Positions 1 to 64,000 of a stretch of DNA of 64,000 nucleotides are shown piece after piece. Source of the stretch: a virus; IMG/VR virus record IMGVR_UViG_3300026484_000295, positions 1 to 64,000 of that record; one strand, 5' to 3'. How positions within the stretch are numbered: position 1 is the stretch's first letter; each line of letters starts with the position of its first letter. The translations under genes were made by a program, and so were the position numbers. The notes beneath the pieces were generated by a model. It searched no databases, had not been told where the DNA came from, and saw only the letters and a list, made by a program, of their open reading frames with translations.

Positions 1-142
1 CAGTATCTGTACTTTCAGTATCTGTACTTTCAGTATCTGTACTTTCAGTATCTGTACTTTCAGTATCTGTACTTTCAGTATCTGTACTTTCAGTATCTGT
101 ACTTTCAGTATCTGTACTTTCAGTATCTGTACTTTCAGTATC
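1..142. repeat. 15-bp perfect tandem repeat (9 full copies plus a partial tenth)
   Basis: The unit is cagtatctgtacttt on the plus strand, repeated without a mismatch from base 1 to 135, with a diverging tenth copy. On the minus strand it encodes S-T-D-T-E inside the adhesin. The perfect identity suggests recent slippage expansion. The true copy number is unknown because the array is cut by the window edge. Confidence 0.97.
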
Positions 143-688
143 CTCGATTATATCTGTATCTGTATCTTCGATTATATCAGTTTTAGTATTATCTACAATT
201 GAAGAATTCGAAGTTCTATCAAAATTTTCATCAATATTCTCTAAACTTCTAGGTCTAAATTTTACTTCTCTTAAATCAGCTTCAACATTAACTTCTGTAT
301 TTGCCGAAGTTAAAAATTCACCTGGAAGGTATGCAGAAGATTCCGGTATCTCATTTCCGGCTTCAGTATTAATATCATCAGGGTTTTCTTCATCTTCCTC
401 TAATATTTTTTCAATAGATTTTTTTAATTCTGATTCTTCATCTAAATCTTTATTATTACCAAATAAATCTTCATATGAAAATAGAATAGTCTGTAACCCC
501 GAAACGATTATGTCAGAACCATCTATTAACTCTATAATTATTGAATCATTTGGTGAATTACCTTCTAAACCTATGACCTGTTCACCATCATAAATAATAT
601 CACCTTCTTTAAGTACTCTTTTATGACCAGAAGAATCAATTGCTATAAATTCACCATTGATCTGTGTAATTTTTCCTATAATTTTCAT
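1..688 (-). CDS. LapA/RTX-type surface adhesin, N-terminal part (runs off left edge)
   Basis: I translated this by hand from an ATG at 688; the frame is open to base 1. SD GGAGG precedes the ATG. Residues 1-75 match the N-terminal retention module of type-I-secreted giant adhesins (GKITQINGEFIAIDSSGHKR, then an LKEGDIIYDGE-like stretch and a DGSDIIVSG stretch). An acidic linker and an NVEADLR/NIDENFD segment typical of such proteins follow. In LapA-type adhesins a di-alanine T-A-A-G site after the module is cut by LapG; here the equivalent is T108-E-A-G111, so the site looks altered. From about residue 184 the protein is a repeated S-T-D-T-E pentapeptide. Its likely role is host-cell attachment or biofilm behaviour. 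Finding it on a phage is unusual. Confidence 0.75.
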   Translation of the reverse strand, partial: MKIIGKITQINGEFIAIDSSGHKRVLKEGDIIYDGEQVIGLEGNSPNDSIIIELIDGSDIIVSGLQTILFSYEDLFGNNKDLDEESELKKSIEKILEEDEENPDDINTEAGNEIPESSAYLPGEFLTSANTEVNVEADLREVKFRPRSLENIDENFDRTSNSSIVDNTKTDIIEDTDTDIIEDTESTDTESTDTESTDTESTDTESTDTESTDTESTDTESTDTESTDT

Positions 689-712
689 GATTTATACCTC
701 CAAGTATATAGA

Positions 713-790
713 GGTAGAATAATTGCGAGCAATATGATATTTACTTTCAAATACCTTATAACCTCCAGCTTTGGCTTTCGCTATCCTACC
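713..790 (-). other. structured 5' leader of the adhesin gene
   Basis: On the minus strand GGTAGGAT (783-790) pairs with ATTCTACC (713-720) to close a domain of about 78 nt. Inside are a 7-bp hairpin (736-742 with 749-755), a short TTGC/GCAA hairpin (723-732) and a purine-rich strand containing GCGAAAGCC. The domain ends about 25 nt before the adhesin ATG. It could be a regulatory leader, but I could not match it to a riboswitch class. Confidence 0.4.
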
Positions 791-849
791 TTCAGGTTAA
801 AGATTTTTATATCTTTTTATATTTATTTATATTTATTTTACATTTTTTA

Positions 850-1182
850 TCATAAATGAATATTCTGATTAATTTTTCCTAGTTTTTCTAACACCAAGCC
901 AATCGAATTAACACCATTTTGTAACTCTTTTAATCGTTTCTTAAATTTATTAATAGTTCGTTTTGATGGGTCTCTAATTATATTTTGATTTAAAAATAAA
1001 TTCAATTTATTGTATGGTATTGAATAATCAATTACACCATTAGAGGTATATAAATTAAAAATATATGATTCTTCATTTTTGTTATTATGAATCCTCATAC
1101 CAATTCCAATAAATTCAGCTAGGTGATAACCATTATGATTTATTTCAAGTAGTTGTCGTGGTTGGAAATAATTTTCTATCAT
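850..1182 (-). CDS. hypothetical protein (110 aa)
   Basis: Not recognised. It is a basic protein with a lysine-rich C-terminal half and no signal peptide or membrane segment. It follows the 1229-1975 gene on the minus strand. SD AGGAG (1189-1193) lies inside a hairpin arm, and a late-promoter motif sits in that hairpin's loop, which suggests late expression. No function can be assigned. Confidence 0.7.
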   Translation of the reverse strand: MIENYFQPRQLLEINHNGYHLAEFIGIGMRIHNNKNEESYIFNLYTSNGVIDYSIPYNKLNLFLNQNIIRDPSKRTINKFKKRLKELQNGVNSIGLVLEKLGKINQNIHL

Positions 1183-1187
1183 TTAAA

Positions 1188-1225
1188 ACTCCTATTTTAA
1201 TATATTTATATAAAAAAATAGGAGT
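1188..1225 (-). promoter_or_regulatory. hairpin sequestering an SD, with a late promoter in its loop
   Basis: Arms 1188-1198 and 1215-1225 are an 11-bp perfect inverted repeat. The arm nearer the 850-1182 gene contains its SD (AGGAG). The loop carries the minus-strand late motif TATAAATA (revcomp 1203-1210). A transcript reading through from upstream would hide the SD; one starting from the loop promoter would lack the pairing arm. T4 genes e and soc use this arrangement. Confidence 0.6.
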
Positions 1226-1228
1226 TTT

Positions 1229-1975
1229 TTAATGTTTTAAAGCAATTATTTTTTCAGGATATACATCAGCAATAACTTTTAAAATATTTTTATCCTCGCT
1301 ATATTCTTTAAGCTCAGATTCAAAAATATATCCATTACTCGAATATATTCCCCATCTAGTATTATCAAGAGAATAAGATTTAAACTTAAATAACTTTTTC
1401 TCCTTTTGTTCCGCAAATGAAGCTTTCTTATAGATAATTACTTCTTTTCTATATTCTCCATCAGTAAATGTAATATATCCATCATCTGTTGTTCGAAATC
1501 TTTCGTTTTCTTTATAATTTAGCCCAATATATTTTACTAGGATTTCTAATCGCTTTTCATCAATTTCATTATAAGTTTTATATGCGTTCAAAATAATTTT
1601 AGTAGATGACTTTAAATCATCAGAAATAAAATATTCAGCGTTTAATCGTTGAGGCGCCGCATTTGTTTTTAAACAATTTATTACAATTTGAGTGTGCATA
1701 AAAACAGTATCTTCATCTAAATTTGTTTCTAAAATATTTTCTAGCTTTTGTTTTGCTGATTGTAAATCATATACAAAATTGTCATAAGGATTATCAAGCA
1801 CTCCAAATGCTCCATTTAACATTTCAAATAAATGATTTATTCTATTATTACCATAGGTATCTTTAACATAAAAGAAAGTATTTACCGAATGTAATAAATT
1901 TCTAATAGCATGTCGGAGTGTAGGTATATCTTCTGACAGAAGTTCTTCTTTTTCTAAATTAAAATTAAATTGCAT
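1229..1975 (-). CDS. hypothetical protein (248 aa)
   Basis: Not recognised. It is a mixed alpha/beta soluble-type protein with no signal peptide or membrane segment. The C-terminal third alternates beta-like stretches (GYITFTDGEYRKEV, RWGIYSSNGYIFE). It lies directly upstream of the 110-aa gene on the minus strand and ends at the hairpin between them. Confidence 0.7.
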   Translation of the reverse strand: MQFNFNLEKEELLSEDIPTLRHAIRNLLHSVNTFFYVKDTYGNNRINHLFEMLNGAFGVLDNPYDNFVYDLQSAKQKLENILETNLDEDTVFMHTQIVINCLKTNAAPQRLNAEYFISDDLKSSTKIILNAYKTYNEIDEKRLEILVKYIGLNYKENERFRTTDDGYITFTDGEYRKEVIIYKKASFAEQKEKKLFKFKSYSLDNTRWGIYSSNGYIFESELKEYSEDKNILKVIADVYPEKIIALKH

Positions 1976-2137
1976 TTATTTACCTTTTGTTGTCAATTCA
2001 ATATTTTAAATCTACTTACTGTATAATAAGTTATTCTTTAATTTAAGATAATTATATTATAAAATTGCTTAAAGAGATATAAATTTAATAGTTACATGAG
2101 AAAGTTTATTTGAATTTAGTGGATAATATTATTGTTA

Positions 2138-2410
2138 TTAAAAATTTGTTGGATAACCCAAATCTTTTCCGACTTCTTTGATAAATTCTAACATACGTTT
2201 ATCTACTTTTGAAGCTTGTCTTATTACTTTTGTTTCATAGAATTTATGAGAACTATAATGTTCTATCTCTTCCATTAAATTACCGTTCTCTATAAACCAA
2301 TATCTGTTTAAATTATATTTTTTCTCTACGTATTCAATGATAATTCTAGATCTTTCCGTATTGGAAATTTCAACTTCAATTTGTTCTTTTTTTGTAGCTT
2401 TGATTTTCAT
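2138..2410 (-). CDS. hypothetical protein (90 aa)
   Basis: A small charged protein, not recognised. A strong promoter-like motif (2575-2589) and a structured region (2440-2519) lie upstream on the same strand, so the mRNA would have a long folded leader. Confidence 0.65.
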   Translation of the reverse strand: MKIKATKKEQIEVEISNTERSRIIIEYVEKKYNLNRYWFIENGNLMEEIEHYSSHKFYETKVIRQASKVDKRMLEFIKEVGKDLGYPTNF

Positions 2411-2439
2411 TTATAGACCTTGAATGGAATTTTGAAGAA

Positions 2440-2519
2440 TGGGTTTTGTATGTGTTTTTCGGTCATCATCTCATAGCAATAAGCCTAGGATACTATGAGC
2501 CCCGTGTCCATTCAAAACC
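2440..2519 (-). ncRNA. structured RNA or folded leader (about 80 nt)
   Basis: Three nested helices: GGGTTTTG/CAAAACCC (2440-2447 with 2512-2519), CGG/CCG (2459-2461 with 2501-2503) and a 7-bp stem (2469-2475 with 2492-2498). It has no tRNA T-arm. A promoter-like motif at 2575-2589 would transcribe it on the minus strand. It may be a stable small RNA like T4 species 1 and 2, or a leader for the 90-aa gene. Confidence 0.45.
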
Positions 2520-2574
2520 CTAAATTGGACAGATACTCAATTCTTCTTAAAGAATTCAGTATATGTTCATATTA

Positions 2575-2589
2575 TTATTTTACAAAAAA
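2575..2589 (-). promoter_or_regulatory. promoter motif TTTTTTGTAAAATAA
   Basis: Near-identical to the 16-base motif TTTTTTTGTAAAATAT found upstream of several replication genes here. It points into the structured leader at 2440-2519. Confidence 0.5.
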
Positions 2590-2626
2590 TCTTCTTAAAT
2601 TTAGTATAAATTATTAATAAATAAGA

Positions 2627-2696
2627 ATAGAGGTAATCAAAGAAGGTGACTATTCTTTGAAATTAGGTAGGATAAATAACCCAACTGTCCCTCTAT
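2627..2696 (+). other. folded leader of the homing endonuclease gene
   Basis: ATAGAGG (2627-2633) pairs with CCTCTAT (2690-2696), enclosing a 7-bp hairpin (2638-2644 with 2653-2659). It ends 27 nt before the ATG at 2724. It could limit endonuclease translation or be a small RNA; there is no other evidence. Confidence 0.35.
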
Positions 2697-2723
2697 AAAA
2701 AATTATACATTAAAGGATAAAAA

Positions 2724-3533
2724 ATGACTACTAAAAAGAAAATTACTTGTCCAGATTGTGGTGTAGAAATTAGTATTAATAATATTAAGAATCATCAAAA
2801 TAGTAAGACTTGTATGAATAATCAAAAATACATAATAGGAAATAACCGACCTGAACCAGGTATATGTCCACATTGCAATATATCTTTAGATGAATTTTCA
2901 AAGGCTAATAAAGCTAATCATGTTAGGTGGTGTGAAATGAATCCTAAAAGAAATAGTTATCTTGAGAAATTAACCAATCGAATTGGAGAGAACAATCCTA
3001 TGTTTGGTAAACCTGCATGGAATAAAGGTAAAACAAAAGAAACCGACGATAGAATAAAAAAGTCCAGCGAAGTATTATCTAAAAAATATCAATCAGGTGA
3101 ACTTACTCCTAAAAATAAAGGAGTACCAATTACTGAAGAAACAAGAGAAAAGATAAGACAAACTCAGCTACAAAATAAATACCAGCGAATATGTAAATCA
3201 ACGATTAATTATAAATGCAAAGATAGTACGATTATTAAAATGGACTCAAAATGGGAAGTAAGATTAGCAGAAGATTTGGATGAACATAATATCGATTGGA
3301 TAAGACCTAAACCTTTAAAATGGGTTGATTCACAAGGAATTGAGCACAATTATTTCCCTGACTTCTATCTTCCAGAATTTGATATTTACCTTGACCCAAA
3401 AAATGAATGGGTACGAAAAAATCAAGAAGAAAAAATTAACTATTTGATGAAACATTATGATAATATTTTCTTATTATATGAAAATGAATTAAGTTTTGAT
3501 TTTATTAAGAAGAATTTTTTAAGTGGAAAATAA
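2724..3533 (+). CDS. homing endonuclease, PD-(D/E)XK-type with zinc fingers and NUMOD3 motif
   Basis: 269 aa. Two zinc-binding-like segments come first (CPDC with a later H...C near residues 9-30; CPHC with H...C near 49-70). A NUMOD3-type DNA-binding motif follows (GENNPMFGKPAWNKGKT, about residue 88). The C-terminal half resembles phage EDxHD/PD-(D/E)XK homing nucleases (KWEVRLAEDLDEH, then PDFYLPEFDIYLDPK). Such genes are free-standing mobile elements that cut a cognate site. It sits at the edge of the tRNA cluster, in the opposite orientation. Confidence 0.75.
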   Translation: MTTKKKITCPDCGVEISINNIKNHQNSKTCMNNQKYIIGNNRPEPGICPHCNISLDEFSKANKANHVRWCEMNPKRNSYLEKLTNRIGENNPMFGKPAWNKGKTKETDDRIKKSSEVLSKKYQSGELTPKNKGVPITEETREKIRQTQLQNKYQRICKSTINYKCKDSTIIKMDSKWEVRLAEDLDEHNIDWIRPKPLKWVDSQGIEHNYFPDFYLPEFDIYLDPKNEWVRKNQEEKINYLMKHYDNIFLLYENELSFDFIKKNFLSGK

Positions 3534-3536
3534 AAA

Positions 3537-3614
3537 TGGTACGCCCACCAGGATTCGAACCTGGGACCTACGCCTTAGAAGGGCGTTACTCTAATCCTGC
3601 TGAGTTATGGACGC
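3537..3614 (-). tRNA. tRNA-Arg (UCU)
   Basis: A full cloverleaf on the minus strand with encoded CCA. Acceptor GCGTCCA pairs with TGGGCGT, the T-arm is GGTTCGAATCC, and the anticodon loop is CTTCTAA. It reads AGA, a favoured codon in this AT-rich genome. Confidence 0.93.
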
Positions 3615-3627
3615 ATCGTTAAAAAAA

Positions 3628-3773
3628 TCTCAAAATATTATAATCCATTTGGTACCATCAGATCAATTTTGAGACCCATATCGCCACCCTCTAGAAAGGT
3701 TTGTGATATAGTAGGGTTATTGCTTGTTTGCTGACCATCAGCACAATCTATATTCCAAAGAATACACATTGTG
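3628..3773 (-). other. structured tRNA-spacer RNA; alternative 43-codon ORF (3638-3769)
   Basis: On the minus strand this spacer holds a CACAAT/ATTGTG hairpin (3742-3747 with 3768-3773), GCTGA/TCAGC (3730-3742), and a TCTCAAAAT/ATTTTGAGA helix (3628-3636 with 3666-3674) followed by a T-run, which is terminator-like. An ORF starting MCILWNIDCADGQQ also spans it but has no visible SD. A processed small RNA seems at least as likely as a peptide. Confidence 0.35.
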
Positions 3774-3796
3774 TTGGTGTTTTTATTTATACATAT

Positions 3797-3805
3797 ATTA
3801 TACAA
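3797..3805 (-). promoter_or_regulatory. TTGTATAAT promoter of the tRNA-Arg unit
   Basis: Minus-strand TTGTATAAT preceded by a T-rich tract, upstream of the structured spacer and tRNA-Arg. The same word recurs upstream of each other tRNA unit. Confidence 0.5.
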
Positions 3806-3891
3806 AAGTTTACTTTAAATTCATCTTAAATTTATTAAAATTTAGAAAAAATTGTTTTTTTAGAAAAATATAATACGTAAGAAGTGGGTAA

Positions 3892-3966
3892 TGGCTCCGG
3901 ATACTGGATTCGAACCAGTGACCAAATGATTAACAGTCATCTACTCTACCGCTGAGCTAATCCGGA
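3892..3966 (-). tRNA. tRNA-Asn (GUU)
   Basis: Cloverleaf with encoded CCA. Acceptor TCCGGAT/ATCCGGA, D-arm GCTCAGCGGTAGAG, anticodon loop CTGTTAA, T-arm CTGGTTCGAATCCAG. Confidence 0.95.
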
Positions 3967-4073
3967 ATAATTCTTTTTAACGCAAAGTTACGTTCAATTT
4001 TATACATTGAAAACTCAAGTAATTCCTCGTTACTAACAGATATTTTTAAACATTAAATATCAAAGTATTTTAA

Positions 4074-4150
4074 TGGTGCCGATTTGAGGATTTGAACCCC
4101 AGGCCTGCTGATTACAAATCAGCTGCTCTAGCCAACTGAGCTAAATCGGC
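4074..4150 (-). tRNA. tRNA-Thr (UGU)
   Basis: Cloverleaf with encoded CCA. Acceptor GCCGATT/AATCGGC, anticodon loop TTTGTAA in a GCTGA/TCAGC stem, T-loop TTCAAAT. It reads ACA. Confidence 0.95.
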
Positions 4151-4158
4151 ATAAATAG

Positions 4159-4257
4159 GGTTTTAAAGCTATGGAATATTCCTTAAAACCATTATACAAT
4201 ATAGGCTACATTTAAGTTCTTTTTATCTTTTTCCTATATTGGAGTGCCATATCACTC
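4159..4257 (-). other. structured spacer, three consecutive stem-loops
   Basis: Three helices: 4159-4166 with 4183-4190 (GGTTTTAA/TTAAAACC), 4198-4205 with 4233-4240 (AATATAGG/CCTATATT), and 4242-4246 with 4253-4257 (GAGTG/CACTC). The stretch 4151-4515 has no other convincing gene. It may contain RNA-processing signals or small RNAs of the tRNA precursor. Confidence 0.4.
4191..4199 (-). promoter_or_regulatory. TTGTATAAT motif next to tRNA-Thr
   Basis: Minus-strand TTGTATAAT 41 nt upstream of the tRNA-Thr 5' end. It overlaps the base of the AATATAGG helix. Confidence 0.4.
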
Positions 4258-4312
4258 TACAAAAAGTTTTATTAACTCTTTATAGAATTATATTTCGTTT
4301 TTATTTATATGT

Positions 4313-4321
4313 ATTATACAA
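4313..4321 (-). promoter_or_regulatory. TTGTATAAT promoter upstream of the structured spacer
   Basis: Minus-strand TTTTTGTATAAT. It would transcribe the three-hairpin spacer and the tRNA-Thr, Asn and Arg units. Confidence 0.45.
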
Positions 4322-4515
4322 AAATTTTTATTAATTTTATCTTAAATTTTGATTTTTTCAAAATTTATTGATTATCTTCTAATATATCACCTAAAATAGG
4401 ATTATTAAATAATTTATCAATTTTAATTCCATCATTCACTCTTATCACGTATTTTCTTTTATTAATTAGTGATTTTCATATGTTTTTAGAAATAAATAAT
4501 AAAAAGGAGGAAGAT

Positions 4516-5169
4516 TTGATATATTACATAGTTTATAAAATTACAAATTTAATTAATAATAAAATATATATTGGCGTACACAAAACTAATAATATTGATG
4601 ATGACTATATGGGGTCTGGAAAATTGATTAAAAGTGCAATAAAAAAATATGGAAAAGAAAACTTTAAAAAAGAAATTATCGAGGTATTTGACAATTCAGA
4701 AGATATGTTTAATAAAGAAAAAGAGTTAGTTAATGAATCATTTATTAATGATAAAAATACATATAATATTGTTGAAGGTGGATATGGTGGTTTTGACTAT
4801 GCAACGGAAATTTCCAAAAAATTTAAAAAAGGTATTTATCAAGATGATTTTCATAAAAAACTTGCAGATATTAGTCGTGGAAACTTTAAAAACAATAAAA
4901 AATTAGCAAAAAAAGCCTCTGAATTAAGTCATAGTCCTGAGGCTATTAAAAAAAGAAATGAAACTCGTAGGAAAAATAAGAAATCAAATGATTATAGAAT
5001 GTGGATAACAAATGATATTGAAAATAAATATATTTTAAAAATAGAACCTATTCCTACTGGCTGGAGAAAAGGAAAAATTCAACGAAAAGAAGCATGTCCT
5101 CATTGTGGAATAAAAATGGGTGTTTGTGGAGCTTTTTATAAACATATCGAAAATTGTGATGGTGATTAG
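4516..5169 (+). CDS. GIY-YIG homing endonuclease (TTG start)
   Basis: 217 aa. I start it at TTG 4516 because SD AAGGAGG (4504-4510) lies 5 nt upstream; an in-frame ATG at 4480 has no SD. The GIY-YIG nuclease core opens the protein (YYIVYKITN, then KIYIGVHKT). A lysine-rich DNA-binding linker, a MWITN...IPTGWRKG motif seen in Seg-type enzymes, and a C-terminal zinc finger (CPHC with H...C) follow. This is a selfish element in the tRNA cluster, transcribed against the tRNAs. Confidence 0.85.
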   Translation: MIYYIVYKITNLINNKIYIGVHKTNNIDDDYMGSGKLIKSAIKKYGKENFKKEIIEVFDNSEDMFNKEKELVNESFINDKNTYNIVEGGYGGFDYATEISKKFKKGIYQDDFHKKLADISRGNFKNNKKLAKKASELSHSPEAIKKRNETRRKNKKSNDYRMWITNDIENKYILKIEPIPTGWRKGKIQRKEACPHCGIKMGVCGAFYKHIENCDGD

Positions 5170-5201
5170 TTTAGAACGGATTTGAAGAATAATTCAAATA
5201 A

Positions 5202-5287
5202 TGGTGTCGAGAGAGGGATTTGAACCCTCACGGTCTATGACCACTGGATTTTAAGTCCAGCGCGGCTACCAGTTACGCCATCCCGAC
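5202..5287 (-). tRNA. tRNA-Leu (UAA)
   Basis: Type II tRNA with a long variable arm and encoded CCA. Anticodon stem CTGGA/TCCAG, loop CTTAAAA. It reads TTA, the commonest Leu codon in AT-rich genomes. Confidence 0.94.
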
Positions 5288-5295
5288 ATTTTAAA

Positions 5296-5366
5296 AGAGA
5301 TAGAATCAATAGAGTGTGTTTCCTAAATTCCAAATAATTCGATGTAATCTCTATCTTTAATTCTCT
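5296..5366 (-). repeat. stem-loop element, copy 1 (no tRNA inside)
   Basis: Outer helix 5296-5300 with 5362-5366 and inner helix 5309-5314 with 5349-5354, separated by an internal loop. The right flank (5339-5370) is almost identical to 5757-5790 around the permuted tRNA. The enclosed sequence here is an unrelated stretch of about 34 nt. Confidence 0.6.
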
Positions 5367-5372
5367 AATAAA

Positions 5373-5381
5373 ATTATACAA
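5373..5381 (-). promoter_or_regulatory. TTGTATAAT promoter of the tRNA-Leu unit
   Basis: Minus-strand TTTTTTTTGTATAAT directly upstream of stem-loop copy 1 and tRNA-Leu. Confidence 0.5.
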
Positions 5382-5480
5382 AAAAAACTCTTAAAAATAC
5401 CTTAATTTAAGTATTTCTATGAAATTTGTATTTTTATTTATTCTCTAAAAATAATTTTTTAGAAAGTTTTCATATTATTT

Positions 5481-5557
5481 TGGTCGTCCCTGGAAGATTT
5501 GAACTTCCGACCTCTCCGTTATCAGCGGAACGCTCTAACCAACTGAGCTAAGGGACG
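5481..5557 (-). tRNA. tRNA-Ile (GAU)
   Basis: Cloverleaf with encoded CCA. Acceptor CGTCCCT/AGGGACG, anticodon loop CTGATAA, T-loop TTCAAAT. Confidence 0.94.
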
Positions 5558-5567
5558 GTATTATCAA

Positions 5568-5642
5568 TGGTGACCCCGAGGAGAATTGAACTCCTGTAAC
5601 ATGGATGAAAACCATGGATCCTAACCGCTAGACGACGGGGCC
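5568..5642 (-). tRNA. tRNA-Glu (UUC)
   Basis: Cloverleaf with encoded CCA. Acceptor GGCCCCG/CGGGGTC, anticodon loop TTTTCAT in a CATGG/CCATG stem, T-loop TTCAATT. Confidence 0.94.
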
Positions 5643-5646
5643 ACTT

Positions 5647-5786
5647 AGAGAGATCAAATCAATAAAGATATAATAAGATGCTCTACCGCTGAGCTACCTA
5701 CTATCCACTAAGAGTTAGTAGGGTTGGATTCGAACCAACGACCATCCGCTTAAAAGGCGATGTAATCTTTATCTTTAATTCTCTCT
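5647..5786 (-). repeat. stem-loop element, copy 2 (encloses the permuted tRNA)
   Basis: Outer helix 5647-5653 with 5780-5786 (7 bp) and inner helix 5662-5669 with 5765-5772 (8 bp). Compared with copy 1, paired positions change together (ATAGAG/CTCTAT against ATAAAG/CTTTAT), which supports a selected RNA stem. It would bring the outer ends of the permuted tRNA halves together. Confidence 0.65.
5677..5759 (-). tRNA. circularly permuted tRNA-Lys (UUU): 3' half precedes 5' half
   Basis: On the minus strand the 3' half comes first (5759-5716): CGC, loop CTTTTAA, GCGGA, T-arm GTTGGTTCGAATCCAAC, acceptor CCTACTA. Then a 12-nt spacer (5715-5704), then the 5' half (5703-5677): acceptor TAGTAGG, D-arm TAGCTCAGCGGTAGAGC, ATC. 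Rejoined, they give a 72-nt canonical tRNA with 7/7 acceptor pairs and a full anticodon stem (TC+CGC with GCGGA). CCA is not encoded, unlike the other tRNAs here. Maturation would need cutting of the acceptor loop and ligation within the anticodon stem. Confidence 0.75.
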
Positions 5787-5817
5787 AATATTGTTATATC
5801 GAATTGATATGTTGAAA

Positions 5818-5826
5818 TTATACATT
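5818..5826 (-). promoter_or_regulatory. ATGTATAAT promoter of the permuted tRNA unit
   Basis: Minus-strand ATGTATAAT about 30 nt upstream of stem-loop copy 2. It could transcribe permuted Lys, Glu and Ile together. Confidence 0.4.
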
Positions 5827-5891
5827 AAAAATACTTAATTTAAACTTAATTTTATGTTTTTAACAGTAATTAACATTATTTAACACATACA

Positions 5892-5899
5892 CATAAATA
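5892..5899 (+). promoter_or_regulatory. late-type promoter CATAAATA
   Basis: One mismatch to T4 late TATAAATA, about 40 nt upstream of the lipoprotein ATG. Confidence 0.35.
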
Positions 5900-5939
5900 A
5901 AATCGACATATTAAAAAAATTAATGTCAGGAGAAATTAG

Positions 5940-7037
5940 ATGAATTTTAAAAAAATGATATTATTAGTTGTCAGCAGTTTATTAATAGTAGGATGTAATA
6001 TTGATAAAAACATTAACGATATTAATGATACTGATAAACCTGATGAGATAAGATGTAAAAATGCACCAAACGTTATTCTAGATAATGATAACTATGATCC
6101 AGATTGGTTGGTTACACTAGTAACAGGTTTGGCATTGGATAGGGATTGTAAGATTAATCTTATAGGTGTAATGATTAATGGAACCGATACACATAATAAA
6201 GCAGGTCTAATGTATAATACGGTGCTTACTTATTATGGAGTATCTGATAGAATTCCTATTGGTATTAATCATCATTATCAAATGAGAACAACACCTACGA
6301 AAGCAACATCAGATACACCATATATTGATCCAGATTTTAAGGGTACTCAAAAGAGAATAACAGACTTCCCAAGTGACGGATTATTAGATTCTGAAAGACA
6401 GGATGTACAAACAACTTTATGTGCCTTGCTAGAAAAACATGATAATATTATATATGTTACTGGAGGTCATTTACAAAATTTGCAAGCCCTTATTGAAACT
6501 AAGGAGTGTAATGGTCCTGAACTTATTAGAAAGAAAATAAAAAGATTTATTTTTGGAACTGGATATAACAAAGAAACAGAAGGAGAAGCAGAAATGAATT
6601 TTTCTGAGGGTAGGTATAATACTACAGCAGCATCAATTGCAGCTAATTCTGTATTTAATTCTGGTTTAGATGCGGAAGTTCCGTTTTGGTTCCCTCATGA
6701 TGGTTTTGATAGAAGTACAACATCATGTAGAATTGGAGATCAATATAGAGATTTAGTTCATACAACAAGTCCAATGGCTTTTGTCTATGCAATTGATACG
6801 TATGGGACTTGGGGAGATCATTGTATGGGAGATAGTGAAATTCTATTAGAAGCTGCTAATATATCTATTGAAGAAAAAATTGTTACCCCTAAAAGAGAAG
6901 TTTGTATAGAATTAAATTCTAAAAATGCGATTATTTATATTAATGAGGGCAAACATTGCAATCATTATATTAGAAGTATTAATGTTGGTGGCGAATTAAA
7001 AATAGTTGGTATTTTAAATCAATTATTAAAAGAATAA
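5940..7037 (+). CDS. secreted lipoprotein, nucleoside-hydrolase-like
   Basis: 365 aa. An N-terminal lipoprotein signal (hydrophobic segment, then LIVGC with lipidated Cys19) shows export and membrane anchoring. The mature protein resembles the inosine/uridine-preferring nucleoside hydrolase fold: VILDNDNYDPDW stands where the family has its DxDxxxDD metal site, with a later VTGGHLQNLQAL segment. The aspartate cluster is not canonical, so catalysis is unsure. Possible roles are nucleoside salvage outside the inner membrane or alteration of the host envelope. SD AGGAGA. It ends 3 nt from the opposing tRNA-Arg. Unusual phage cargo. Confidence 0.6.
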   Translation: MNFKKMILLVVSSLLIVGCNIDKNINDINDTDKPDEIRCKNAPNVILDNDNYDPDWLVTLVTGLALDRDCKINLIGVMINGTDTHNKAGLMYNTVLTYYGVSDRIPIGINHHYQMRTTPTKATSDTPYIDPDFKGTQKRITDFPSDGLLDSERQDVQTTLCALLEKHDNIIYVTGGHLQNLQALIETKECNGPELIRKKIKRFIFGTGYNKETEGEAEMNFSEGRYNTTAASIAANSVFNSGLDAEVPFWFPHDGFDRSTTSCRIGDQYRDLVHTTSPMAFVYAIDTYGTWGDHCMGDSEILLEAANISIEEKIVTPKREVCIELNSKNAIIYINEGKHCNHYIRSINVGGELKIVGILNQLLKE

Positions 7038-7039
7038 TG

Positions 7040-7116
7040 TGGTACCCCGAGTAGGATTCGAACCCACAACCCCCGGAGCCGAAATCCGGCGCTCTATCCA
7101 GTTGAGCCATCGAGGC
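7040..7116 (-). tRNA. tRNA-Arg (UCG)
   Basis: Cloverleaf with encoded CCA. Acceptor GCCTCGA/TCGGGGT, anticodon stem CCGGA/TCCGG with loop TTTCGGC, T-loop TTCGAAT. It reads CGA and other CGN codons. Confidence 0.92.
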
Positions 7117-7121
7117 ATAAC

Positions 7122-7220
7122 GCAGCTTTTTAAAAGCTGCAAAGAACTTGAGTTTTTTTCATCTCTAACCAAGCACCAATTTTAATTTAATAAAATCAAT
7201 GGTCGCCTTATTGGATTTTA
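7122..7220 (-). other. structured spacer before tRNA-Arg(UCG)
   Basis: GCAGCTTTT/AAAAGCTGC at 7122-7140 is a 9-bp perfect hairpin with a 1-nt centre. TAAAATC/GATTTTA pairs 7191-7197 with 7214-7220. No gene seen in 7117-7282. Confidence 0.4.
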
Positions 7221-7253
7221 TATAAAGCCAGAGTTAATAAGTTTAACAGTATT

Positions 7254-7262
7254 ATTATACAA
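7254..7262 (-). promoter_or_regulatory. TTGTATAAT promoter of tRNA-Arg(UCG)
   Basis: Minus-strand TTGTATAAT upstream of the structured spacer at 7122-7220. Confidence 0.45.
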
Positions 7263-7282
7263 TCAATCATCTTAAATTAAAA

Positions 7283-7649
7283 TTAATCTTTCTTATTAGC
7301 AATATCATCTGTTGCATATAAAATAGGTTCTTTTATAGCAAGAATATATTGATGTATATTATTAAAATCTATCAATGATAAATCATCTATAAGAACCCTA
7401 TCAAATCTATGCCCTCTTAAAAAATTTAAATTTGTTGCTGCACCAATCAATAGTAGTCCACCCATATCACTTTCTATAAATTCTTTATATTCGCTACGTA
7501 TACGATATAATGTCTGTTCATTACGAATAATTACTGCGGTCTTTTTTCCCAAACTAACTAATATCTTAGCTAATTCTAATAATTCAGAGGTTTTCCCTGA
7601 CTGTCTTGCCTTATATCTTAAATTTAATATCATATTATTATTATACATA
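7283..7649 (-). CDS. P-loop NTPase-like protein
   Basis: About 120 aa from ATG 7649 (ATG 7634 is also possible); longer in-frame extensions overlap the 7677 gene and look spurious. It has a Walker A-like ARQSGKTSELL and a Walker B-like RVLIDDLSLID, with a predicted beta strand before each. The size suggests a minimal ATPase or DNA-handling accessory protein. No SD is obvious. The specific role is unknown. Confidence 0.55.
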
Positions 7650-7676
7650 AATAAAAGAAAAAAAGGAAAAATTATT

Positions 7677-8138
7677 ATGACTCTAAAAAAAATTATAGAA
7701 TCTGAAGAACAATTTAATAATATAGTAGAATATTTGATAGTAGGTGCTGCTATTGATGCTAATTTAATAGATTTAAATGAAAATATCACCGATAGTTGTA
7801 AAATGACTTTTGGAAATAACTTAGTAACAGATAATACGGATGAAAATACCCTAAAGAAAGCGATCGATAAATTATTAAGTGTTGATTTTAATGCTACCTC
7901 TAACAAATCTAGTTGTTTATCAGCTATTTTAACTAAATTAGGAAAAATAGATGATAAATGCGATTGTGATATGCCTGCGAAAAATGCGAAAGTGACTGCT
8001 TTAGATTCATTACAAAAATTATGGAATCAAATGATTATTAAATATGGGAAAGACTTAGCTAACCCTTCAAAAGCAGTAAAAACTTTTAATGCTATGAAAG
8101 GTATATTAGCTGATGCCTTTAAGAAATTAAAATCTTAA
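7677..8138 (+). CDS. hypothetical protein (153 aa)
   Basis: Not recognised. Mostly helical, with a CDCDMPAK patch in the middle. SD AAAGGAAAA and a late-like CATAAATA lie upstream. It overlaps the convergent 8135-8641 gene by 4 nt. Confidence 0.65.
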   Translation: MTLKKIIESEEQFNNIVEYLIVGAAIDANLIDLNENITDSCKMTFGNNLVTDNTDENTLKKAIDKLLSVDFNATSNKSSCLSAILTKLGKIDDKCDCDMPAKNAKVTALDSLQKLWNQMIIKYGKDLANPSKAVKTFNAMKGILADAFKKLKS

Positions 8139-8641
8139 AGGTATTTTATTTTTTTGAATTTAGTTACAGCTAATAATTGTTCTGGAAGTGGAAATTCATT
8201 TTCTCTAATAAAAGATGATGTTGATTTTTCTATTAAACTTTCAGCTCCAATTATATTTTCAAAGATATAATCATTACCTAATGAATTAGGAAGAATTCTA
8301 TTTAATTTTACTTCTGCTTCTTTGCCATTAGGGAAAATAATCAAATAAAAATTACCAACGATCAGATCAGATGGATCAACTGAATCACCAACTACTTTTT
8401 CAGTTGGATTATCATTTAATATTTGCGAAACAAGCCATTCCGATGGACTCATATTGTCTGGCTTTATAGATTCTTCGAATTTAAAGTCCTCTTGGAGACG
8501 ATTACTATCCATAATATGGTTAATGATAAACTCTTTCTCATCCTCGGTTAAATGATCAGGTAAACCCATTTCTTTCAACATTTTTTCATCATCTAACATT
8601 AAACGTATCCACGCTTCATTATTGTTTCCTATTCTACTCAT
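8135..8641 (-). CDS. hypothetical protein (168 aa)
   Basis: Not recognised. An acidic helical N-terminal half (LPDHLTEDEKEFIINH) precedes a beta-rich C-terminal half (GNFYLIIFPNGKEAEVKLNR). No membrane segment. It is co-directional with and touches the upstream membrane-protein gene at 8641. Confidence 0.65.
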   Translation of the reverse strand: MSRIGNNNEAWIRLMLDDEKMLKEMGLPDHLTEDEKEFIINHIMDSNRLQEDFKFEESIKPDNMSPSEWLVSQILNDNPTEKVVGDSVDPSDLIVGNFYLIIFPNGKEAEVKLNRILPNSLGNDYIFENIIGAESLIEKSTSSFIRENEFPLPEQLLAVTKFKKIKYL

Positions 8642-9285
8642 CAGTTATTCCTCATATTTAGTTGCTGTATGGTTATTTCAATTCTAGGTTTGTTATTACG
8701 AATATATTCAATACTTATATCTCTTTTTAATTTCCCATCTTCACCAATTATTTGGTCTAATGTGTATTGTCTATCTTTTTTATTTTTATAATCATCAGTA
8801 AAATAAAGCTTTCCATCTTCACCAAAATATTTTATTAAGAATGTATCCTTATCAGATAAATGGTTATCTACAATAGTAATTTTGCTAATTTTTTTTATTA
8901 TTTTTGCTTGTTTTGGTTTGTGTGTAATGTCAATACTATCATACACCATAATTATCCCAGCAAGCAACAAAAATATAGCATAATATATCATCCCTTTCTT
9001 AAAATCATGAATATTTCGCGGGTGTCTGTATTCTCCTTCATAATCTTTTTCAAAAGCTTCACCAGGACCGGCAGCAAGTATAATAGTTATAAAAAGGAAT
9101 ACAGTTACTGAAATTACAATCCATGGTAAACTTAAATTTACTATTGATGTATAGTGCAAAATAGCATTAACAAGTAAAAAAACTAAAACAGTAAAAAAAA
9201 TAAAATTACTATATGTTTCTTTTAAAAAAATATCATCAATTTTTATTTTTTTAAAATTAATTAATGGTCTGTTACTAACTTTCAT
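8641..9285 (-). CDS. membrane protein, three predicted TM segments
   Basis: 214 aa. Hydrophobic spans at about residues 28-45, 53-72 and 99-116, then a soluble C-terminal domain of about 95 aa rich in beta strands. No family recognised. It might remodel the host inner membrane or exclude other phages, but the sequence gives no direct clue. Confidence 0.65.
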   Translation of the reverse strand: MKVSNRPLINFKKIKIDDIFLKETYSNFIFFTVLVFLLVNAILHYTSIVNLSLPWIVISVTVFLFITIILAAGPGEAFEKDYEGEYRHPRNIHDFKKGMIYYAIFLLLAGIIMVYDSIDITHKPKQAKIIKKISKITIVDNHLSDKDTFLIKYFGEDGKLYFTDDYKNKKDRQYTLDQIIGEDGKLKRDISIEYIRNNKPRIEITIQQLNMRNN

Positions 9286-9300
9286 TAATAAACCTTCAAA

Positions 9301-10683
9301 TTAGTTTCCAAATAACTCAATAAGTGTTCTTACACCAAATCCAGTTCCACCAGCGGGATTAGTTCCAAAAGATTTATCTACAAATGCTGGTCCGGCAATA
9401 TCCCAATGCACATACTTTTTAATATTTTTCTTTTTTATAGAGTTAGTTAAAAAGAGTCCTGCTTTTTGACATCCCATATTTGGTGTTCCTGTATTAGATA
9501 AGTCTGCTAAACTATCTTTCACTCCATCCATCATATATTTATGAAATTCAGCATTCATAAATATTTCGTCAGACTTCTTACCTTTTTTTATAACTTCTTT
9601 TTTCAATTTGCCATTGAAACCTACTAATGCTGCTGCTTCATCTCCAAATTGATAAACTGCAGCTCCAGTAAGTGTTGCTAAAGAGTAGATCTTATCGATT
9701 TTCTTATTTTCCTCTTGAGCTAAACAAAGATTATCAAATAATACTAAACGGCCTTCAGCATCAGTATTTTTAACATGAACAGTTTTCCCATTTTTCATAG
9801 TCAATACATCATCTGGTTTATAAGCGCTACCATCAATCATATTCTCTGCAATAGCTAAGTAACAAACAATTTTATTATTTGAGCCAAATTTTGAAATGTA
9901 ATCCATAAAACCGATAAGGGTCATTGCACCGGCTTTATCCGCTTTCATAGTAGTCATATGATTGCCAGGTTTAATACTCAACCCACCACTATCATAAGTT
10001 AATCCTTTTCCAACTAATACAATAGTTTCTTTTGGTTTCTTTTTTGGTTTATAAGTCAATTTAATTGTCATTGCTTCATGGCGACTAGCTCTATTGACTG
10101 CCAAATGACCATTCATATCCAATTCGTCAAGGTCTTCTTCTTCATGCCAAGAAACTTTTACTTTTGTATCATCAAATAGTTGACTTACATACTCTAAAAT
10201 AGTATCACTATACATGTCTTCTGGTGTTGTATTTACTAAATCTCTAGTAATACATTGTGCTTTTGCTTTTGCAATAGATTTTTTAAGTTTATTTGTGACT
10301 TTTTTACTACAATTAATCACTATTTGTTTAAGCTTTGGTTCATCAATTTTACTCTTATATTGATTAAATTCATAATCTCCAAGAACCAAACCTTCTACAA
10401 ATTCATTGGATGCATCTGGTAAATCTAATGCTACTGTTTTAGAAGAAAGTTTTTTAAGATATTGTATGGTTTTATAACCAAGCTCTCTCCAGTCATTCGC
10501 ATCTTTAATACCCTCAATACCAATATAAAGTATATGATTCCTAATGAAAAATGTTGCCTTTTTACCTTTAAATCCGGCAGCACTCATATCTTTATTTTTA
10601 AGTTTTTTTACGTCTTTTGATTTAACAAACTTAGTAGATAAGTTTGCATTTTGATTTGATTTGTTAAATATAATTCCAGTCAT
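9301..10683 (-). CDS. pepA: leucyl aminopeptidase, M17 family
   Basis: 460 aa. The M17 signature NTDAEGRL is at 306-313. Metal/substrate residues are in VGKGLTYDSGG (224-234) with K238 in SIKP, and MKADKAGAM (246-254). Full catalytic C-domain length. The N-domain is shorter than in E. coli PepA. The family removes N-terminal residues from peptides; PepA is also a DNA-binding accessory in Xer recombination. A phage copy is unusual; it could recycle amino acids or help process proteins. Its SD lies in a long hairpin (10689-10759). Confidence 0.9.
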   Translation of the reverse strand: MTGIIFNKSNQNANLSTKFVKSKDVKKLKNKDMSAAGFKGKKATFFIRNHILYIGIEGIKDANDWRELGYKTIQYLKKLSSKTVALDLPDASNEFVEGLVLGDYEFNQYKSKIDEPKLKQIVINCSKKVTNKLKKSIAKAKAQCITRDLVNTTPEDMYSDTILEYVSQLFDDTKVKVSWHEEEDLDELDMNGHLAVNRASRHEAMTIKLTYKPKKKPKETIVLVGKGLTYDSGGLSIKPGNHMTTMKADKAGAMTLIGFMDYISKFGSNNKIVCYLAIAENMIDGSAYKPDDVLTMKNGKTVHVKNTDAEGRLVLFDNLCLAQEENKKIDKIYSLATLTGAAVYQFGDEAAALVGFNGKLKKEVIKKGKKSDEIFMNAEFHKYMMDGVKDSLADLSNTGTPNMGCQKAGLFLTNSIKKKNIKKYVHWDIAGPAFVDKSFGTNPAGGTGFGVRTLIELFGN

Positions 10684-10688
10684 TTTAA

Positions 10689-10759
10689 CCCTTTATGTAT
10701 TTTTTTATATGTTTATTATAAGTGATTATATCTTAAAATAAGATAAAATACATAAAGGG
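10689..10759 (-). promoter_or_regulatory. 15-bp inverted repeat hiding the aminopeptidase SD
   Basis: Arms 10689-10703 and 10745-10759 are perfectly complementary. The arm next to the gene contains AAAGGG, the SD of the ATG at 10683. The 41-nt loop holds two minus-strand TATAAT words (10715-10720 and 10725-10730). Transcripts started in the loop would escape sequestration. Confidence 0.6.
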
Positions 10760-10764
10760 ATAGT

Positions 10765-11109
10765 TTAAGACTTAGAGAAATCTACTTCATCATATTCAAT
10801 AGAATCCATACAATGCCTGTCACTAGTATGGTCAATTTTACTTAAAACTTTACACAGCCATATTTCAAATTTTGTAGCTTTATTATTTTTAATTCTCCAA
10901 CCCATTCTACCGCTAATAGTATGATCTTCCGATCCACCTAAAATATTATTTCCTGCTTGATCAATACTTAATGCAATACTTAATGCACGATCTTTCATTT
11001 TTTTATCTTCTAATAATACTGAAATCAAAAATAAAACTATATATAATACTGCAAATACAATCAAAAATATTGAAAAAAATATATCTAAAATATAAACAAA
11101 ATAAATCAT
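10765..11109 (-). CDS. small membrane protein with phage-type DQAGNNILGG motif
   Basis: 114 aa. One long hydrophobic N-terminal stretch (about residues 2-33, possibly two passes) precedes a cytoplasmic domain. That domain holds SIDQAGNNILGGSEDHTISG, which I recall from small phage proteins of unknown role. It follows the virion operon and overlaps its last gene by 1 nt. A lysis role is possible but not shown. Confidence 0.55.
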   Translation of the reverse strand: MIYFVYILDIFFSIFLIVFAVLYIVLFLISVLLEDKKMKDRALSIALSIDQAGNNILGGSEDHTISGRMGWRIKNNKATKFEIWLCKVLSKIDHTSDRHCMDSIEYDEVDFSKS

Positions 11110-11690
11110 TATACTGTTGTACCTCTATATGTTTCCAAAATAACAACAAGATTTAGATTCACATTTCCAGTTGGTGAATCAACCGTCATTTTAATTTTAA
11201 ATATATTTGGTATTTTCGCAGTATCAGATGAAATCATCATTAAACCTGTAGTATTTGTTCCAAGAATTAATGCCTTATTAACAAATCTATCAATAACAAT
11301 ATCAACTGGATACTTAATATAACCCCCAGTATTTGTAGTATTTTCAACTAAAACATTATCTATAAGATCATAATTACCATCTCTTTCTGGCTTTGGCATA
11401 GGTTGGTTTGCTGGAAGAATAATTTCCATAGTTACGCAGTCACCAACTACAGCATCTTCCCACATTAAATATCCATCTTTAAGATAAATATCGTCGATAA
11501 ATTGTCCTTCAATACTTAATTGATTTAAAGCGTCAGTATTACGAAATAATAATTTCTCACCAGCACCACGAACACCATTAGTCATATCATCAAAATTACT
11601 AGTATAATATAATCGACTATTTTCTTGTCTCGATGAAACGTATAATTTTTTAGTCCCATCTAATTGAACAAACGTGCTATTTTTAGCCAT
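11109..11690 (-). CDS. virion structural protein (193 aa)
   Basis: Beta-rich, no signal. Last gene of the minus-strand structural operon that starts at 19483. Assigned to the virion from context; no domain recognised. SD AGGAG. Confidence 0.5.
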   Translation of the reverse strand: MAKNSTFVQLDGTKKLYVSSRQENSRLYYTSNFDDMTNGVRGAGEKLLFRNTDALNQLSIEGQFIDDIYLKDGYLMWEDAVVGDCVTMEIILPANQPMPKPERDGNYDLIDNVLVENTTNTGGYIKYPVDIVIDRFVNKALILGTNTTGLMMISSDTAKIPNIFKIKMTVDSPTGNVNLNLVVILETYRGTTV

Positions 11691-11699
11691 AATAACTCC

Positions 11700-13619
11700 T
11701 TAATTATAATACGTAGTAGAATCAATTTCTACTATATCATTATAAGTTTCTTTTTTTAAATTAATATTCGACCTAAATTTATGATAAGATTTTCTCGGAC
11801 GTGAATATCGTCTTCTAGCATCATCAAACCACTCCATTTTTATCATCTCAGTTTCTTCATCAGTAGTAATATACAAATCTGTTTTAGCTGGAATAGTATA
11901 AAATGTATTTTTACCAGTATGGTAATCTTGAAATCTAACATTAATTTCATTATTAGATCCATTTCTTAATTTCCAAACATTACATTCTTCATTATTGAGT
12001 TCAATTTTACCTAAAGCATATGCTCGAATACCATTATATTTTGTTTTCAAACCAAAACAACCATTTTTACCTATTTGTTTAAATTTAGACTCAATAGTTT
12101 CTGGAGTAAAAATTATAATTTTATCTGTCATTGGAAAATTAACATTTAATACAATATCATTAAAATCATTATCTCCACCATTAGGCAGATCTTCAATTCG
12201 TATATTTGTTCCACCAATACCGTCCGATTCATATATAAAGTGGTCTTTACCATCATAATTTAATAATGGGTCTGAAAAATACACAGGTAAATCCGATGCA
12301 ACATCATCAATAAGTAATGTTGGATACGTTGATGAGTTATCGAAAGAAATTACTGATGAGTCATTTACTATATCCGCTCCATTAGCAATAATAAAAAAGT
12401 CATATTCATTACTAGCTAAACTAGTTATTGGTTCATCTTTAGATATAACACTACTATCAGAAAATAATAATGTAACTGATTTTGGCTTCCCATTTAAATC
12501 AACAGTATAAGAGCCGATTGAACTTTTAAAACTTCCTGATGATGAAATAAATTTAAGACCCGTTGATGCGTAATAATGAGGTTCAACCCATCTATCTGAC
12601 CAATCTGGAAGTTCTAAATTTGTTAAATCGAACATTTGATCTAAAAATTTAATATACCTAACATTTTTTACTTTCATATAAAAATGATTCGGGTTCCAAT
12701 CAGTCCAATCATTATATTCAATTAATTCAATAGTAAAAACACCCAACTCATCATTATTAAATATTTTAAATTCCGAATATGTTGTTCCATCAAGGTTTTG
12801 ATAATTAGATGGTATTACTAATTTTGCGCCATCTGATTGTTGGACAAGCCTAGTATCAATACTTAATTCATATAAATTAATTTTTTTATCCAAAATAATA
12901 CCTATTTTATCACTCCAATCCCAGTTAGCCCATTCACCACCAACAATTTTATTTTCATTCCACCATAAATACGCACCATACCATTCTTCGGTATTAGAAC
13001 ATGCTGTTTGATTTTCATACCATGTATCCATGAAATTTTGAAGATCTAACGTATTAATATTGGTAACGTATCCATCAACATAAATATTTACTGCTGAATC
13101 ACCGGCATCGGATAATAATTCAAAAATTGGGTCGGTTAAACGATATTCAAAATTTAATGTAATCTCTTTATCTTGCTTTAAATATTGCCAAGGCATAACT
13201 ATACCTTGGGATTTAATTCGATATTTTATTGATTTATTTTTTGCTGAAATTCTAAATGTATCTACTTTGCCTTTAAATGTTTTAAAAACAGTTCCACCTT
13301 TTGAAATACAAAAAATATCTTCAAGATAATAAAATCTTTCAATTTTTGTATTTTCTGTTTGTATCTCTTCAGATACTTTATTAATGGTATTTTGATCTAT
13401 TACTTCAGAAAAAACTTCTGAGGATGATACTTCTTGACCCATATCATCAATCAACTCTATCTTTTTTTCATCGATTAATACATCTAATTCATTCTTTGCA
13501 CTTACATAATCTATATCAAAGTCGGCAATAATTTTTCGGGTATCACCGGCAGCGATAGTTAAATCTAAACTATAAATTGGCACTAATTGGTTTATTATAT
13601 TTTTTATATATACTGTCAT
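11700..13619 (-). CDS. tail fibre or virion protein with DUF4114-like domain
   Basis: 639 aa. Beta-rich throughout. Around residues 455-490 there is a DUF4114-like calcium-site segment (EDLPNGGDNDFNDIVL), otherwise known from bacterial surface proteins. The first 100 residues resemble a phage assembly scaffold. It is embedded in the fibre operon with 9-nt spacing. Probable distal fibre or decoration protein. Confidence 0.55.
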   Translation of the reverse strand: MTVYIKNIINQLVPIYSLDLTIAAGDTRKIIADFDIDYVSAKNELDVLIDEKKIELIDDMGQEVSSSEVFSEVIDQNTINKVSEEIQTENTKIERFYYLEDIFCISKGGTVFKTFKGKVDTFRISAKNKSIKYRIKSQGIVMPWQYLKQDKEITLNFEYRLTDPIFELLSDAGDSAVNIYVDGYVTNINTLDLQNFMDTWYENQTACSNTEEWYGAYLWWNENKIVGGEWANWDWSDKIGIILDKKINLYELSIDTRLVQQSDGAKLVIPSNYQNLDGTTYSEFKIFNNDELGVFTIELIEYNDWTDWNPNHFYMKVKNVRYIKFLDQMFDLTNLELPDWSDRWVEPHYYASTGLKFISSSGSFKSSIGSYTVDLNGKPKSVTLLFSDSSVISKDEPITSLASNEYDFFIIANGADIVNDSSVISFDNSSTYPTLLIDDVASDLPVYFSDPLLNYDGKDHFIYESDGIGGTNIRIEDLPNGGDNDFNDIVLNVNFPMTDKIIIFTPETIESKFKQIGKNGCFGLKTKYNGIRAYALGKIELNNEECNVWKLRNGSNNEINVRFQDYHTGKNTFYTIPAKTDLYITTDEETEMIKMEWFDDARRRYSRPRKSYHKFRSNINLKKETYNDIVEIDSTTYYN

Positions 13620-13628
13620 AAAATTCTC

Positions 13629-14861
13629 CTAATATTCTTCTGTCCACACAAAAGATGCAAAAACATCAGAACTAGAATATAATGTTTTTGCACAAAGTGT
13701 AATAGCTGGAGCATTCGTCCCATCAAAATTAACACATGATAAAATTTTCTCTAATTCATCCAAATCTGTCATTTTTTCAACAGAACCGGCAGCTAAGAAT
13801 CCACTCGTAATCACTTCACCACCAGAAATCGCCGTACTAGATATATCATATTCAACACTAGAATTACTCGATATATTATTCCACATTGGAGAAGTTAGTA
13901 TTGCTCCAGTACGAATTTCAAAATAAATATCTCTATCTAATCCAAATACAGATATTTTTCTTAGAGTTGCTACAATTCTATTTACTATATTATTAATAGT
14001 CAATTGGGGTTTAATACTCAAAATAGGTATTAATGCAGTACTACAATTTGTTGGAGCAATATTATTTGATATAGAAAATTGTGAAATATTAGCTCTACCA
14101 TTTCCTTCTGTCATTACAGCAACTGCCGTTTGTTTTATTTCAGCAACATTAATACCTGATAAATTTTTGATTTCAAACCTAACAGGTAGTGAAGCCGTAC
14201 TCATAAAAACAGTATTTGATGAATTTGTAAATTTAAACTCATGAACGTATATAATTTCGCCGTCTATTAATAAACCTGCTCTAACTTTACCCGTTCCCAT
14301 CCATTCAATATCAAAAACAAATACTTGATCTTTAGAAAAATCAACACTAATTGTACTAGAGCCGGATCCATTTAATTGATCTAAATTCCAAGATGTTTGT
14401 GGTATCACTAATTCAGTAATATTTGAAGTAGCCTTACTCCTAACAACAATTGATACTGTTGAATCCGTACTATCAATATAAACACCATTATTATCATCAA
14501 AATAACCAATTTTTTTAGTTATACCATTAACAGGCATTCCTAAATTACCAGATATAAAAATAAGTTGCGACTTACCTAATCTTGCACGATTATAAATCTT
14601 TGATTGTCTAATAACTTTATCGCCTATTGATGCATTAACATTCATTTTTAAAGAACTCTGTTCTGGTAGATAAGTGTCAGTTCCTGTTCCACCAATAATG
14701 GTGTGCCATAAATTGTCTTGTTTATTATAAGTTAATTGACTTTCAAATAATGTTGTTACATTTGAAATTCTCATCCTTCCATACGCATCAAATTGATGCT
14801 CTTCTTTAGCTATATTAACTTCTCCGTCAATCGTTACTCCGCCGAATGGTAAATATGACAT
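13629..14861 (-). CDS. phage structural protein (fibre/baseplate type)
   Basis: 410 aa. Near the N-terminus it has FDAYGRMRISNVTTLFESQL, a segment seen in many large-phage virion proteins (DAFGRLRVS...F). The rest is beta-rich with GTGKVRAGLLIDGE-like stretches. SD GGAGATAATCG. Same operon. Confidence 0.6.
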   Translation of the reverse strand: MSYLPFGGVTIDGEVNIAKEEHQFDAYGRMRISNVTTLFESQLTYNKQDNLWHTIIGGTGTDTYLPEQSSLKMNVNASIGDKVIRQSKIYNRARLGKSQLIFISGNLGMPVNGITKKIGYFDDNNGVYIDSTDSTVSIVVRSKATSNITELVIPQTSWNLDQLNGSGSSTISVDFSKDQVFVFDIEWMGTGKVRAGLLIDGEIIYVHEFKFTNSSNTVFMSTASLPVRFEIKNLSGINVAEIKQTAVAVMTEGNGRANISQFSISNNIAPTNCSTALIPILSIKPQLTINNIVNRIVATLRKISVFGLDRDIYFEIRTGAILTSPMWNNISSNSSVEYDISSTAISGGEVITSGFLAAGSVEKMTDLDELEKILSCVNFDGTNAPAITLCAKTLYSSSDVFASFVWTEEY

Positions 14862-14873
14862 CGATTATCTCCT

Positions 14874-15350
14874 TTATATTATGAACCATTGTAAGCCATC
14901 AGAAATGACTGTTAATGTTGCATACTGTGTATTAATTTCTACTCCAGACTGACCATCTATAAGTTCATTATTAGTGGCAACAATATAAACTTTATTATTA
15001 CCTGATGAAATACGCTTAATATTATATATATTCTCTTTTACTGAACTTGCGGATGGTAGACTTATATAAATTTCTTTGGTAGATGCATCAGCTAAAATAA
15101 CATAATCATCGTTATCAACCATATAGTCATCTGTTATCTTTTCAATCGAATGTGCTCTTGATATAGTAACCCACTTAAAATCTTCTTGACCTTCATTTTG
15201 TTCTATACTAAATAAAAATTTACTTTTGGTTCTATCAAAAGCAATTTCCGATTCATAAGATGGGATTGAATCAACGTTATAATTTACTGGTAATCCAATC
15301 CCTTTAAGTGGTCTTAAAAATTGATGAAAAACCTGTTCTCTTTGTGCCAT
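14874..15350 (-). CDS. short virion/fibre protein (158 aa)
   Basis: The C-terminal half (DDYVILADASTKEIYISLP ... IDG ... LTVISDGLQWFII) matches a small beta domain often ending phage fibre proteins. A related ending occurs in the 626-aa fibre gene. SD GGGGAGA. A late-like GAATAAATA lies upstream. Confidence 0.5.
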   Translation of the reverse strand: MAQREQVFHQFLRPLKGIGLPVNYNVDSIPSYESEIAFDRTKSKFLFSIEQNEGQEDFKWVTISRAHSIEKITDDYMVDNDDYVILADASTKEIYISLPSASSVKENIYNIKRISSGNNKVYIVATNNELIDGQSGVEINTQYATLTVISDGLQWFII

Positions 15351-15427
15351 AAATATCTCCCCATGAAACTTTCTTTTATTTATTCATTAATCGTAAAAAA
15401 AATTGTATATATTGTATAATATTTTGA

Positions 15428-15733
15428 ATGAAAGAGAATCTTATACAAATAGGTAAAATCTTATATATTATTATAGATTATAAACAATATGCAAAGATAA
15501 TAAAAGGTGAGATTATTAACTTAACTAATGATAATTTCTGTATTAATACATTTGAAATGGGGAAAAATAAAGGGACTTTTGTTTTTAGTTTTACGCAACC
15601 CAATATATTTATTTCAGACAATAAGGGTGATGCCAACCTTATATTTCACGCGATCAATTTTAGAAGTCAAAACTATGAGGATACACCGGATATTTTAGAA
15701 TCGAAAAAAAAATATCCGGAATTATGGATTTAA
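15428..15733 (+). CDS. hypothetical protein (101 aa), probably leaderless mRNA
   Basis: Not recognised. It lies alone on the plus strand within the minus-strand structural operon and meets the 15734 gene end to end. TTGTATAAT (15412-15420) ends 7 nt before the ATG, so transcription would start at or next to the start codon. Confidence 0.55.
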   Translation: MKENLIQIGKILYIIIDYKQYAKIIKGEIINLTNDNFCINTFEMGKNKGTFVFSFTQPNIFISDNKGDANLIFHAINFRSQNYEDTPDILESKKKYPELWI

Positions 15734-16957
15734 CTATTGTGTTGTACCTGTGGCATCAACCCAATCAGTACCATTCCACCAAATAGGTATATTTAAATCA
15801 GTATCAAAATACATAGTACCAATAACTATACCCGACGGTCTATCAAGAGAATTCCCAGATCTAACCTGTGTTTCATTATATAAGTTCTGCACTTTATTAG
15901 ATGAATATACTGTGGTTGTACTAGGAGTTTCATCATCAATCGAAACTGAAGAAGTTACAGTACTTATATTTGAACTAGTAATTATAGCCTCAATTACACC
16001 ATCACCATTTTCAACAAAAAGTCCAGCAGGATATGTTTTAGAGTCAATTGTTGCACCTTCACCTAAATAAGTTAAATCTCTCCATTCGTTCACCTTTGAA
16101 TCTTTAAACTTTATTAAACCACTATCAGTCTGTATAAATGTTTTTGCATATATATAATCACTGCAAAATATGGCATTATCTGTACCTATATACCCATGAA
16201 ATTGCGTGTTTGATGGAATAGATACACCGTTTGATAATCTAGGGCCAGTCATAGTAACCATCTTATATTCTGACGGGTGTGGACTAGGATTATGTTTCAT
16301 ATTAAAAACTACAGACGGATTACCATCGCTATCAGTATGTTCCAATGTAGTATTTTCAAAATCAAAAGTTCCAGTAGAATCCATATTTGGTATTATGGGT
16401 GTTAGTATTTTTTTATCTACAATATTGAATTCTAATTTAGATATATCTCCTTTATCATATGTATCCTCAGAAAGAGAGCCAAATTTAAAATATTTAAAAT
16501 CGCCTATTGGCAAAGATACTTTAATATTGGATATAGTTTCAGTATTCTCTAATCTAGTAGTAGCAAAAATAATCCAATCGATATTATTTTCTGAACAATA
16601 AAAATTTATAACGGGAGTGTATTGCCAATTTTTAGATGTTAATTTTATTCGGTTAAATTCTTGAGCAGATGCAAAAGTAAAATAAACAAAATTTCCATCG
16701 GGGGTATTGTCTAAAGCATTAAGAGTTACAAAAGCTGTACTTCCATCAATTAGATTTTCAATATTCCCTGATACTATATCAAATGTACTTGTTACATTAA
16801 TCAAAGTACGTCTATCTCCTGAATTATAGGCTGTATTGGCAGGCACTATTTCATCCGAACTATATACGATTCCATCTGATGTAATATCTAATGGCATACC
16901 ATTATACTCAAAACTTTTTGGTCTGAAATCACTTAAATATATCATAAAATTCTCCAA
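15734..16957 (-). CDS. tail fibre protein with F5/8C-like domain
   Basis: 407 aa. The N-terminal half carries a discoidin/F5/8-type C-like beta sandwich (LIDGSTAFVTL, FNRIKLTSKNW, NDWIIFATTRL-like), a carbohydrate-binding fold. The C-terminus has a fibre-type ending (IGTMYFDTDLNIPIWWNGTD). It overlaps the upstream fibre gene by 16 nt. It probably helps host-surface recognition. Confidence 0.6.
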   Translation of the reverse strand: MENFMIYLSDFRPKSFEYNGMPLDITSDGIVYSSDEIVPANTAYNSGDRRTLINVTSTFDIVSGNIENLIDGSTAFVTLNALDNTPDGNFVYFTFASAQEFNRIKLTSKNWQYTPVINFYCSENNIDWIIFATTRLENTETISNIKVSLPIGDFKYFKFGSLSEDTYDKGDISKLEFNIVDKKILTPIIPNMDSTGTFDFENTTLEHTDSDGNPSVVFNMKHNPSPHPSEYKMVTMTGPRLSNGVSIPSNTQFHGYIGTDNAIFCSDYIYAKTFIQTDSGLIKFKDSKVNEWRDLTYLGEGATIDSKTYPAGLFVENGDGVIEAIITSSNISTVTSSVSIDDETPSTTTVYSSNKVQNLYNETQVRSGNSLDRPSGIVIGTMYFDTDLNIPIWWNGTDWVDATGTTQ

Positions 16958-18822
16958 TCATTATTTATAAATACCAACTCAAATGTTTCATCATTTGTAT
17001 TCACTATTAGTGGTGAGGATGATTTCATAAAGGTATTATTCGATTCAATAGTTAAATTATTTACTGAAAAATCCCCTGATAAACAATGTATTAATATTCT
17101 ATCAAAATTACTAACATTACTATCCGGCAATATAAGCGTTATAGGATTATTTGTAACATCAACATAATATCTTGAGCCAATCACCGCTGTAGCATCAGAA
17201 TTTAAGATAACATCAAATTGTAGCTGATGTATTAGATTTAATTTTAATTCTAATTCTGATTTTAACTGATTATCTGCTGATGTTCTCGTACTAACTTCAT
17301 CATTAAAATCAGACACCATTGTATCAATTCTATCAGTAAGGTTATTATCTGATGTGGTTCGATTTACTTGTTCTGTAATTATTTTATTATCTAAATCAGT
17401 TTTATTATCTTTTATTATAGTTTCTATTTTTAATAATGTATTATAATCAGTACTTACATCATCTAAAATGGATATTTTTGAATTATTAATATCGTTCGTT
17501 ATATCGATATATGATTTTAAACCGGATCCATTAGGGTCTGTAAAAATATATTTACTAGAATAAACACCACCTTCACTTTTAACTTGGTTTTTAATATCTG
17601 TATAACTAAAAGATGAAAGTGTATCTGCATTTGTGGCTGCATCCACCTTTATAGCTTTAACATTTAATTTAACATCATTATTACTAAAAAATCCATCTGC
17701 TTCGTTTGTTGTTAAATTTGATGATGCATTAGTTAATATTCTACTTCTAGTAGTAGAAATAATATTTTCAGCAGTATTACCATTTAATGTATCTGCTTCT
17801 TTAGCATTATTAACTTTCGTTGTTAAGATTTCAGCCCGAAATTCAGTTATGGTTTTATTATCATTTGCATCACCAAAACGTACCGCTCTGCTTGCAGTAT
17901 TAGAGTTTAGTGCTGCAACTTTATCACTAAAATCCGTACTATTAATAACCCAAGTCTTATATTCCGTCCCTGTATAAATTTCACTACTCGAAACTACAAA
18001 TCTAGTAGCTTTATAAATTTCCGAATTACTATCTGTCTTTAATTCATCTTTTAATTCATCCCAAGATTTTGTATTCCCATTTGTCATCTTTAAACCATTA
18101 GCAGTAAATGCGTTGTAAACTAGCACCTCTTTTGCTTGTTCAGAGCTAAGAATATAATCTCGTAATTCTATTAAATTATAATCAACTGTACCATATTTTA
18201 TATGATTTGACGCATATACAATTAGTTCAGTTTCCCCTACTAAATCACCATTATTTCTTTTTAATTTAAGAGCCTGATTTGCTTCTTTTACTACTAACTC
18301 AGCTTGTGATGTATTATCTAATAGATGTGCATTATCAGCATTAACAGCGGTCCTTACATCTAAAGTATCTTCAGTTTTTCCAGCTAAAAGAGCAGAGTCT
18401 CTTACACGTCTTAAATTTACATCACTCATCAAACTTGCAACAGTAAATGTAGGTGAGTCAGGTAATTCTCCCGCTTTTAAACGTCTAGAAATATCTACTT
18501 CTAAATTAAATGGTTCTAATCCTCTAACCATTTCTGTATTATAAACACTAAGGGTATTTTCTGTTTTATATACTGGATCACCGTTGGTGTTTACCGTTGG
18601 TTCACCATTAATATCGACACTTCTTATTTTTTCAGTATTATCCGAAAAAACTGAATGATTAACATTAAGAGAACTTTCTGTTTTTCCACCTAATTTAGTT
18701 GAATCTAAAACACTTAAATTACGTTCGTATTTTCCACCTAATTTAGCGGCATCTCCTACTCTTTTTGTACCAAAATAAATTTTATTAAATTCAGTTATTA
18801 TTCTATCAAAAATTAATCTCAT
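16942..18822 (-). CDS. long tail fibre protein
   Basis: 626 aa. The N-terminal third repeats LGGKTE/LAGKTE-like motifs spaced about 20-80 aa apart, a hallmark of large-phage fibres. The middle is coiled-coil-like (ITEQVNRTTSDNNLTDRIDT). The C-terminus is a small beta domain related to the end of the 14874-15350 product. This gives a fibrous, probably trimeric, protein. Confidence 0.65.
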   Translation of the reverse strand: MRLIFDRIITEFNKIYFGTKRVGDAAKLGGKYERNLSVLDSTKLGGKTESSLNVNHSVFSDNTEKIRSVDINGEPTVNTNGDPVYKTENTLSVYNTEMVRGLEPFNLEVDISRRLKAGELPDSPTFTVASLMSDVNLRRVRDSALLAGKTEDTLDVRTAVNADNAHLLDNTSQAELVVKEANQALKLKRNNGDLVGETELIVYASNHIKYGTVDYNLIELRDYILSSEQAKEVLVYNAFTANGLKMTNGNTKSWDELKDELKTDSNSEIYKATRFVVSSSEIYTGTEYKTWVINSTDFSDKVAALNSNTASRAVRFGDANDNKTITEFRAEILTTKVNNAKEADTLNGNTAENIISTTRSRILTNASSNLTTNEADGFFSNNDVKLNVKAIKVDAATNADTLSSFSYTDIKNQVKSEGGVYSSKYIFTDPNGSGLKSYIDITNDINNSKISILDDVSTDYNTLLKIETIIKDNKTDLDNKIITEQVNRTTSDNNLTDRIDTMVSDFNDEVSTRTSADNQLKSELELKLNLIHQLQFDVILNSDATAVIGSRYYVDVTNNPITLILPDSNVSNFDRILIHCLSGDFSVNNLTIESNNTFMKSSSPLIVNTNDETFELVFINNDWRIL

Positions 18823-18832
18823 TTATATTTCC

Positions 18833-19483
18833 TTAAATATTTTGATTGATATTATCATCAGCAATATTCTCATTAAATCTATCAATTAATGATTGTTGGT
18901 AACTATCCAATGAATCTGAAACAAAATAATCGATAGCAATTTGTTCAGATTCTATTTTAGCATTATTTATCAATCTAGTATAATCATCTTTTATATTTTG
19001 AAGTGACCAATCTTCTAATAACTTAGCATTGACATTATTGATATACTTTAATATTAAATTATCAGTTTCTTGCTTTTTATAAAAATCGGTAATAAGGTTC
19101 CCACCAAGAATATCCTTAGATATTTCAGCTAAGTTTTTTCCTTCTAAAGTTGCAGCATTCACGTTACTAAGATCAACTAATGGATACCACCAAAACGTAC
19201 CATCGGTCGGTACATTCCCTTTATTCTGATTTTGTTTTGATACGTACATCGATCCATTATAACCAACAATATCATCGACTAAATACTTATATTCAGAATC
19301 CCACACGGCAACCTTTACACCTGAGGTAGTATCTGTTGTACTTGTATTACTATCCATCACAACAGTACCATCTGAACTTTGAATACGGGATATATACCAT
19401 TGCCCATCATCCCAGTCAAGTATAATTTTTGCTTCTTGTGCCATATCTGGTATTACAATATTGAGATTCGTTTCATCTGCCAT
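18833..19483 (-). CDS. virion protein with carbohydrate-binding-module-like segment
   Basis: 216 aa from ATG 19483. I prefer this to ATG 19498 because the latter lies inside the SD (TGAGGTG). Residues about 55-95 (VAVWDSEYKYLVDDIVGYNG, then FWWYPL) resemble CBM5/12-type chitin-binding modules used as fibre adaptors. First gene of the operon 19483-10765. Confidence 0.6.
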   Translation of the reverse strand: MADETNLNIVIPDMAQEAKIILDWDDGQWYISRIQSSDGTVVMDSNTSTTDTTSGVKVAVWDSEYKYLVDDIVGYNGSMYVSKQNQNKGNVPTDGTFWWYPLVDLSNVNAATLEGKNLAEISKDILGGNLITDFYKKQETDNLILKYINNVNAKLLEDWSLQNIKDDYTRLINNAKIESEQIAIDYFVSDSLDSYQQSLIDRFNENIADDNINQNI

Positions 19484-19580
19484 ATTTTTGCACCTCATTA
19501 ATTATTTCTATTATTTATTACTAACATTAATATTTTTGTATAATGTTTAAGATATTCAATAAAGTAAAAGGTATATTAGT

Positions 19581-20114
19581 GTGGCAAAACGTAAAAGCAT
19601 AAAAAAGAAAATTCTAAATAAGCCAAGACCATTAGCTCAAACATATATTGAAGATATTTTTGACTTTGAAAATATAGAAAATAAAGATGAAATTGTTATA
19701 GAAAACAACATTGATTCAATCGATAAAAAATTAATTTCAGAAGAGGAATTATTAAATAATAAACAATTTAACTACAAATTGGATGTTATTATTTCGAGAA
19801 TCGAATTTGAAAAATCTTTTGCATTTCTTTTTGATTATATTAAAAGTAGCCAATTATATCAAATATATCATATTGATGAAAAAAGAGATGAATATGATAT
19901 AATATTAGATAAAATTAGCCTTCATTATATTAAACGATTAGCTAAAATAAATTTAAATTATAATGAATATAAAAATATTTTATTTTATTTTGATAATCTT
20001 AAAACATTATATGGATTATTTAAAAGAGCTTCTATTAATGAAAAAGAGAAACTTAATAAAATACTAAAGAAAATTAATAGCATGCATGACTATGTCAGTA
20101 GATTATTATTTTAA
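19581..20114 (+). CDS. hypothetical protein (177 aa), GTG start
   Basis: Not recognised. A basic start (AKRKSIKKKILNK) is followed by an acidic segment and a helical C-terminal two-thirds. GTG start, AAAAGG upstream, and TTTTTGTATAAT further up. It precedes the polymerase fragment. Confidence 0.6.
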   Translation: MAKRKSIKKKILNKPRPLAQTYIEDIFDFENIENKDEIVIENNIDSIDKKLISEEELLNNKQFNYKLDVIISRIEFEKSFAFLFDYIKSSQLYQIYHIDEKRDEYDIILDKISLHYIKRLAKINLNYNEYKNILFYFDNLKTLYGLFKRASINEKEKLNKILKKINSMHDYVSRLLF

Positions 20115-20155
20115 AAATATAAGATTGTATAATTATAATATAAAATGGAGGATGT

Positions 20156-20959
20156 ATGAGTAAATTAGAAGAATTAATTAATGAATTAACAGACGATGAA
20201 CTTGAATATTTGCAAGAAACAGTATTTACTGAAGATGGGGAAGTCATATCAAAAAAAGATTTTGAAAAGATACTACATTATGAAACGACCATGGAATCAC
20301 AGCAAGACGCCGTACAATTCGCTCTTAAAATCAACCTTAATAGTATCTATGGAGTTCAAATTATGCCACATTTTAAATTTGCTGATGAATGGCAAGCATT
20401 AGGTGCTTCAACCACTTTAACAGGAAGAATTTTATCAAAATACGGACTTATTGAAACCATAGAGCAATTTTTTAATCCTGAAAGAGAAAGTAGATTCGAA
20501 TTTCCATTACTTGATAATATTATTGTTGCTGCCGATGATGATGAATTCTTTGAAAATCCAGAATCACAAAAATTAAGAAGTGCAGTAATTTCCGATACTG
20601 ATAGTGTAACAAAAGATGCAACAATTGAAACGGATTTATTCGGCGTTATTAGATTTGATGATTTAGAGACAAAAGCATCACATATTACAACCGAAAACAA
20701 TAAAGAATATTTTTATTTTGATACTCCATTACAGGTTACAAATTATATTGACAATAAAGTAGTTTTTGATGAAGTTCAATATCTATATGCGCATAAAGTT
20801 GAGAAGGAAGTTTTTAAAATAGAATTAGAGGATGGCAGTTCGATTAAAGTAACTGAAGACCACTCTATAATGGTTTTAGATGAGAATGGAGAACCAACTA
20901 TTAAAAAGAAACCATCAGAATTATCAGTAGATGATATATGTATGGTTTACAATAAATAG
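20156..20959 (+). CDS. 43: family B DNA polymerase (gp43-like), middle fragment fused to split-intein N-half
   Basis: 267 aa. Residues 1-149 are polymerase palm/fingers: motif B KINLNSIYG (58-66) up to SDTD (146-149). Residue 150 starts an intein: SVTKDATIE (block A, Ser instead of Cys), TEDHSIMV (block B, T233/H236), ELSVDDICMV (end of the N-half). The partner C-half is at 41177-42331. Splicing would give SDTD+SCYF, the motif C aspartates. The exonuclease domain and motif A are missing and must lie in another gene outside the window. SD GGAGG. Confidence 0.9.
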   Translation: MSKLEELINELTDDELEYLQETVFTEDGEVISKKDFEKILHYETTMESQQDAVQFALKINLNSIYGVQIMPHFKFADEWQALGASTTLTGRILSKYGLIETIEQFFNPERESRFEFPLLDNIIVAADDDEFFENPESQKLRSAVISDTDSVTKDATIETDLFGVIRFDDLETKASHITTENNKEYFYFDTPLQVTNYIDNKVVFDEVQYLYAHKVEKEVFKIELEDGSSIKVTEDHSIMVLDENGEPTIKKKPSELSVDDICMVYNK

Positions 20960-20967
20960 GGCAAGTT

Positions 20968-21684
20968 ATGTTTAAATGTATGTGTGGTAAGACATATAAA
21001 ACTGAAAAAGGACACTTAAATCATATATCATCTTGCAAATATAATAATATAGATTTAAAAAAAATTTATAGATTAGGTCTTATTATCCATGAAAATAATA
21101 AATTCTTATTCCATGTACACTTTGGGAAAATTAATAAATTGAAAAAAGAAAGTAATTATACTAAAAGTGAAGCTGAGGAAATATTACTAAAAGAAAATAT
21201 TTTTAAATATCGAAAATCACTTTGGGATATATTAGAAATATGGCAAGATGAATTATTGCCAAGTGAATATCGAATATTTACAGGATGGGCATTTAAAACA
21301 TATAAAGATATTACATTATTATCTTTAAAAAATACTCTTGGTAACACAAAAGTAATTTATCGTTTTAATTTAGAAAATACAAATAAGATGATTAAAAAAC
21401 GTATAGATGATAGCTTACTATATATTCACAGTAATAAGACCTTTTATAATGATTTTGATTTTGTAGAAGCTTTAATTACTGGAAATATTTCCATGTATTA
21501 TGTTCTATTCAATGATTGGCTTGCATCAGAATGGTTTGGACGTTTGGAATCAGATTTACAACATGAATTAGAATATTATGTGTCCATAGCTTCTAAAATT
21601 ATTATCGAACGTTTATCACACAATGAATTTGATGAATTGCAACAATTAGCAAATTCAGACACTCCAATAATTTATGCGATGTAA
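20968..21684 (+). CDS. zinc-finger protein of unknown function (238 aa)
   Basis: An N-terminal zinc finger (CMCGKTYKTEKGHLNHISSC) resembles those of the local homing endonucleases. The remaining helical 200 aa show no nuclease motif I can identify. It starts 8 nt after the intein N-half stop, where fractured phage genes often carry a homing gene. It could be a degenerate mobile-element protein. Confidence 0.5.
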   Translation: MFKCMCGKTYKTEKGHLNHISSCKYNNIDLKKIYRLGLIIHENNKFLFHVHFGKINKLKKESNYTKSEAEEILLKENIFKYRKSLWDILEIWQDELLPSEYRIFTGWAFKTYKDITLLSLKNTLGNTKVIYRFNLENTNKMIKKRIDDSLLYIHSNKTFYNDFDFVEALITGNISMYYVLFNDWLASEWFGRLESDLQHELEYYVSIASKIIIERLSHNEFDELQQLANSDTPIIYAM

Positions 21685-22117
21685 TATGAAATATGTATCC
21701 GGTGAATCTATATATACATGGTTTTTTAATATGTCAGGTGAACTCAAATATCATAAAGCAATAATAGAAAATTATGAATATATGGATGGAATGCAATGGG
21801 AAGTAATCGATACTTATAAATGCTACTATTTAAAACCTGAAAAAAAATTTTATATATTCACAAAACATAAAAGAAACTATATAAGAGTACAGGGACATAT
21901 GATACACAAGGATAAGCTAACAGCTAAGATCATTTTCTTACAATCAATTTTAAAAAAATTCGAAATAAATACATCAACAAGCGAAGAATTAAAAGTTATA
22001 ATTAATTATGCAAGTAACACTCTTAGTCAATATCTTAATAAATACCCTGAAAAGATTTTAGCGGCTTTACAAGTATCTAAAATAACTGATTCGTCAGATT
22101 TTTCTATTTGGAGATAA
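21674..22117 (+). CDS. hypothetical protein (147 aa)
   Basis: Not recognised. The start may be ATG 21674 or ATG 21686 (MKYVSGES); neither has a clear SD. Basic, mixed alpha/beta. It overlaps the previous gene and probably shares its mRNA. Confidence 0.55.
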   Translation: MRCNMKYVSGESIYTWFFNMSGELKYHKAIIENYEYMDGMQWEVIDTYKCYYLKPEKKFYIFTKHKRNYIRVQGHMIHKDKLTAKIIFLQSILKKFEINTSTSEELKVIINYASNTLSQYLNKYPEKILAALQVSKITDSSDFSIWR

Positions 22118-22119
22118 TT

Positions 22120-22623
22120 ATGGGAATGTATGACACCTTTGAAGTTAATAAGACAATAACATGTCCTCATTGTTCTAAAAATTTTCAATTGACACAAGGA
22201 TTACAAAGTAAGAATTTTGAAAAAGTATTAGAATACTACGAAATCGGTGATTTTATTGAATACGATGATAAATCATATATCACCGGCGAATATGATTGGT
22301 GCCCACATTGTAATAATACAGTCGATTTATATATTGGTATATACAAAGGTATTTATATTGGTATAGAACAAAATAAAGATATTATTAATGAAAAAATAGC
22401 TAATGTAGATATACTAAATTTTTATAAAAAATCATTTAAAAAATATAAGGAAACAGATATAAAATATCGTAAAATATATAATAGTATATCAAATACTATT
22501 GAACTTTTTAGTAAATCAAATAAAAATAAATTTATGTTAGGACTATTGTTGACTAAAGAAGATGTATTTGATTATAGTATTATTACTACATTAAAAAATA
22601 TTATTAATAAATTTAAAGGATAA
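22120..22623 (+). CDS. zinc-ribbon protein (167 aa)
   Basis: Starts at ATG 22120 (MGMYDTF) with SD GGAG; the upstream frame overlaps the previous gene. Two CPHC knuckles, at about residues 15-18 and 62-65, suggest one zinc ribbon. The C-terminal half is helical and lysine-rich. The function is unknown. Confidence 0.6.
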   Translation: MGMYDTFEVNKTITCPHCSKNFQLTQGLQSKNFEKVLEYYEIGDFIEYDDKSYITGEYDWCPHCNNTVDLYIGIYKGIYIGIEQNKDIINEKIANVDILNFYKKSFKKYKETDIKYRKIYNSISNTIELFSKSNKNKFMLGLLLTKEDVFDYSIITTLKNIINKFKG

Positions 22624-22678
22624 TTTAAGCAAATTTTCTTTATAATTTGTAAATTAATTAAAAAGAAGGATTAAAATA

Positions 22679-23233
22679 ATGATTGGAGCATTAAAAACAT
22701 TAGGAACTGTATTAACAATTGCGTCGACTGCATCATTTGGCAAAGACCTTTATGATAAACATAAAGATAAAAAAAGAGCCAGACAAATTAATGAGGTACA
22801 TAATTTTATTAGTTCATTAGATTTAGAAGCTTTACAAGATGCAATCGAAAGTAAAAATGAAGAAGCACTTATTGATGCAGTTGAGGACATAATTATAGCT
22901 GCTGAAACTGTAAAAAGTAAATCAGAATTAGAAGAACTAGCAGAAGATGCACAAGAATTAGCCACAAATATCATAGATAAAGTGTCTAAGGTAACATCTA
23001 CTGTTATAGATAAAGTCCAAGATAAAATTAATGATTATGAATTAGAAAAAGATATTGATCGTCCCACATATAAAGAATTTAAAAAATTAAAAAAACCTCT
23101 TGCCCTATATGCTAATGATGGTACACAATATATAATAACAGTAGATATGGTTAATGTATTTACTAATAACAAAACTAAGTCCGTAACTTACATTGTAGAT
23201 CCAAATGAAAGTATTATAGAAAAATTAGATTAA
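22679..23233 (+). CDS. hypothetical protein (184 aa), helical
   Basis: A short hydrophobic start (ALKTLGTVLTIASTASF) precedes a long acidic helical region with coiled-coil potential, then a small beta C-terminal domain (LALYANDGTQYIITVDM). SD AAGAAGGA. Not recognised. It overlaps the convergent primase stop by 4 nt. Confidence 0.55.
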   Translation: MIGALKTLGTVLTIASTASFGKDLYDKHKDKKRARQINEVHNFISSLDLEALQDAIESKNEEALIDAVEDIIIAAETVKSKSELEELAEDAQELATNIIDKVSKVTSTVIDKVQDKINDYELEKDIDRPTYKEFKKLKKPLALYANDGTQYIITVDMVNVFTNNKTKSVTYIVDPNESIIEKLD

Positions 23234-24372
23234 TGTTTAATTTTTCTACGCTTACCGATACCAATATTAGCTAATTTAGATTTTAATGTTAAATTGGTAT
23301 CCCCTGTTACTACACCATTCATTATCATATCGTAGGTTTCTAACCATCCAAATTTTTCAAAACTTTCACCCACATCCTTTGCAGGAGATGTAAATTTTGG
23401 ATATGAAACAACCCATTCAGGAATATTAGCTTTCAATACCGCTTTACCTAATTCCAATCCTTTTAAATCTGTATCCCACTTAAAATTTATTTTATCTTTA
23501 TCTAAAACAAACATAAGTTTCTTTTTTTGAAAATTAAAAGATTTTAAAATTTCCATTTGCTCATGAGTTATATTTTTAGATAAAACAGCCATACCATCAA
23601 AAATCCATGCATCAACTAAAGATTCTGTTATAAAAATCTGTTTAATATCTTCTGATTTAAATAACTTATCAAGCCCATAAATTATTCTCCCACGATCATT
23701 ATAATCCTCATCCGAAGGAGGATATAAATATTTGGTTTTTGTGGGAAAAAGTGCTCTTGCAGCAAATGAAATAAGTTTTCCATCAAAATAAATTGGGAAA
23801 ATTAATCTATTACTATAATCCCCTTCCAAACAAATAAATAATTCTTTAGAGGACGATATATCTTCCAAACCATGATTTTTAAGGTATTCTTTAGCTTTTT
23901 TTCTATTTTCAATAAATCTTTTTCTATATTGTATTGATATTTTATCTTTTTTCATCTTCAAGTTAATCGACACATCAGGTAATTCAATTTCCTTATATGT
24001 TATAAGTTCTATTTTATCATCATCAACTTCATCTTTTAATTCTTCTTGATCTTTTAATTCAGCTTTTGGAAATAATTTCTCTTTTTTAATTTCAAGAAGA
24101 ATAGCTCCTACTTTTTTCCATGCTGATTTTGATATAAAATTAGCTAAAGTATTAATATTTGAGCCAGTAAATCTATGTTTTCGACCACAATTAAAACATT
24201 GAAATCCTATTTCATCATGCTGAAATAAAAAGTGACTTCTTGGATTTTTACTACGACCATCATGACAATATGGACAACCTGTTAAGTTTTGTCGCCACCC
24301 TTTCGATGATGTATTACCCATTCTAAAATATTGAGTTATAAATCCTTCCTGTTTAATCCCGTAATTTATCAC
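23230..24372 (-). CDS. 61: DNA primase (T4 gp61/DnaG-like)
   Basis: 380 aa. An N-terminal zinc-binding domain (CPYC at 33-36, CFNC at 59-62) is followed by a primase core and TOPRIM fold (IFITESLVDAWIF around residue 245, then FVLDKDKINFKWD). It makes RNA primers for lagging-strand synthesis together with a replicative helicase not seen here. It sits at the downstream end of a minus-strand operon with the UvsY-like gene. Confidence 0.85.
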   Translation of the reverse strand: MINYGIKQEGFITQYFRMGNTSSKGWRQNLTGCPYCHDGRSKNPRSHFLFQHDEIGFQCFNCGRKHRFTGSNINTLANFISKSAWKKVGAILLEIKKEKLFPKAELKDQEELKDEVDDDKIELITYKEIELPDVSINLKMKKDKISIQYRKRFIENRKKAKEYLKNHGLEDISSSKELFICLEGDYSNRLIFPIYFDGKLISFAARALFPTKTKYLYPPSDEDYNDRGRIIYGLDKLFKSEDIKQIFITESLVDAWIFDGMAVLSKNITHEQMEILKSFNFQKKKLMFVLDKDKINFKWDTDLKGLELGKAVLKANIPEWVVSYPKFTSPAKDVGESFEKFGWLETYDMIMNGVVTGDTNLTLKSKLANIGIGKRRKIKH

Positions 24373-24700
24373 TTAATTCCTTTAATATATCTGCTAATTT
24401 ATTTTTTAAATATTTCTTATATTTTACAATTTTAGTCATTTTCTCAAACTTCCCAGAGATAATTTTTTTATCAGTTATAGAAAATTTAATCTTTGATAAA
24501 GAATCTGTATTTTCAAACGTTACAACTGATTTAATAAAGGACCAGGATACAATTACATAATTATATCCCTCTATTTCAAAAACACCAAAACGATATAAAC
24601 TTTTAGTATTTTTATTAATTTTTTTATGATTGATGTCGATACCTGATAAAATTAAAGCATTTATTAAAGTATCGAGGTATTTTTTATCTTTCTCAGTCAT
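24353..24700 (-). CDS. hypothetical protein (115 aa)
   Basis: Not recognised. A lysine-rich small protein, overlapping the primase start by 20 nt and the upstream gene by 4 nt, so probably translationally coupled. It may be a replication accessory by context only. Confidence 0.55.
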   Translation of the reverse strand: MTEKDKKYLDTLINALILSGIDINHKKINKNTKSLYRFGVFEIEGYNYVIVSWSFIKSVVTFENTDSLSKIKFSITDKKIISGKFEKMTKIVKYKKYLKNKLADILKELSDKLRD

Positions 24701-25023
24701 ACACTTCCTTCTTTTATTTTAAGTAAATGTGAATTATTTCCCGAACCCATTATCATAAAAGCTATTTCAGGATAGTCTTTATCAAAATTTGAAATTAATC
24801 TATTTTTTGCTATTAAACTTAAAGGTGTCAAATCTAAAATTAAATGTTCTTCATTAGTATATAGCATATCAAATATATCATATTTTTTTAATACTATGTC
24901 GGTTAATACAATTAAAATATAATCATTAAAACGTTCTAAAAATTTAGCATTATCAATCATTATATTCTTTATATCATTAGATATTGTATTAAGGGTATGC
25001 CTTTTAATTTCAATTATTAACAT
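24697..25023 (-). CDS. hypothetical protein (108 aa)
   Basis: Not recognised. Compact alpha/beta sequence with no motifs. Positioned 1 nt after the UvsY-like gene in the same operon. Confidence 0.55.
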   Translation of the reverse strand: MLIIEIKRHTLNTISNDIKNIMIDNAKFLERFNDYILIVLTDIVLKKYDIFDMLYTNEEHLILDLTPLSLIAKNRLISNFDKDYPEIAFMIMGSGNNSHLLKIKEGSV

Positions 25024-25024
25024 T

Positions 25025-25483
25025 TTAATACATTATATTATGTTGAATTTTATGAAGATCAATTATACCTTTAACTTTCCAATCAAATGCAGACAATTCC
25101 TTTTCCTTTGTCTGCATGGCATGAATAGTTTGTTCCATTTTACGTAATAATGATTTAGTCGCTTTATATTCTGACAGTTTTCTAATTTCCCGTTCATAGT
25201 CTTTAGTAGTTTTTAATAGTTCGGGAAAACCATCATAATCTTCTGCTATACTGTGAAATTGTTGTGAATGCCATGATTCAAATTCTGTCTCTAAATCAGC
25301 ATACATCAATCTAATCTTAAACATTATCTTTGTAAGTTTTGATTGATGGAAAGATGCAAGAGCGATAGACTCTTGCAATTTTTCAAGATCAATTTTTGGA
25401 TCTAATGAAAAATTCATTATTTCGGTTAGATCATCAAATTCATAATCAGTTAGGACTTCTTGAAGAAATTCTAATTGCGACAT
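25025..25483 (-). CDS. uvsY: UvsY-like recombination mediator
   Basis: 152 aa, close to T4 UvsY (137 aa). All-helical. A central E..I..L..YK segment and a C-terminal pattern (FDWKVKGIIDLHKIQ) resemble T4-type recombination mediators, which load the UvsX recombinase onto ssDNA coated with gp32. The assignment rests on length, helical pattern and operon context rather than a strict motif. Confidence 0.5.
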   Translation of the reverse strand: MSQLEFLQEVLTDYEFDDLTEIMNFSLDPKIDLEKLQESIALASFHQSKLTKIMFKIRLMYADLETEFESWHSQQFHSIAEDYDGFPELLKTTKDYEREIRKLSEYKATKSLLRKMEQTIHAMQTKEKELSAFDWKVKGIIDLHKIQHNIMY

Positions 25484-25531
25484 ATACTTTTCCTTATTTT
25501 AAATATAAGGTAATTTTACATTTTTTATTAA

Positions 25532-25867
25532 TTATTCTTCACTAAAATAAGTTACATTTAGATCATCTAATTCAAAACCATAATTTGCAGCAGCTTGTTC
25601 TAAATCTAATACTGTGTAATTTTCACTAGTTTTAACTTTTCTTATTGCTGTTAAAGCATTTGTATGTAGAAAAGTATCAAATGCATCAAACATAAATTGT
25701 TTATCAACTCCTGCTTTTTCTGCGTACGATTCAATAACACTCATTGTAATATCGCCAGGCTTTACGGTTTTATTAATCTCTTTTACAACCTCTTGAAATT
25801 TCTTAGCTTGTTTTTGTAACGAAGCCGTTGTTGATTTGATTGTATTCTTTTTTCTAAACATGAACAT
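25532..25867 (-). CDS. hypothetical protein (111 aa)
   Basis: Not recognised. A basic N-terminus precedes an amphipathic helical body (DLEQAAANYGFELDDLN). A late-like TGAATAAATA lies about 30 nt upstream on the minus strand. Confidence 0.55.
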   Translation of the reverse strand: MFMFRKKNTIKSTTASLQKQAKKFQEVVKEINKTVKPGDITMSVIESYAEKAGVDKQFMFDAFDTFLHTNALTAIRKVKTSENYTVLDLEQAAANYGFELDDLNVTYFSEE

Positions 25868-25908
25868 ACGATTAATCCTCTCTTTAATATATTTCTTTTA
25901 TTTATTCA

Positions 25909-25924
25909 TTTTTTTGTAAAATAT
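25909..25924 (+). promoter_or_regulatory. promoter motif TTTTTTTGTAAAATAT
   Basis: Upstream of the ligase fragment. The identical 16-mer occurs at 27769, 32401 and 37248 on the plus strand and at 49921 on the minus strand, each about 25-40 nt before a start codon. Confidence 0.65.
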
Positions 25925-25949
25925 CTCTAAATAAAAATAAGGCTTGAAA

Positions 25950-27311
25950 ATGAAAATAATAAACAATGAATTATTTGAAAAACCTAGTTGTAAATTTAAA
26001 TTTCTAGCAAAAGAAGGGTTTAATATACCTAATTTTTATGAAGTTGAATCAACCGATGAAATTTTTGTTATATATAAAAATTATACAGAGAGTAAACGCG
26101 AGAGCTTATCTTATGATATAGATGGGTTAGTTGAAGAAATTAACGATTATGAAATTCAAGAAAAATTAGGCTATGAACCAAATGGTTTAAATCCAAAATT
26201 TGCTACAGCTATAAAATTCGACAGTATATCTAAAAGTACAGAATTAATAGATATAAGATGGACTGTTGGTATGACCGGAAAAATTATTCCTACTGCCATT
26301 TTAAATCCTATAGACATTATGGGAGTAACCATTACCAAAGCATCAATGCATAATTTTGATTATTTAATGGATTATATAAACAAATATAAAATCGGCATTG
26401 GAAGTAAAATGATAGTTGCGAGAAAAGGTGATGTTATACCACAAATAATAGGTGTTGCAAATAATAAAAAATTATCAGATATCCAAATACCTAACTTATG
26501 CCCTATATGTAATGAAAAAATACATAAATTTTCAGTTGATTTGATTTGTGAAAACCCATTTTGCGAAGCTAAAACTAAAGGAATTTTTACTAATTTCTTT
26601 GGTACGTTGGATATAAAAGGACTAAGTGAAAAATTTATAGATAAAGCTATCGAACAATTTAATATTAAAACGATCGATGATCTCATGAAACTTACAATTG
26701 ACGATATAGAATCGCTTGAAGGATTTGCCAGAAAATCAGCAGAAAAAGCGTATAATGCTATTCATAGTGTTAAAGAAGTGAGTCCAGAACAATTCATGGC
26801 ATTATTAAACATACCCAATCAAGGTGTTCGGGTCTTTGAGAATTTATTATCTGAAACCCCAATAGAAAAATTACTAGATCCAAATTTTAAAGCTGAAGAT
26901 TTATTAGATACTAAAGGAATTGCAGAAAAAACAGCTCATGCTATATATGATGGCATCCAAATGAATTTAGAAAGAATACGTGAAAATGCTGAACATTTTA
27001 CTATAATAGTAAAGAAAAATAAAACTCACCATTCTAGTAAAATTACAGGAAAATCTTTTTGTATAACTGGTACATTGAATAAAGGTAAAAGAAAAGATTA
27101 TGAAAATTCAATCAAATCTATGGGAGGTTTAGTTTCTAGTGTTAATAAGTCATTAAATTATTTAGTTACAAATGACCCAGAAACAACTTCTAGTAAAATG
27201 ACTAAGGCATTAAAACTTAATGCAGAATGGCATAACAACGGTGAAGATAGATCAATACAAATAATTAATGAAGATGATTTAATAAATTTAATAGGAGATA
27301 CTAATGAGTAA
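25950..27311 (+). CDS. ligA: NAD-dependent DNA ligase, C-terminal fragment
   Basis: 453 aa from ATG 25950 (SD AAGG fits this better than TTG 25944). It covers the end of the adenylation domain (SYDIDGLVEEI, KFATAIKF), OB fold (GMTGKIIPTA, RKGDVIPQI), Cys4 zinc finger (CPIC...CENPFC), helix-hairpin-helix region and BRCT (FCITGTLNKGK). The catalytic KxDG lysine and NAD-binding Ia domain are absent. Bacterial LigA is about 670 aa, so about 220 N-terminal residues must be supplied by another gene. No intein C-half is visible at its start. Confidence 0.88.
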   Translation: MKIINNELFEKPSCKFKFLAKEGFNIPNFYEVESTDEIFVIYKNYTESKRESLSYDIDGLVEEINDYEIQEKLGYEPNGLNPKFATAIKFDSISKSTELIDIRWTVGMTGKIIPTAILNPIDIMGVTITKASMHNFDYLMDYINKYKIGIGSKMIVARKGDVIPQIIGVANNKKLSDIQIPNLCPICNEKIHKFSVDLICENPFCEAKTKGIFTNFFGTLDIKGLSEKFIDKAIEQFNIKTIDDLMKLTIDDIESLEGFARKSAEKAYNAIHSVKEVSPEQFMALLNIPNQGVRVFENLLSETPIEKLLDPNFKAEDLLDTKGIAEKTAHAIYDGIQMNLERIRENAEHFTIIVKKNKTHHSSKITGKSFCITGTLNKGKRKDYENSIKSMGGLVSSVNKSLNYLVTNDPETTSSKMTKALKLNAEWHNNGEDRSIQIINEDDLINLIGDTNE

Positions 27312-27768
27312 GATGGAAGAAATAGAAGTAAATGAAGCACCAGAAGAGGGATTAACAGATTTACAAGTATATGGTATATCTGGAACTGTTGTACAACTTT
27401 TAGGATTAGTTAAGAAATATTCGATACTTGCACAAATGCAAAAAGAAATAATGAATAAATTACCACAAACACAACCAATAATGAGAGAGATTTATCAATT
27501 TGAGGAAACTAAATTGATAATGGATATTCGTACACAATTTGATATGGTATTTGTTTATACTTTAGATAAAACAATTGTAAATAATTTTCAAATATTGAGA
27601 GATGGATTTGAATCGGCAATTTTATTTTTAACTACAAATTTACAAGATGTTACCAATTTTACAGATAAAAATTATATTGAAATTCTTGATGAATTTACAG
27701 ATAAATTGACTGCTTTAGCTGATGCTATAGCTACAAAATCTATTTACGAATCAAATTTTAAAATTTAA
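27304..27768 (+). CDS. hypothetical protein (154 aa)
   Basis: Not recognised. Acidic and helical. Its start overlaps the ligase stop by 8 nt, with SD AGGAG, so it is probably co-translated. A structural or DNA-metabolism accessory role cannot be decided. Confidence 0.6.
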   Translation: MSKMEEIEVNEAPEEGLTDLQVYGISGTVVQLLGLVKKYSILAQMQKEIMNKLPQTQPIMREIYQFEETKLIMDIRTQFDMVFVYTLDKTIVNNFQILRDGFESAILFLTTNLQDVTNFTDKNYIEILDEFTDKLTALADAIATKSIYESNFKI

Positions 27769-27784
27769 TTTTTTTGTAAAATAT
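27769..27784 (+). promoter_or_regulatory. promoter motif TTTTTTTGTAAAATAT
   Basis: Begins directly at the end of the preceding stop codon, upstream of the clamp-loader gene (ATG 27815). Confidence 0.65.
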
Positions 27785-27814
27785 CAATAATAGAATTATA
27801 AAAGAAGGAAAATA

Positions 27815-28783
27815 ATGAGTAATTTAAAAGACCAAATATGGGTTGCGAAATATGCACCATCAAACTTAAATGAAACTATCATGACCGATGAAATTAAAGA
27901 AAAAATGGAAGATTTTGTTAGAACAAAAAACATTCCTAATCTTCTTTTTGCTGGTCCTGCTGGAACAGGAAAAACAACAACAGGTAAAGTATTATTAGAT
28001 TCATTAGGTGTTGATAGCGGTGATATTATGTTCTTAAATGCGTCTGATGTAAATAGCGTAGATGCTGTAAGGAATATGATTAAGCCATTTGCTATGAGTA
28101 TGAGTATAAATCAAGAACTACCAATCAGATTTGTTTTTCTTGATGAAGCAGATCATTTATCACCTCAGGCACAAGCAGCGTTAAGAAATCTTATCGAATC
28201 TAGTTACAATTCTGCTCGATTTATTTTAACAGCAAATTATCCTAAAAAAATTATTCCTGCTTTACATAGTAGATTACAGGGATTCACTCTAGAAAAACCA
28301 GCTTTAGAGCCTATATTAGAGAGAGTTATAACAATATTAGAAAATGAAGAAGTCGAAATAGAAAATGAAGATGATCTAGTAAGTTTAATTAAAAACAATA
28401 GTACTGATATTAGAAAATTAATTCAATTATTACAACAAAATACTATTGATACAGAAGAAGGTAAAATTCTACGCATAGTTATTAAAGAAAGTGGTGGATC
28501 AAAACTTTTTGATGATTATAGTAAATTATTCTGTAAAGGTGATGCTAAAGCATTGCGAAATTTAGTATTTTCTAAATTTACTGATAGTGATTGTGCTGAA
28601 TTTTGGGATTTAATGGTGGATGATATTATTAAATCACCTGAAAAATACGAGGATGTTGGAGCTGGTCTTGATAATATCATTTATAATTTAAATGAAGGTC
28701 AAAAAACACATGAAATTGTAGCAAACAAACAGTTGAATGTACTAGGATTCACTCTTTTAGCATTAATTGATGAGGAAGAGTAG
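27815..28783 (+). CDS. 44: sliding-clamp loader ATPase (gp44-like)
   Basis: 322 aa. AAA+ ATPase of the RFC-small/gp44 type: KYAPSNLNE near the N-terminus, Walker A GPAGTGKTT (47-55), Walker B FLDEAD (108-113), sensor 1 LTAN (138-141), arginine-finger motif SRLQ (152). It loads the gp45-type clamp for the polymerase and late transcription. The following exonuclease gene starts 2 nt later. The small subunit gp62 is not seen nearby. Confidence 0.9.
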   Translation: MSNLKDQIWVAKYAPSNLNETIMTDEIKEKMEDFVRTKNIPNLLFAGPAGTGKTTTGKVLLDSLGVDSGDIMFLNASDVNSVDAVRNMIKPFAMSMSINQELPIRFVFLDEADHLSPQAQAALRNLIESSYNSARFILTANYPKKIIPALHSRLQGFTLEKPALEPILERVITILENEEVEIENEDDLVSLIKNNSTDIRKLIQLLQQNTIDTEEGKILRIVIKESGGSKLFDDYSKLFCKGDAKALRNLVFSKFTDSDCAEFWDLMVDDIIKSPEKYEDVGAGLDNIIYNLNEGQKTHEIVANKQLNVLGFTLLALIDEEE

Positions 28784-28785
28784 TA

Positions 28786-29403
28786 ATGATTTATATCAGT
28801 ATAGATTTAGAAACAACGGGCTTAGATCCAGATACTTGCCAAATTTTAGAATTTGGTGCTGTTTTAGAAGATACTAACAATATCAAACCATTAGATGAAT
28901 TACCAACTTATCATGCATATATCAAACACCCAGGTGGAAATATTTCTGGAAATATATATGCTTTAGATCTTAATAAAGAAATTATTAGTAACCTTAAAAA
29001 TGAAAAAGATCTAAAAGACAAATACAATTTTATAAAAGTTGAAGATTTAGCCGATGATTTTCTTGCATGGTGTAAAATACAAGGATTAGAAATTAAAGAA
29101 AACACATACGATAATAAGACAAACTATTCATGTACTATCAATGTGGCTGGGAAAAATTTTGCTGGATTTGATCGTAAGTTTTTAGAAAACGTACCAGATT
29201 TTACTAAGAAAATACGTATGAGACAAAGAGTAATTGATCCTGCTATTTTATTTATTGATTGGGAAAATGATACTTCGGCTCCACATTTAGAATTATGCAA
29301 ACAAAGGGCAGATATATCTGGAATTGTTACACACTTAGCAGTTGATGACGCAATGGATGTAATTAAATTATTACGAACCCAGTATGCTAATAGACCGAAT
29401 TGA
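28786..29403 (+). CDS. DEDDh 3'-5' exonuclease
   Basis: 205 aa. DnaQ-like fold with SIDLETTGLD (5-14), a middle NFAGFDRKFLENV motif and a C-terminal HLAVDDA (His and Asp). It could act as a proofreading or RNA-degrading nuclease. This is notable because the polymerase fragments in this window lack an exonuclease domain. Same transcript as the clamp loader. Confidence 0.8.
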   Translation: MIYISIDLETTGLDPDTCQILEFGAVLEDTNNIKPLDELPTYHAYIKHPGGNISGNIYALDLNKEIISNLKNEKDLKDKYNFIKVEDLADDFLAWCKIQGLEIKENTYDNKTNYSCTINVAGKNFAGFDRKFLENVPDFTKKIRMRQRVIDPAILFIDWENDTSAPHLELCKQRADISGIVTHLAVDDAMDVIKLLRTQYANRPN

Positions 29404-29668
29404 AATATTAAACAGTTTTAAGGGCAAATCACTAGACATTTATTTAAAATTAATATACATATTGCCAAGCCATGAAGGTTTGGATGATTTTATAAAAGAT
29501 AATAGTATACGTGGTTCTAATAATTTTAGTCTTTTTCAAAGTCATTTGAATATTTTAAATCATATACCAATCAAGTTCAATAATACACCAAACTACCATT
29601 CCAATAATAATTCTGGTGTATTATTAATATTTGGTGGTACTGAATGGATAACTATTTCTACTATATAG
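29384..29668 (+). CDS. hypothetical protein (94 aa)
   Basis: Not recognised. Overlaps the exonuclease gene by 20 nt and the convergent structural gene by 8 nt. No motifs. Confidence 0.45.
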   Translation: MLIDRIEILNSFKGKSLDIYLKLIYILPSHEGLDDFIKDNSIRGSNNFSLFQSHLNILNHIPIKFNNTPNYHSNNNSGVLLIFGGTEWITISTI

Positions 29669-30380
29669 ATAATGTTTCATAAGATTTTATTATATATCTA
29701 ATAGCTTGAGATTCACTTAATTGTATTTTAATTCTATTTTCATCTAATAAGATAAGTGGTACAACATCTCTTTTCCAATACTTTGTACCTTGTATATCAT
29801 CATAAGTATATAATATAATATCTAAATCAAATGTTGCCATATTATGTTGTATTATATATTCAGTTAATGGTTGATCTACCCCCAATACAGCCTTAACAAC
29901 TGATCTATTTTCAGAATCAATATATTGAGCAACGGTACGGCCAACATATCTATAAACACTAATAGTAATATCTCCTACTGGAGGAGAATTTTCAAATGAC
30001 AAAATTCCATTGGTATAATCAAATAAAGGTTGAGATGGGTGAGAAGTTGGTATTTTTACACCATTCGCAAAAACATTAATAGAATAATCAATACCATATG
30101 ATGGTGGTATCAATCCATTAATAAGTTCAGAATCAATTATTAACTTCCAAGCTTTACGATCTTGTACTGTTGTATCCTTAGTCATAATAATATTCTCTAA
30201 ATATTCTATATTATTTAAAGTTGTATCTGGTATAGATGGAATATAATCAATCCAAACTTCTTTTGCATGCGGATAAATTAATAGGCCATCATCCTCTTCA
30301 AACCATTGTTTGTTATTCGATGTATGTTGCTTATTAACTATTTTTTTATGTGAATAATTTATTTTTGTTATATCTCTCAT
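29661..30380 (-). CDS. virion structural protein (239 aa)
   Basis: I choose ATG 30380 with SD GGAG (6-nt spacing); an upstream TTG frame lies inside the SD. A beta-rich protein with FANGVKIPTSHP and GDITISVYRYVGRT segments typical of tail or baseplate proteins. It follows the 658-aa gene in the same operon. Confidence 0.5.
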   Translation of the reverse strand: MRDITKINYSHKKIVNKQHTSNNKQWFEEDDGLLIYPHAKEVWIDYIPSIPDTTLNNIEYLENIIMTKDTTVQDRKAWKLIIDSELINGLIPPSYGIDYSINVFANGVKIPTSHPSQPLFDYTNGILSFENSPPVGDITISVYRYVGRTVAQYIDSENRSVVKAVLGVDQPLTEYIIQHNMATFDLDIILYTYDDIQGTKYWKRDVVPLILLDENRIKIQLSESQAIRYIIKSYETLSI

Positions 30381-30382
30381 TT

Positions 30383-32359
30383 CTATCTCCAATTATCTGA
30401 AATTTCTTCAATTTCATTTATTTCAATATCATTATATAGAACAATTTTTAGAAAGTACCCATAATTAGAATCTACTGTTGAATTTGTACCGATTGTCCAA
30501 CCGATTTCAAGTCGATTACCAATCTTATCAATATCAGTTGCACAACCTGTACCATCTACGGTACTATTATTTGCAAAATCCTGAGCATCATATAAAACAT
30601 TTAAATTCAACCACCCTGTTAGTGATGGAAATTTAATAAATATATCAAAGTCTATACCTAAATTGCCCAATGTTAATATTTTAATACGTCCGTTAGAATT
30701 AGATTTTAATAGCGATTGGAATGATCTATAATAAAACTGGTCGTCAGATGAAAATCCACTATAATCTACTGCAAGTCCGTATTTAGCATAATCTGTGTTT
30801 GCTTTTTTAAGTTTGCCTAAAAATTGTTGTGCATTGTATTGTGTTAATAATTCTTCACTATCCCATATATTTTTCGAACCAATTATAGTCGCATCATCAA
30901 AATTCGTTGAATCTGGCAAACGATAATCTTCATCTTTAAATGTCTCTTTCAATAAATTTGAATTATCATTAATATTATTAGTATCTATTAACAGATCTAA
31001 TCTGTATGATGTAGTAGGTCCCCATCCTGTGGTAACTTTCCCACCTTTAGCATATATTTCTACTTTATCACGCATTACACCCACTCCAACAAACTTGATC
31101 ACATAATCAGTCAAAATTAAAGTATCATTCCAATTAGGTACTAATTCTCCAGCCAAATTACTAGCTGGATCATTCCATACAATATTACTTGCATTAGAAT
31201 ATGCCATTGATAAATTTAAGGGGTAATCCCAATAAGTATTAGCAAAAATATTTTCAGATGTTAAACTAAGACCAAATTCAATATTTTTATTTAAAAACTC
31301 TATACCAGAAATGCTTTTTGCATTTCCTGTTTTTAAATAAAAATTATCGATAGTAGTATTAACAACAGTACTATCATAATCATAAAATATTTCGGATGTA
31401 TTAGTTAAGTAGTCTCCACCTGCTACATCAGTATGTTTAACATAAAATGAGTGTTTACCTGGGGAAATTGATGCCTGTCCAGATATAGTACCTATATTTA
31501 ATTCGCCTGTTCCTCGTTGCCATTTTTTAAAATCGTTATAACGTTCAATATTATTTATTGTTAAAATGTGCGTATCACTACGATATAAATCTTTATTTGG
31601 ATTTACTGTAATACTAGTACTCGTTCCATCATTAAGAGTTATTGTTTGGTTGATATCCGGTAAAAAACCTTGAACTGTACCATAATAATCTCTGCTAGAT
31701 TCATTAAAATTGTTGAATAAATCAATACCATCATCAACTTCTATCCCATCATACACAGCAACAATAGTACCTTGATCTGCTCTACCAAATTGTAGCTGTT
31801 GTTTATCTTTTACCGTGTATCCATGTATGGGCAATTCAGCAGATAGTTTATTATCAGTTATAATATAGGATATATAATCACCGTCAGATAAATCACCTAG
31901 ACGCAATCTTTCAGAAATCTGATCATTTTGTTTAGCTATTCTACCAGATTTAAAACCGCCGACAACATCAATCACTAAATCCCCAAATAGAGGTGATGCT
32001 TCTGCAGGCGCTAAATCCTTCAATGCTTCATTGATTTCATCTACCGCCGTTGATATTTTTGTTGTAGTACTAAATTCAAATAAACCATCCGGATAATATT
32101 CGCCGTCCCTTGTAAAACCAATTTCATCTGAGCCTAATAAAACAACTTCTAATATATGTGGTTCATAAGGTAGTCCAGTCTGAGGATCCAATTTTAGATT
32201 AACACTTTGAAATTTTCCAATAGAAGTATTATACCAAATCCTGCCTAATCGCCACTCTGATTCGGGTGGTACAGCATCTAAAGTTTCTGGTACTAAATTT
32301 TTAATTTTAGCATTTGGGCTCATATTTAGATGTTGTTTTAAATAAAAATCTGCTGACAT
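30383..32359 (-). CDS. large virion protein (658 aa), baseplate or tail-fibre type
   Basis: The N-terminus has a phage-typical LGRIWYNTSIGKFQSVNLK segment, also seen in fibre-hinge proteins. Beta-rich domains follow, with GKHSFYVKHTDVAGGDYL and EIGWTIGTNST. A late-like TGAATAAATA lies 25 nt upstream, and SD GGAG. Confidence 0.6.
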   Translation of the reverse strand: MSADFYLKQHLNMSPNAKIKNLVPETLDAVPPESEWRLGRIWYNTSIGKFQSVNLKLDPQTGLPYEPHILEVVLLGSDEIGFTRDGEYYPDGLFEFSTTTKISTAVDEINEALKDLAPAEASPLFGDLVIDVVGGFKSGRIAKQNDQISERLRLGDLSDGDYISYIITDNKLSAELPIHGYTVKDKQQLQFGRADQGTIVAVYDGIEVDDGIDLFNNFNESSRDYYGTVQGFLPDINQTITLNDGTSTSITVNPNKDLYRSDTHILTINNIERYNDFKKWQRGTGELNIGTISGQASISPGKHSFYVKHTDVAGGDYLTNTSEIFYDYDSTVVNTTIDNFYLKTGNAKSISGIEFLNKNIEFGLSLTSENIFANTYWDYPLNLSMAYSNASNIVWNDPASNLAGELVPNWNDTLILTDYVIKFVGVGVMRDKVEIYAKGGKVTTGWGPTTSYRLDLLIDTNNINDNSNLLKETFKDEDYRLPDSTNFDDATIIGSKNIWDSEELLTQYNAQQFLGKLKKANTDYAKYGLAVDYSGFSSDDQFYYRSFQSLLKSNSNGRIKILTLGNLGIDFDIFIKFPSLTGWLNLNVLYDAQDFANNSTVDGTGCATDIDKIGNRLEIGWTIGTNSTVDSNYGYFLKIVLYNDIEINEIEEISDNWR

Positions 32360-32400
32360 ATATGCTCTCCGTTTTTATATCATTTTTATATATTTATTCA

Positions 32401-32416
32401 TTTTTTTGTAAAATAT
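32401..32416 (+). promoter_or_regulatory. promoter motif TTTTTTTGTAAAATAT
   Basis: 27 nt before the dUTPase ATG. It overlaps the divergent late-type element of the 658-aa gene on the other strand. Confidence 0.65.
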
Positions 32417-32442
32417 TATTAATTCAATTAAAGAGGAACTAT

Positions 32443-33171
32443 ATGAAAAAAGAAACACTAGACGAATTAACTAAATTACAAGATGCCCTAAATGAGTTGA
32501 TAACTCCAAATTGGAAATCTAATCGCAATGAATTAGATTTTATGGTTGCAAACCATCAGGAAATGGCAGAATTGATTGATACTGAATATATTGATACTGA
32601 TGGACAAAAGCATGCATTAGGTTGGAAATGGTGGAAAGGTGCAGAGGGTCAAAGAACTATGGATTATGTTGATTGGGATTCAATGCATGAGGGTGTGAAA
32701 AATAATATTAAAATCGAATTAACCGATCTACTATTTTTTACACTTTCTCAAAAGGTACTTGGAGACCTGACAGGTGAAGATGAAACTATACAACTTAGTG
32801 AGAATGATTGGATTAACTTTGTAAGCATTTCAGCAAACAATTTACTACAACGTCCTGGTGCAGCTTTAATGCTAATCTTAGAATTAGCAAATAAAATCGG
32901 CTTCAATATAAGTGCGTATTATATAGCAAAACATACTTTAAATCATATCAGGCAACTATCAGGCTATAAAGATGGGACATATGTAAAGGTTAATAAAGGT
33001 ATTGAAGACAATGAATTATTACACTCTGTTATTGAGCATATTTCTATCAATGACATAGATAATAACTTTGTAAACATAGCCGATAAAATTATTGATGATA
33101 CATATGATATTTTTAATGTTGATAATAAAGATAGAATGACTATTCTAAAATGGAAAAATATTCTAAAATAA
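32443..33171 (+). CDS. dimeric all-alpha dUTPase
   Basis: 242 aa from ATG 32443 (SD AGAGGA); the longer frame overlaps the divergent gene. Metal-binding motifs of the all-alpha dUTPase/MazG-like superfamily: NELDFMVANHQEMAELIDT (E..E), WKWWKG, and KIELTDLLFF (ExxD). This dimeric form is typical of Campylobacterota and some phages. It converts dUTP to dUMP, protecting AT-rich DNA synthesis from uracil and feeding dTMP. Confidence 0.82.
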   Translation: MKKETLDELTKLQDALNELITPNWKSNRNELDFMVANHQEMAELIDTEYIDTDGQKHALGWKWWKGAEGQRTMDYVDWDSMHEGVKNNIKIELTDLLFFTLSQKVLGDLTGEDETIQLSENDWINFVSISANNLLQRPGAALMLILELANKIGFNISAYYIAKHTLNHIRQLSGYKDGTYVKVNKGIEDNELLHSVIEHISINDIDNNFVNIADKIIDDTYDIFNVDNKDRMTILKWKNILK

Positions 33172-33181
33172 AGGCAAAGGT

Positions 33182-33607
33182 ATGGAAGATAAAAATCTTG
33201 AAGAATTATCAGAGAACGAAATAGTTGATGCATTGATTACACCTATACAACCTCCAGCTAATTCTTTAGAAGAAAGCGGAGATGAATTGAGAGCTATGGG
33301 TTTTAGAGATATTTCGGAGGCTGATGATAAACAAGTCATGGAAGAAGCTATGAAAAATATTCAGATTACTAAGCTTTTATCAGATGCATCTCGAGGAACA
33401 AAAGACAAAAAATCTATTAAAGATTACTTAGAACAACATATTAAATTTTTAGAAAGTGTGTCTCCAGGTAAATCATTAACAGACATTATTGAAAAAATAA
33501 CTGTTGAACATGCAAAAGCAATTTTAAAAACAACAGCAAAACAATCTGATGTTCCAGATGCAGTAATAAAAAAACATTTGAAAACATTGAAGAAAAAATA
33601 TACTTAA
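33182..33607 (+). CDS. hypothetical protein (141 aa)
   Basis: Not recognised. An acidic N-terminal half and a helical lysine-rich C-terminal half. Co-directional, 10 nt after dUTPase, probably the same mRNA. Confidence 0.6.
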   Translation: MEDKNLEELSENEIVDALITPIQPPANSLEESGDELRAMGFRDISEADDKQVMEEAMKNIQITKLLSDASRGTKDKKSIKDYLEQHIKFLESVSPGKSLTDIIEKITVEHAKAILKTTAKQSDVPDAVIKKHLKTLKKKYT

Positions 33608-33656
33608 TTGTATAATTATATATGAAAACAAATTAAAAACAAAAAGGATTTAAAAA

Positions 33657-33953
33657 ATGGCAATAGAATTTGATACAGAAGTTATGGAAAATGCAATGAG
33701 AGCATCACTAATTATCGCTCAACAAGAAGAAATTTTAAATGAAGCTTTAGGTACTCTTGCAGCAGATTTTGGTGTAAGTAAAGGTATCGCTAAAAAAATA
33801 ATTAAAGCTTTTGCAGCAGATAAAATTGAGAAAACTCAAGAAAAAATGGAAGATGAAAGAAGTGCATTAGCAAACGCAGATTTAATGTTAGAAGCTGTTG
33901 AAAATATGTCTTTTGAACCAGAAGATTTATTAGATGAAGAAACTGAAAACTAA
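33657..33953 (+). CDS. small helical DNA-binding-like protein (98 aa)
   Basis: A helix-turn-helix-like centre (ADFGVSKGIAKKIIKAFAAD) lies between acidic flanks. It resembles T4 DsbA-type small dsDNA-binding proteins in size and pattern, but this is a weak match. SD AAGGA. TTGTATAAT lies upstream at about 33607-33616. Confidence 0.5.
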   Translation: MAIEFDTEVMENAMRASLIIAQQEEILNEALGTLAADFGVSKGIAKKIIKAFAADKIEKTQEKMEDERSALANADLMLEAVENMSFEPEDLLDEETEN

Positions 33954-33975
33954 AATTTAAAGCAAGGTTTATTTT

Positions 33976-34806
33976 ATGAAAAATATCAAACATAATCAAT
34001 CTCATACTAACGAATATGAGATTGAAATCCCTATACCAGTAACAAAGCCTAAAAATATATCTGTCTTTGACGATCAACAAAGAAATATAGCGGTTTTGCG
34101 TATATATGGTGAAATTGATGAACCCTCAGAATATATTGAAGAACTATCAAAATTAAATAATTTATCACATCAATATGATGTTATTGAAATTACACTTAAT
34201 TCACCAGGTGGAAGTCTTAATACTGCTGTCGATTTAGCTTCAATTATTAATAACTTTCAGCATGTTGTGACTATTGGTAAAGGTGAAGTGGCTTCTGCTG
34301 CATTTATGATTTGGACTATGGGAGATATTAAGGTCGTTACTGATTACTCTATGTATATGGCTCATAGAGAATCATATGGCATGTATGGTAAAACTTCAGA
34401 ACATAAAGCTGCTGCCAATGTTTTTGGTGAAGTATATGAAGAATTATTTGAAGATTGTTTTGGTAATATTTTAACTAAAGAAGAAAAACAAATTGCAGAA
34501 AGAAGCGAAGCATGGATTTCCTATAAAGACTTACTATCTCGTCCAGGTGTAATTTCGTATGACAGTTATATTGAACCGGCTAATCCATATTCTATTATGG
34601 ACACTTATATTTCAAATGATGGTAAAATGTTTATGTTTGATAATGAAATCGGAGCATTTAGAACTATCAAAATTAAATATGGTAATGAGATTATTACCGA
34701 TATGACCGATTATCTTTATGGAATTACAGCAATTACAAAATTACCAAAGATTAAAAATAAACCTTCTAAAAATGTAAAATTAAAGAAAAAGAAGGATAAC
34801 AAATGA
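33976..34806 (+). CDS. ClpP-like serine protease
   Basis: 276 aa. ClpP/crotonase fold: LNSPGGSLNTAVDLAS (74-89, oxyanion loop), GEVASAAFMI with the nucleophile Ser at about 107, and YMAHRES with His130. It has an extra N-terminal segment and a lysine-rich tail compared with the 200-aa bacterial ClpP. In phages, ClpP-like proteins serve in head maturation or host-protein degradation; no capsid genes are nearby, which favours the second. It overlaps folE by 4 nt. Confidence 0.8.
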   Translation: MKNIKHNQSHTNEYEIEIPIPVTKPKNISVFDDQQRNIAVLRIYGEIDEPSEYIEELSKLNNLSHQYDVIEITLNSPGGSLNTAVDLASIINNFQHVVTIGKGEVASAAFMIWTMGDIKVVTDYSMYMAHRESYGMYGKTSEHKAAANVFGEVYEELFEDCFGNILTKEEKQIAERSEAWISYKDLLSRPGVISYDSYIEPANPYSIMDTYISNDGKMFMFDNEIGAFRTIKIKYGNEIITDMTDYLYGITAITKLPKIKNKPSKNVKLKKKKDNK

Positions 34807-35693
34807 TACCAAACCAACCAGTAAAAGTAGATGTCGAAGAAGCACAAGATTTAGCAAATATTAAAACATCAAAAATTAAAATAGGACTAGATGATATAGA
34901 CAATTTTATCAAAGATGAAATTAAAGATAGTTTTTATATGAAATTTTCTAATGGAGATTTTGAAAAATCATGGTCAGAGTATAAATCAATTCCTGTATTT
35001 TTAGCAAAAGGAAATATTTATGATCTGGTACCGGAAGGTATTTCTAAAGAGACACATTATGTATTACGTTTAGTTGCAACATGGCATGTTGAAAAAGCAT
35101 TAAATGCTTTAAAATTCGATACTGATAATGATGATAATCTTAAAATAGATACCTCTATGGGTAATATTGGTACAGCGGGACGTATAGCAAAAATATGGGC
35201 AGGAAATACTTTAGATTCTGAAAATATTAGAGAATATGGTGATGGAAGATTTACAAAAATGCCAAGACTTGCAGCATTTCCAGCATCTGAAAAAGATAGA
35301 AAACGACCTGTTACTGTTAATATTGAAAATGCTGGAATTGGAAGTGTATGTTCCCACCACTTCCTACCATTCAGTATTACGAATGATAATAATAGCAGAA
35401 TAGTAATTTCATACATTCCAAAAGATAAACTATTAGGCTTAAGTAAAATCGGCAGATTTGTAGAGTGGTGTTTAAATAGGCCGTCATTGCAAGAAGAGGT
35501 AACTGCACTAATTCATGAAAAAATTTCTAAAATTGCAGAAACTGAAGATGTGTACGTTGGTCTTTTTAATATTGTTCACAGTTGTGAAACTACTCGTGGT
35601 GCAAAACAATATTCTACTACTACAACTGAAGATTATAGCGGTGTATTTGATGACCCGATTATGAGAAGTACTATTTTAGATGGAATCAAATAA
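34803..35693 (+). CDS. folE: GTP cyclohydrolase I (FolE type)
   Basis: 296 aa. Zinc ligands are present in SVCSHHFLPF (C183, H186) with C261 in HSCETTRGA; GLSKIGRFVEW is the family substrate segment. The extended N-terminus is longer than in bacterial FolE (about 220 aa). The reaction turns GTP into dihydroneopterin triphosphate for folate or for preQ0/7-deazaguanine synthesis. Many large phages use the latter for DNA or tRNA modification, but queC/D/E partners are not in the window. Confidence 0.88.
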   Translation: MIPNQPVKVDVEEAQDLANIKTSKIKIGLDDIDNFIKDEIKDSFYMKFSNGDFEKSWSEYKSIPVFLAKGNIYDLVPEGISKETHYVLRLVATWHVEKALNALKFDTDNDDNLKIDTSMGNIGTAGRIAKIWAGNTLDSENIREYGDGRFTKMPRLAAFPASEKDRKRPVTVNIENAGIGSVCSHHFLPFSITNDNNSRIVISYIPKDKLLGLSKIGRFVEWCLNRPSLQEEVTALIHEKISKIAETEDVYVGLFNIVHSCETTRGAKQYSTTTTEDYSGVFDDPIMRSTILDGIK

Positions 35694-36147
35694 AATACAG
35701 ATAGGAGGTTATGATACTCATAACCTCAGCGACAATTCAGTTTTTTTTGCATCAAAACATAAAAAATCAAAAATATCTTTCATTATACATAGCATTACAA
35801 TTATAAATGATTCAGAAATATTTAAAATTTTATTAAAAAATAAGTTTATTATTCGTATAATGAAGTTTAAAGATGAACAAACACAACAACCATCACTTGT
35901 TATAGACTTTGTTGACACAATATCAAATCAAATTAAGTCTAAACCCAATAAAATATTTTATAATGGTGTTGGTGTTGGTGGATTTTTATTTGAATTAAAT
36001 TATATTTCCCAATGGGAAATACCTATTATTGATAAGCTATTAAGATCTTTCGTTATAGGTTCTAAAGAAGATTTTTTGGAAATTATCAAATCATATAATC
36101 TATTTTTAAATAGTGAAACACAATTATTCATCGAAACCCATTTTTAA
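35680..36147 (+). CDS. hypothetical protein (155 aa)
   Basis: Not recognised. Overlaps folE by 14 nt. A glycine-rich FYNGVGVGGFLFEL segment lies in a mixed alpha/beta protein. Probably cotranscribed with folE and the nuclease gene. Confidence 0.55.
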   Translation: MESNKIQIGGYDTHNLSDNSVFFASKHKKSKISFIIHSITIINDSEIFKILLKNKFIIRIMKFKDEQTQQPSLVIDFVDTISNQIKSKPNKIFYNGVGVGGFLFELNYISQWEIPIIDKLLRSFVIGSKEDFLEIIKSYNLFLNSETQLFIETHF

Positions 36148-36157
36148 AAGGTATAAA

Positions 36158-36874
36158 TTGAACTATTCACCATATTCATTTTCCAAAATTAACACTTACA
36201 AACATTGCCAAAAAAAATTTGAATGGACTTACGTAAATAAAAAAAATATCGATAAAAATTATAGTGATCCTACATATTTTCAACGAGGACGCTTCATACA
36301 TCAATATATCGCAAAACGGTTATTAGGTCAAAATATAGAAATAAATGGTTATTCATCAATAGAAATAGATGATAAATTAGATTTGATAGACCGGGCAGAT
36401 AAAGCATTGGAAAATGAATATATAAATATAACGTTCGATTTTGATATTACGGAAGTAGAACAACCTATTAAATTAGATAAATCTTGTAAAATTTCTAAAT
36501 CAAAAAAAGATAGCATGTTTACGGGTTTTATAGATTATTATGCAGTACATGATAACTTAGGTACAATCGTTGACTGGAAAAGTGGAAAATTTAGAGATAA
36601 TCCAAGTTTTGAACAATTACAATTATACTCTATATGGCTAATAGAAAAATACCCACAAATAGATGAAATCGATTTACTTTATTATTATATCGAACATAAT
36701 AAATTTAATATCTTAACAATAGATAAAGAAGCGGTTATTAAATTTCGAGATAGTCTATTATATGATATTTCTACGATAGAAAAAACTGATACTTTTTCTA
36801 TTAATCCATCTAAACAATGTGTGTATTGTCCTTTTTTTGAATCTTGTTTAGATGAATTTAATATTCTAATTTAA
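36158..36874 (+). CDS. Cas4/RecB-like PD-(D/E)XK nuclease (TTG start)
   Basis: 238 aa from TTG 36158, which has SD AAAAGG and clears the previous gene; the ATG at 36113 overlaps it. Cys at about residue 16 (YKHCQKKFEW) and a C-terminal CVYCPFFESC give the four cysteines of an iron-sulphur cluster as in Cas4/AddB. The nuclease core is FTGFIDYYAV, IVDWKSGKF, then QLQLYSIWL. Probably a 5'-3' ssDNA exonuclease in recombination or host-DNA breakdown. No CRISPR array nearby. Confidence 0.8.
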   Translation: MNYSPYSFSKINTYKHCQKKFEWTYVNKKNIDKNYSDPTYFQRGRFIHQYIAKRLLGQNIEINGYSSIEIDDKLDLIDRADKALENEYINITFDFDITEVEQPIKLDKSCKISKSKKDSMFTGFIDYYAVHDNLGTIVDWKSGKFRDNPSFEQLQLYSIWLIEKYPQIDEIDLLYYYIEHNKFNILTIDKEAVIKFRDSLLYDISTIEKTDTFSINPSKQCVYCPFFESCLDEFNILI

Positions 36875-37213
36875 ATTATATTGTTCTTGAATTAGAGCAG
36901 ATAATGCATTTTTAAGTATATCTTCATATTTACTTTTCGATGCTGGTCCTGCTAGATTACCATAAACTTTACCTTTTTTCATAAATAAAACTGCTGGTAA
37001 TGTATTCATCTGAAAATAAGAAGCTACTTTGTGTTGTTCTAATATACGACATAGATAAATATCTACTTTCCCTTTTAAACGTTCATCAAATTCTTTAAAT
37101 ATTTCTAGAATCCGAGTTTTAGTTGGTATATCATCTGAATAAAATAATATATATTGTGCTTTATCTTCTAATAAAAATGCATCAACATTTTCATCTGTTA
37201 AATCTTTTATCAA
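36866..37213 (-). CDS. thioredoxin-fold protein lacking CxxC
   Basis: 115 aa. Thioredoxin-like layout: FYSDDIPTKTRI where the WCGPC active site would be, a middle VDIYLCRI strand, the cis-Pro motif NTLPAVLFMKKGKVY, then GPASK. Both active-site cysteines are replaced, so disulphide chemistry is unlikely. It could be a structural subunit, as host thioredoxin is for T7 polymerase. Overlaps the convergent nuclease gene by 9 nt. Confidence 0.7.
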   Translation of the reverse strand: MIKDLTDENVDAFLLEDKAQYILFYSDDIPTKTRILEIFKEFDERLKGKVDIYLCRILEQHKVASYFQMNTLPAVLFMKKGKVYGNLAGPASKSKYEDILKNALSALIQEQYNLN

Positions 37214-37247
37214 TTCTATCTCCTTTGTTATATAGATTAATTTTACA

Positions 37248-37263
37248 TTTTTTTGTAAAATAT
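37248..37263 (+). promoter_or_regulatory. promoter motif TTTTTTTGTAAAATAT
   Basis: 25 nt before the topoisomerase ATG. Confidence 0.65.
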
Positions 37264-37287
37264 TAAAAAAGAAAATAAGGAAAATAT

Positions 37288-39819
37288 ATGAATAACCTTT
37301 CTAAAAAGGCAACAGATTATTTAAAACATTTAAATGACTTGGATATTGCATGGTTTGAAGATAAAAATTCAAAGTTTGTTATGCTATTTGAAAAACCTTC
37401 ACAAGTTAAAGCTATAAAACCTGTTATGGGCTCTACAAAAGATACAAAACATATTAAAAATATTTCTCTTGCTGGCCATACAATGAGACTAAAGAATTTT
37501 GATGAATATAATACTAAACTAAAGGACAAATCATGGTATAAAATGGTTAAAGATAAAGATTTACCGTTTATACCTGATAACTATGAGTTAGTTGTTAAAG
37601 AAAAATCAACAGGTAAATTTAAAACCGATTATCAAGAAATGGTTTTAAATGCCAAGCGGGCATTTGATGAAGCTGATTGGATTGTTTTAGGTGTTGATCC
37701 TGATAATGAAGGGTGTGCATTAGGGATGGAAGTTATTATGAAATGTAATGCTGAAGATAAAGTAATCGGTATGGTTAATATGTCCAAACTTGATTTTCAT
37801 TCATTAAAAGAAGAAGTTAAAACTTTAGATAAAATACCTTTTTGGAATATGGCTCAGAGTGGTTTTGCTAGAGGAGAGTTTGACTGGGCTTTTGGTTTAA
37901 ATAATACTATTTTAGCATCGGTATTATTAGGCGGTGGACAAACATATCATATCGGCGGCGTAAAATCACCAGTTATAAGAATGGTAGTAGATAGATTGAA
38001 TCATATTAAAAATTTTAAGCCTGTTAAATACTGGAGATTTGGAGGGTTAGCAAAACATAAAGAATCTGGTGTAGAATTTAATTATATTATAAAAATTAAA
38101 CAAGATGATACAGACATTATCAAAACTCAAAAAAATATAGATAAACTTGAGAAGGAATTAGAGTCCATCGATAAAGATAATGAAATCAATAAAGATAAAG
38201 TTTCGTCATTATATAATGAATTAGGCAAATTAAGATGGAAATTAAATGAATCGGTTAAAGAATTTGAGAGTTCAGAGAGAGATATTTATTCAAGTAAAAT
38301 GAGAAAAAAAGTTGAAAATGCTATAAAAGAGGGTATGAATTTTAAAGTGAGTAAATACGTACAAAAAAATAATCTCACTCAAAATCCACCTTTAGCATAT
38401 TCATTAACCGACTTACAATCGGAGGCAGGAAATTTACATAATTTTACTCCTGCAAAAACATTGGCTACAGCACAGAAATTATATGAAGGTCAATGGCAAT
38501 CTTATCCTAGAACAGATAATAGATATTACGCAAGTGGTGAAATGTCAAATATTAAAAAAATAATACCAAATTTATTGAATTTATCATCATTTAAAAATGT
38601 TAATATTCCTACCCCGTTTAAAGTAAAAACCGGAGTATTTAATAGTGCGAAAGTATCAGCCCACACAGGTTTGGCACCAACAGCAAAAGAAATGACTGAT
38701 AAATCATTATCCGGAGAACAAAAAATTATTTTTGATATGGTTGCGACAAGATACCTTATTCAATTCATGGATAAATTTGAATACTATAAAGTAGAAATGG
38801 ATGCCGATATTGATGATGATATATATCTGACTACCTTCCAAAATATCCAAACTAAAAAAGGTTGGAGAGAATTATATAATCCGGCTAATATGTACGGTTT
38901 TACTTATGTAGAACAACAAACTTTACCAACAATGAAAAAAGGCGATGACATCGAAATCATCACAATAGAAAAAGAATCATTAGAAACCAAACCAAAACCT
39001 ATGTTTAGTGAATTCAGTTTATTAAAAGGCATGGAAAATATTTCTCGTATATATCCAGAATTAGAAGGATTAGAAAAAGGTATAGGAACTCCGGCTACAA
39101 GAGCAAGCATATTAGATGCTTTATTTAAATCAAAATATCTAATTAAAAAAGGCAGAGTCATTGATGCAAGTGAAAAAGCAATAATACTTACAAATTTATT
39201 ACCTGATGAAATGACTAACCCTAAATTAAGAGCTGATATGGAAGCAAAACTTAATCAGATCGTTGATGGTAGTTTGACAAAAAAAGAGTATGAATTAGAG
39301 TTTAAGAAAATGGTTGAAGAACAGGCTAAAAAATTATATGAAATAGGCAAAAAACATAAAATTGAAATAATTGATAAAGCTACTTTACCTCCTAGTGAAG
39401 CACAATTAAAATTTGCAAAAACTATGGAGAAAGAATTAAATATAAAAATTCCTAAAGAAGCTCTAGAACTTAAAGATGAATTAACCAAATGGCTTAAAAA
39501 ACATGAAAAGAAGATGCCTAATTTGCTTTCTGATAAACAGGTTGCATTTTTAACTGAATATGGTCAGGATGATGAAGAAATCATAGCAATATTAGAAGCC
39601 AATGCTAAAAGAGAAATGACAAAAGAACAAAAATTCAAAGCATCTAAATGGTTAGGAACTTATATGCGAACTAGTGAATATCAGAAAAAGAGAGCTGCAA
39701 AAGCAGCTGCTACTAGAAAACGTAATAGAGAAGCTAAAATGAAAGCTATGGGCATTGAAACCCCAACAGTTTCTATAAAACGTCCACGTAAAAAGAAAGA
39801 GAAAAAAGAAAATAAATAA
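37288..39819 (+). CDS. DNA topoisomerase IA (TopA/TopB type)
   Basis: 843 aa, full length. TOPRIM: LFEKPSQVKAIKPVMG (E35) and GVDPDNEG (D137, D139, E141). A coiled-coil insertion lies at about 265-330. The catalytic motif is SYPRTDNRYY with Tyr413. It ends in a helical region and a very basic C-terminal tail (KRPRKKKEKKENK). It relaxes or decatenates replicating DNA. T4 itself uses a type II enzyme (gp39/52/60), so a type IA enzyme is a clear difference. Same direction as the polymerase C-fragment. Confidence 0.92.
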   Translation: MNNLSKKATDYLKHLNDLDIAWFEDKNSKFVMLFEKPSQVKAIKPVMGSTKDTKHIKNISLAGHTMRLKNFDEYNTKLKDKSWYKMVKDKDLPFIPDNYELVVKEKSTGKFKTDYQEMVLNAKRAFDEADWIVLGVDPDNEGCALGMEVIMKCNAEDKVIGMVNMSKLDFHSLKEEVKTLDKIPFWNMAQSGFARGEFDWAFGLNNTILASVLLGGGQTYHIGGVKSPVIRMVVDRLNHIKNFKPVKYWRFGGLAKHKESGVEFNYIIKIKQDDTDIIKTQKNIDKLEKELESIDKDNEINKDKVSSLYNELGKLRWKLNESVKEFESSERDIYSSKMRKKVENAIKEGMNFKVSKYVQKNNLTQNPPLAYSLTDLQSEAGNLHNFTPAKTLATAQKLYEGQWQSYPRTDNRYYASGEMSNIKKIIPNLLNLSSFKNVNIPTPFKVKTGVFNSAKVSAHTGLAPTAKEMTDKSLSGEQKIIFDMVATRYLIQFMDKFEYYKVEMDADIDDDIYLTTFQNIQTKKGWRELYNPANMYGFTYVEQQTLPTMKKGDDIEIITIEKESLETKPKPMFSEFSLLKGMENISRIYPELEGLEKGIGTPATRASILDALFKSKYLIKKGRVIDASEKAIILTNLLPDEMTNPKLRADMEAKLNQIVDGSLTKKEYELEFKKMVEEQAKKLYEIGKKHKIEIIDKATLPPSEAQLKFAKTMEKELNIKIPKEALELKDELTKWLKKHEKKMPNLLSDKQVAFLTEYGQDDEEIIAILEANAKREMTKEQKFKASKWLGTYMRTSEYQKKRAAKAAATRKRNREAKMKAMGIETPTVSIKRPRKKKEKKENK

Positions 39820-39832
39820 TTCTTTTTTTCTC

Positions 39833-39840
39833 TATAAATA
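39833..39840 (+). promoter_or_regulatory. late promoter TATAAATA
   Basis: Perfect match to the T4 late -10 element, 21 nt before the 39862 ATG. Confidence 0.55.
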
Positions 39841-39861
39841 AATTAAAAAAGGATTGTATGA

Positions 39862-40170
39862 ATGACACTGCTTGAATTAAATGAATCCCTTTCTCTAAAT
39901 TTTGAAAACGGCATTATTGTATATTTGGATAAATCGAATAAAACGTTTAGATTTATGGATCCAAAAGATAGTAAACGTCGAGGTTTAACAACAACTATAA
40001 AAAATAAAAACGATTATAAAAAACTAACACGTTATTATAAAATTGATAGCAGCTTTGATGAGTTTGTACCTTTGAGTAATGAATTTAAGAAAAATAATAA
40101 GTCAAATGAAATGAGAAAAGTTTTAGCTGCTATGCAAAATGATATTCTTAAATTAACTAAAGGTATATAA
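39862..40170 (+). CDS. hypothetical protein (102 aa)
   Basis: Not recognised. Basic, with a beta-rich start (NGIIVYLDKSNKTFRFMD). A late promoter lies upstream. 2 nt separate it from the next gene. Confidence 0.55.
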   Translation: MTLLELNESLSLNFENGIIVYLDKSNKTFRFMDPKDSKRRGLTTTIKNKNDYKKLTRYYKIDSSFDEFVPLSNEFKKNNKSNEMRKVLAAMQNDILKLTKGI

Positions 40171-40172
40171 TA

Positions 40173-41126
40173 ATGGCTTATGGGCATTATTCTCGACGTT
40201 ATTCATATGAAAGTCCATCACCGGTAGAAGTATCAGATACCGATATAAAGACCTTATTTGATACTCTTAAAGAACAAATAGAAAATAATAAATTAAAAGA
40301 TATAAGATCAACATTATCTAAACTAAAATTATCTTCAAATGAAAAATATAAAGATTATGTCGGGTTTAATGCTGTAATTATAGCTTATATACACGCATTA
40401 AAAATAGGCAGTAATAAAGCAATAAATAGTTTAGAAAAAACTATTTTTAAAAAAAATTTTACATTTGATGGGTTAAATATTATATCGCTTTCTAAAATTC
40501 TAAAAAATGATTTTAAATTATTTATAGATCAATATCTGATACATAAAAACGCAATATACACAATAAATGATAATGAAACTATTACCTTTTTATTCTTAAA
40601 TTATCCTACTGAAACAGAAATAATTATTCAAAATGGTAAAATTAGTAAATTTATAAAAGGGCAGGATAGATTAAATGTAATACTATCAATAATTAAGTAT
40701 TCTAAGTTATTTGAAACTATTGTAACTAGTTTAACAACTTTGTATGGTATCGAATACGTAGATAAATTCTCGATTAAATATGATACTTTGAAAAAAATTC
40801 ATGATGAAATAATCTTAAAACCAAAAAACCTCTTAAAGTCTCTATTAAATGATTTTTACTATATTATATATAGAGAATTTATAACTGCAGATATTTTAAG
40901 TTATGATTTAGAACATAAATTATTATTAGAAATTACACAAAAAAATTATATTGACTCTATACTAAATATAAGTGAAAAAAAACTTTTTGAATTATTATAT
41001 TCAATTAAAGATCCTGTATTGCGCACTAATTTTATAGTTAGTTCTGAAAAAGTATTATCATTAATTATTAAAAATGGAGATAATACACTCATCCCTGATG
41101 AAATAAAGGACATATTTCTTTTTTAA
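40173..41126 (+). CDS. hypothetical protein (317 aa)
   Basis: Not recognised. It begins MAYGHYSRRYSYE and continues as an all-helical, lysine/isoleucine-rich protein with no signal or membrane span. It lies between topoisomerase and the intein C-half. Its role is unknown. Confidence 0.6.
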   Translation: MAYGHYSRRYSYESPSPVEVSDTDIKTLFDTLKEQIENNKLKDIRSTLSKLKLSSNEKYKDYVGFNAVIIAYIHALKIGSNKAINSLEKTIFKKNFTFDGLNIISLSKILKNDFKLFIDQYLIHKNAIYTINDNETITFLFLNYPTETEIIIQNGKISKFIKGQDRLNVILSIIKYSKLFETIVTSLTTLYGIEYVDKFSIKYDTLKKIHDEIILKPKNLLKSLLNDFYYIIYREFITADILSYDLEHKLLLEITQKNYIDSILNISEKKLFELLYSIKDPVLRTNFIVSSEKVLSLIIKNGDNTLIPDEIKDIFLF

Positions 41127-41131
41127 AAAAA

Positions 41132-41142
41132 TTGTAAAATAT
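41132..41142 (+). promoter_or_regulatory. promoter motif TTGTAAAATAT
   Basis: Shorter form of the 16-base motif. It gives the polymerase C-fragment its own promoter, independent of the N-fragment 20 kb away. Confidence 0.5.
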
Positions 41143-41176
41143 TATACAAATAACACAGTATAATAAGGTATTTACA

Positions 41177-42331
41177 ATGACACTATCTCACAAAAAAATA
41201 AAATCTATTAAAAAAGTTAAATATTATGATAAAGTATATGATATAACTATGAAGTCCAATCCACACACATTTTTTGCTAATAATATTCTAGTCCATAACA
41301 GTTGTTATTTTAGAATAATGGAGGCAGAAAATTTAGATGAAGCTCAAAAAATTGGTGCCGATGTTGTAAAAGCATGTGATGAAGGTAGCATTCCTATGCT
41401 GGTTAAAGATATTTTTAATGGTGATGATGTCATGAGATCCGATTTTGAGGCTATTGCACGTTCAACTTTATCATACGGTAAAAAGAAACAATATGCGTTT
41501 CTAAAAGGTTGGGAAGACGGCGAAGTACTTCCAAAACCAAAATTAGGTATTACCGGTCTATCTATTAAAAGATCTGATTCACCTAAACAACTATCTATGG
41601 AAATGAAACCATTCTTTACTGAAATTATGAAAGGATTAAAACACGAAGAAATTAAAGAAGCTATGGATAAAATCGAAGGCGATTATGACGATCTAAGCTT
41701 ATACGATTTATCCGCAAAACGTTCAGCAAACAATTTAGGTAAATATTTAAAAGCATTCAATTATGAAATTGAATATAAATCTAGGCCCTATAATATAGAA
41801 AAAATTGATGAATTTTTAAAAGAAGAGTATCAAGATATAAAAATTAAAATAGATGATAAAATATATTTTGATTTTATGAGAGAAGGTAAAGGACGTTATT
41901 CATTAGAAGATGGCAATTTAATAAAGGATGTTAATGGTGAAATTTATATTGAAGCAAAGGTAAAAATGGTTGTTCCATTTCATATTAAAGCATCAATTTT
42001 ATATAACTATCTATTAGATGAATATAATTTATCGTCTGAATTTAATCAAATATTAAATGGCGAAAAAATTAAACTTTTTTACATTAAACCTACAAAAATA
42101 AATATCAAATATACAAATAGTGATGGTGAAGTATTTGATATGATACAAGAATTTGATTGTATTGCATTCCCTTCTAGTTCTAAACACATACCAACATTTA
42201 TTAATGATTTTACTCCAGATAAAAAGAGAATGTTGGAAACTTATTTCTTTGGTAAAATGGAAACCATTTTTGATGTTATTGGGTTTAGTAAAGAAAAACT
42301 TGAAAATATAGCTATGGATTCACTATTCTAA
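41177..42331 (+). CDS. 43: split-intein C-half fused to family B DNA polymerase C-terminal fragment (gp43-like)
   Basis: 384 aa. Residues 1-41 are an intein C-half: VYDITMKSNPHTFFANN (block F) and ILVHN with H40/N41, then Ser42 as the +1 nucleophile. Residues 42-384 continue the polymerase exactly after SDTD: SCYFRIMEAENLDE, KKQYAFLKGWEDG, and the T4 gp43-like end CIAFPSSSKHIP with a C-terminal ENIAMDSLF that matches gp43's clamp-binding ASLDFLFG tail. The N-half is at 20156-20959. Combined intein length is about 159 aa, with no endonuclease domain. Confidence 0.92.
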   Translation: MTLSHKKIKSIKKVKYYDKVYDITMKSNPHTFFANNILVHNSCYFRIMEAENLDEAQKIGADVVKACDEGSIPMLVKDIFNGDDVMRSDFEAIARSTLSYGKKKQYAFLKGWEDGEVLPKPKLGITGLSIKRSDSPKQLSMEMKPFFTEIMKGLKHEEIKEAMDKIEGDYDDLSLYDLSAKRSANNLGKYLKAFNYEIEYKSRPYNIEKIDEFLKEEYQDIKIKIDDKIYFDFMREGKGRYSLEDGNLIKDVNGEIYIEAKVKMVVPFHIKASILYNYLLDEYNLSSEFNQILNGEKIKLFYIKPTKINIKYTNSDGEVFDMIQEFDCIAFPSSSKHIPTFINDFTPDKKRMLETYFFGKMETIFDVIGFSKEKLENIAMDSLF

Positions 42332-42360
42332 ACGTATAATTAAAAACTATATACGTTTAG
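42328..42360. terminator. bidirectional hairpin between convergent genes
   Basis: CTAAACGTATA (42328-42338) pairs with TATACGTTTAG (42350-42360) over 11 bp. The stem contains or borders both stop codons (polymerase fragment and the 128-aa gene). There is no strong U-tract. Confidence 0.5.
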
Positions 42361-42726
42361 ACTATCTATAAATTCATTCCATTCTTCAATACTATTATTA
42401 CTGAATTGTTCAGCATTCGCTTTATCAAATGTAAATCCAATATTAGGAACTTTCTCTAAAATACGCTTATAAAAGTTTATATCTTCAAACGTATTTTTAA
42501 TTGAAATTTTTACATTTGTTTTTTTTAATTTATTTAATGTTGTTATTATTGTAGACATACGTTCACCACGTTTAAAACCGGTTACTTTTTCCGACAAATC
42601 ACCTACTATAAAATATTTTATACCATGTTCATTAGCGGTTTCTAATTCTTGCATTAATTTTAAATTAATACTCTCAATTTCTTCATTAAATTTATATAAA
42701 CCTAGTACAGTATTTAATTCATTCAT
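42340..42726 (-). CDS. hypothetical protein (128 aa)
   Basis: Not recognised. Helical, with an IKYFIVGDLSEK strand-like segment. Convergent with the polymerase fragment. A TAATAATACAAA stretch lies upstream. Confidence 0.55.
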   Translation of the reverse strand: MNELNTVLGLYKFNEEIESINLKLMQELETANEHGIKYFIVGDLSEKVTGFKRGERMSTIITTLNKLKKTNVKISIKNTFEDINFYKRILEKVPNIGFTFDKANAEQFSNNSIEEWNEFIDSLNVYSF

Positions 42727-42855
42727 AATAATCCTCTTGTTTAGTCCTAATTTGTATTATTATTTAGTTAAGTTTTTTACTTTATTATAAAGTTTATTTC
42801 TATATATTTTAAAGGAATTTTACAAAATGTTATTTTTAATCCCTTTAAAATATGA

Positions 42856-43821
42856 CTATTTATAGAGCCAAGATTTAATAATTTCTTTCTGTTTTTGACT
42901 AAGATCAACATAAAAAATTTCCACCTCAACGATAAAATCACCAATTTTATCTTTATTAATTGACTTAATACCTTTTTCTTTAAAAACTAATTTCTTTTTA
43001 TTTTTTATATCATTCATATCAACAGTAATCTGTTCATTAATACCATCAATAACAATTTCATCTTCTATTAAAATATCTAATACATTAAGTTTTAAAGTTT
43101 TATATATATCTAAACCATCTCTTCTAAATTCACTATCATTAATAATATTAAGTTCAATATATAAATCACCCCGTATATTATTAATTTTATTAGCCTTACC
43201 CCTCATAACTAGACGGGTATAATTGTCGACTCCTGATGGTATAACACAATTTAATTTTATAATCTCTTCTTTAAAACCTAGACCATTACAACTATTACAC
43301 GAATCTATTTTTGTATATCCTACACCTTTACAGTTTGTGCATAATATATTTGTGGTGATAAAACCACTTTTACTTTGAATAGTGCCATTGCCGTCACAAC
43401 TTGGACAGGGTTTAAAATTACCACCATACCCTGTACATACCTTACATTCAATCTTTTGCTTAAATTCAAATGGTATTTCAGTACCAACGATTGATTCATA
43501 GAAATTAATTTCCATTTGAATCACTTCATCTTTTTTAAAAGTTTTTTTTAATTTCTTTTTGATTTCTTTCTTTGGTTGACTAAAAATTGTATGTATATTT
43601 TTATGATTATTATAACTATAATAAAGTTTATCATAATCATAACGTTTTTGTGGATTTGAAAGAATATTATAAGCTTCATTAACTGTTTTAAAAATACTTT
43701 CAGAATTCTTATCTTTATTTAAATCCGGATGATATTTTTTTGCTAATTTTCTATACTTATATTTTATATCCTCTAATAAAGCATTAGGAGATATTTCTAA
43801 AATAGCATAATAATCAATCAT
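42856..43821 (-). CDS. dnaJ: DnaJ/Hsp40 co-chaperone
   Basis: 321 aa from ATG 43821 with SD GGAG; the ORF extends upstream without an SD. J-domain at 1-65 with the HPD motif (31-33), which stimulates DnaK. It has no clear Gly/Phe linker; instead there is a lysine-rich segment. The zinc domain has four CxxCxGxG-like repeats (CKVCTGYGG, CPSCDGNGT, CTNCKGVGY, CNSCNGLGF), then the C-terminal substrate-binding domains. It probably redirects host DnaK to phage folding. Divergent from flagellin. Confidence 0.9.
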   Translation of the reverse strand: MIDYYAILEISPNALLEDIKYKYRKLAKKYHPDLNKDKNSESIFKTVNEAYNILSNPQKRYDYDKLYYSYNNHKNIHTIFSQPKKEIKKKLKKTFKKDEVIQMEINFYESIVGTEIPFEFKQKIECKVCTGYGGNFKPCPSCDGNGTIQSKSGFITTNILCTNCKGVGYTKIDSCNSCNGLGFKEEIIKLNCVIPSGVDNYTRLVMRGKANKINNIRGDLYIELNIINDSEFRRDGLDIYKTLKLNVLDILIEDEIVIDGINEQITVDMNDIKNKKKLVFKEKGIKSINKDKIGDFIVEVEIFYVDLSQKQKEIIKSWLYK

Positions 43822-43898
43822 AGTTACTCCATTTTTAAGATATTTATTTAAGGGAATCAACATAAGTATTAATTTTGCAATATTTTTGCCATTTTAGT

Positions 43899-43925
43899 TT
43901 AAGTTTTTTGCACTATAACCGATAT
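43899..43925 (+). promoter_or_regulatory. sigma-28 (FliA) type promoter of the flagellin gene
   Basis: TTAAGTTT (43899-43906), an 11-nt spacer, then ACCGATAT (43918-43925). The consensus is TAAAGTTT-N11-GCCGATAA; this has 7/8 and 6/8 matches. It differs from every phage promoter motif in this window, so flagellin should follow the host flagellar regulon. Confidence 0.75.
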
Positions 43926-43934
43926 TGTAATTGT

Positions 43935-43971
43935 AAGAGAAATATATTCTTTATTATATCATATTTCTCTT
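43935..43971 (+). other. 11-bp hairpin in the flagellin 5' UTR
   Basis: AAGAGAAATAT (43935-43945) pairs with ATATTTCTCTT (43961-43971). It lies just downstream of the predicted start site and about 55 nt before the ATG. It may stabilise the mRNA. Confidence 0.55.
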
Positions 43972-44025
43972 TAAATAAAACTTAAATGGAAAAGGAAATT
44001 CCACTTTACACAATGGAGGTGTATT

Positions 44026-44829
44026 ATGTTTAATTTAGGACAAGCTCAATCAATTTTAGGAATTAACAATTCAAACGATCATATTTATAGATTGAATGAA
44101 CAGTTACAAACAGGTAAAAGAATCAACAAAGCAGCTGATGATGCTTCTGGGATGGCAATCGCAAATCAATTAAGATCACAAGCAAATGGTCTGGGACAAG
44201 CAATTAGAAATTCTAATGAAGCTATTTCATTAACAAATATTGCGGATGGTGCATTAGAAGAATATACAAAAATTATTATGGAAGTTAGAGATAAAGCTGC
44301 ACAAGCTATTTCAGATTCAAACTCTACTGAGTCTAGAACAGCACTTCAAAATGATATTAATGAATTAATTAAATCAGCTGAAGCTATAGCAAACGACACA
44401 TCATATAACGGTATTAAACTGTTAGACGGCACATTTACAAATAAAGTATTCCAAACTGGTGCATATAGTGGACAAACAACTTCAATCTCAATTTCAAGTA
44501 CTAAAACTGCTGATTTAGGTATCGATGGATTAACTGTTGATAGTGCTACAAACGCAGCAACTGCGTTAGATGATATTGATGCAGCATTGAAATCATTAGA
44601 TGGAATTAGAAGTGGTATTGGTTCTGTAACACAAGGTCTTGAATCAAAAGTTAGAAATATGGAAGCAACACAACAAAATGTTTTAGCAGCAGAATCTAAT
44701 ATTAGAGATGTTGATGAAGCAGCTGCAAAAGCAGAATTAGATAATTGGACAGTAAGAAATCAAGCATCAATGTTTGCATTTCAAATGGCTGCAAGACAGC
44801 AACAAAATATTTTAAGATTATTCCAATAA
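44026..44829 (+). CDS. flagellin
   Basis: 267 aa. Conserved D0/D1 N-terminal helices (LQTGKRINKAADDASGMAIA, then QLRSQANGLGQAIRN) and C-terminal helices (SNIRDVDEAAAKAELDNW and ending ARQQQNILRLFQ). The hypervariable D2/D3 region is almost absent (short beta part, about 140-185), giving a minimal filament subunit. No signal peptide, as expected for type III export. SD GGAGG. Sigma-28 promoter and GC-rich hairpin downstream. A flagellin on a phage is exceptional. It could enter the host filament, or be a virion fibre (less likely given the FlaG and FliS-like neighbours). Confidence 0.92.
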   Translation: MFNLGQAQSILGINNSNDHIYRLNEQLQTGKRINKAADDASGMAIANQLRSQANGLGQAIRNSNEAISLTNIADGALEEYTKIIMEVRDKAAQAISDSNSTESRTALQNDINELIKSAEAIANDTSYNGIKLLDGTFTNKVFQTGAYSGQTTSISISSTKTADLGIDGLTVDSATNAATALDDIDAALKSLDGIRSGIGSVTQGLESKVRNMEATQQNVLAAESNIRDVDEAAAKAELDNWTVRNQASMFAFQMAARQQQNILRLFQ

Positions 44830-44832
44830 TTA

Positions 44833-44863
44833 TTTAGGACGGGGTTAATAACCCCGTCCTAAA
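44833..44863 (+). terminator. GC-rich 14-bp hairpin after flagellin
   Basis: Arms 44833-44846 and 44850-44863 with a 3-nt loop. Its GGACGGGG core is the most GC-rich run in this region. It has no U-tract, so it may be an attenuator or 3' stabiliser that lets flagellin mRNA exceed the downstream genes. Confidence 0.6.
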
Positions 44864-44883
44864 ATACAAATAGGAGAATTATT

Positions 44884-45150
44884 ATGGGTGAATATGCAAA
44901 TAGTGTCGACAGTTTTTTAATACTATTTTACAACCAGTTATCAAAAAAAATGAGCGAACTAAAATCAATTAAAAATATTAAAGAAAGAGAAGAATTAAAA
45001 TCCAAAATGTTGGAAGCTTTAGATATGCTTACAATGAGTGCACAAGATGAAAAATTTAAAAATTTTTCAGAATTTTTGGCAACCAAAATCATTTTAAATA
45101 AATTTGATGAAGTAAAAGAAATATGTGATACTGTTAAACAAGGAGTTTAA
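44884..45150 (+). CDS. small helical protein, possibly FliS-like flagellin chaperone
   Basis: 88 aa, all helical (NSVDSFLILFYNQLSKKMSE ... ALDMLTMSAQDEKFKN). Size and position between flagellin and FlaG suggest an export chaperone such as FliS or FliT. I see no diagnostic motif, so the call depends on context. SD AGGAG. Confidence 0.4.
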   Translation: MGEYANSVDSFLILFYNQLSKKMSELKSIKNIKEREELKSKMLEALDMLTMSAQDEKFKNFSEFLATKIILNKFDEVKEICDTVKQGV

Positions 45151-45152
45151 TC

Positions 45153-45461
45153 ATGATAGATTCAATCGGAAAAATTAATCAAACGTTCAATATTCAAGCA
45201 CAAAGCAAAGTAAATATTCAACCGGAACAAAAAGCGGATTTGAGCAATTTAAATAATGAAATTCAAACAATCAATGAATTAGTTGAAAATAAAAATATCA
45301 AAGTGGAATTAAATGAAGATATTAATATGATACAAGTCAAAGAATTAGATAAAACAGGGGAAATAGTTTTAAAATCTATTCCACCTGAAGATTTTATAAA
45401 AAGGGTAAAATATTTCAAAGAAAATATATTACCAACTCTAATGATGGATGAAAGGGTCTAA
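45153..45461 (+). CDS. flaG: FlaG-family flagellar protein
   Basis: 102 aa. The variable N-terminal half precedes the FlaG core: VELNEDINMIQVKELDKTGE, then IPPEDFIKRV. In Campylobacterota FlaG affects filament length. It starts 2 nt after the small helical gene and forms a three-gene flagellar cassette with flagellin. It overlaps the convergent NMNAT gene by 4 nt. Confidence 0.78.
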   Translation: MIDSIGKINQTFNIQAQSKVNIQPEQKADLSNLNNEIQTINELVENKNIKVELNEDINMIQVKELDKTGEIVLKSIPPEDFIKRVKYFKENILPTLMMDERV

Positions 45462-46225
45462 TTTTTAGATTTTAATTTTTCAAAAGCAAGTTTTTCTGCT
45501 TTAACGTCTATATTATTAGATAGCTTTAACTCCGATGGAAAAGTATTTTCTATATAAGGTATTAAAACTGGAGGAACGAATTCTTTCCATTCATCAGATT
45601 CATCCATAATAGCCTTTCGTATTTCCGTCCCACTCATACAAATACTCTCTTTTAATCTATCAACGATATGTATTTGGATAGTATTTTCACCATATTCATT
45701 ATTTAGAGCATCAAACCAACTAGCATCATGCTTAGATCCAGCATAATAATGATTTGGTTTTGGTAAATTCATACCATCAATTTTACCAAATACAAAAGAA
45801 GCCCAAGCGATTTTAGAAACTGTACCAAGATCTTTAAGTTCAACAATTTTTAGTTTAGATTTCTTCCCCGTTACACCGAATACTTTTTCAATCATTTCTC
45901 GTCTTTGTTTTGGTGTAAATGGATTATTGATATTACCACTTTCTTGAATTGAACCTAAACCAACAATAACAATATCCATCTCTTTCATCATACGGGAAAT
46001 CAATTCAAAGTGACCTTCATGCGTAGGTTGCATTCTCATTACAGCCAAGCCAATATTTTGTTTCATTTCAACATTTATAATTTCCAATTCATCATCTTGA
46101 TAATTTTCTTTTAATATCTTGATAGCTTCTATCTCTGAGATCGATTTAACGTCTTCTGTTTCAATATACGTAGAATTGAATTCATCTTCATATTTGAAGT
46201 TAATAGTATATGTGTTTATAATCAT
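45458..46225 (-). CDS. nicotinamide-nucleotide adenylyltransferase-like enzyme
   Basis: 255 aa. An N-terminal 55-aa extension, then a nucleotidyltransferase fold: IGLAVMRMQPTHEGHFELI with the HxGH motif (69-72), NPFTPKQRREMI, and the SGTEIRKAI signature that binds ATP. It makes NAD from NMN and ATP. In phages this usually goes with NAD salvage; here it would support the NAD-dependent ligase. SD AAGGAG and a minus-strand ATGTATAAT upstream. Confidence 0.83.
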   Translation of the reverse strand: MIINTYTINFKYEDEFNSTYIETEDVKSISEIEAIKILKENYQDDELEIINVEMKQNIGLAVMRMQPTHEGHFELISRMMKEMDIVIVGLGSIQESGNINNPFTPKQRREMIEKVFGVTGKKSKLKIVELKDLGTVSKIAWASFVFGKIDGMNLPKPNHYYAGSKHDASWFDALNNEYGENTIQIHIVDRLKESICMSGTEIRKAIMDESDEWKEFVPPVLIPYIENTFPSELKLSNNIDVKAEKLAFEKLKSKN

Positions 46226-46306
46226 TTTTTCTCCTTAGTTATACCTTTTAACTTTAGTTAAATACTATAACAGTTTTTCTTTATTATACATAATTTTAAT
46301 CTAAAA

Positions 46307-46681
46307 TTATTTTAATTCACATCTAGAAATATGAAATGTGGAACTTTCTATATGTCCTTGCTTTCTATTATACACTTGCCATCCATTATCAGGATCGTTA
46401 AAAACTTCATATGTTTTACTCGGATAAATCCTTATCCCACCTTGAGGCGATAAACATATTAAAGATGGGTAATTATTTCTAACAAGATTAAGAGCTTTTT
46501 CTCTAAAATCAAATGATTTAAAAAAAAACATTTTAATAATTAAAAAAACAATCAATGTTGGAACAAGGACTATAACCCATGATCTACATAACAAACCAAA
46601 ATCTGTAGTACAAAATATATTAATTTTCTTAAATATTATATCAATAATATTAATGTTATTATTTTTATTTTTGATAGTCAT
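46307..46681 (-). CDS. single-pass membrane protein (124 aa)
   Basis: Hydrophobic segment at about 32-52 (LLCRSWVIVLVPTLIVFLII). The short C-terminal domain contains a phage-type CLSPQGGIRIYPSKTYEV. It overlaps the CCA-enzyme gene by 17 nt. Not recognised. Confidence 0.55.
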   Translation of the reverse strand: MTIKNKNNNINIIDIIFKKINIFCTTDFGLLCRSWVIVLVPTLIVFLIIKMFFFKSFDFREKALNLVRNNYPSLICLSPQGGIRIYPSKTYEVFNDPDNGWQVYNRKQGHIESSTFHISRCELK

Positions 46682-47903
46682 TTTTAATCTCCGCTATTAA
46701 TTGTTCTCTTGTATTGACCGATGGATTTTCAATTACAAGATTTAATAATTTAATTAATTCATCACCAATTTCTGTACCTTGTAATCCAAGATTAATTAAA
46801 TCATACCCATTCACTTTTAATTGACTAATTTTATACGGTTCTTCATCAACCGTACCTACCTTATTTTTAAGGGCTTTTAGAGTGATTAAACCTTCTTTAT
46901 GATTATTCTCCTTATTAAGAATTTTAAACGTATTTAAAAGTCTCTCACACAAATCAAACTTACCATTTGCTAATCTAAGAAGTGCTTTAACCGTTGCTTG
47001 ATCTGAAAAATCTTTTCCTTCAAAATCATCTTGAAAAGTGATGAATAAAGTGTATAACTCTTTATATTCAGAACTCAATTTAAGAATTTGAATATCCCCT
47101 TTCATTTTAAGTAATAATGGCAAGTAATCAAATGTCTTAAACATATCTTCAAGTACTCTTTGATGAACTTCATCATCCTTAATAAATCTATGAAAAATTC
47201 TCATATCATGCAGAGCTCCAATGACAAAGTTTAAAGAATATGAGTCCTTTTTAAGGATTTTAAACATAGAGTCTAACTCTTGATAAATCCTCTCAATCGA
47301 AACAACAGAGTCATCATAAGTATAAATGGCGGCTTCTAATTGGTCTCTTGTAGTAGTAAAACCGAGACTATCAAAGCGTGATAGAAATCTTATAAATCGG
47401 ATAGAACGAAGATTGTCCTCTTTAATCCGTTTAGTTGCATCTCCAACAAATCTAATAATTCTATTATCAGAGTCCTGAATACCACCGGTTGGATCAAAAA
47501 ATTCATTTGTAATTGGGTTATACCCACAGGCATTAATAGTGAAATCTCTCCTACTTGCATCAGCATCAAAATTATCAGCAAAAGCAATGGTGGCATTTCT
47601 ACCATCGCAAGAGACATCATATCGATACCGTGTTACTTCATATAATTCTTTGTCGAGTTTAATAGATACAGTTCCATGTGCTTCACCAGTTGGTATAACA
47701 TTTTTAAATAGTTTATTAGTTATTTCTATTGGACAATTTGTTGCAAAATCAATATCTTTTGGACTAATACCAAGATATAAATCTCGAACAGGCCCACCAA
47801 CTATAAGACATTCGTACCCTGCATTCATAAACGTTTTGGTAATAAAAATACTATGTGCTTTGAAAGGTTCTGGAAGTTGATCGAAATATCGTTTAAAATT
47901 CAT
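46665..47903 (-). CDS. cca: tRNA nucleotidyltransferase (CCA-adding enzyme)
   Basis: 412 aa. Class II nucleotidyltransferase head: GGPVRDLYLG (36-45), KDIDFATN with the catalytic Asp pair, EAHGTVSIK, then YDVSCDGR, SRRDFTINA and DNLRSIRFIRF. The C-terminal half is helical. It adds or repairs 3' CCA. Seven tRNAs here encode CCA, but the permuted tRNA-Lys (5677-5759) does not, so it would need this activity. Its SD touches a 9-bp hairpin (47912-47952). Confidence 0.92.
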   Translation of the reverse strand: MNFKRYFDQLPEPFKAHSIFITKTFMNAGYECLIVGGPVRDLYLGISPKDIDFATNCPIEITNKLFKNVIPTGEAHGTVSIKLDKELYEVTRYRYDVSCDGRNATIAFADNFDADASRRDFTINACGYNPITNEFFDPTGGIQDSDNRIIRFVGDATKRIKEDNLRSIRFIRFLSRFDSLGFTTTRDQLEAAIYTYDDSVVSIERIYQELDSMFKILKKDSYSLNFVIGALHDMRIFHRFIKDDEVHQRVLEDMFKTFDYLPLLLKMKGDIQILKLSSEYKELYTLFITFQDDFEGKDFSDQATVKALLRLANGKFDLCERLLNTFKILNKENNHKEGLITLKALKNKVGTVDEEPYKISQLKVNGYDLINLGLQGTEIGDELIKLLNLVIENPSVNTREQLIAEIKNDYQK

Positions 47904-47911
47904 TATCTTCC

Positions 47912-47952
47912 TTTAAGTTTTTATTTTATATTATATTGTTATTAAACTTAAA
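47912..47952 (-). promoter_or_regulatory. hairpin before the CCA-enzyme start, A/T promoter in loop
   Basis: Arms 47912-47920 and 47944-47952 (9 bp). On the minus strand the SD AAAGGAAG overlaps the near arm by 3 nt, and the loop contains TATAAT-like words. A weaker example of the arrangement at 1188-1225 and 10689-10759. Confidence 0.4.
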
Positions 47953-47956
47953 ATTA

Positions 47957-47964
47957 TATAAATA
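47957..47964 (+). promoter_or_regulatory. late promoter TATAAATA of cheY
   Basis: Perfect T4-type late element, 20 nt before the cheY ATG. SD AAAGGAGG lies between. Confidence 0.6.
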
Positions 47965-47984
47965 GTTAAAAAAGGAGGATTTAA

Positions 47985-48344
47985 ATGAAAGTATTAGTAT
48001 TAGATGATAGCAAAACAATGTTAAGAATCATCACAAACACTTTAGCTAGAATAGGACATAAAGATGTTGTTACTGCTGAAGATGGGGTGCAAGGTTTAGA
48101 AAAGTTTAAAAATGATAAATTCGATATAATTTTAACCGATTGGAATATGCCAAATATGGATGGTTTAGCTTTTGTTAAAGCTGTACGAAAAATGAATGAT
48201 GATATACCAATCGTTATGATAACAACGGAGGGTGGAAAAGCTGAAGTAATTACAGCTTTAAAAGCTGGCGTGAACAATTATGTCGTTAAACCATTCACTC
48301 CACAAGTGCTTAAAGAAAAATTAAAAGATATACTTGGAGAATAA
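47985..48344 (+). CDS. cheY: CheY-type chemotaxis response regulator
   Basis: 119 aa, a receiver domain only. All phosphorylation residues are intact: D7/D8, phospho-acceptor D52 in LTDWNMPN, T80/T81, K102 in VVKPF. The stretch TTEGGKAEVITALKAGVNNY is very close to epsilonproteobacterial CheY, pointing to capture from such a host. Phospho-CheY binds the flagellar motor switch, so a phage copy may bias turning. Strong SD; a late promoter, not a host-type one. Confidence 0.95.
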   Translation: MKVLVLDDSKTMLRIITNTLARIGHKDVVTAEDGVQGLEKFKNDKFDIILTDWNMPNMDGLAFVKAVRKMNDDIPIVMITTEGGKAEVITALKAGVNNYVVKPFTPQVLKEKLKDILGE

Positions 48345-48920
48345 TTAAATTTCTCTCAAGTATTTTTTTTCTAGTAATTTTAATAATCCAAATTCAAAAC
48401 CCTGAAAATCACCAAATTCAATAAATTCATTTTCTTTTCTAATTTCATTCATTAAATTAACTTCTATTTCTAACTCTTTATCTACACCATCTTTAATAGG
48501 CATAATCATTGTAAAAGGATTAATAGTATTATCACGAATAAATTTTGTACATCTACTAATTTTCCAAACTGGAAAATTATCTGATTCTTCATCAATTTCA
48601 AAGTATAAATAGCTATGCTCTAAGCCATCATCTTCTTCATAAAATTCATTGAATGCAACTGTAAATGGAGTATCTTCAGGAAAGCCTTCCATCCTTTTTA
48701 CCATATCATCCAACTCTATATTTAAATCTATTTTCCAATCACGTTTAAAGTAATCAATAGGTATTTCTTGTTTAATATCTAAACCTGCTAAACAAATGAT
48801 AAATTTATCTTCTATTTTAATAGGGGATATTACATAATTGAATAATCTTTTATGTCTAAACACTTTCCCTATCATATCTTCCATCTTAAATAAATTAGAT
48901 TCCACCTTAATTCTTCTCAC
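48345..48920 (-). CDS. hypothetical protein (191 aa)
   Basis: Not recognised. Acidic; a beta-rich first part and helical C-terminus (FGDFQGFEFGLLKLLEKKYL). Its stop abuts the cheY stop, and its start overlaps the upstream 327-aa gene by 14 nt. Confidence 0.6.
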   Translation of the reverse strand: MRRIKVESNLFKMEDMIGKVFRHKRLFNYVISPIKIEDKFIICLAGLDIKQEIPIDYFKRDWKIDLNIELDDMVKRMEGFPEDTPFTVAFNEFYEEDDGLEHSYLYFEIDEESDNFPVWKISRCTKFIRDNTINPFTMIMPIKDGVDKELEIEVNLMNEIRKENEFIEFGDFQGFEFGLLKLLEKKYLREI

Positions 48921-49890
48921 TATCTAATCGTTTTTGTTCTCTATTTGAATCTTTAAATGACCATTCATCATATATGTGGCTTTTCATACCACGAGACTTA
49001 ATTCTATTAATAGGCATTTCATAATATTTTTTAACTAGATGATCAATAAATTCATCAACAGCAGTCATATCATCTCCAAACCCTTCACCTTTTTGAGCCA
49101 TTTCTTCCATCACTTTTTGTTCAGTAGCTAAAAAAGAAAGCATCTCATGTTGGACAAATGATGGATTGATACCGAGTTGTTCAAGCCATTCTTGATTCGG
49201 TTCATTGATATGATGTATTTGTCTACAACTTCTTAAAGACTGATAAAAACATCTACGTAAATTATAATCAACATCTGCTTTTTCCATATCAACTTCATCC
49301 CAATTTTCCAATCCAAAAGTTTCAACAATATCATCATATGCATCTTGATACATACCTATTTCTTTAATAGCCTGTTCCACATGAACTCTACCATCAACCA
49401 TCTTAGATTTTATTTCTTCAATATCAATATCGATACGCTCTAAATCCAATTGTCTATAATCATCCGTTGGATATTTTGTACCTTCACCAACTTCTGATGC
49501 TAAAATTTCATCTCTACGTAATAATTTACGCTTTAAATCATTTTGTTGTTTTAGTAATCTAAATTGTGATTCTGATAGCGCGCCTCTTTTAGATTCTATC
49601 TGTGCATGTATTTGACGTATATTTCTTTCTGGTGTTGCTTCAGATAGAGTAAGTCCTAATGATACTAATTGAGTATTTGTTTTAGAAAACGCATTTAATC
49701 CTCTATTTATTTCTGTCATACGCTCTGCTATTTTACTCATTTTCGCATCATCAATAGTAACCATAGAAAAGTCTTCTGACCCTGCTCTTGTTGTTATTGT
49801 ATGAAATTCAGAACTTGTAAATTTTTCTAATAGATTATTTTCAGATGTTGTAAGATTTGAAGTAGTATCTTTTTTTATAATATCACTCAT
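48907..49890 (-). CDS. hypothetical helical protein (327 aa)
   Basis: Not recognised. Long helices with coiled-coil potential (RQIHAQIESKRGALSESQFR, LERIDIDIEEIKSKM). No signal or membrane segment. It may be a virion or DNA-packaging-related protein, but nothing proves this. The 16-base promoter motif at 49921-49936 drives it. Confidence 0.6.
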   Translation of the reverse strand: MSDIIKKDTTSNLTTSENNLLEKFTSSEFHTITTRAGSEDFSMVTIDDAKMSKIAERMTEINRGLNAFSKTNTQLVSLGLTLSEATPERNIRQIHAQIESKRGALSESQFRLLKQQNDLKRKLLRRDEILASEVGEGTKYPTDDYRQLDLERIDIDIEEIKSKMVDGRVHVEQAIKEIGMYQDAYDDIVETFGLENWDEVDMEKADVDYNLRRCFYQSLRSCRQIHHINEPNQEWLEQLGINPSFVQHEMLSFLATEQKVMEEMAQKGEGFGDDMTAVDEFIDHLVKKYYEMPINRIKSRGMKSHIYDEWSFKDSNREQKRLDSEKN

Positions 49891-49920
49891 TTATTCCTTT
49901 CCTTTTATTTAATTTTTATT

Positions 49921-49936
49921 ATATTTTACAAAAAAA
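49921..49936 (-). promoter_or_regulatory. promoter motif TTTTTTTGTAAAATAT
   Basis: Minus-strand copy identical to those at 25909, 27769, 32401 and 37248; 30 nt before the ATG at 49890. Confidence 0.65.
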
Positions 49937-49979
49937 TAAAAGGAAAGTACTAGGAGAGAAAAGATAAATTTAAAGAGTA

Positions 49980-50699
49980 TTAATTGCCTCTTTGACTATC
50001 ATATTTATAAGTGTCTTTAACGAGTTTATTAATTTTTTCTTCTCTTTCTATAATTTCATTAATTTTTTCAATTCCATTTGAAAGATCGGCTCTCATTTTG
50101 GTTTCATCAGATAAAAGTTTTGACGATAATTTATCCATTTTATCTTTATATGGCTTTATAAGTTTTTTTGACTCATCACGTAAATTCCATTCATTTGCTA
50201 AATAATATAAAACGGTTTGAGCTACAACTTTACTATCCGCTAAATCATCTTCAACATCAATTATATTTCCACGAATATTATTTCTTAGTACAGATTTAGC
50301 ACTTATTTTTTTAATTGTTTTATAAGCTTCTTTATATGGTTTTACGTCTTCACTTGTAAAGTTTTTTTGAGAACGATCATCCGCATCATCCGGTGATACT
50401 ATTGGTGTCCCGTCTTCATTTACTTGTCCAGGATTATTTTCAATACGTAATTTATCACCTGTTCCACCAATTTCAAATGCTGGAGCATTGTATGCACCTT
50501 CTTCTCTTGGTCCATTTATAGCTTCTATAAAGTTATCGTCAACTGGTTGTATATTAAATTCCTGTACTGATGAAATCATATCATCTGGAAGTTCTACGAC
50601 GTTCCACCCAGATATATCTCCACCAAGTGCAATATTATCACCTTGTGGAGTAGTACCACCTATCGTTTCAATATTATTTGTTTTAAATATTCCTACCAT
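49980..50699 (-). CDS. fibre-module small protein A (239 aa), putative fibre assembly/cap factor
   Basis: Paralogue of 52346-52951 and 55049-55696. Shared features: an N-terminal GGTTPQGDNIALGGDISGWN (compare GGVHPQGIEIG), a central VRN..R...VEDDLAD(S/T)K..V segment, and an acidic helical C-terminus. Each copy follows a fibre gene by 11-15 nt. T4 gp38-like or tail-fibre chaperone roles are plausible from position. Confidence 0.55.
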   Translation of the reverse strand: MVGIFKTNNIETIGGTTPQGDNIALGGDISGWNVVELPDDMISSVQEFNIQPVDDNFIEAINGPREEGAYNAPAFEIGGTGDKLRIENNPGQVNEDGTPIVSPDDADDRSQKNFTSEDVKPYKEAYKTIKKISAKSVLRNNIRGNIIDVEDDLADSKVVAQTVLYYLANEWNLRDESKKLIKPYKDKMDKLSSKLLSDETKMRADLSNGIEKINEIIEREEKINKLVKDTYKYDSQRGN

Positions 50700-50710
50700 T
50701 ATATTTCCTC

Positions 50711-52330
50711 CTAGTTACCTGAATTAGCATCAAAATGATGTAAATGATATGACATATTACCAAAATAAGATGCATTTTGAGGTGTAGATGTATTATATTT
50801 TCTAATTTGTCTCCAACCACACCATCCATATCCCCATCCACCAGCAACAGTTATAGACGTTCCGTTACCCGATGAAGCCGAATGTGAAAAATAGTTTCCT
50901 GTATTTCCAAAATATGATGAATTACTAGGACTAGCAATGGTAATAACTTCAATTGAACCTTTTGGATTCCACCAACCGCCAAAGATAAAGCCTTTGATAC
51001 CATCAGTATTACCAACGTTACACCATCTGTGCCATCTTAAGCCACCAAAATAAGTTCCGTTTGATGGTGTTGAAATAGTGATATAATCCATATCTTTTGA
51101 TACACCCCACCACCACCAATGTTGTCTTCCACCGGCATTAACACCTTTAGTTCCATCAGTAATATGTGTTTGAGACCATTTTCTACCTCTATATGCCGTA
51201 CCAAAATTCTTTGAATTTGAAGGAGTAGTAATTGTTACATATTCAATATCTGATCTAGCAGACCACCAACTATTCCATCCTCCTGAAAATACACCTCTTA
51301 CACCGTCCGATACACCTTGAGCACCAACAGCTCTCCAAGTAGCATTTCCAAAATATTGTCCATTACCAGGTGTAGCAAATGTAACGTATTCATAAGTAGA
51401 AGACCATTGGTGACCCGGCCAACCACCTGTATGCCACAACCCTCTATTTCCACCAGTTACACCAATCGGTGAAAGAGTCATTTGTCTCGGAGCCCCAAAA
51501 AATTTAGCATTCATAGGAGTACTTATCTGCACATAAGTATATTCATTAGGACCTTGACCACATTTCCATCCTCTAGACATAACCATTCTATCACCTTGGA
51601 AACCCTTAACAATACGTCCTAATTTTACAGCATTATTAACATCATATACTAATTGTCCAAATTTTGCATTTGAACTATCAAATTTACCAATACTACGTTT
51701 AACAACGGCAGTACCCGTAGATTTATTCAATATAATAACACCTGTTGGTATTTTTGAAACATCATCCTCATTAGAATTAACCGTATAGATAAATGAATCT
51801 TTAGTAATATGATATTTCCCTCTATCACCAAGATAAATAGATCGATCTCTAATATAAAGTGTTTTGAATCTTAATGAAAACGAACCAAGATCAAACATTT
51901 CATTTCTTGATGGTGTGATATTACCAGAAGTTGAAAATTTTTCTTCAACTGTTAGTGCACCACTAATTGTACCACCAGATTTATCAAATTTATCATCTAA
52001 ATTTACATACCCTAGTACCCAATCTTTGATTTCTTGAATACTCTTTCCACCTATTTTACTGACATTAAAACCCCAGTCAGTACCATTAAATAGTTTCAAT
52101 GTATTCGTTGACGTATCAAACCACATTTGACCAGGTAATGAATTTTCAGGTTCATCTTCACTTGCTAAATTTTCAAGTATCTTAATAAAATTTTGGTTTA
52201 AATCTTCAATATATGATTCCGCACCCCTACCTATTAATGCAGTTGATACGACATCTTTTAAGATTTCTTTTGAACTAATATCAGCTATTACTTCATTTTG
52301 AGTATTCTTAACTGTAATTACCGTTGTCAT
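50711..52330 (-). CDS. tail fibre, propeller-like repeats, module A (539 aa)
   Basis: The N-terminal 200 aa is a conserved attachment part (LIGRGAESYIEDLNQNF, PGQMWFD, KIGGKSIQEI, SGGTISGALTV, LYIRDRSIYLGDRG). The C-terminal 300 aa consists of about six degenerate repeats of about 50 aa built on TPxNxxYFGN and SDGxRGVFxGGW, with tryptophan/tyrosine-rich variable stretches (for example HWWWWGVSKDMDYI). It ends in NSGN. The variable stretches probably contact the host receptor. Confidence 0.7.
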   Translation of the reverse strand: MTTVITVKNTQNEVIADISSKEILKDVVSTALIGRGAESYIEDLNQNFIKILENLASEDEPENSLPGQMWFDTSTNTLKLFNGTDWGFNVSKIGGKSIQEIKDWVLGYVNLDDKFDKSGGTISGALTVEEKFSTSGNITPSRNEMFDLGSFSLRFKTLYIRDRSIYLGDRGKYHITKDSFIYTVNSNEDDVSKIPTGVIILNKSTGTAVVKRSIGKFDSSNAKFGQLVYDVNNAVKLGRIVKGFQGDRMVMSRGWKCGQGPNEYTYVQISTPMNAKFFGAPRQMTLSPIGVTGGNRGLWHTGGWPGHQWSSTYEYVTFATPGNGQYFGNATWRAVGAQGVSDGVRGVFSGGWNSWWSARSDIEYVTITTPSNSKNFGTAYRGRKWSQTHITDGTKGVNAGGRQHWWWWGVSKDMDYITISTPSNGTYFGGLRWHRWCNVGNTDGIKGFIFGGWWNPKGSIEVITIASPSNSSYFGNTGNYFSHSASSGNGTSITVAGGWGYGWCGWRQIRKYNTSTPQNASYFGNMSYHLHHFDANSGN

Positions 52331-52345
52331 TTTTTCTCCTCTCCC

Positions 52346-52951
52346 TTATAGTTTCTTAGTTAAATAATAGTTATCTACTATTTTAGCTATTTCTACTTCT
52401 AAGTCTACAATTTCTTCTATTTTTTCTAAATCATTCTCAATAGTTGATAATGATTTTATACTACTTGAAATAGCTTCTTGAATTGAAGGAAAAATATCTT
52501 TGAACTTACTTTTAGATTTTTCATTCTCATCTTTATCATTCCAATCATCAACTGCAAATACCATTAAAGATTGAACTAATTTTTTAAGATCCACTAAATC
52601 ATCTTCAACGTCTTTCATTTCCCGTACTTTTGCACGAGTTACAAGTTTCAATTTAATATTATTTATAAAGGATTTTGCAACTTCCATATCACTTTTATCT
52701 TTTTCAGATAAATTAAAATTTGTAGATTCTGGAGCACCGTCATCTTCTTCTACTTGCGTTGATAGCAATTTTAAACCATTCGCTATAATAGCATCAACAG
52801 CAATAAAATCAAATTCATTATAATTATGAATTTTCTCCATTGGACAATCTGCTAAATTCCAACCTTCATAATATGCTAACCCTATTTCAATTCCCTGAGG
52901 GTGAACTCCACCAACTCCAGGGATAATATTTTCTTTATATATCACATACAT
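52346..52951 (-). CDS. fibre-module small protein B (201 aa)
   Basis: Second paralogue (IPGVGGVHPQGIEIGLAYYE, then REMKDVEDDLVDLKKLVQSL). Helical acidic C-terminus. It lies between fibres A and B, transcribed after fibre B. Confidence 0.55.
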   Translation of the reverse strand: MYVIYKENIIPGVGGVHPQGIEIGLAYYEGWNLADCPMEKIHNYNEFDFIAVDAIIANGLKLLSTQVEEDDGAPESTNFNLSEKDKSDMEVAKSFINNIKLKLVTRAKVREMKDVEDDLVDLKKLVQSLMVFAVDDWNDKDENEKSKSKFKDIFPSIQEAISSSIKSLSTIENDLEKIEEIVDLEVEIAKIVDNYYLTKKL

Positions 52952-52962
52952 CTTATATCTCC

Positions 52963-55035
52963 TTAATTACCCGAAAATGCTGCTGGGTATCTTAACCCGA
53001 TTGTAGCATTGCCAAATTTTGTTGCAGTACCACCATTAGCATACGAAATACTGTCTAGTGTTCTAGAATAACTACTACCACCTGCTGCTACCATTATAGA
53101 ATCATTTGAAACTGGTGTTGTTGAGTGTCTAGAATATGTTAAGTTACCAAATTGACTAGAATTACTAGGTGTTGCCAATGTTAATTTTTCTATACTATTC
53201 AAGTTGCTACCATTATAATGACCTCCGGCCCATAGACCATGAATACCATTAGATGATGCACCAGTCCAACCTCTACTTTGTTGCATTTTACCAAAAATAA
53301 TTGCATTTGATGGAGTTGATAAACTTACATATCTAAATTCCTGATTCGACCATCCATTAACACCTCTATCAAAAATTGCTTTTGTACCATCCGATACAGC
53401 CGCATTCCAATATGATGATGTTCCTAAATTTCCGTATTGTACAGCGTTCATTGGTGTTGCAAAGAGTACATAATTAGAAATCGTTTGATTGTATCGCCCA
53501 CCAAATATAACAGCTCTGTTACCGTCTGATGCAGCTTCAGCTCTCCAACCACCATAAAATCTTCCAAAATTCACAGCATTCATTGGTGTGGCAATCGTAA
53601 CATATTGAATACCCGTATAATTATGTTGGTGAAACGATAATCCTCTTGTTGAATCTGAAGCTCCTGCTGAATGACCTCCGGTTCTACATGTACCGAAATT
53701 TACGGCATTAGCTGGCGTAGGAATATTTATTTTTTGGATAATACCATGGTTCCATGAACCCATAAAAATACCTATATCACCTTTAAAACTATAATTATTT
53801 CCACCTATTACTGAACCATATTTTGAATCTTGTGATAAGGTTCTGAAAGTGCCGTTTGATGTACTAGCTTTAAAATTTGATTTTTTAACTATAGCTTCCC
53901 CTGTAGCTCTATTAAGTATTAATGAACCTGCTGGAACATTTGTAACAGAATCTGTTTCTTTTTCAACAGTATAAACAAATGAATTTTTATTAAATTCTTT
54001 ACCCACACCCATATAAATTGATGCATTTTCTGATAAGTGTAATGATCTATATCTTTTTGAAGGAGAACCTAAATCTTGAATTTCATTACCTGTCGGTATA
54101 ATATCCTTAGCTGGATGTAATGTATTGGATAATACTATTGAACCATTAATAGTTCCACCTGTTCGATCATATTTAACAGATAAATCAACACCTGATAGTA
54201 TATAACTTCTAAGTGATGTTAAATCTTTTCCATCTAAAGTTTCTGCTGATAAACTCCATGTATCGCCATCCCAAACTAATAAATTTGAATTAGGCATAGG
54301 ATTGCCATTTGAATTCGTTAAAGAGGTTAATGCTGTATGAGGACCCATACCTTCCGATGGAACTAATGATTCAAATGCTACTTGTGCATATGCATGTTTC
54401 TTTTCATCATAACCCTTTAAATCTTCTGATATAATACCAAATTTACCAGTACCAATCGCAGCATATGGATAACGCCAGTTCCTTTTCACTTTATGCCATG
54501 CTTTAGATTTTAATAAATCCATTCGTTTATTTAAATCCTTATTAGTGCCAATTGCATCGTATGAAACCATTATAAACATATCGTTTTCAGCAATAGTTCC
54601 AAGTTTTCTAGCCAACTGTGTTCTAGCCGCATTTGAACCATATGTATCATAATACCCAATAGATTTAACTTTTGTTCTAAAATTGGAATCAAAGATAACT
54701 AATGCTATACCTCTTCGATTTTTAATTCTAATCCCAGTATTACCTGCAAATTGTATATATCTACTAGCATTATAATTTAATCCTGTACCTCGTACATTAA
54801 TAATATTAGAGCCCTTTTTAGAATACCATAACTGACCAACAACAGGATTAGTAGGAGCTTTTTTTGAGGCAAAGTTTTCCAATAAAGCATAGAAGTTTTC
54901 ATTAACTTCTTTTAAATATGTTTCTGTACCCTTACCAAAAAGATTTATAGGTGTTGTTGAACTATCAATCGTTCCATCATTTATAGATGCAACAACCTTA
55001 TTTGATGTGTTTCGTATTTCAATATTTCCAGCCAT
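52963..55035 (-). CDS. tail fibre, propeller-like repeats, module B (690 aa)
   Basis: Same N-terminal plan as module A (LFGKGTETYLKEVNENFYAL, VGQLWYS, LDGKDLTSLRSYI, GGTINGSIVL). An extra insertion of about 130 aa at about 75-260 is absent from A and C. C-terminal repeats of TPxNAVxFG / SDGxxAxxxGG type. Ends in AFSGN. Confidence 0.7.
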   Translation of the reverse strand: MAGNIEIRNTSNKVVASINDGTIDSSTTPINLFGKGTETYLKEVNENFYALLENFASKKAPTNPVVGQLWYSKKGSNIINVRGTGLNYNASRYIQFAGNTGIRIKNRRGIALVIFDSNFRTKVKSIGYYDTYGSNAARTQLARKLGTIAENDMFIMVSYDAIGTNKDLNKRMDLLKSKAWHKVKRNWRYPYAAIGTGKFGIISEDLKGYDEKKHAYAQVAFESLVPSEGMGPHTALTSLTNSNGNPMPNSNLLVWDGDTWSLSAETLDGKDLTSLRSYILSGVDLSVKYDRTGGTINGSIVLSNTLHPAKDIIPTGNEIQDLGSPSKRYRSLHLSENASIYMGVGKEFNKNSFVYTVEKETDSVTNVPAGSLILNRATGEAIVKKSNFKASTSNGTFRTLSQDSKYGSVIGGNNYSFKGDIGIFMGSWNHGIIQKINIPTPANAVNFGTCRTGGHSAGASDSTRGLSFHQHNYTGIQYVTIATPMNAVNFGRFYGGWRAEAASDGNRAVIFGGRYNQTISNYVLFATPMNAVQYGNLGTSSYWNAAVSDGTKAIFDRGVNGWSNQEFRYVSLSTPSNAIIFGKMQQSRGWTGASSNGIHGLWAGGHYNGSNLNSIEKLTLATPSNSSQFGNLTYSRHSTTPVSNDSIMVAAGGSSYSRTLDSISYANGGTATKFGNATIGLRYPAAFSGN

Positions 55036-55048
55036 TTTTTACTCCTTC

Positions 55049-55696
55049 CTAACCTATCTTTTTTATCTTTTCAATATAATTAGATTTAACAATTCTTGAA
55101 ATAAATGTTTCATCTTTTATGATTTTTGGTATTTTATTTAAAAATTTAGTATCATTTACTCTAATATCTTTTTCATTTATCGTTGATACTAAACTGTCCA
55201 TCAACTCTTTCATAGGAAAATTAGCTTTTTCAGATTCTGATTTCATTTCATAATCTTCTAAGATATATCTCAATAAAAATTCTATTAAAAGTTTAGTATC
55301 CGATAAATCATCCTCAAAATCTTTAAATTGTCTTATCTTAGAACGTGTTATAAATTTTAATTCTAATTTATCTATATATTCTTTAGATAATGAGATTAAT
55401 TTTAATTCTTCTTCGCTTGAACCGAATTGTTCATTTTCTAAAGCTATTTCATTTGGCATGATATCCATATCTTCCTGTATAGGCTGATATGTTTCATTAT
55501 TCAACATCATACCTACGGCTATTGATTTAGGGATAGGATATAGTTTAAATTCTGAATATTTATCAAATTCTTCTTCAACCATAGCACATAATTTCCACCC
55601 ATTATATTCAGCCATACCTATTTCTATACCATCAGGATTAACTCCACCAACTAAAGGTATAACATTTTCTTTATATATTGCATATATTATATTCAT
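55049..55696 (-). CDS. fibre-module small protein C (215 aa)
   Basis: Third paralogue (IPLVGGVNPDGIEIGMAEYN, then RQFKDFEDDLSDTKLLIEFL). More diverged C-terminus than copies A and B. Confidence 0.55.
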   Translation of the reverse strand: MNIIYAIYKENVIPLVGGVNPDGIEIGMAEYNGWKLCAMVEEEFDKYSEFKLYPIPKSIAVGMMLNNETYQPIQEDMDIMPNEIALENEQFGSSEEELKLISLSKEYIDKLELKFITRSKIRQFKDFEDDLSDTKLLIEFLLRYILEDYEMKSESEKANFPMKELMDSLVSTINEKDIRVNDTKFLNKIPKIIKDETFISRIVKSNYIEKIKKIG

Positions 55697-55709
55697 AATT
55701 TTAATCTCC

Positions 55710-57350
55710 TTAATTTCCTGAAGCGCCAGAAGGTCTAGACCCTCTTCGCATCGTCATATTTCCAAAATTAATAGAATTCATAGGTGTTTGGATAGTTACT
55801 GATTCCATAGTATTATCCCACCATGTTGCTGCAGATACACCAGTTATACCATTTGATAAACCTATTCCCGCACTATTTCTACTTCTTCTAGTTCTTCCAA
55901 AATCAATACCATTACTAGGAGTAGCTATGGTAATATATTCAATATAATTATTAGTCCAATTACCATCCCATCCACCAAAATATAGGCCTTTAATAGTATC
56001 TGTTAGTGCTGATCCAGCTGGTCCTCTATGTCTTCTAGTACTACCAAAATAAATTGAATTTTTTAAAGTTTGAATAGTAATGTATTCTAATCTACTAGAC
56101 CATCCTCTTCTTGAATAACCACCAAATACTCCTCTTGTTCCAGAAGATACTGCCGATCCCCAATATCCTTGTTTAATAGTTCCAAATTTAGATGAATTAC
56201 CAGGTGTTTCTATTGTAATATAGGTTGCGATATAATGGTGTCCTCTAGGACCTGGTGTTCGAGCATTATAACCTGGACCAATGATACCCTTTGTCCCATC
56301 CGATACTGATGATGATCCATAATTCTCATAACCGATAGTTCCAAAATATGTAGCATTACTAGGAGAAGCAAAAGTAACATAGTCCATTTTTCCATTATGT
56401 GACCCATGCGAACCATTCCAACCACCTTGGAAAACTCCTCTTATTCCACTAGACATACCTGCACCCATATGACTTCTACCATATGTTAGATTTCCAAATG
56501 ATTGACCATTACCAGGTGTAGAGATAGTTATTTTTTCAATTGATGCATTACGATGACCACCAACAGAACCCCAACCTCCGGCTATCAATCCAATATCACC
56601 TAAAAATCTAAATTTATTCCCACCTATAACAGCTGAGTTTTGTTTATCATCAGCTAGTTTTCTAAATGTTTTATTATTAGCACCAAAAATACCAGTTGAT
56701 TTCTTAATAATAGCTTCACCTGTTTCCTGATGTAAAATAATTGCTCCTACTGGAAATTTTGACACATCAGAATTATCATTTTCAACAACATATACGAAGT
56801 TATTAGATTTAAACTTTAAACCTTTAGACTTATCACCTAACGTAATACCATCTTCTTTTAAATAAATATTTCTAAATCTATTATTTTTTCCACCAAGATT
56901 TGATTGTTCTGTTACAACGGGTAAAATTGATTTTTGAATTTGTACTGCTCCTGAAATATCTACTTCACCAGTAATAGTACCGCCAGTTTTAGATAATTTT
57001 CCAGTTGTATCCAATCCGGATAAAACATACTCACGCACACCGTCTAGTGTTTTTCCACCAATTTTATCGGCATTTGAAAGCCACTCAGAATTAGTTCTGT
57101 AATTAATTCTGTTATTAGCTTTGTCATACCATATCTGTCCTTCAACAGCTCCATCATTAGTAGATGCTTGAGGTGGTGTACTTTCACCTGCAAAATTTTC
57201 TAATAATTTAACAAAGTTGTCATTTATATCACCAATAAAATTTTCTACATTTTCACCAATTAGTGATGTTTCAAATGTTGAATTTATAGTATTTTCGGCA
57301 ATAGTGGCAATTTCTTGATTTTCAGTATTATATACTTTAATTTCAGCCAT
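55710..57350 (-). CDS. tail fibre, propeller-like repeats, module C (546 aa)
   Basis: First gene of the triplicated block. N-terminal part shared with A and B (LIGENVENFIGDINDNFVKL, GQIWYDKANN, KIGGKTLDGVREYV, SGGTITGEVDI). C-terminal repeats such as SSGIRGVFQGGWNGSHGSHN and TPSNATYFGTIG, arginine/glycine-rich in places. Ends in GASGN. A late promoter is at 57393-57400. Confidence 0.7.
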   Translation of the reverse strand: MAEIKVYNTENQEIATIAENTINSTFETSLIGENVENFIGDINDNFVKLLENFAGESTPPQASTNDGAVEGQIWYDKANNRINYRTNSEWLSNADKIGGKTLDGVREYVLSGLDTTGKLSKTGGTITGEVDISGAVQIQKSILPVVTEQSNLGGKNNRFRNIYLKEDGITLGDKSKGLKFKSNNFVYVVENDNSDVSKFPVGAIILHQETGEAIIKKSTGIFGANNKTFRKLADDKQNSAVIGGNKFRFLGDIGLIAGGWGSVGGHRNASIEKITISTPGNGQSFGNLTYGRSHMGAGMSSGIRGVFQGGWNGSHGSHNGKMDYVTFASPSNATYFGTIGYENYGSSSVSDGTKGIIGPGYNARTPGPRGHHYIATYITIETPGNSSKFGTIKQGYWGSAVSSGTRGVFGGYSRRGWSSRLEYITIQTLKNSIYFGSTRRHRGPAGSALTDTIKGLYFGGWDGNWTNNYIEYITIATPSNGIDFGRTRRSRNSAGIGLSNGITGVSAATWWDNTMESVTIQTPMNSINFGNMTMRRGSRPSGASGN

Positions 57351-57392
57351 TATACTTTCTCCTTAAACTTATAAGTTACTCCAATTTTTAAT

Positions 57393-57400
57393 TATTTATA
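57393..57400 (-). promoter_or_regulatory. late promoter TATAAATA of the fibre block
   Basis: Minus-strand GTATAAATAATT about 43 nt before the fibre C ATG. Probably transcribes all six fibre-block genes. Confidence 0.6.
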
Positions 57401-57412
57401 CTCTTTAAAACC

Positions 57413-57427
57413 TTTTTTGTAAAATAA
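57413..57427 (+). promoter_or_regulatory. promoter motif TTTTTTGTAAAATAA
   Basis: 30 nt before the flap-nuclease ATG. Back-to-back with the divergent late promoter. Confidence 0.6.
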
Positions 57428-57456
57428 AAATAATTCAATTTAAATAAGAGGTGAAA

Positions 57457-58596
57457 ATGAAAAATTTAATATTAGATTTCGCAAATCTAACTGCTATCAC
57501 TCGTTTTGGTGCTATGTCAAAAGACTCTTCAACACTAATGATGAGTGATGAAGAATGGATAAATTATTTCTTAGATACTATGCTGGTTAGTATCGCAAAC
57601 TATGTAAACGTATTAAAAGCAGATAGAGTCATACTGACATTAGAAAGTAGATCATGGAGAAAAACATACTATCCACTTTATAAAGCTAATAGAGATGCAG
57701 GAAAAGAGGCCGATGATAAATTAGACTTGTTTTATGAAGCTGTAAATAAAGCTGCAGATTTTATGAAAGATTTTACAAATGCTATCGTTTTACGAGCTGA
57801 TGAAGCAGAGGGAGATGATATAATTGCCGTTCTAGCTCAAAAATTTTCTACTGAAGGTGATACCACCATAATAGTTTCTACCGATGGAGATTTTAAACAA
57901 TTACTAAGATATAAAGGGGTTAAAATTTTTAACCCTATTAAAAAAATATATGTATCTGGTGGATATTCACATTTAGATTATATTACTAAATTAGTTAAAG
58001 GTGATGCAGGAGACAATGTTCCATCATCGTATCCCCGTATTAAAAAAGATATTTTAGAATCTATTGCTACAGATGAATCCCGCTTAGAAAGTGAATTTGA
58101 TAAAGTAGATAAAATGATTGAGAGACAAAGATATTACATAAGTAACTTTTTAGAAATTGACAATATTCCAGATGATTTAACTGAAGAAGAATGGTCTGAA
58201 GTACTATCAATAGCTAGAGAAAAAAAAGATAAAATAAAAGATGATGTTAAATTAGCAAAAAAAGAAAATAATTTTAAAGACGATGAAAAATTACAAATGA
58301 AAGATAAGCACCTAAAAGACATTATTAAATTGGCTAAAAAAGAGGATATAACTGAAAGTAAACTATTCAATGTTATAAATTCATTTAGGGATGGATTTAA
58401 AAGAAATGAAAAATTAATTTGTTTAAAAATAGATAATATTCCTGAACACGTAACTGATGCAATCCTCAATGAATTAAATAAAGATCATTCACAAACAAAA
58501 CAGTCAGAATTTTTAAAGTTTGTAAGGAAACATAAATTACGTGAATTTGCATTTGGTTTTGAGTGGAATACATTAAAAAATATAAAATCAGTTTAA
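57457..58596 (+). CDS. rnh: 5'-3' exonuclease / flap endonuclease (T4 RNase H-like)
   Basis: 379 aa from ATG 57457 (SD AGAGGTG; GTG 57451 overlaps the SD). FEN-family acidic metal residues: NLILDFANL at the start, DEAEGDDIIAVLA in the middle, VSTDGDFKQLL, and a helix-hairpin-helix region starting GDAGDNVPSS. T4 RNase H removes primers from Okazaki fragments. The C-terminal part (about 210-330) has a lysine-rich helical insertion. Confidence 0.87.
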   Translation: MKNLILDFANLTAITRFGAMSKDSSTLMMSDEEWINYFLDTMLVSIANYVNVLKADRVILTLESRSWRKTYYPLYKANRDAGKEADDKLDLFYEAVNKAADFMKDFTNAIVLRADEAEGDDIIAVLAQKFSTEGDTTIIVSTDGDFKQLLRYKGVKIFNPIKKIYVSGGYSHLDYITKLVKGDAGDNVPSSYPRIKKDILESIATDESRLESEFDKVDKMIERQRYYISNFLEIDNIPDDLTEEEWSEVLSIAREKKDKIKDDVKLAKKENNFKDDEKLQMKDKHLKDIIKLAKKEDITESKLFNVINSFRDGFKRNEKLICLKIDNIPEHVTDAILNELNKDHSQTKQSEFLKFVRKHKLREFAFGFEWNTLKNIKSV

Positions 58597-58613
58597 TTTA
58601 AGTTAAAACTTTT

Positions 58614-58619
58614 TATAAT
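58614..58619 (+). promoter_or_regulatory. TATAAT element giving a leaderless mRNA
   Basis: TTTTTATAATC ends about 6 nt before the ATG at 58626. No SD is present, so the transcript probably begins at the start codon. Confidence 0.45.
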
Positions 58620-58625
58620 CATTAT

Positions 58626-59564
58626 ATGAATAATCCTTTCAAAAATAAATTTGTGGTCAATCTACATCATGCTGATTTTGACGGTGCAGTATCTGGTTCA
58701 TGTGTAAAAAGCTGTTTAGGCGAAAGTGTAATCTCTAAAAGTGTAGCTATAGCAAAAGCAGAATCAGAAATAAGAAAAATTATAAATGATGTTGATGTAA
58801 TCTTATTAACAGATTTAGGTTTATATCCAGATGATAAAAATAACGACTTAATAGATAAAATTAAAGATAATAAAATAATCATTTATGACCACCATATTAA
58901 TTCAGCATCAGAAAATATGTTTGCAAACTTACCAAAAACAAGTGTAAGTGTTTTAGAAAATGATATTTGTGGTGCAACATTAACATGGATAAAGATGATA
59001 GAATATTTCCCTTCTAATTCCTTTTTATACGAATTGGAAGATATCGTTTATTTGAGCGATGTCTATGATATGTGGCGTATAGATAATAAAGACTTTGAAT
59101 ATGCTGTTAAGATTAATGATTTATTAGACTATCAGATTGGATACAACCCAGATCAGTTTAGAGATCGATGGTTAAAAAATCCGAATCCATTTAAATTAAC
59201 AAAAAAAGAACATAAAATAATCGATACAAAACAAATAAGAGGTGAAAGAAATTTAAAAGAATTAGAAGAAAATGCTATTATTTTTGAATATAAAAATATT
59301 ATAGTCGTTTTATCAGAAGCATCATCACCAACCGATTTTATAAAAATGAAATTTATGAATTATATTTTAGATGAAGAAAATGTTGATATGTTTATATTTA
59401 AATATCCCAATACGACGCAATGTTCTGTGAGAATACCATCAGCATCATCAATATCGGACTTAAATGATTGGTATAATGACTTTGGGTGTAAGGGCCATTC
59501 ACACGCTGGCGGAATACCAGTAAATGAATACCCAAAATTAGAGAAAATACTAAAAACTATTTAG
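58626..59564 (+). CDS. DHH-family phosphoesterase
   Basis: 312 aa. DHH motifs: LHHADFDGAVSG (13-24), LLTDLGLYPDD, IIYDHHIN, YLSDVYDMW, and the C-terminal DHHA1 motif GHSHAGGIP. Relatives include RecJ, NrnA (nanoRNase) and cyclic-dinucleotide hydrolases. NrnA-like size fits best, so it may degrade short oligonucleotides or a signalling dinucleotide. The substrate cannot be told from sequence. Confidence 0.85.
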   Translation: MNNPFKNKFVVNLHHADFDGAVSGSCVKSCLGESVISKSVAIAKAESEIRKIINDVDVILLTDLGLYPDDKNNDLIDKIKDNKIIIYDHHINSASENMFANLPKTSVSVLENDICGATLTWIKMIEYFPSNSFLYELEDIVYLSDVYDMWRIDNKDFEYAVKINDLLDYQIGYNPDQFRDRWLKNPNPFKLTKKEHKIIDTKQIRGERNLKELEENAIIFEYKNIIVVLSEASSPTDFIKMKFMNYILDEENVDMFIFKYPNTTQCSVRIPSASSISDLNDWYNDFGCKGHSHAGGIPVNEYPKLEKILKTI

Positions 59565-59790
59565 TAACTTTTTCTTTCATTAAAACTACAGCAGCTTCAA
59601 TTGCCAAGTTCAACATATGCGATGCAAAATCAATCCCAAGTTCCTTAGCTTCAGCTATAACTTTTTCTCTTTTTTGCGCTCCAGTCAATTTATCATTTAA
59701 TGCTACATTATTTACAAGATCTTTTATTTTTCCAAAAATATCTGCACCAATAATATAATTCATTACTTTATCTAATAACCATTTCCACAT
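59557..59790 (-). CDS. small protein with amphipathic N-terminus (77 aa)
   Basis: MWKWLLDKVMNYIIGAD start, then a LTGAQKREKVIAEAKELG helix. The GAQKRE pattern recalls some holin or small virion proteins, but no clear transmembrane span is present. A perfect late promoter lies upstream. Function unknown. Confidence 0.5.
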   Translation of the reverse strand: MWKWLLDKVMNYIIGADIFGKIKDLVNNVALNDKLTGAQKREKVIAEAKELGIDFASHMLNLAIEAAVVLMKEKVTK

Positions 59791-59806
59791 TTTTAATCTC
59801 CTTATT

Positions 59807-59838
59807 AATGTTGGGTATAATTATTTATACCCAACATT
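59807..59838 (-). promoter_or_regulatory. late promoter TATAAATA within a 13-bp hairpin
   Basis: Arms 59807-59819 and 59826-59838 with a 6-nt loop. The minus-strand TATAAATA (59822-59829) spans loop and arm. It lies between the end of the large virion gene and the 77-aa gene, so it can act both as terminator-like fold and promoter. The SD (AAGGAG) is outside the stem. Confidence 0.6.
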
Positions 59839-59842
59839 ATAT

Positions 59843-62800
59843 TTATCTAGTTCTTGCTGATTGAGCACCTAATATTTTTTTAGTTTCGGTAGTCAATAAT
59901 GTATTTGCTTCTGTTTTTGAATATGTTTGAGAAGCATCAGTAACTGATAAATCATTACCATTAGCATCTGTAAATACATAATTAATATCTGTAATACCTT
60001 CACCAATATTACTTATATGATTATCTAACCAAGCACTGATCTCATATGATGTTGCACTATCCATACCAGCTAAATAATTTGCACCATCTTTAATTAAAGT
60101 ATCGATTTGTATTTTTGTATAATATCTAACACCATCTGGCATATCTATTGAAATATTCAATCTATCAAACCATTTTTGTATATCATCACTATTAATACTA
60201 TCAATACCATTTGCTAATTGTAATGATTTTCTTATAATTTCAATAATTTCAGCTTTATTATAGTTTCCTGTTAAATCTGGAATAGGTCTAAATTCATCTG
60301 CTCTTGGATAAGTATTACCAAATTCATCAGTACCATCTTGAACTTCATACCCTAAAGCACTAAACGTACCTGGATCCGATGGATTAATATTATCAATCCA
60401 AGCTTCTAAACCAATATTAGTACTGTCACCCGTATGGAATAATCGCAACATATCATCAGTAACATCAGTACCATTTTCTAAAATATTCTGTGTTATTCTC
60501 TGTAAACCTTCTATTAAAATCAATTTAATTTCTAATTTAGTAAAATATCCAGATGCATCACCCTTAATAGTTGATATTAAAGACTTCATTTTAGAAGCCC
60601 AATTATCCAATCTTAGTTTAGTCACTCTTACAGCTTCATCCATATTTGTAGTAGTAACATATTTTATATTATCCGTATAATCTTTAGGATTCCATCCTAA
60701 TTGTACCGCATGCCCACCATATTTTTCAGAATACATAGCATCAATTCTATACCACCCGGCTACAGCAAAATCGTAAGAATATGCTGTATCTCTACAACAA
60801 TATTTATTTGATGCAATTTTCTCTTCATTTATATAAATTGCATGTGGATCATCACCATTCATTTTAACATAATCTAATTTAAAAGGTTTTTCAACAAATA
60901 TCCAAGTTGTATATATAGCATGATAATTATGAACATTACCCCAAACAGTTGGACCAGCAATATAACCTTTATTCCAAACTTTTCCTAATCTATCAGTATA
61001 AGTTTTTGTAAAATCTACTACTTTTACTTCTTTTTCTGCTAACGGAGTTCTACCATTTTCTATAAAATCTTTTTTAAGATCTAAATGTCTTGTTCCTAAC
61101 CAACCATCAAATCTAGTACCTTTAAAAGCCCAGTTCTCAAGTTTATCAGAACCAACTGGTGGAAGAATTCTAGCAGATGAAGCTAAAACTAACCCTTCAT
61201 AAATCAATTCTAACGATTCTGCTCTAGAATAAATTTCCGTGTCAGCATCCAATGATAAATCTTTTACCGATAATCGTCTAATCCATCTATCAAGTGTTTC
61301 ATCATCTAGCATTGTCTCACTTACAATAGATTTTAAAACTGTTACTAAAAATTTCATAAATTCTGCTTTTGTATAAGGTCCTTCCATATTTTCAACAAAT
61401 GAATTTACCATTCCAGTTATTTCCTCTCTTGTAGGTCTAGCTCCAGCTGTAAATGCATCAGTTGTATTATAATCTGTTAAACCAAGAATAGTATCTATTA
61501 AAAGACTTGTTGAAATATCTTTAGTAAATACATTAGCACTTAAATCGGCTAAATTAATATTAGTCGTTTCAAGACTTTGAGTTAATTCTTCATCTTTAGT
61601 ATCCATATCCTTTCGTACTGAAGCTTCAACTTTTGCTATATTATCATAAATTAAATTTGCCGTCGTATTAATATAACTCGTTGTTTGATCGAATCTTAAA
61701 TTAGTAGCAACCGAAAACTCATCTAAATCTTTAAATCCTTTTTCAACATTGGCTTCTAAATCTTCAATTCTTTTTCTTTGATCATTAGCATCAATTCTTA
61801 AATCAAAAATATCTCTAGTATTAATTTCATCATATAATAAACCATCCGGTCTATAAGTTGTTCTAGACACCATAGAACCACCGGCTTTATAATCTGCTGA
61901 GAATAACCAATTTAACATAACTTTAAATTTTGCCTTTCTATCTCTACCAACTGATGAAGTTTCTAATGTTGCAGCATTTTCATCAACAAGTGTGAAACCC
62001 GAAATATCATCTGCAAAATCTTCTATATCTTCAGATACATGTATTCCATTAATAAAGAATGATGTCCCATTATCATTAAATTCTGGATGATATACACCTT
62101 GATTTCTTCTATTTACAATAGCAACCGGAATTGCATATACGTAATTATTATGAGATAAATTCGTTGGCTCTTCTACGGTAAATAGAGCATCATCAAATAA
62201 TTTTCCTTCTTTATACAATAATGAATTTGGATTACTTGCTTGAATTAATGTTCCACCAGCAAATATTTGTAAGGTTTCAGTAATTGGTTGTCCAGTTGCA
62301 TCTTCTCCAACTTCTTGTGTAACAATTCTACTAGTAACTGGAGATTTCCCTTGGAATCTTAATCCTTCAGACATATATGGTGATGTCCCTTTAAAAAAGT
62401 TATTAAATAAGTTCAACCCAACAATTCTAGTTCTATATCTTATTTGTACTAATTTATCACCGTCAAAATAAAGGTTATGGTCTGCATTATGAAAAATAGT
62501 TTTTCTTTCTTCATCACTTAATTCGGATAATTTCCATCCTCTACCAATAGTATTATCTTCAACAAATGTTTCATCAATAAGTTTCTTTTCTTTATCTGTA
62601 ACAGAATCAAATGCAGTTCCATCATAATAGTTATACACAATATTACTTTTTTGAAATGATTGACAATATTGTTTCGCTCCATCTGGAATTGCTGCTGTCT
62701 CACCATTAACAGTATCATAAAATATATGATCAAAAATAACAGTATCAATATTATCAGATGTAGACCCTTGATATTGTACATTTCCAAATGGGAATATAAA

Positions 62801-64000
62801 ATCTGTTTCATCAACGGCTTCATGCCAAACTTCAATAAATACCAAATCTTTTCTTTCTAGTACAACAATATCAATAAGATCGAATTCATCATTACGTCTA
62901 ATAGTAACTTCTTGACCAATTTCCTCAAGCATAGTTAAAGTTAAGTCCTGACCCTCTTGAATATAATCTAGTCCTTCAATCCAATTAATTTCTTCATATA
63001 TAACTTCAAATGGGATTTCAGCCCCATCATCTTCTTCAATATTAAAATCGATAGCAAATGTAATTTGTCCACCTTCAGAAATAACACGTTTAGATGTAAA
63101 CTCTTCAGCACCAGTAGATAATAATCTTACAACAACTTGGTCTCTATCTTTGGTATCTAATATAGTAAATGTTTTACCAAATCGGTAATAACCTACTTTT
63201 GGTACTGTTATATCTTCCCATGTATTTTGTAGTTCTGTCTCAACACCATTAATATTACGTGTTATAAAGAATCCTTCATCATTTTCTTCAACCATAAAAG
63301 TTCTAGTATATTTGTAATAATAAACAATATTTCCATCTTCATCTAATAATGGATTTCCATCTTCACCATACTTTACAAGTTTTAAAACAAACTGATCTAA
63401 ATCTGATGATAATATATCAATAACTTTTTGTTTTTCTGACGGTGTTAAAATCATCGTATTGGTCATATTATTAATGTATTCTTCATTTAGATCATTAACC
63501 ATATCATCAACCATAATTTCTTTAGCTTTTTGTAAGTAAGAAACAACTTTTACATCATCTAAATTTAAAATATTATTTCCATCATTATCAACAATAAAGT
63601 ATTCTAATGATACATTGTCCGATAGTGATAATTGTTCTGCATTTTTAGCCCACTCAATATCAAAATTACTAAACCAATTACCTGTTAAATCAGAATCAAT
63701 TTCTAAATATTGTCTTAATAACTCTTTTTGCAAATCATCCGATTCTCGTAATAAGCTTCGTTTTAATATAGGATTTCCTAATGAATCAACTTTAGTTTGT
63801 CCAATAAATTTATAAAATTTTAAATTTTCTTTATCAAAGACTACATCACCATTTTTAAGTACTTTACCTTCGGGTAAAGTTTCACCCATAATCCATGTAT
63901 ATTCATGTCCTTCAATAACTTGTGGTACAACAATATCAAATTTATTTTTATTAATATCAAATGGCACAGTTACCTTTGGTTGTGGTTCTTTAGTAATAAA
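59843..64000 (-). CDS. giant virion protein with PA14-like domain (5' end beyond the window)
   Basis: At least 1385 codons. The frame stays open to base 64000; a GTG at 63967 is probably not the true start. It is a beta-rich, multidomain structural protein. Around residues 985-1055 (counted from that GTG) there is a PA14-like stretch (AIYINEEKIA, GWYRIDAMYSEKYGGHAVQL), a carbohydrate-binding fold. Several PDLTGNYNKAEIIEIIRKSL-like segments repeat toward the C-terminus (MEGPYTKAEFMKFL, SGYFTKLEIKLIL, VRYYTKIQIDTLI). Probably a long fibre or baseplate wedge component. Confidence 0.65.
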   Translation of the reverse strand, partial: FITKEPQPKVTVPFDINKNKFDIVVPQVIEGHEYTWIMGETLPEGKVLKNGDVVFDKENLKFYKFIGQTKVDSLGNPILKRSLLRESDDLQKELLRQYLEIDSDLTGNWFSNFDIEWAKNAEQLSLSDNVSLEYFIVDNDGNNILNLDDVKVVSYLQKAKEIMVDDMVNDLNEEYINNMTNTMILTPSEKQKVIDILSSDLDQFVLKLVKYGEDGNPLLDEDGNIVYYYKYTRTFMVEENDEGFFITRNINGVETELQNTWEDITVPKVGYYRFGKTFTILDTKDRDQVVVRLLSTGAEEFTSKRVISEGGQITFAIDFNIEEDDGAEIPFEVIYEEINWIEGLDYIQEGQDLTLTMLEEIGQEVTIRRNDEFDLIDIVVLERKDLVFIEVWHEAVDETDFIFPFGNVQYQGSTSDNIDTVIFDHIFYDTVNGETAAIPDGAKQYCQSFQKSNIVYNYYDGTAFDSVTDKEKKLIDETFVEDNTIGRGWKLSELSDEERKTIFHNADHNLYFDGDKLVQIRYRTRIVGLNLFNNFFKGTSPYMSEGLRFQGKSPVTSRIVTQEVGEDATGQPITETLQIFAGGTLIQASNPNSLLYKEGKLFDDALFTVEEPTNLSHNNYVYAIPVAIVNRRNQGVYHPEFNDNGTSFFINGIHVSEDIEDFADDISGFTLVDENAATLETSSVGRDRKAKFKVMLNWLFSADYKAGGSMVSRTTYRPDGLLYDEINTRDIFDLRIDANDQRKRIEDLEANVEKGFKDLDEFSVATNLRFDQTTSYINTTANLIYDNIAKVEASVRKDMDTKDEELTQSLETTNINLADLSANVFTKDISTSLLIDTILGLTDYNTTDAFTAGARPTREEITGMVNSFVENMEGPYTKAEFMKFLVTVLKSIVSETMLDDETLDRWIRRLSVKDLSLDADTEIYSRAESLELIYEGLVLASSARILPPVGSDKLENWAFKGTRFDGWLGTRHLDLKKDFIENGRTPLAEKEVKVVDFTKTYTDRLGKVWNKGYIAGPTVWGNVHNYHAIYTTWIFVEKPFKLDYVKMNGDDPHAIYINEEKIASNKYCCRDTAYSYDFAVAGWYRIDAMYSEKYGGHAVQLGWNPKDYTDNIKYVTTTNMDEAVRVTKLRLDNWASKMKSLISTIKGDASGYFTKLEIKLILIEGLQRITQNILENGTDVTDDMLRLFHTGDSTNIGLEAWIDNINPSDPGTFSALGYEVQDGTDEFGNTYPRADEFRPIPDLTGNYNKAEIIEIIRKSLQLANGIDSINSDDIQKWFDRLNISIDMPDGVRYYTKIQIDTLIKDGANYLAGMDSATSYEISAWLDNHISNIGEGITDINYVFTDANGNDLSVTDASQTYSKTEANTLLTTETKKILGAQSARTR

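Follow-up and report, generated by a model that had tools for sequence, protein, structure and literature searches.

The window analysed here, the whole 64,000-nt stretch of DNA, belongs to an incomplete 172-kb virus contig of 27% GC that carries T4-type capsid, portal and prohead-protease genes. Within its phage tRNA cluster, flanked by tRNA-Glu and by an oppositely oriented ORF, lies an element that ARAGORN missed when run on the unjoined window, in which it called seven ordinary tRNAs. An initial annotation had proposed that a tRNA-Lys(UUU)-like sequence is encoded here with its 3′ half ahead of its 5′ half and a 12-nt gap between them, and our reading of the minus strand (5759–5677) confirmed this order. 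The parts of the module are as follows.

5716..5759, minus strand: tRNA 3′ half (positions 29–72), CGCCTTTTAAGCGGATGGTCGTTGGTTCGAATCCAACCCTACTA, from reading of the strand and from ARAGORN on the joined halves
5747..5759, minus strand: anticodon-like hairpin CGC-CUUUUAA-GCG, with the UUU loop of tRNA-Lys
5723..5739, minus strand: T arm with 5/5 pairs and the loop UUCGAAU, from ARAGORN and the covariance-model match
5704..5715, minus strand: 12-nt spacer that caps the acceptor-like stem, ACTCTTAGTGGA = ACUCUUAGUGGA
5677..5703, minus strand: tRNA 5′ half (positions 1–28), TAGTAGGTAGCTCAGCGGTAGAGCATC, with the D arm at 5680–5694

When the halves were joined, ARAGORN returned tRNA-Lys(ttt) with a complete cloverleaf (acceptor 7/7, D 4/4, anticodon 5/5 and T 5/5 pairs), in agreement with the canonical cloverleaf described initially. 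The break at 28/29, in the anticodon stem, and the absence of CCA were likewise borne out by the sequence: the stems are intact with neither overlap nor gap, the module begins with U1–A72, and CCA is not encoded in it; those neighbouring tRNA genes whose 3′ ends were read do encode CCA. The tetranucleotide CATC is present twice, once at each junction. We scanned ~1 Mb of DNA from the phage and its relatives for a structural pattern consisting of a 5-bp T arm, a 7-nt strand, a spacer, the complementary 7-nt strand and a D arm. The window element was the only full-score match (7/7, 5/5 and 4/4), and the permuted pattern is therefore not a product of chance. An exact-sequence search with the T arm plus the acceptor of the element gave zero matches.

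Other genes of note lie in the window. A GIY-YIG (SegE-like) ORF inside the tRNA cluster (4480–5169), which has a related ORF in the relative G008, is probably a free-standing homing endonuclease. The ORF at 46665–47903 encodes a tRNA nucleotidyltransferase of the CCA-adding/poly(A) polymerase type, despite the CCA already encoded in the neighbouring phage tRNAs. The phage also encodes, at 44026–44829, a 267-aa ORF in which both flagellin domains are complete, the N-terminal one (PF00669, E 6e-38) and the C-terminal one (PF00700, E 1e-15).

The initial annotation had left out the flanks, which contain a paired leader and trailer, the motif UUACAUCG and a paralogous stem near tRNA-Leu. The corresponding features are listed below.

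5645..5788, minus strand: whole predicted YrlA-type Y RNA of ~144 nt, fold z = −3.8, with ends set by the predicted stems
5780..5788, minus strand: 5′ strand of the outer stem, UUAGAGAGA, pairing with 5645–5653 at a probability of ~1 for most pairs
5645..5653, minus strand: 3′ strand of the outer stem, UCUCUCUAA, partner of 5780–5788
5765..5773, minus strand: 5′ strand of the inner stem, GAUAAAGAU, the predicted Ro60-type stem, pairing with 5661–5669 at a probability of 0.8–1
5661..5669, minus strand: 3′ strand of the inner stem, AUCUUUAUU, partner of 5765–5773
5758..5765, minus strand: leader motif UUACAUCG, conserved in the family as UUACUUCG and extending into the 3′ half
5290..5372, minus strand: second, shorter Y-RNA-like hairpin without the tRNA module (repeat D12), z only −1.2

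Folding predicted that leader and trailer form two 9-bp helices split by an AUUAAA/GAUUUGA internal loop (z = −3.8), and the large end-to-end stem required of a YrlA-type Y RNA is present in this form. The length of the RNA between its predicted ends, ~144 nt, falls within the ~90–150 nt of that type. The lower stem of the window copy is very AT-rich. Nearest-neighbour folding of the window RNA favoured a different pairing for the acceptor strands (cloverleaf acceptor probability 0.04; −33.8 versus −45.5 kcal/mol), which counts against reading it as a Y RNA. In alignment A6 the leader motif keeps its register across Ro60-adjacent RNAs, and YMCWUC was found upstream in 64/77 bacterial RNAs, its chance occurrence in the window being ~2%. 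The hairpin at 5290–5372, upstream of tRNA-Leu, repeats a 27-nt leader including UUACAUCG at 26/27 nt and follows the stem-loop-stem plan of the permuted RNA, with one compensatory change (A-U to G-C) in the inner stem. A promoter scan around the element found sites no more frequent than expected by chance.

The element belongs to a known structural family. Rfam YrlA (Y RNA-like, RF02553) matched 5659–5772 over its full length with 39.2 bits (E 5e-7), below the gathering cut-off of 69, which is a library threshold and not a biological feature; the Ro60-adjacent RNAs that we tested against the same model also remained under 69, the bacterial ones at 38–48 bits, level with the window element, and bacterial and phage ones together at 30–56. 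We then used a covariance model, R1, built from 26 Ro60-adjacent RNAs with the window left out. It matched 5660–5767 with 79.5 bits (E ~4e-18), inside the span of its members and of held-out Ro60-adjacent RNAs (~42–93 bits), as compared with at most ~51 bits for tandem-tRNA controls. The next-best matches of R1 were phage Lys(UUU) permuted RNAs in the loci L273 and L136. The L273 RNA (3716–3814) has a Ro60-like ORF just downstream, with one tRNA between them.

The association of this family with Ro60 genes was evident in both directions of search. A scan of viral contigs with the T-arm/D-arm pattern, followed by a permuted-cloverleaf filter, recovered ~60 permuted RNAs in 43 phage loci; ARAGORN was blind to almost all of them, and their Rfam match was YrlA. 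Among the 16 scanned phage loci with a Ro60/TROVE ORF, 12 have it 90–670 bp from the permuted RNA. Conversely, when loci were chosen by Ro60 alone, a permuted RNA was present, within the stretch retrieved, in 10/16 annotated phage loci (11 if one with only an Rfam YrlA match is counted) and in 54/80 bacterial loci, the latter giving ~70 RNAs. The permuted module, the 28/29 break and an upstream UUAC[A/U]UCG are standard in Ro60-adjacent RNAs of bacteria and phages. A complete anticodon arm, defined by the cross-break pairs 27:43 and 28:42, a 29–31:39–41 hairpin, U33 and a purine at 37, occurs together with the 28/29 break in 39/70 of the bacterial Ro60-locus RNAs, with many anticodons and with UUU in one (L354). 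The idea that this arm sets phage versions apart from bacterial YrlA was rejected on the strength of the same count.

Several further loci deserve mention in their own right. Two genes just upstream of Ro60 that depositors labelled tRNA-Arg (L276:2671–2742, NC_073474.1) and tRNA-Thr (L281:2792–2859, OQ622092.1) appear to be permuted Y RNAs rather than tRNAs. In Streptomyces phage Kela (L280:1972–4593), a permuted RNA is followed by an RNA ligase and then Ro60, a phage parallel of the bacterial rsr-yrlBA-rtcBA repair operon. Tandem arrays of permuted RNAs lie in L124 near 10776, L207 near 5074–5201 and L142 near 8147–8923, where lineage-specific stem motifs (CUGAUAAG/AACAGCAA; UUCAUCCUUCU) replace UUACUUC. 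The RNAs at L282@2671, L288@2750 and L289@2865, near phage Ro60, have a D arm and a long variable region resembling those of class II tRNAs (Leu/Ser). Phage contigs with Y-type RNAs also gave matches to a permuted tmRNA (RF04321, 64 bits) and to ROOL RNA (RF03087, 323 bits), at L206:6477–6635 and L193:3148–3722.

The tRNA-Lys-like sequence is truly permuted, and its permuted form is under selection. The two pairs that span the break, 27:43 and 28:42, are both formed in 42/51 strict phage examples, as compared with a mean of 8.6/51 and a maximum of 17 in 2000 trials with shuffled partners, and all four Watson-Crick types occur in the real examples. The module is thus a real structure rather than a pair of decayed halves. 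Short loops, often GNRA or UUCG, take the place of the spacer in relatives; with so stable a cap in many of them, the acceptor looks closed by design, which speaks against excision of the spacer. The tRNA body predicted the anticodon isotype poorly (1/17 top matches; Lys ranked 6/21 for the window element), and the idea that each RNA descends from the tRNA named by its own anticodon was unsupported among class I examples.

Ro60 is a ring-shaped protein with which YrlA-type Y RNAs normally partner. According to published work (PMC8394870), the basal stem of YrlA binds Rsr/Ro60, and its tRNA-like domain receives tRNA-type modifications and is able to bind PNPase. The YrlA crystal structure overlays that of tRNA in circularly permuted order (PMC11472068), and both papers describe YrlA as a permuted tRNA mimic. 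We conclude that the window element is very probably a phage-encoded Y RNA of the bacterial type, of the YrlA class. If transcribed, its ends would pair into the long interrupted stem, the predicted docking part for Ro60/Rsr, and its middle would fold into the tRNA-Lys-like module, the acceptor stem being closed by the 12-nt loop so that the halves need no cutting or joining. The module might be taken for a tRNA by modification enzymes, by PNPase, as in the Deinococcus model, or by anticodon nucleases; it could then tether or occupy tRNA-binding proteins, the stem at the same time docking on a phage or host protein of the Ro60 type. Neither the 172-kb record nor the 290 kb of the relative G001 yielded a Ro60/TROVE protein. 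Because both records are incomplete, the phage may rely on the Ro60 of its host or on a copy of its own located elsewhere. The G001 contig, with ~80–93% identical DNA, begins at window position 15.9 kb, past the RNA locus. The relatives G007 and G008 have zero tRNAs over the Rfam cut-off, their weak matches resembling coding sequence, and a search for related loci using the ORF at 7283–7906 gave no relative. A weakly Ro60-like 494-aa ORF in G008 proved to be a DUF2201 VWA protein.

A Y RNA by descent might serve this phage mainly as a decoy, its UUU loop occupying host nucleases that attack the anticodon of tRNA-Lys. It is well established that PrrC-type nucleases target tRNA-Lys in phage infection, and an anticodon arm with U33 and a purine at 37 is kept in 16/51 phage RNAs, with UUU in three. 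The tRNA-like domain of YrlA has already been suggested as a possible competitive inhibitor of an anticodon nuclease (PMC7790460). However, the same arm, with many anticodons, is common among bacterial Ro60-adjacent Y RNAs and hence is not specific to phages; we regard the decoy function as the main role of the RNA as rather unlikely. It seems a little more doubtful still that, in phages without a Ro60 of their own, the permuted RNA has been made active, either as a true permuted tRNA-Lys matured by RNA repair of host or phage or as a decoy for tRNA-Lys anticodon nucleases.

Alternatively, the element could be a genuine permuted tRNA-Lys gene, whose transcript would be cut at the leader/trailer stem and ligated at 28/29 into a circle, after which RNase P and 3′ processing would drop the spacer and CCA addition would yield a working tRNA-Lys(UUU). 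The rejoined halves do make a complete cloverleaf, and this would be the only tRNA-Lys of the 172-kb record, in which AAA, at 74 per 1000, is used more than any other codon listed. The phage also encodes the CCA-adding-type enzyme at 46665–47903, and the RNA ligase of phage Kela sits between such an RNA and Ro60. Against these points, the family accompanies Ro60 and its published explanation requires no joining, the acceptor stems of relatives carry GNRA/UUCG caps, the isotype of the anticodon does not follow from the tRNA body, and the module starts with U1–A72 and encodes no CCA. Furthermore, the junction has no bulge-helix-bulge: a 5-nt/7-nt internal loop and a 9-bp helix are predicted there, without the 4-bp central helix and the 3-nt bulges. 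Neither RtcB nor a T4-type ligase (PF09511, for which the positive control was silent) was detected in the incomplete genome. We consider a functional permuted tRNA gene highly improbable. Of the permuted tRNA-Lys proposed initially, the permutation stands, real and under selection as the cross-break pairs attest; a tRNA gene whose transcript is cut and rejoined is the poorer reading, given the YrlA-type features, the missing bulge-helix-bulge and the lack of a detected ligase in the incomplete genome.

That the element is a non-functional remnant of two tandem tRNA-Lys copies, the first without its 5′ half and the second without its 3′ half, is scarcely credible: a tandem duplication whose outer parts were then lost would leave the halves in this order, and CATC is repeated at both junctions, but all stems are intact without overlap or gap, both cross-break pairs persist in 42/51 divergent examples, leader motif and stems are conserved, and the permuted form recurs independently beside Ro60. 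A permuted group I or II intron was rejected, the trailer lying no more than 35 nt from tRNA-Glu.

The identification of the element as a Y RNA averts a false claim of the first permuted tRNA gene in a phage. The initial annotation knew of no established phage case; Y RNAs have in fact been proposed before in Listeria phage CKA15 (PMC12282133), and this 2025 paper cites reports of Y RNAs in mycobacteriophages. TROVE proteins have been reported from jumbo phages (PMC7824862). The scan used here offers a simple route to Y RNAs missed by ARAGORN or deposited as ordinary tRNAs. These findings raise the questions of why a tRNA-Lys(UUU) mimic whose anticodon loop is intact is retained by phages, even by those without a visible Ro60, and whether the permuted RNA acts in RNA quality control or as a shield from tRNA-cutting defences.

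Three known systems can be compared with the window element. In red and green algae and in archaea, permuted tRNA genes (PMC3978253) likewise have the 3′ half first and give a cloverleaf on joining; they differ in having bulge-helix-bulge sites, a splicing endonuclease and ligase, and a tRNA product, none of which was seen for the window. The YrlA-type bacterial Y RNAs (Rfam RF02553; PDB 6CU1) have the D, T and acceptor arms circularly permuted atop a stem formed by the ends (PMC8394870, PMC11472068), as does the window RNA, which shares with them the leader UUAC(U/A)UC, the break in the anticodon stem and the loop-capped acceptor. Unlike them, it has a lower stem whose AT-richness departs from the Rfam consensus and a long acceptor loop (12 nt); its place is a phage tRNA cluster, and the available sequence yielded no Ro60 gene. 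The Ro60/Y RNA loci of Gordonia phage VanLee, Streptomyces phages BRock and Kela, Xanthomonas phage 10KY502B and Rhizobium phage TM2_3B, in contrast to the window contig, have a recognisable Ro60 gene within ~3 kb; the permuted RNA itself is of the same kind there and often occurs as a run of several.

What the first reader, a model, noticed from the sequence alone, without database searches (positions are those of the whole stretch)
44026..45461. Flagellar cassette (flagellin, FliS-like protein, FlaG) on a phage
Flagellin with intact D0/D1 ends, a minimal central region and its own hairpin is followed by a small helical protein and a FlaG homologue. These are flagellar structural genes, not typical phage cargo. 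The phage might alter the host filament to keep cells swimming, change the receptor for flagellum-binding rivals, or alter surface antigenicity.
Basis: partly seen in the sequence, partly recalled or inferred. Interest (0 to 1): 0.88.

Follow-up and report, generated by a model that had tools for sequence, protein, structure and literature searches.

The report
Flagellum-remodelling gene cassette of a jumbo phage
A giant bacterial virus carries its own flagellin with helper genes and a chemotaxis switch protein, and the flagellin gene has control signals that look like the host's own flagellin gene, so the virus may plug into and rework its host's swimming machinery.

Summary
It is not a chimera: a second record (289,880 bp) is collinear over about 157 kb and carries the same cassette in the same slot; flagellin is 91% identical, dN/dS about 0.06. 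New here: (1) a flagellar sigma-28-type promoter (43899-43925) with host-flagellin spacing, and no T4-type late promoter; (2) a leader with two GGA-loop hairpins, the second over the ribosome site, 21 nt apart, the published plan of the CsrA-controlled C. jejuni flaA leader; only 1 of 159 leaders in this contig has two; (3) a selectively rewritten D0 (N-terminus 17% identical to host flagellins versus 54% in D1), so 'intact D0' is wrong; (4) a Campylobacterota-type CheY 2.5 kb away; (5) in a more distant relative the same slot holds a hybrid histidine kinase. The small protein folds like FliS but has no sequence support. Best reading: a host-regulon-coupled cassette that feeds a phage flagellin into the host export gate and steers the motor; whether it sustains, alters or arrests swimming is open. 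Phage flagellin has a precedent (FR-phi FliCP/TldR); I found none for this architecture.

The parts
43899..43925 (+). sigma-28 (FliA)-type promoter TTAAGTTT-N13-CGATAT
   Evidence: Same spacing as TAAAGTTA-N13-CGAT in 40 of 58 host flagellin leaders; rank 2 of all sites in 172 kb by a PWM from those leaders, chance about 2e-4 for this intergenic strand; boxes identical in G001
43937..43969 (+). 5' stem-loop of the flagellin mRNA leader
   Evidence: 9-bp stem in predicted folds of both phages; differences between the phages lie in its loop
43987..44003 (+). GGA-loop hairpin SL1 (TGGAA-AAGGAAA-TTCCA), putative CsrA site 1
   Evidence: plan matches C. jejuni flaA SL1 (PMC4894983)
44007..44023 (+). 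GGA-loop hairpin SL2 (TACAC-AATGGAG-GTGTA) enclosing the Shine-Dalgarno, putative CsrA site 2
   Evidence: GGA 21 nt from that of SL1, as in flaA
44026..44829 (+). flagellin, 267 aa, D1 retained, D0 rewritten, minimal centre
   Evidence: Pfam, alignment and domain identities, dN/dS 0.06
44833..44863 (+). hairpin after flagellin (terminator or 3' stabiliser; no long T-run here, T-run in G001)
44884..45150 (+). 88-aa four-helix FliS-like protein, putative flagellin export chaperone
   Evidence: AF2 pLDDT 84; FliS is the top structural match, Z 12.1; no sequence homology to FliS
45153..45461 (+). FlaG homologue, 102 aa
   Evidence: PF03646 31.0 bits vs cut-off 23.8
47957..47964 (+). T4-type late promoter motif TATAAATA upstream of cheY
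   Evidence: motif enriched upstream of ORFs, 25 of 159; absent upstream of flagellin
47985..48344 (+). CheY, 119 aa receiver-only, D7/D8/D52/T81/K102 present
   Evidence: 67-69% identity to Campylobacterota CheY; best solved relative H. pylori CheY 3gwg, E 1e-44; kept in G001

Best explanation
A flagellum-remodelling cassette of a lineage of jumbo T4-like phages that infect Campylobacterota-type bacteria. Proposed working: the host flagellar sigma-28 factor transcribes the phage flagellin in cells that are completing flagella (inferred from the promoter); the leader is translated only when CsrA is relieved, as for host flagellin (inferred from the hairpins); the FliS-like protein escorts the phage flagellin to the FlhA export gate and FlaG tunes traffic there (inferred from FliS/FlaG antagonism in C. 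jejuni); the phage flagellin, with D1 kept and D0 rewritten, enters or replaces the filament; CheY, from a phage late promoter, biases motor switching. Net effect: infected cells have an altered filament and swimming pattern. Shown: the genes, their conservation and constraint, the promoter-like and hairpin elements, the D0 rewriting. Inferred: every biochemical step and the direction of the effect.
For: Genuine phage and stable cassette: collinear with G001, 142 of 159 ORFs matching; flagellin under purifying selection, dN 0.053, dS 0.85. Host-type control: sigma-28 site with host spacing and no late promoter, whereas cheY has one; two GGA-loop hairpins, unique among 159 leaders and kept in G001, same plan as CsrA-bound flaA; all 8 leader differences between the phages fall outside boxes and stems (P about 0.04). 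Chaperone: FliS takes ranks 1-6 of the structural matches; FliS and FlaG compete at FlhA and set filament length (PMC12445086). CheY is a true Campylobacterota CheY. FliS-like, FlaG and CheY are among the 5 least conserved of 142 shared proteins while flagellin is average, as expected if they track different host partners. A related phage has a hybrid kinase in the same slot.
Against: FliS homology is not supported by sequence, and Z 12 for a helical bundle is borderline. The divergent D0 could prevent co-assembly. FlaG limits filament length in C. jejuni, which fits restraint as well as support. The sigma-28 site scores below every host site (13.3 vs 15.1 or more, though those trained the matrix). 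Only two phages carry the cassette in the collections searched; the host is not identified; no expression data. The low leader divergence partly reflects a locally conserved block (DnaJ dS 0.25).
Confidence: 0.5

Rival explanations
1. Motility arrest: the phage flagellin with a foreign D0 is a terminating or poison subunit, while the phage FliS-like protein and FlaG occupy FlhA and CheY biases the motor, so the host stops spending energy on swimming and filament growth.
For: D0 rewritten at both ends while D1 is kept; FlaG lowers flagellin delivery and limits filament length in C. jejuni (PMC12445086); CheY under a late promoter.
Against: Host-type sigma-28 and CsrA-type control fits a filament subunit made in step with the host's own better than a poison; strong purifying selection along the flagellin.
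Confidence: 0.25
2. Secreted flagellin-like protein or decoy: exported through the host gate but not built into the filament, acting outside the cell, for example as a decoy for flagellum-binding phages.
For: Divergent D0 and minimal centre, compatible with export without polymerisation; a FliS-like protein beside it.
Against: D1 kept at 54% mean identity; secretion cannot be tested here.
Confidence: 0.12
3. RNA-level function: the flagellin leader chiefly titrates host CsrA, as C. jejuni flaA mRNA does, to reset host regulation, with the protein secondary.
For: Two CsrA-type hairpins 21 nt apart in both phages; flaA mRNA titrates CsrA (PMC4894983).
Against: The protein is under strong selection and travels with FliS-like and FlaG genes.
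Confidence: 0.06
4. Virion component: the flagellin fold has been recruited as a phage tail or fibre protein.
For: Tail-fibre-like genes lie 6-13 kb away at 50-57 kb.
Against: Neighbours are FliS-like, FlaG, nucleotidyltransferase and DnaJ genes, not structural genes; no late promoter upstream; flagellar-type control elements.
Confidence: 0.04
5. Assembly chimera with bacterial DNA.
For: Flagellar genes are rare on phages.
Against: Same arrangement in a second record, collinear with flanks 84-98% identical; no bacterial genome searched has a close copy, best 46-47% over full length.
Confidence: 0.01

Closest known systems
FR-phi prophages of Enterobacter: FliCP flagellin with TldR RNA-guided repressor of host flagellin (PMC13418256)
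   Same: A phage carries an alternative flagellin that remodels the host filament.
   Different: FR-phi is a temperate siphophage with a TldR; here a T4-like jumbo phage with FliS-like, FlaG and CheY genes, host-type sigma-28/CsrA-type control, and no TnpB/TldR family protein in this contig; the TnpB of G001 lies 237 kb from the cassette and keeps D/E/D residues by eye.
C. jejuni flaA leader with CsrA-FliW control (PMC4894983)
   Same: Two stem-loops with GGA in the loop, the second over the ribosome site, 21 nt apart; sigma-28 promoter.
   Different: On a phage; binding not tested; longer predicted leader with an extra 5' stem-loop; second loop reads TTGGA in G001.
C. jejuni FliS/FlaG control of flagellin export at FlhA (PMC12445086)
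   Same: Flagellin, a FliS-fold protein and FlaG act together.
   Different: The phage FliS-like protein is shorter and without sequence similarity; effect on FlhA unknown.
Helicobacter pylori CheY (PDB 3gwg)
   Same: Receiver-only CheY with the catalytic residues.
   Different: Phage-encoded; fast-evolving between the two phages (64% identity).
Jumbo T4-like myoviruses (Salmonella phage SE_PL, Serratia phage BF)
   Same: Major capsid protein about 32% identical over 97%; large genome.
   Different: Different hosts; no flagellin of these records appeared in the tblastn search of the phage collection.

Membership tests
Bacterial flagellin | Flagellin_N and Flagellin_C domains above curated cut-offs | tested here: met
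   130.5/26.6 and 58.2/23 bits
Bacterial flagellin | Conserved D0 N-terminus (MGFRINTN-type) and D0 C-terminus | tested here: not met
   D0-N 11-23% and D0-C mean 37% identity to 76 host flagellins, against host-host means of 62% and 75%; start codon supported by SD and upstream stop
Bacterial flagellin | Export by the flagellar type III system and polymerisation | not testable with these tools
   needs experiment
FliS | PF02561 or NCBIfam match | tested here: not met
   none in G000 or G001; none in Pfam and NCBIfam scans; hhalign to 5 host FliS within shuffled controls
FliS | FliS four-helix fold | tested here: inconclusive
   FliS ranks 1-6, Z 10.5-12.1, rmsd 1.7-4.2 over 81-88 residues; Foldseek E 0.4; helical bundles under Z 13 are ambiguous
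FliS | Binds flagellin C-terminus | not testable with these tools
   needs pull-down
FlaG | PF03646 above gathering score | tested here: met
   31.0 and 25.0 vs 23.8 bits in the two phages
FlaG | NCBIfam FlaG equivalogs above cut-off | tested here: not met
   25.4 vs 107, 22.5 vs 117 bits
CheY | Receiver domain without output domain, phosphoacceptor Asp and DD/T/K set | tested here: met
   Response_reg 104.4 vs 30.2; residues invariant in both phages
CheY | Closest to chemotaxis CheY rather than other receivers | tested here: met
   H. pylori CheY 1e-44 best; 67-69% to Campylobacterota CheY
FR-phi flagellin-remodelling phage | TldR (TnpB-derived) next to the flagellin | tested here: not met
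   no PF07282 in this contig; G001 copy 237 kb away
CsrA-controlled flagellin leader | GGA in two hairpin loops, one over the SD | tested here: met
CsrA-controlled flagellin leader | CsrA binding | not testable with these tools
   needs gel shift
T4-like jumbo myovirus | T4-type major head, contractile sheath, late promoter motif | tested here: met

The most novel reading that the evidence does not exclude
A jumbo T4-like phage has built a parallel flagellin supply line: its own flagellin, export chaperone and export-gate regulator, wired into the host's sigma-28 and CsrA circuits by mimicry of the host flagellin leader, together with its own chemotaxis switch. A rewritten D0 would let the phage flagellin select its own chaperone and set the filament's core, so that an infected cell is a steered or re-coated swimmer.
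Probability: 0.35. Interest if true: 0.92.

Novelty: new variant of a known kind. Interest (0 to 1): 0.78.

Why it matters
Phage control of host flagella by flagellin exchange is known mainly from one temperate system. This would be a second, independent architecture in large T4-like phages, one that uses the host's own transcriptional and post-transcriptional flagellin controls instead of a phage regulator. It makes testable whether D0 can be recoded together with a matched chaperone, whether a phage gene obeys or titrates CsrA, and whether large phages steer host swimming.

Tried and rejected
Chimera: rejected by collinearity. Sequence homology of the 88-aa protein to FliS or to the small protein encoded after host fliS: none. 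TldR/TnpB control as in FR-phi: no such gene in this contig; the G001 TnpB is far away, and a deleted copy of its element sits between the cytidylyltransferase and the 124-aa gene. Phage-borne CsrA or FliW: none in three phages (fragments, so absence is weak). AF2 of the flagellin from two sequences: low confidence, not used. Back-translated scan of genome contigs with the phage flagellin found no relative; replaced by a DNA pattern and six-frame searches. Tree: the two phage flagellins form one clade on a branch of 2.1 changes per column outside all sampled host flagellins, so donor and rooting are unresolved. More cassette-bearing phages: none found with flagellin, FlaG, FliS-like or polymerase queries. 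Literature searches for a phage flagellin with FlaG or CheY: nothing beyond FR-phi and FlaGrab; subscription papers are not covered.

Full report
What is there. The window is the first 64 kb of a 172,404-bp virus record, linear and hence probably a fragment. ORFs at the stated positions encode a flagellin, an 88-aa protein and a FlaG homologue. The contig is a T4-like contractile-tailed phage by its major head protein and sheath, and its capsid protein is closest to those of 340-470 kb jumbo myoviruses at 32-34% identity. No record of the phage collection is close at DNA level.

Not a chimera. Record IMGVR_UViG_3300026521_000003 (289,880 bp, here G001) is collinear with this contig from 15.7 kb to its end, 142 of 159 ORFs matching, with the cassette in the same slot between dnaJ and a cytidylyltransferase gene. 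The first 15.7 kb of this contig have no match in G001, so if the order holds a full genome would exceed about 305 kb (inference). Among 397 sampled Campylobacterota genomes and 30 further genomes no flagellin is more than about 47% identical over its full length. A third, more distant relative (121,946 bp, G002; neck-region protein 75% identical) has no flagellin match in its record and carries a PAS-histidine kinase-receiver protein, with other genes, in the slot between the CCA-type nucleotidyltransferase and the DNA polymerase piece. The slot thus seems to vary in host-signalling cargo (inference from three genomes).

Selection. Between the two cassette-bearing phages the flagellin is 91% identical with dN 0.053 and dS 0.85. 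FliS-like, FlaG and CheY are 45-62% identical by tblastn, among the five least conserved of 142 shared proteins (median 93.7%), while flagellin ranks 57th from the bottom. The simplest reading is a constrained flagellin core with partners that follow different hosts (inference).

Flagellin anatomy. Aligned to 76 host flagellins, the phage protein keeps D1 (54% mean identity in D1-N, 48% in D1-C; host-host 64% and 62%), but its D0 N-terminus is 17% identical (host-host 62%) and D0 C-terminus 37% (host-host 75%). Host pairs as diverged in D1 as the phage still share 58% of D0-N on average, minimum 31%, against a phage maximum of 23%. D0 lines the filament core, carries export information at the N-terminus and is the FliS-binding part at the C-terminus (established knowledge). 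A rewritten D0 next to a diverged FliS-like protein suggests a matched pair (inference). The start codon is supported by a Shine-Dalgarno sequence and an upstream in-frame stop.

Control region. Upstream lies TTAAGTTT-N13-CGATAT at 43899-43925. In 40 of 58 leaders of cellular flagellins the same spacing joins TAAAGTTA-like and CGAT boxes. With a matrix built from these leaders the phage site ranks second in 172 kb on both strands; six simulated genomes gave three sites as good in about 2 Mb, hence about 2e-4 for this intergenic strand. It scores below all the training sites, so it is a plausible, not a perfect, site. The T4-type late motif TATAAATA stands upstream of 25 of 159 ORFs including cheY, not of the flagellin; a one-mismatch version (TTTAAATA) in the flagellin leader is not kept in G001. 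Downstream, two hairpins with GGA in seven-base loops, the second enclosing the Shine-Dalgarno, lie 21 nt apart; of 159 leaders in the contig only this one has two such hairpins, and both are kept in G001. This is the plan of the C. jejuni flaA leader, where CsrA binds both loops (PMC4894983). The eight differences between the phages in the 162-nt leader all avoid the promoter boxes and the stems (P about 0.04). The thermodynamic z-score for the full leader is strong in G001 (-3.45) and weak here (-1.33), and two sequences allow no covariation test. Part of the leader's similarity may come from its lying beside a conserved block (dnaJ dS 0.25).

Partners. The 88-aa protein has no family match and profile comparison with five host FliS sequences is no better than shuffles, but AF2 gives a confident four-helix bundle for which FliS structures take the first six places, Z 10.5-12.1. 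I call it FliS-like, not FliS. FlaG passes the Pfam score in both phages but not the NCBIfam equivalog scores. In C. jejuni FlaG and FliS compete at FlhA and set filament length (PMC12445086). CheY at 47985-48344 is receiver-only, has the catalytic set, and is 67-69% identical to Campylobacterota CheY proteins. CheY also occurs in three other phage contigs (60-75% identity).

Interpretation and novelty. The combination reads as a cassette that supplies flagellin, its delivery and its gating under host flagellin controls, plus a motor switch. Whether the outcome is sustained, altered or arrested swimming cannot be decided from sequence. Phage-encoded flagellin as such is known: FR-phi prophages carry FliCP with TldR (PMC13418256), and Bacillus phage EZ-2018a holds an unannotated flagellin. 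I found no report of flagellin with FlaG, a FliS-like protein and CheY on a large T4-like phage, in open papers only. Hence: new variant of a known kind.

Noticed in passing
window 41177-42331; L002 5158-6312; L011 18625-19782: The DNA polymerase C-terminal piece begins with an intein C-terminal segment in all three phages, suggesting a split, trans-splicing intein.
   Followed up: partly
L011 13269-18515: In the relative G002 the cassette slot holds a PAS-HisKA-HATPase-receiver hybrid kinase and several unknown genes.
   Followed up: partly
L200, L201, L202 near position 6000: Three further phage contigs carry CheY (60-75% identity) in other neighbourhoods, without flagellin seen in the fetched stretch.
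   Followed up: partly
L002 10300-10675; L218 1417-2607: G001 has an internally deleted copy of its TnpB element between the cytidylyltransferase and the 124-aa gene; the site is empty in this window (46226-46310). The full TnpB keeps D/E/D residues by eye.
   Followed up: partly
L208 1920-2825 (CP027117): Bacillus phage EZ-2018a carries an unannotated 301-aa flagellin.
   Followed up: partly
window 3537-7116: Seven tRNA genes on the minus strand.
   Followed up: no
window 50711-57350: Three large tail-fibre-like proteins with repeated GG(W/Y)-rich motifs, each next to a small gene of one family.
   Followed up: no
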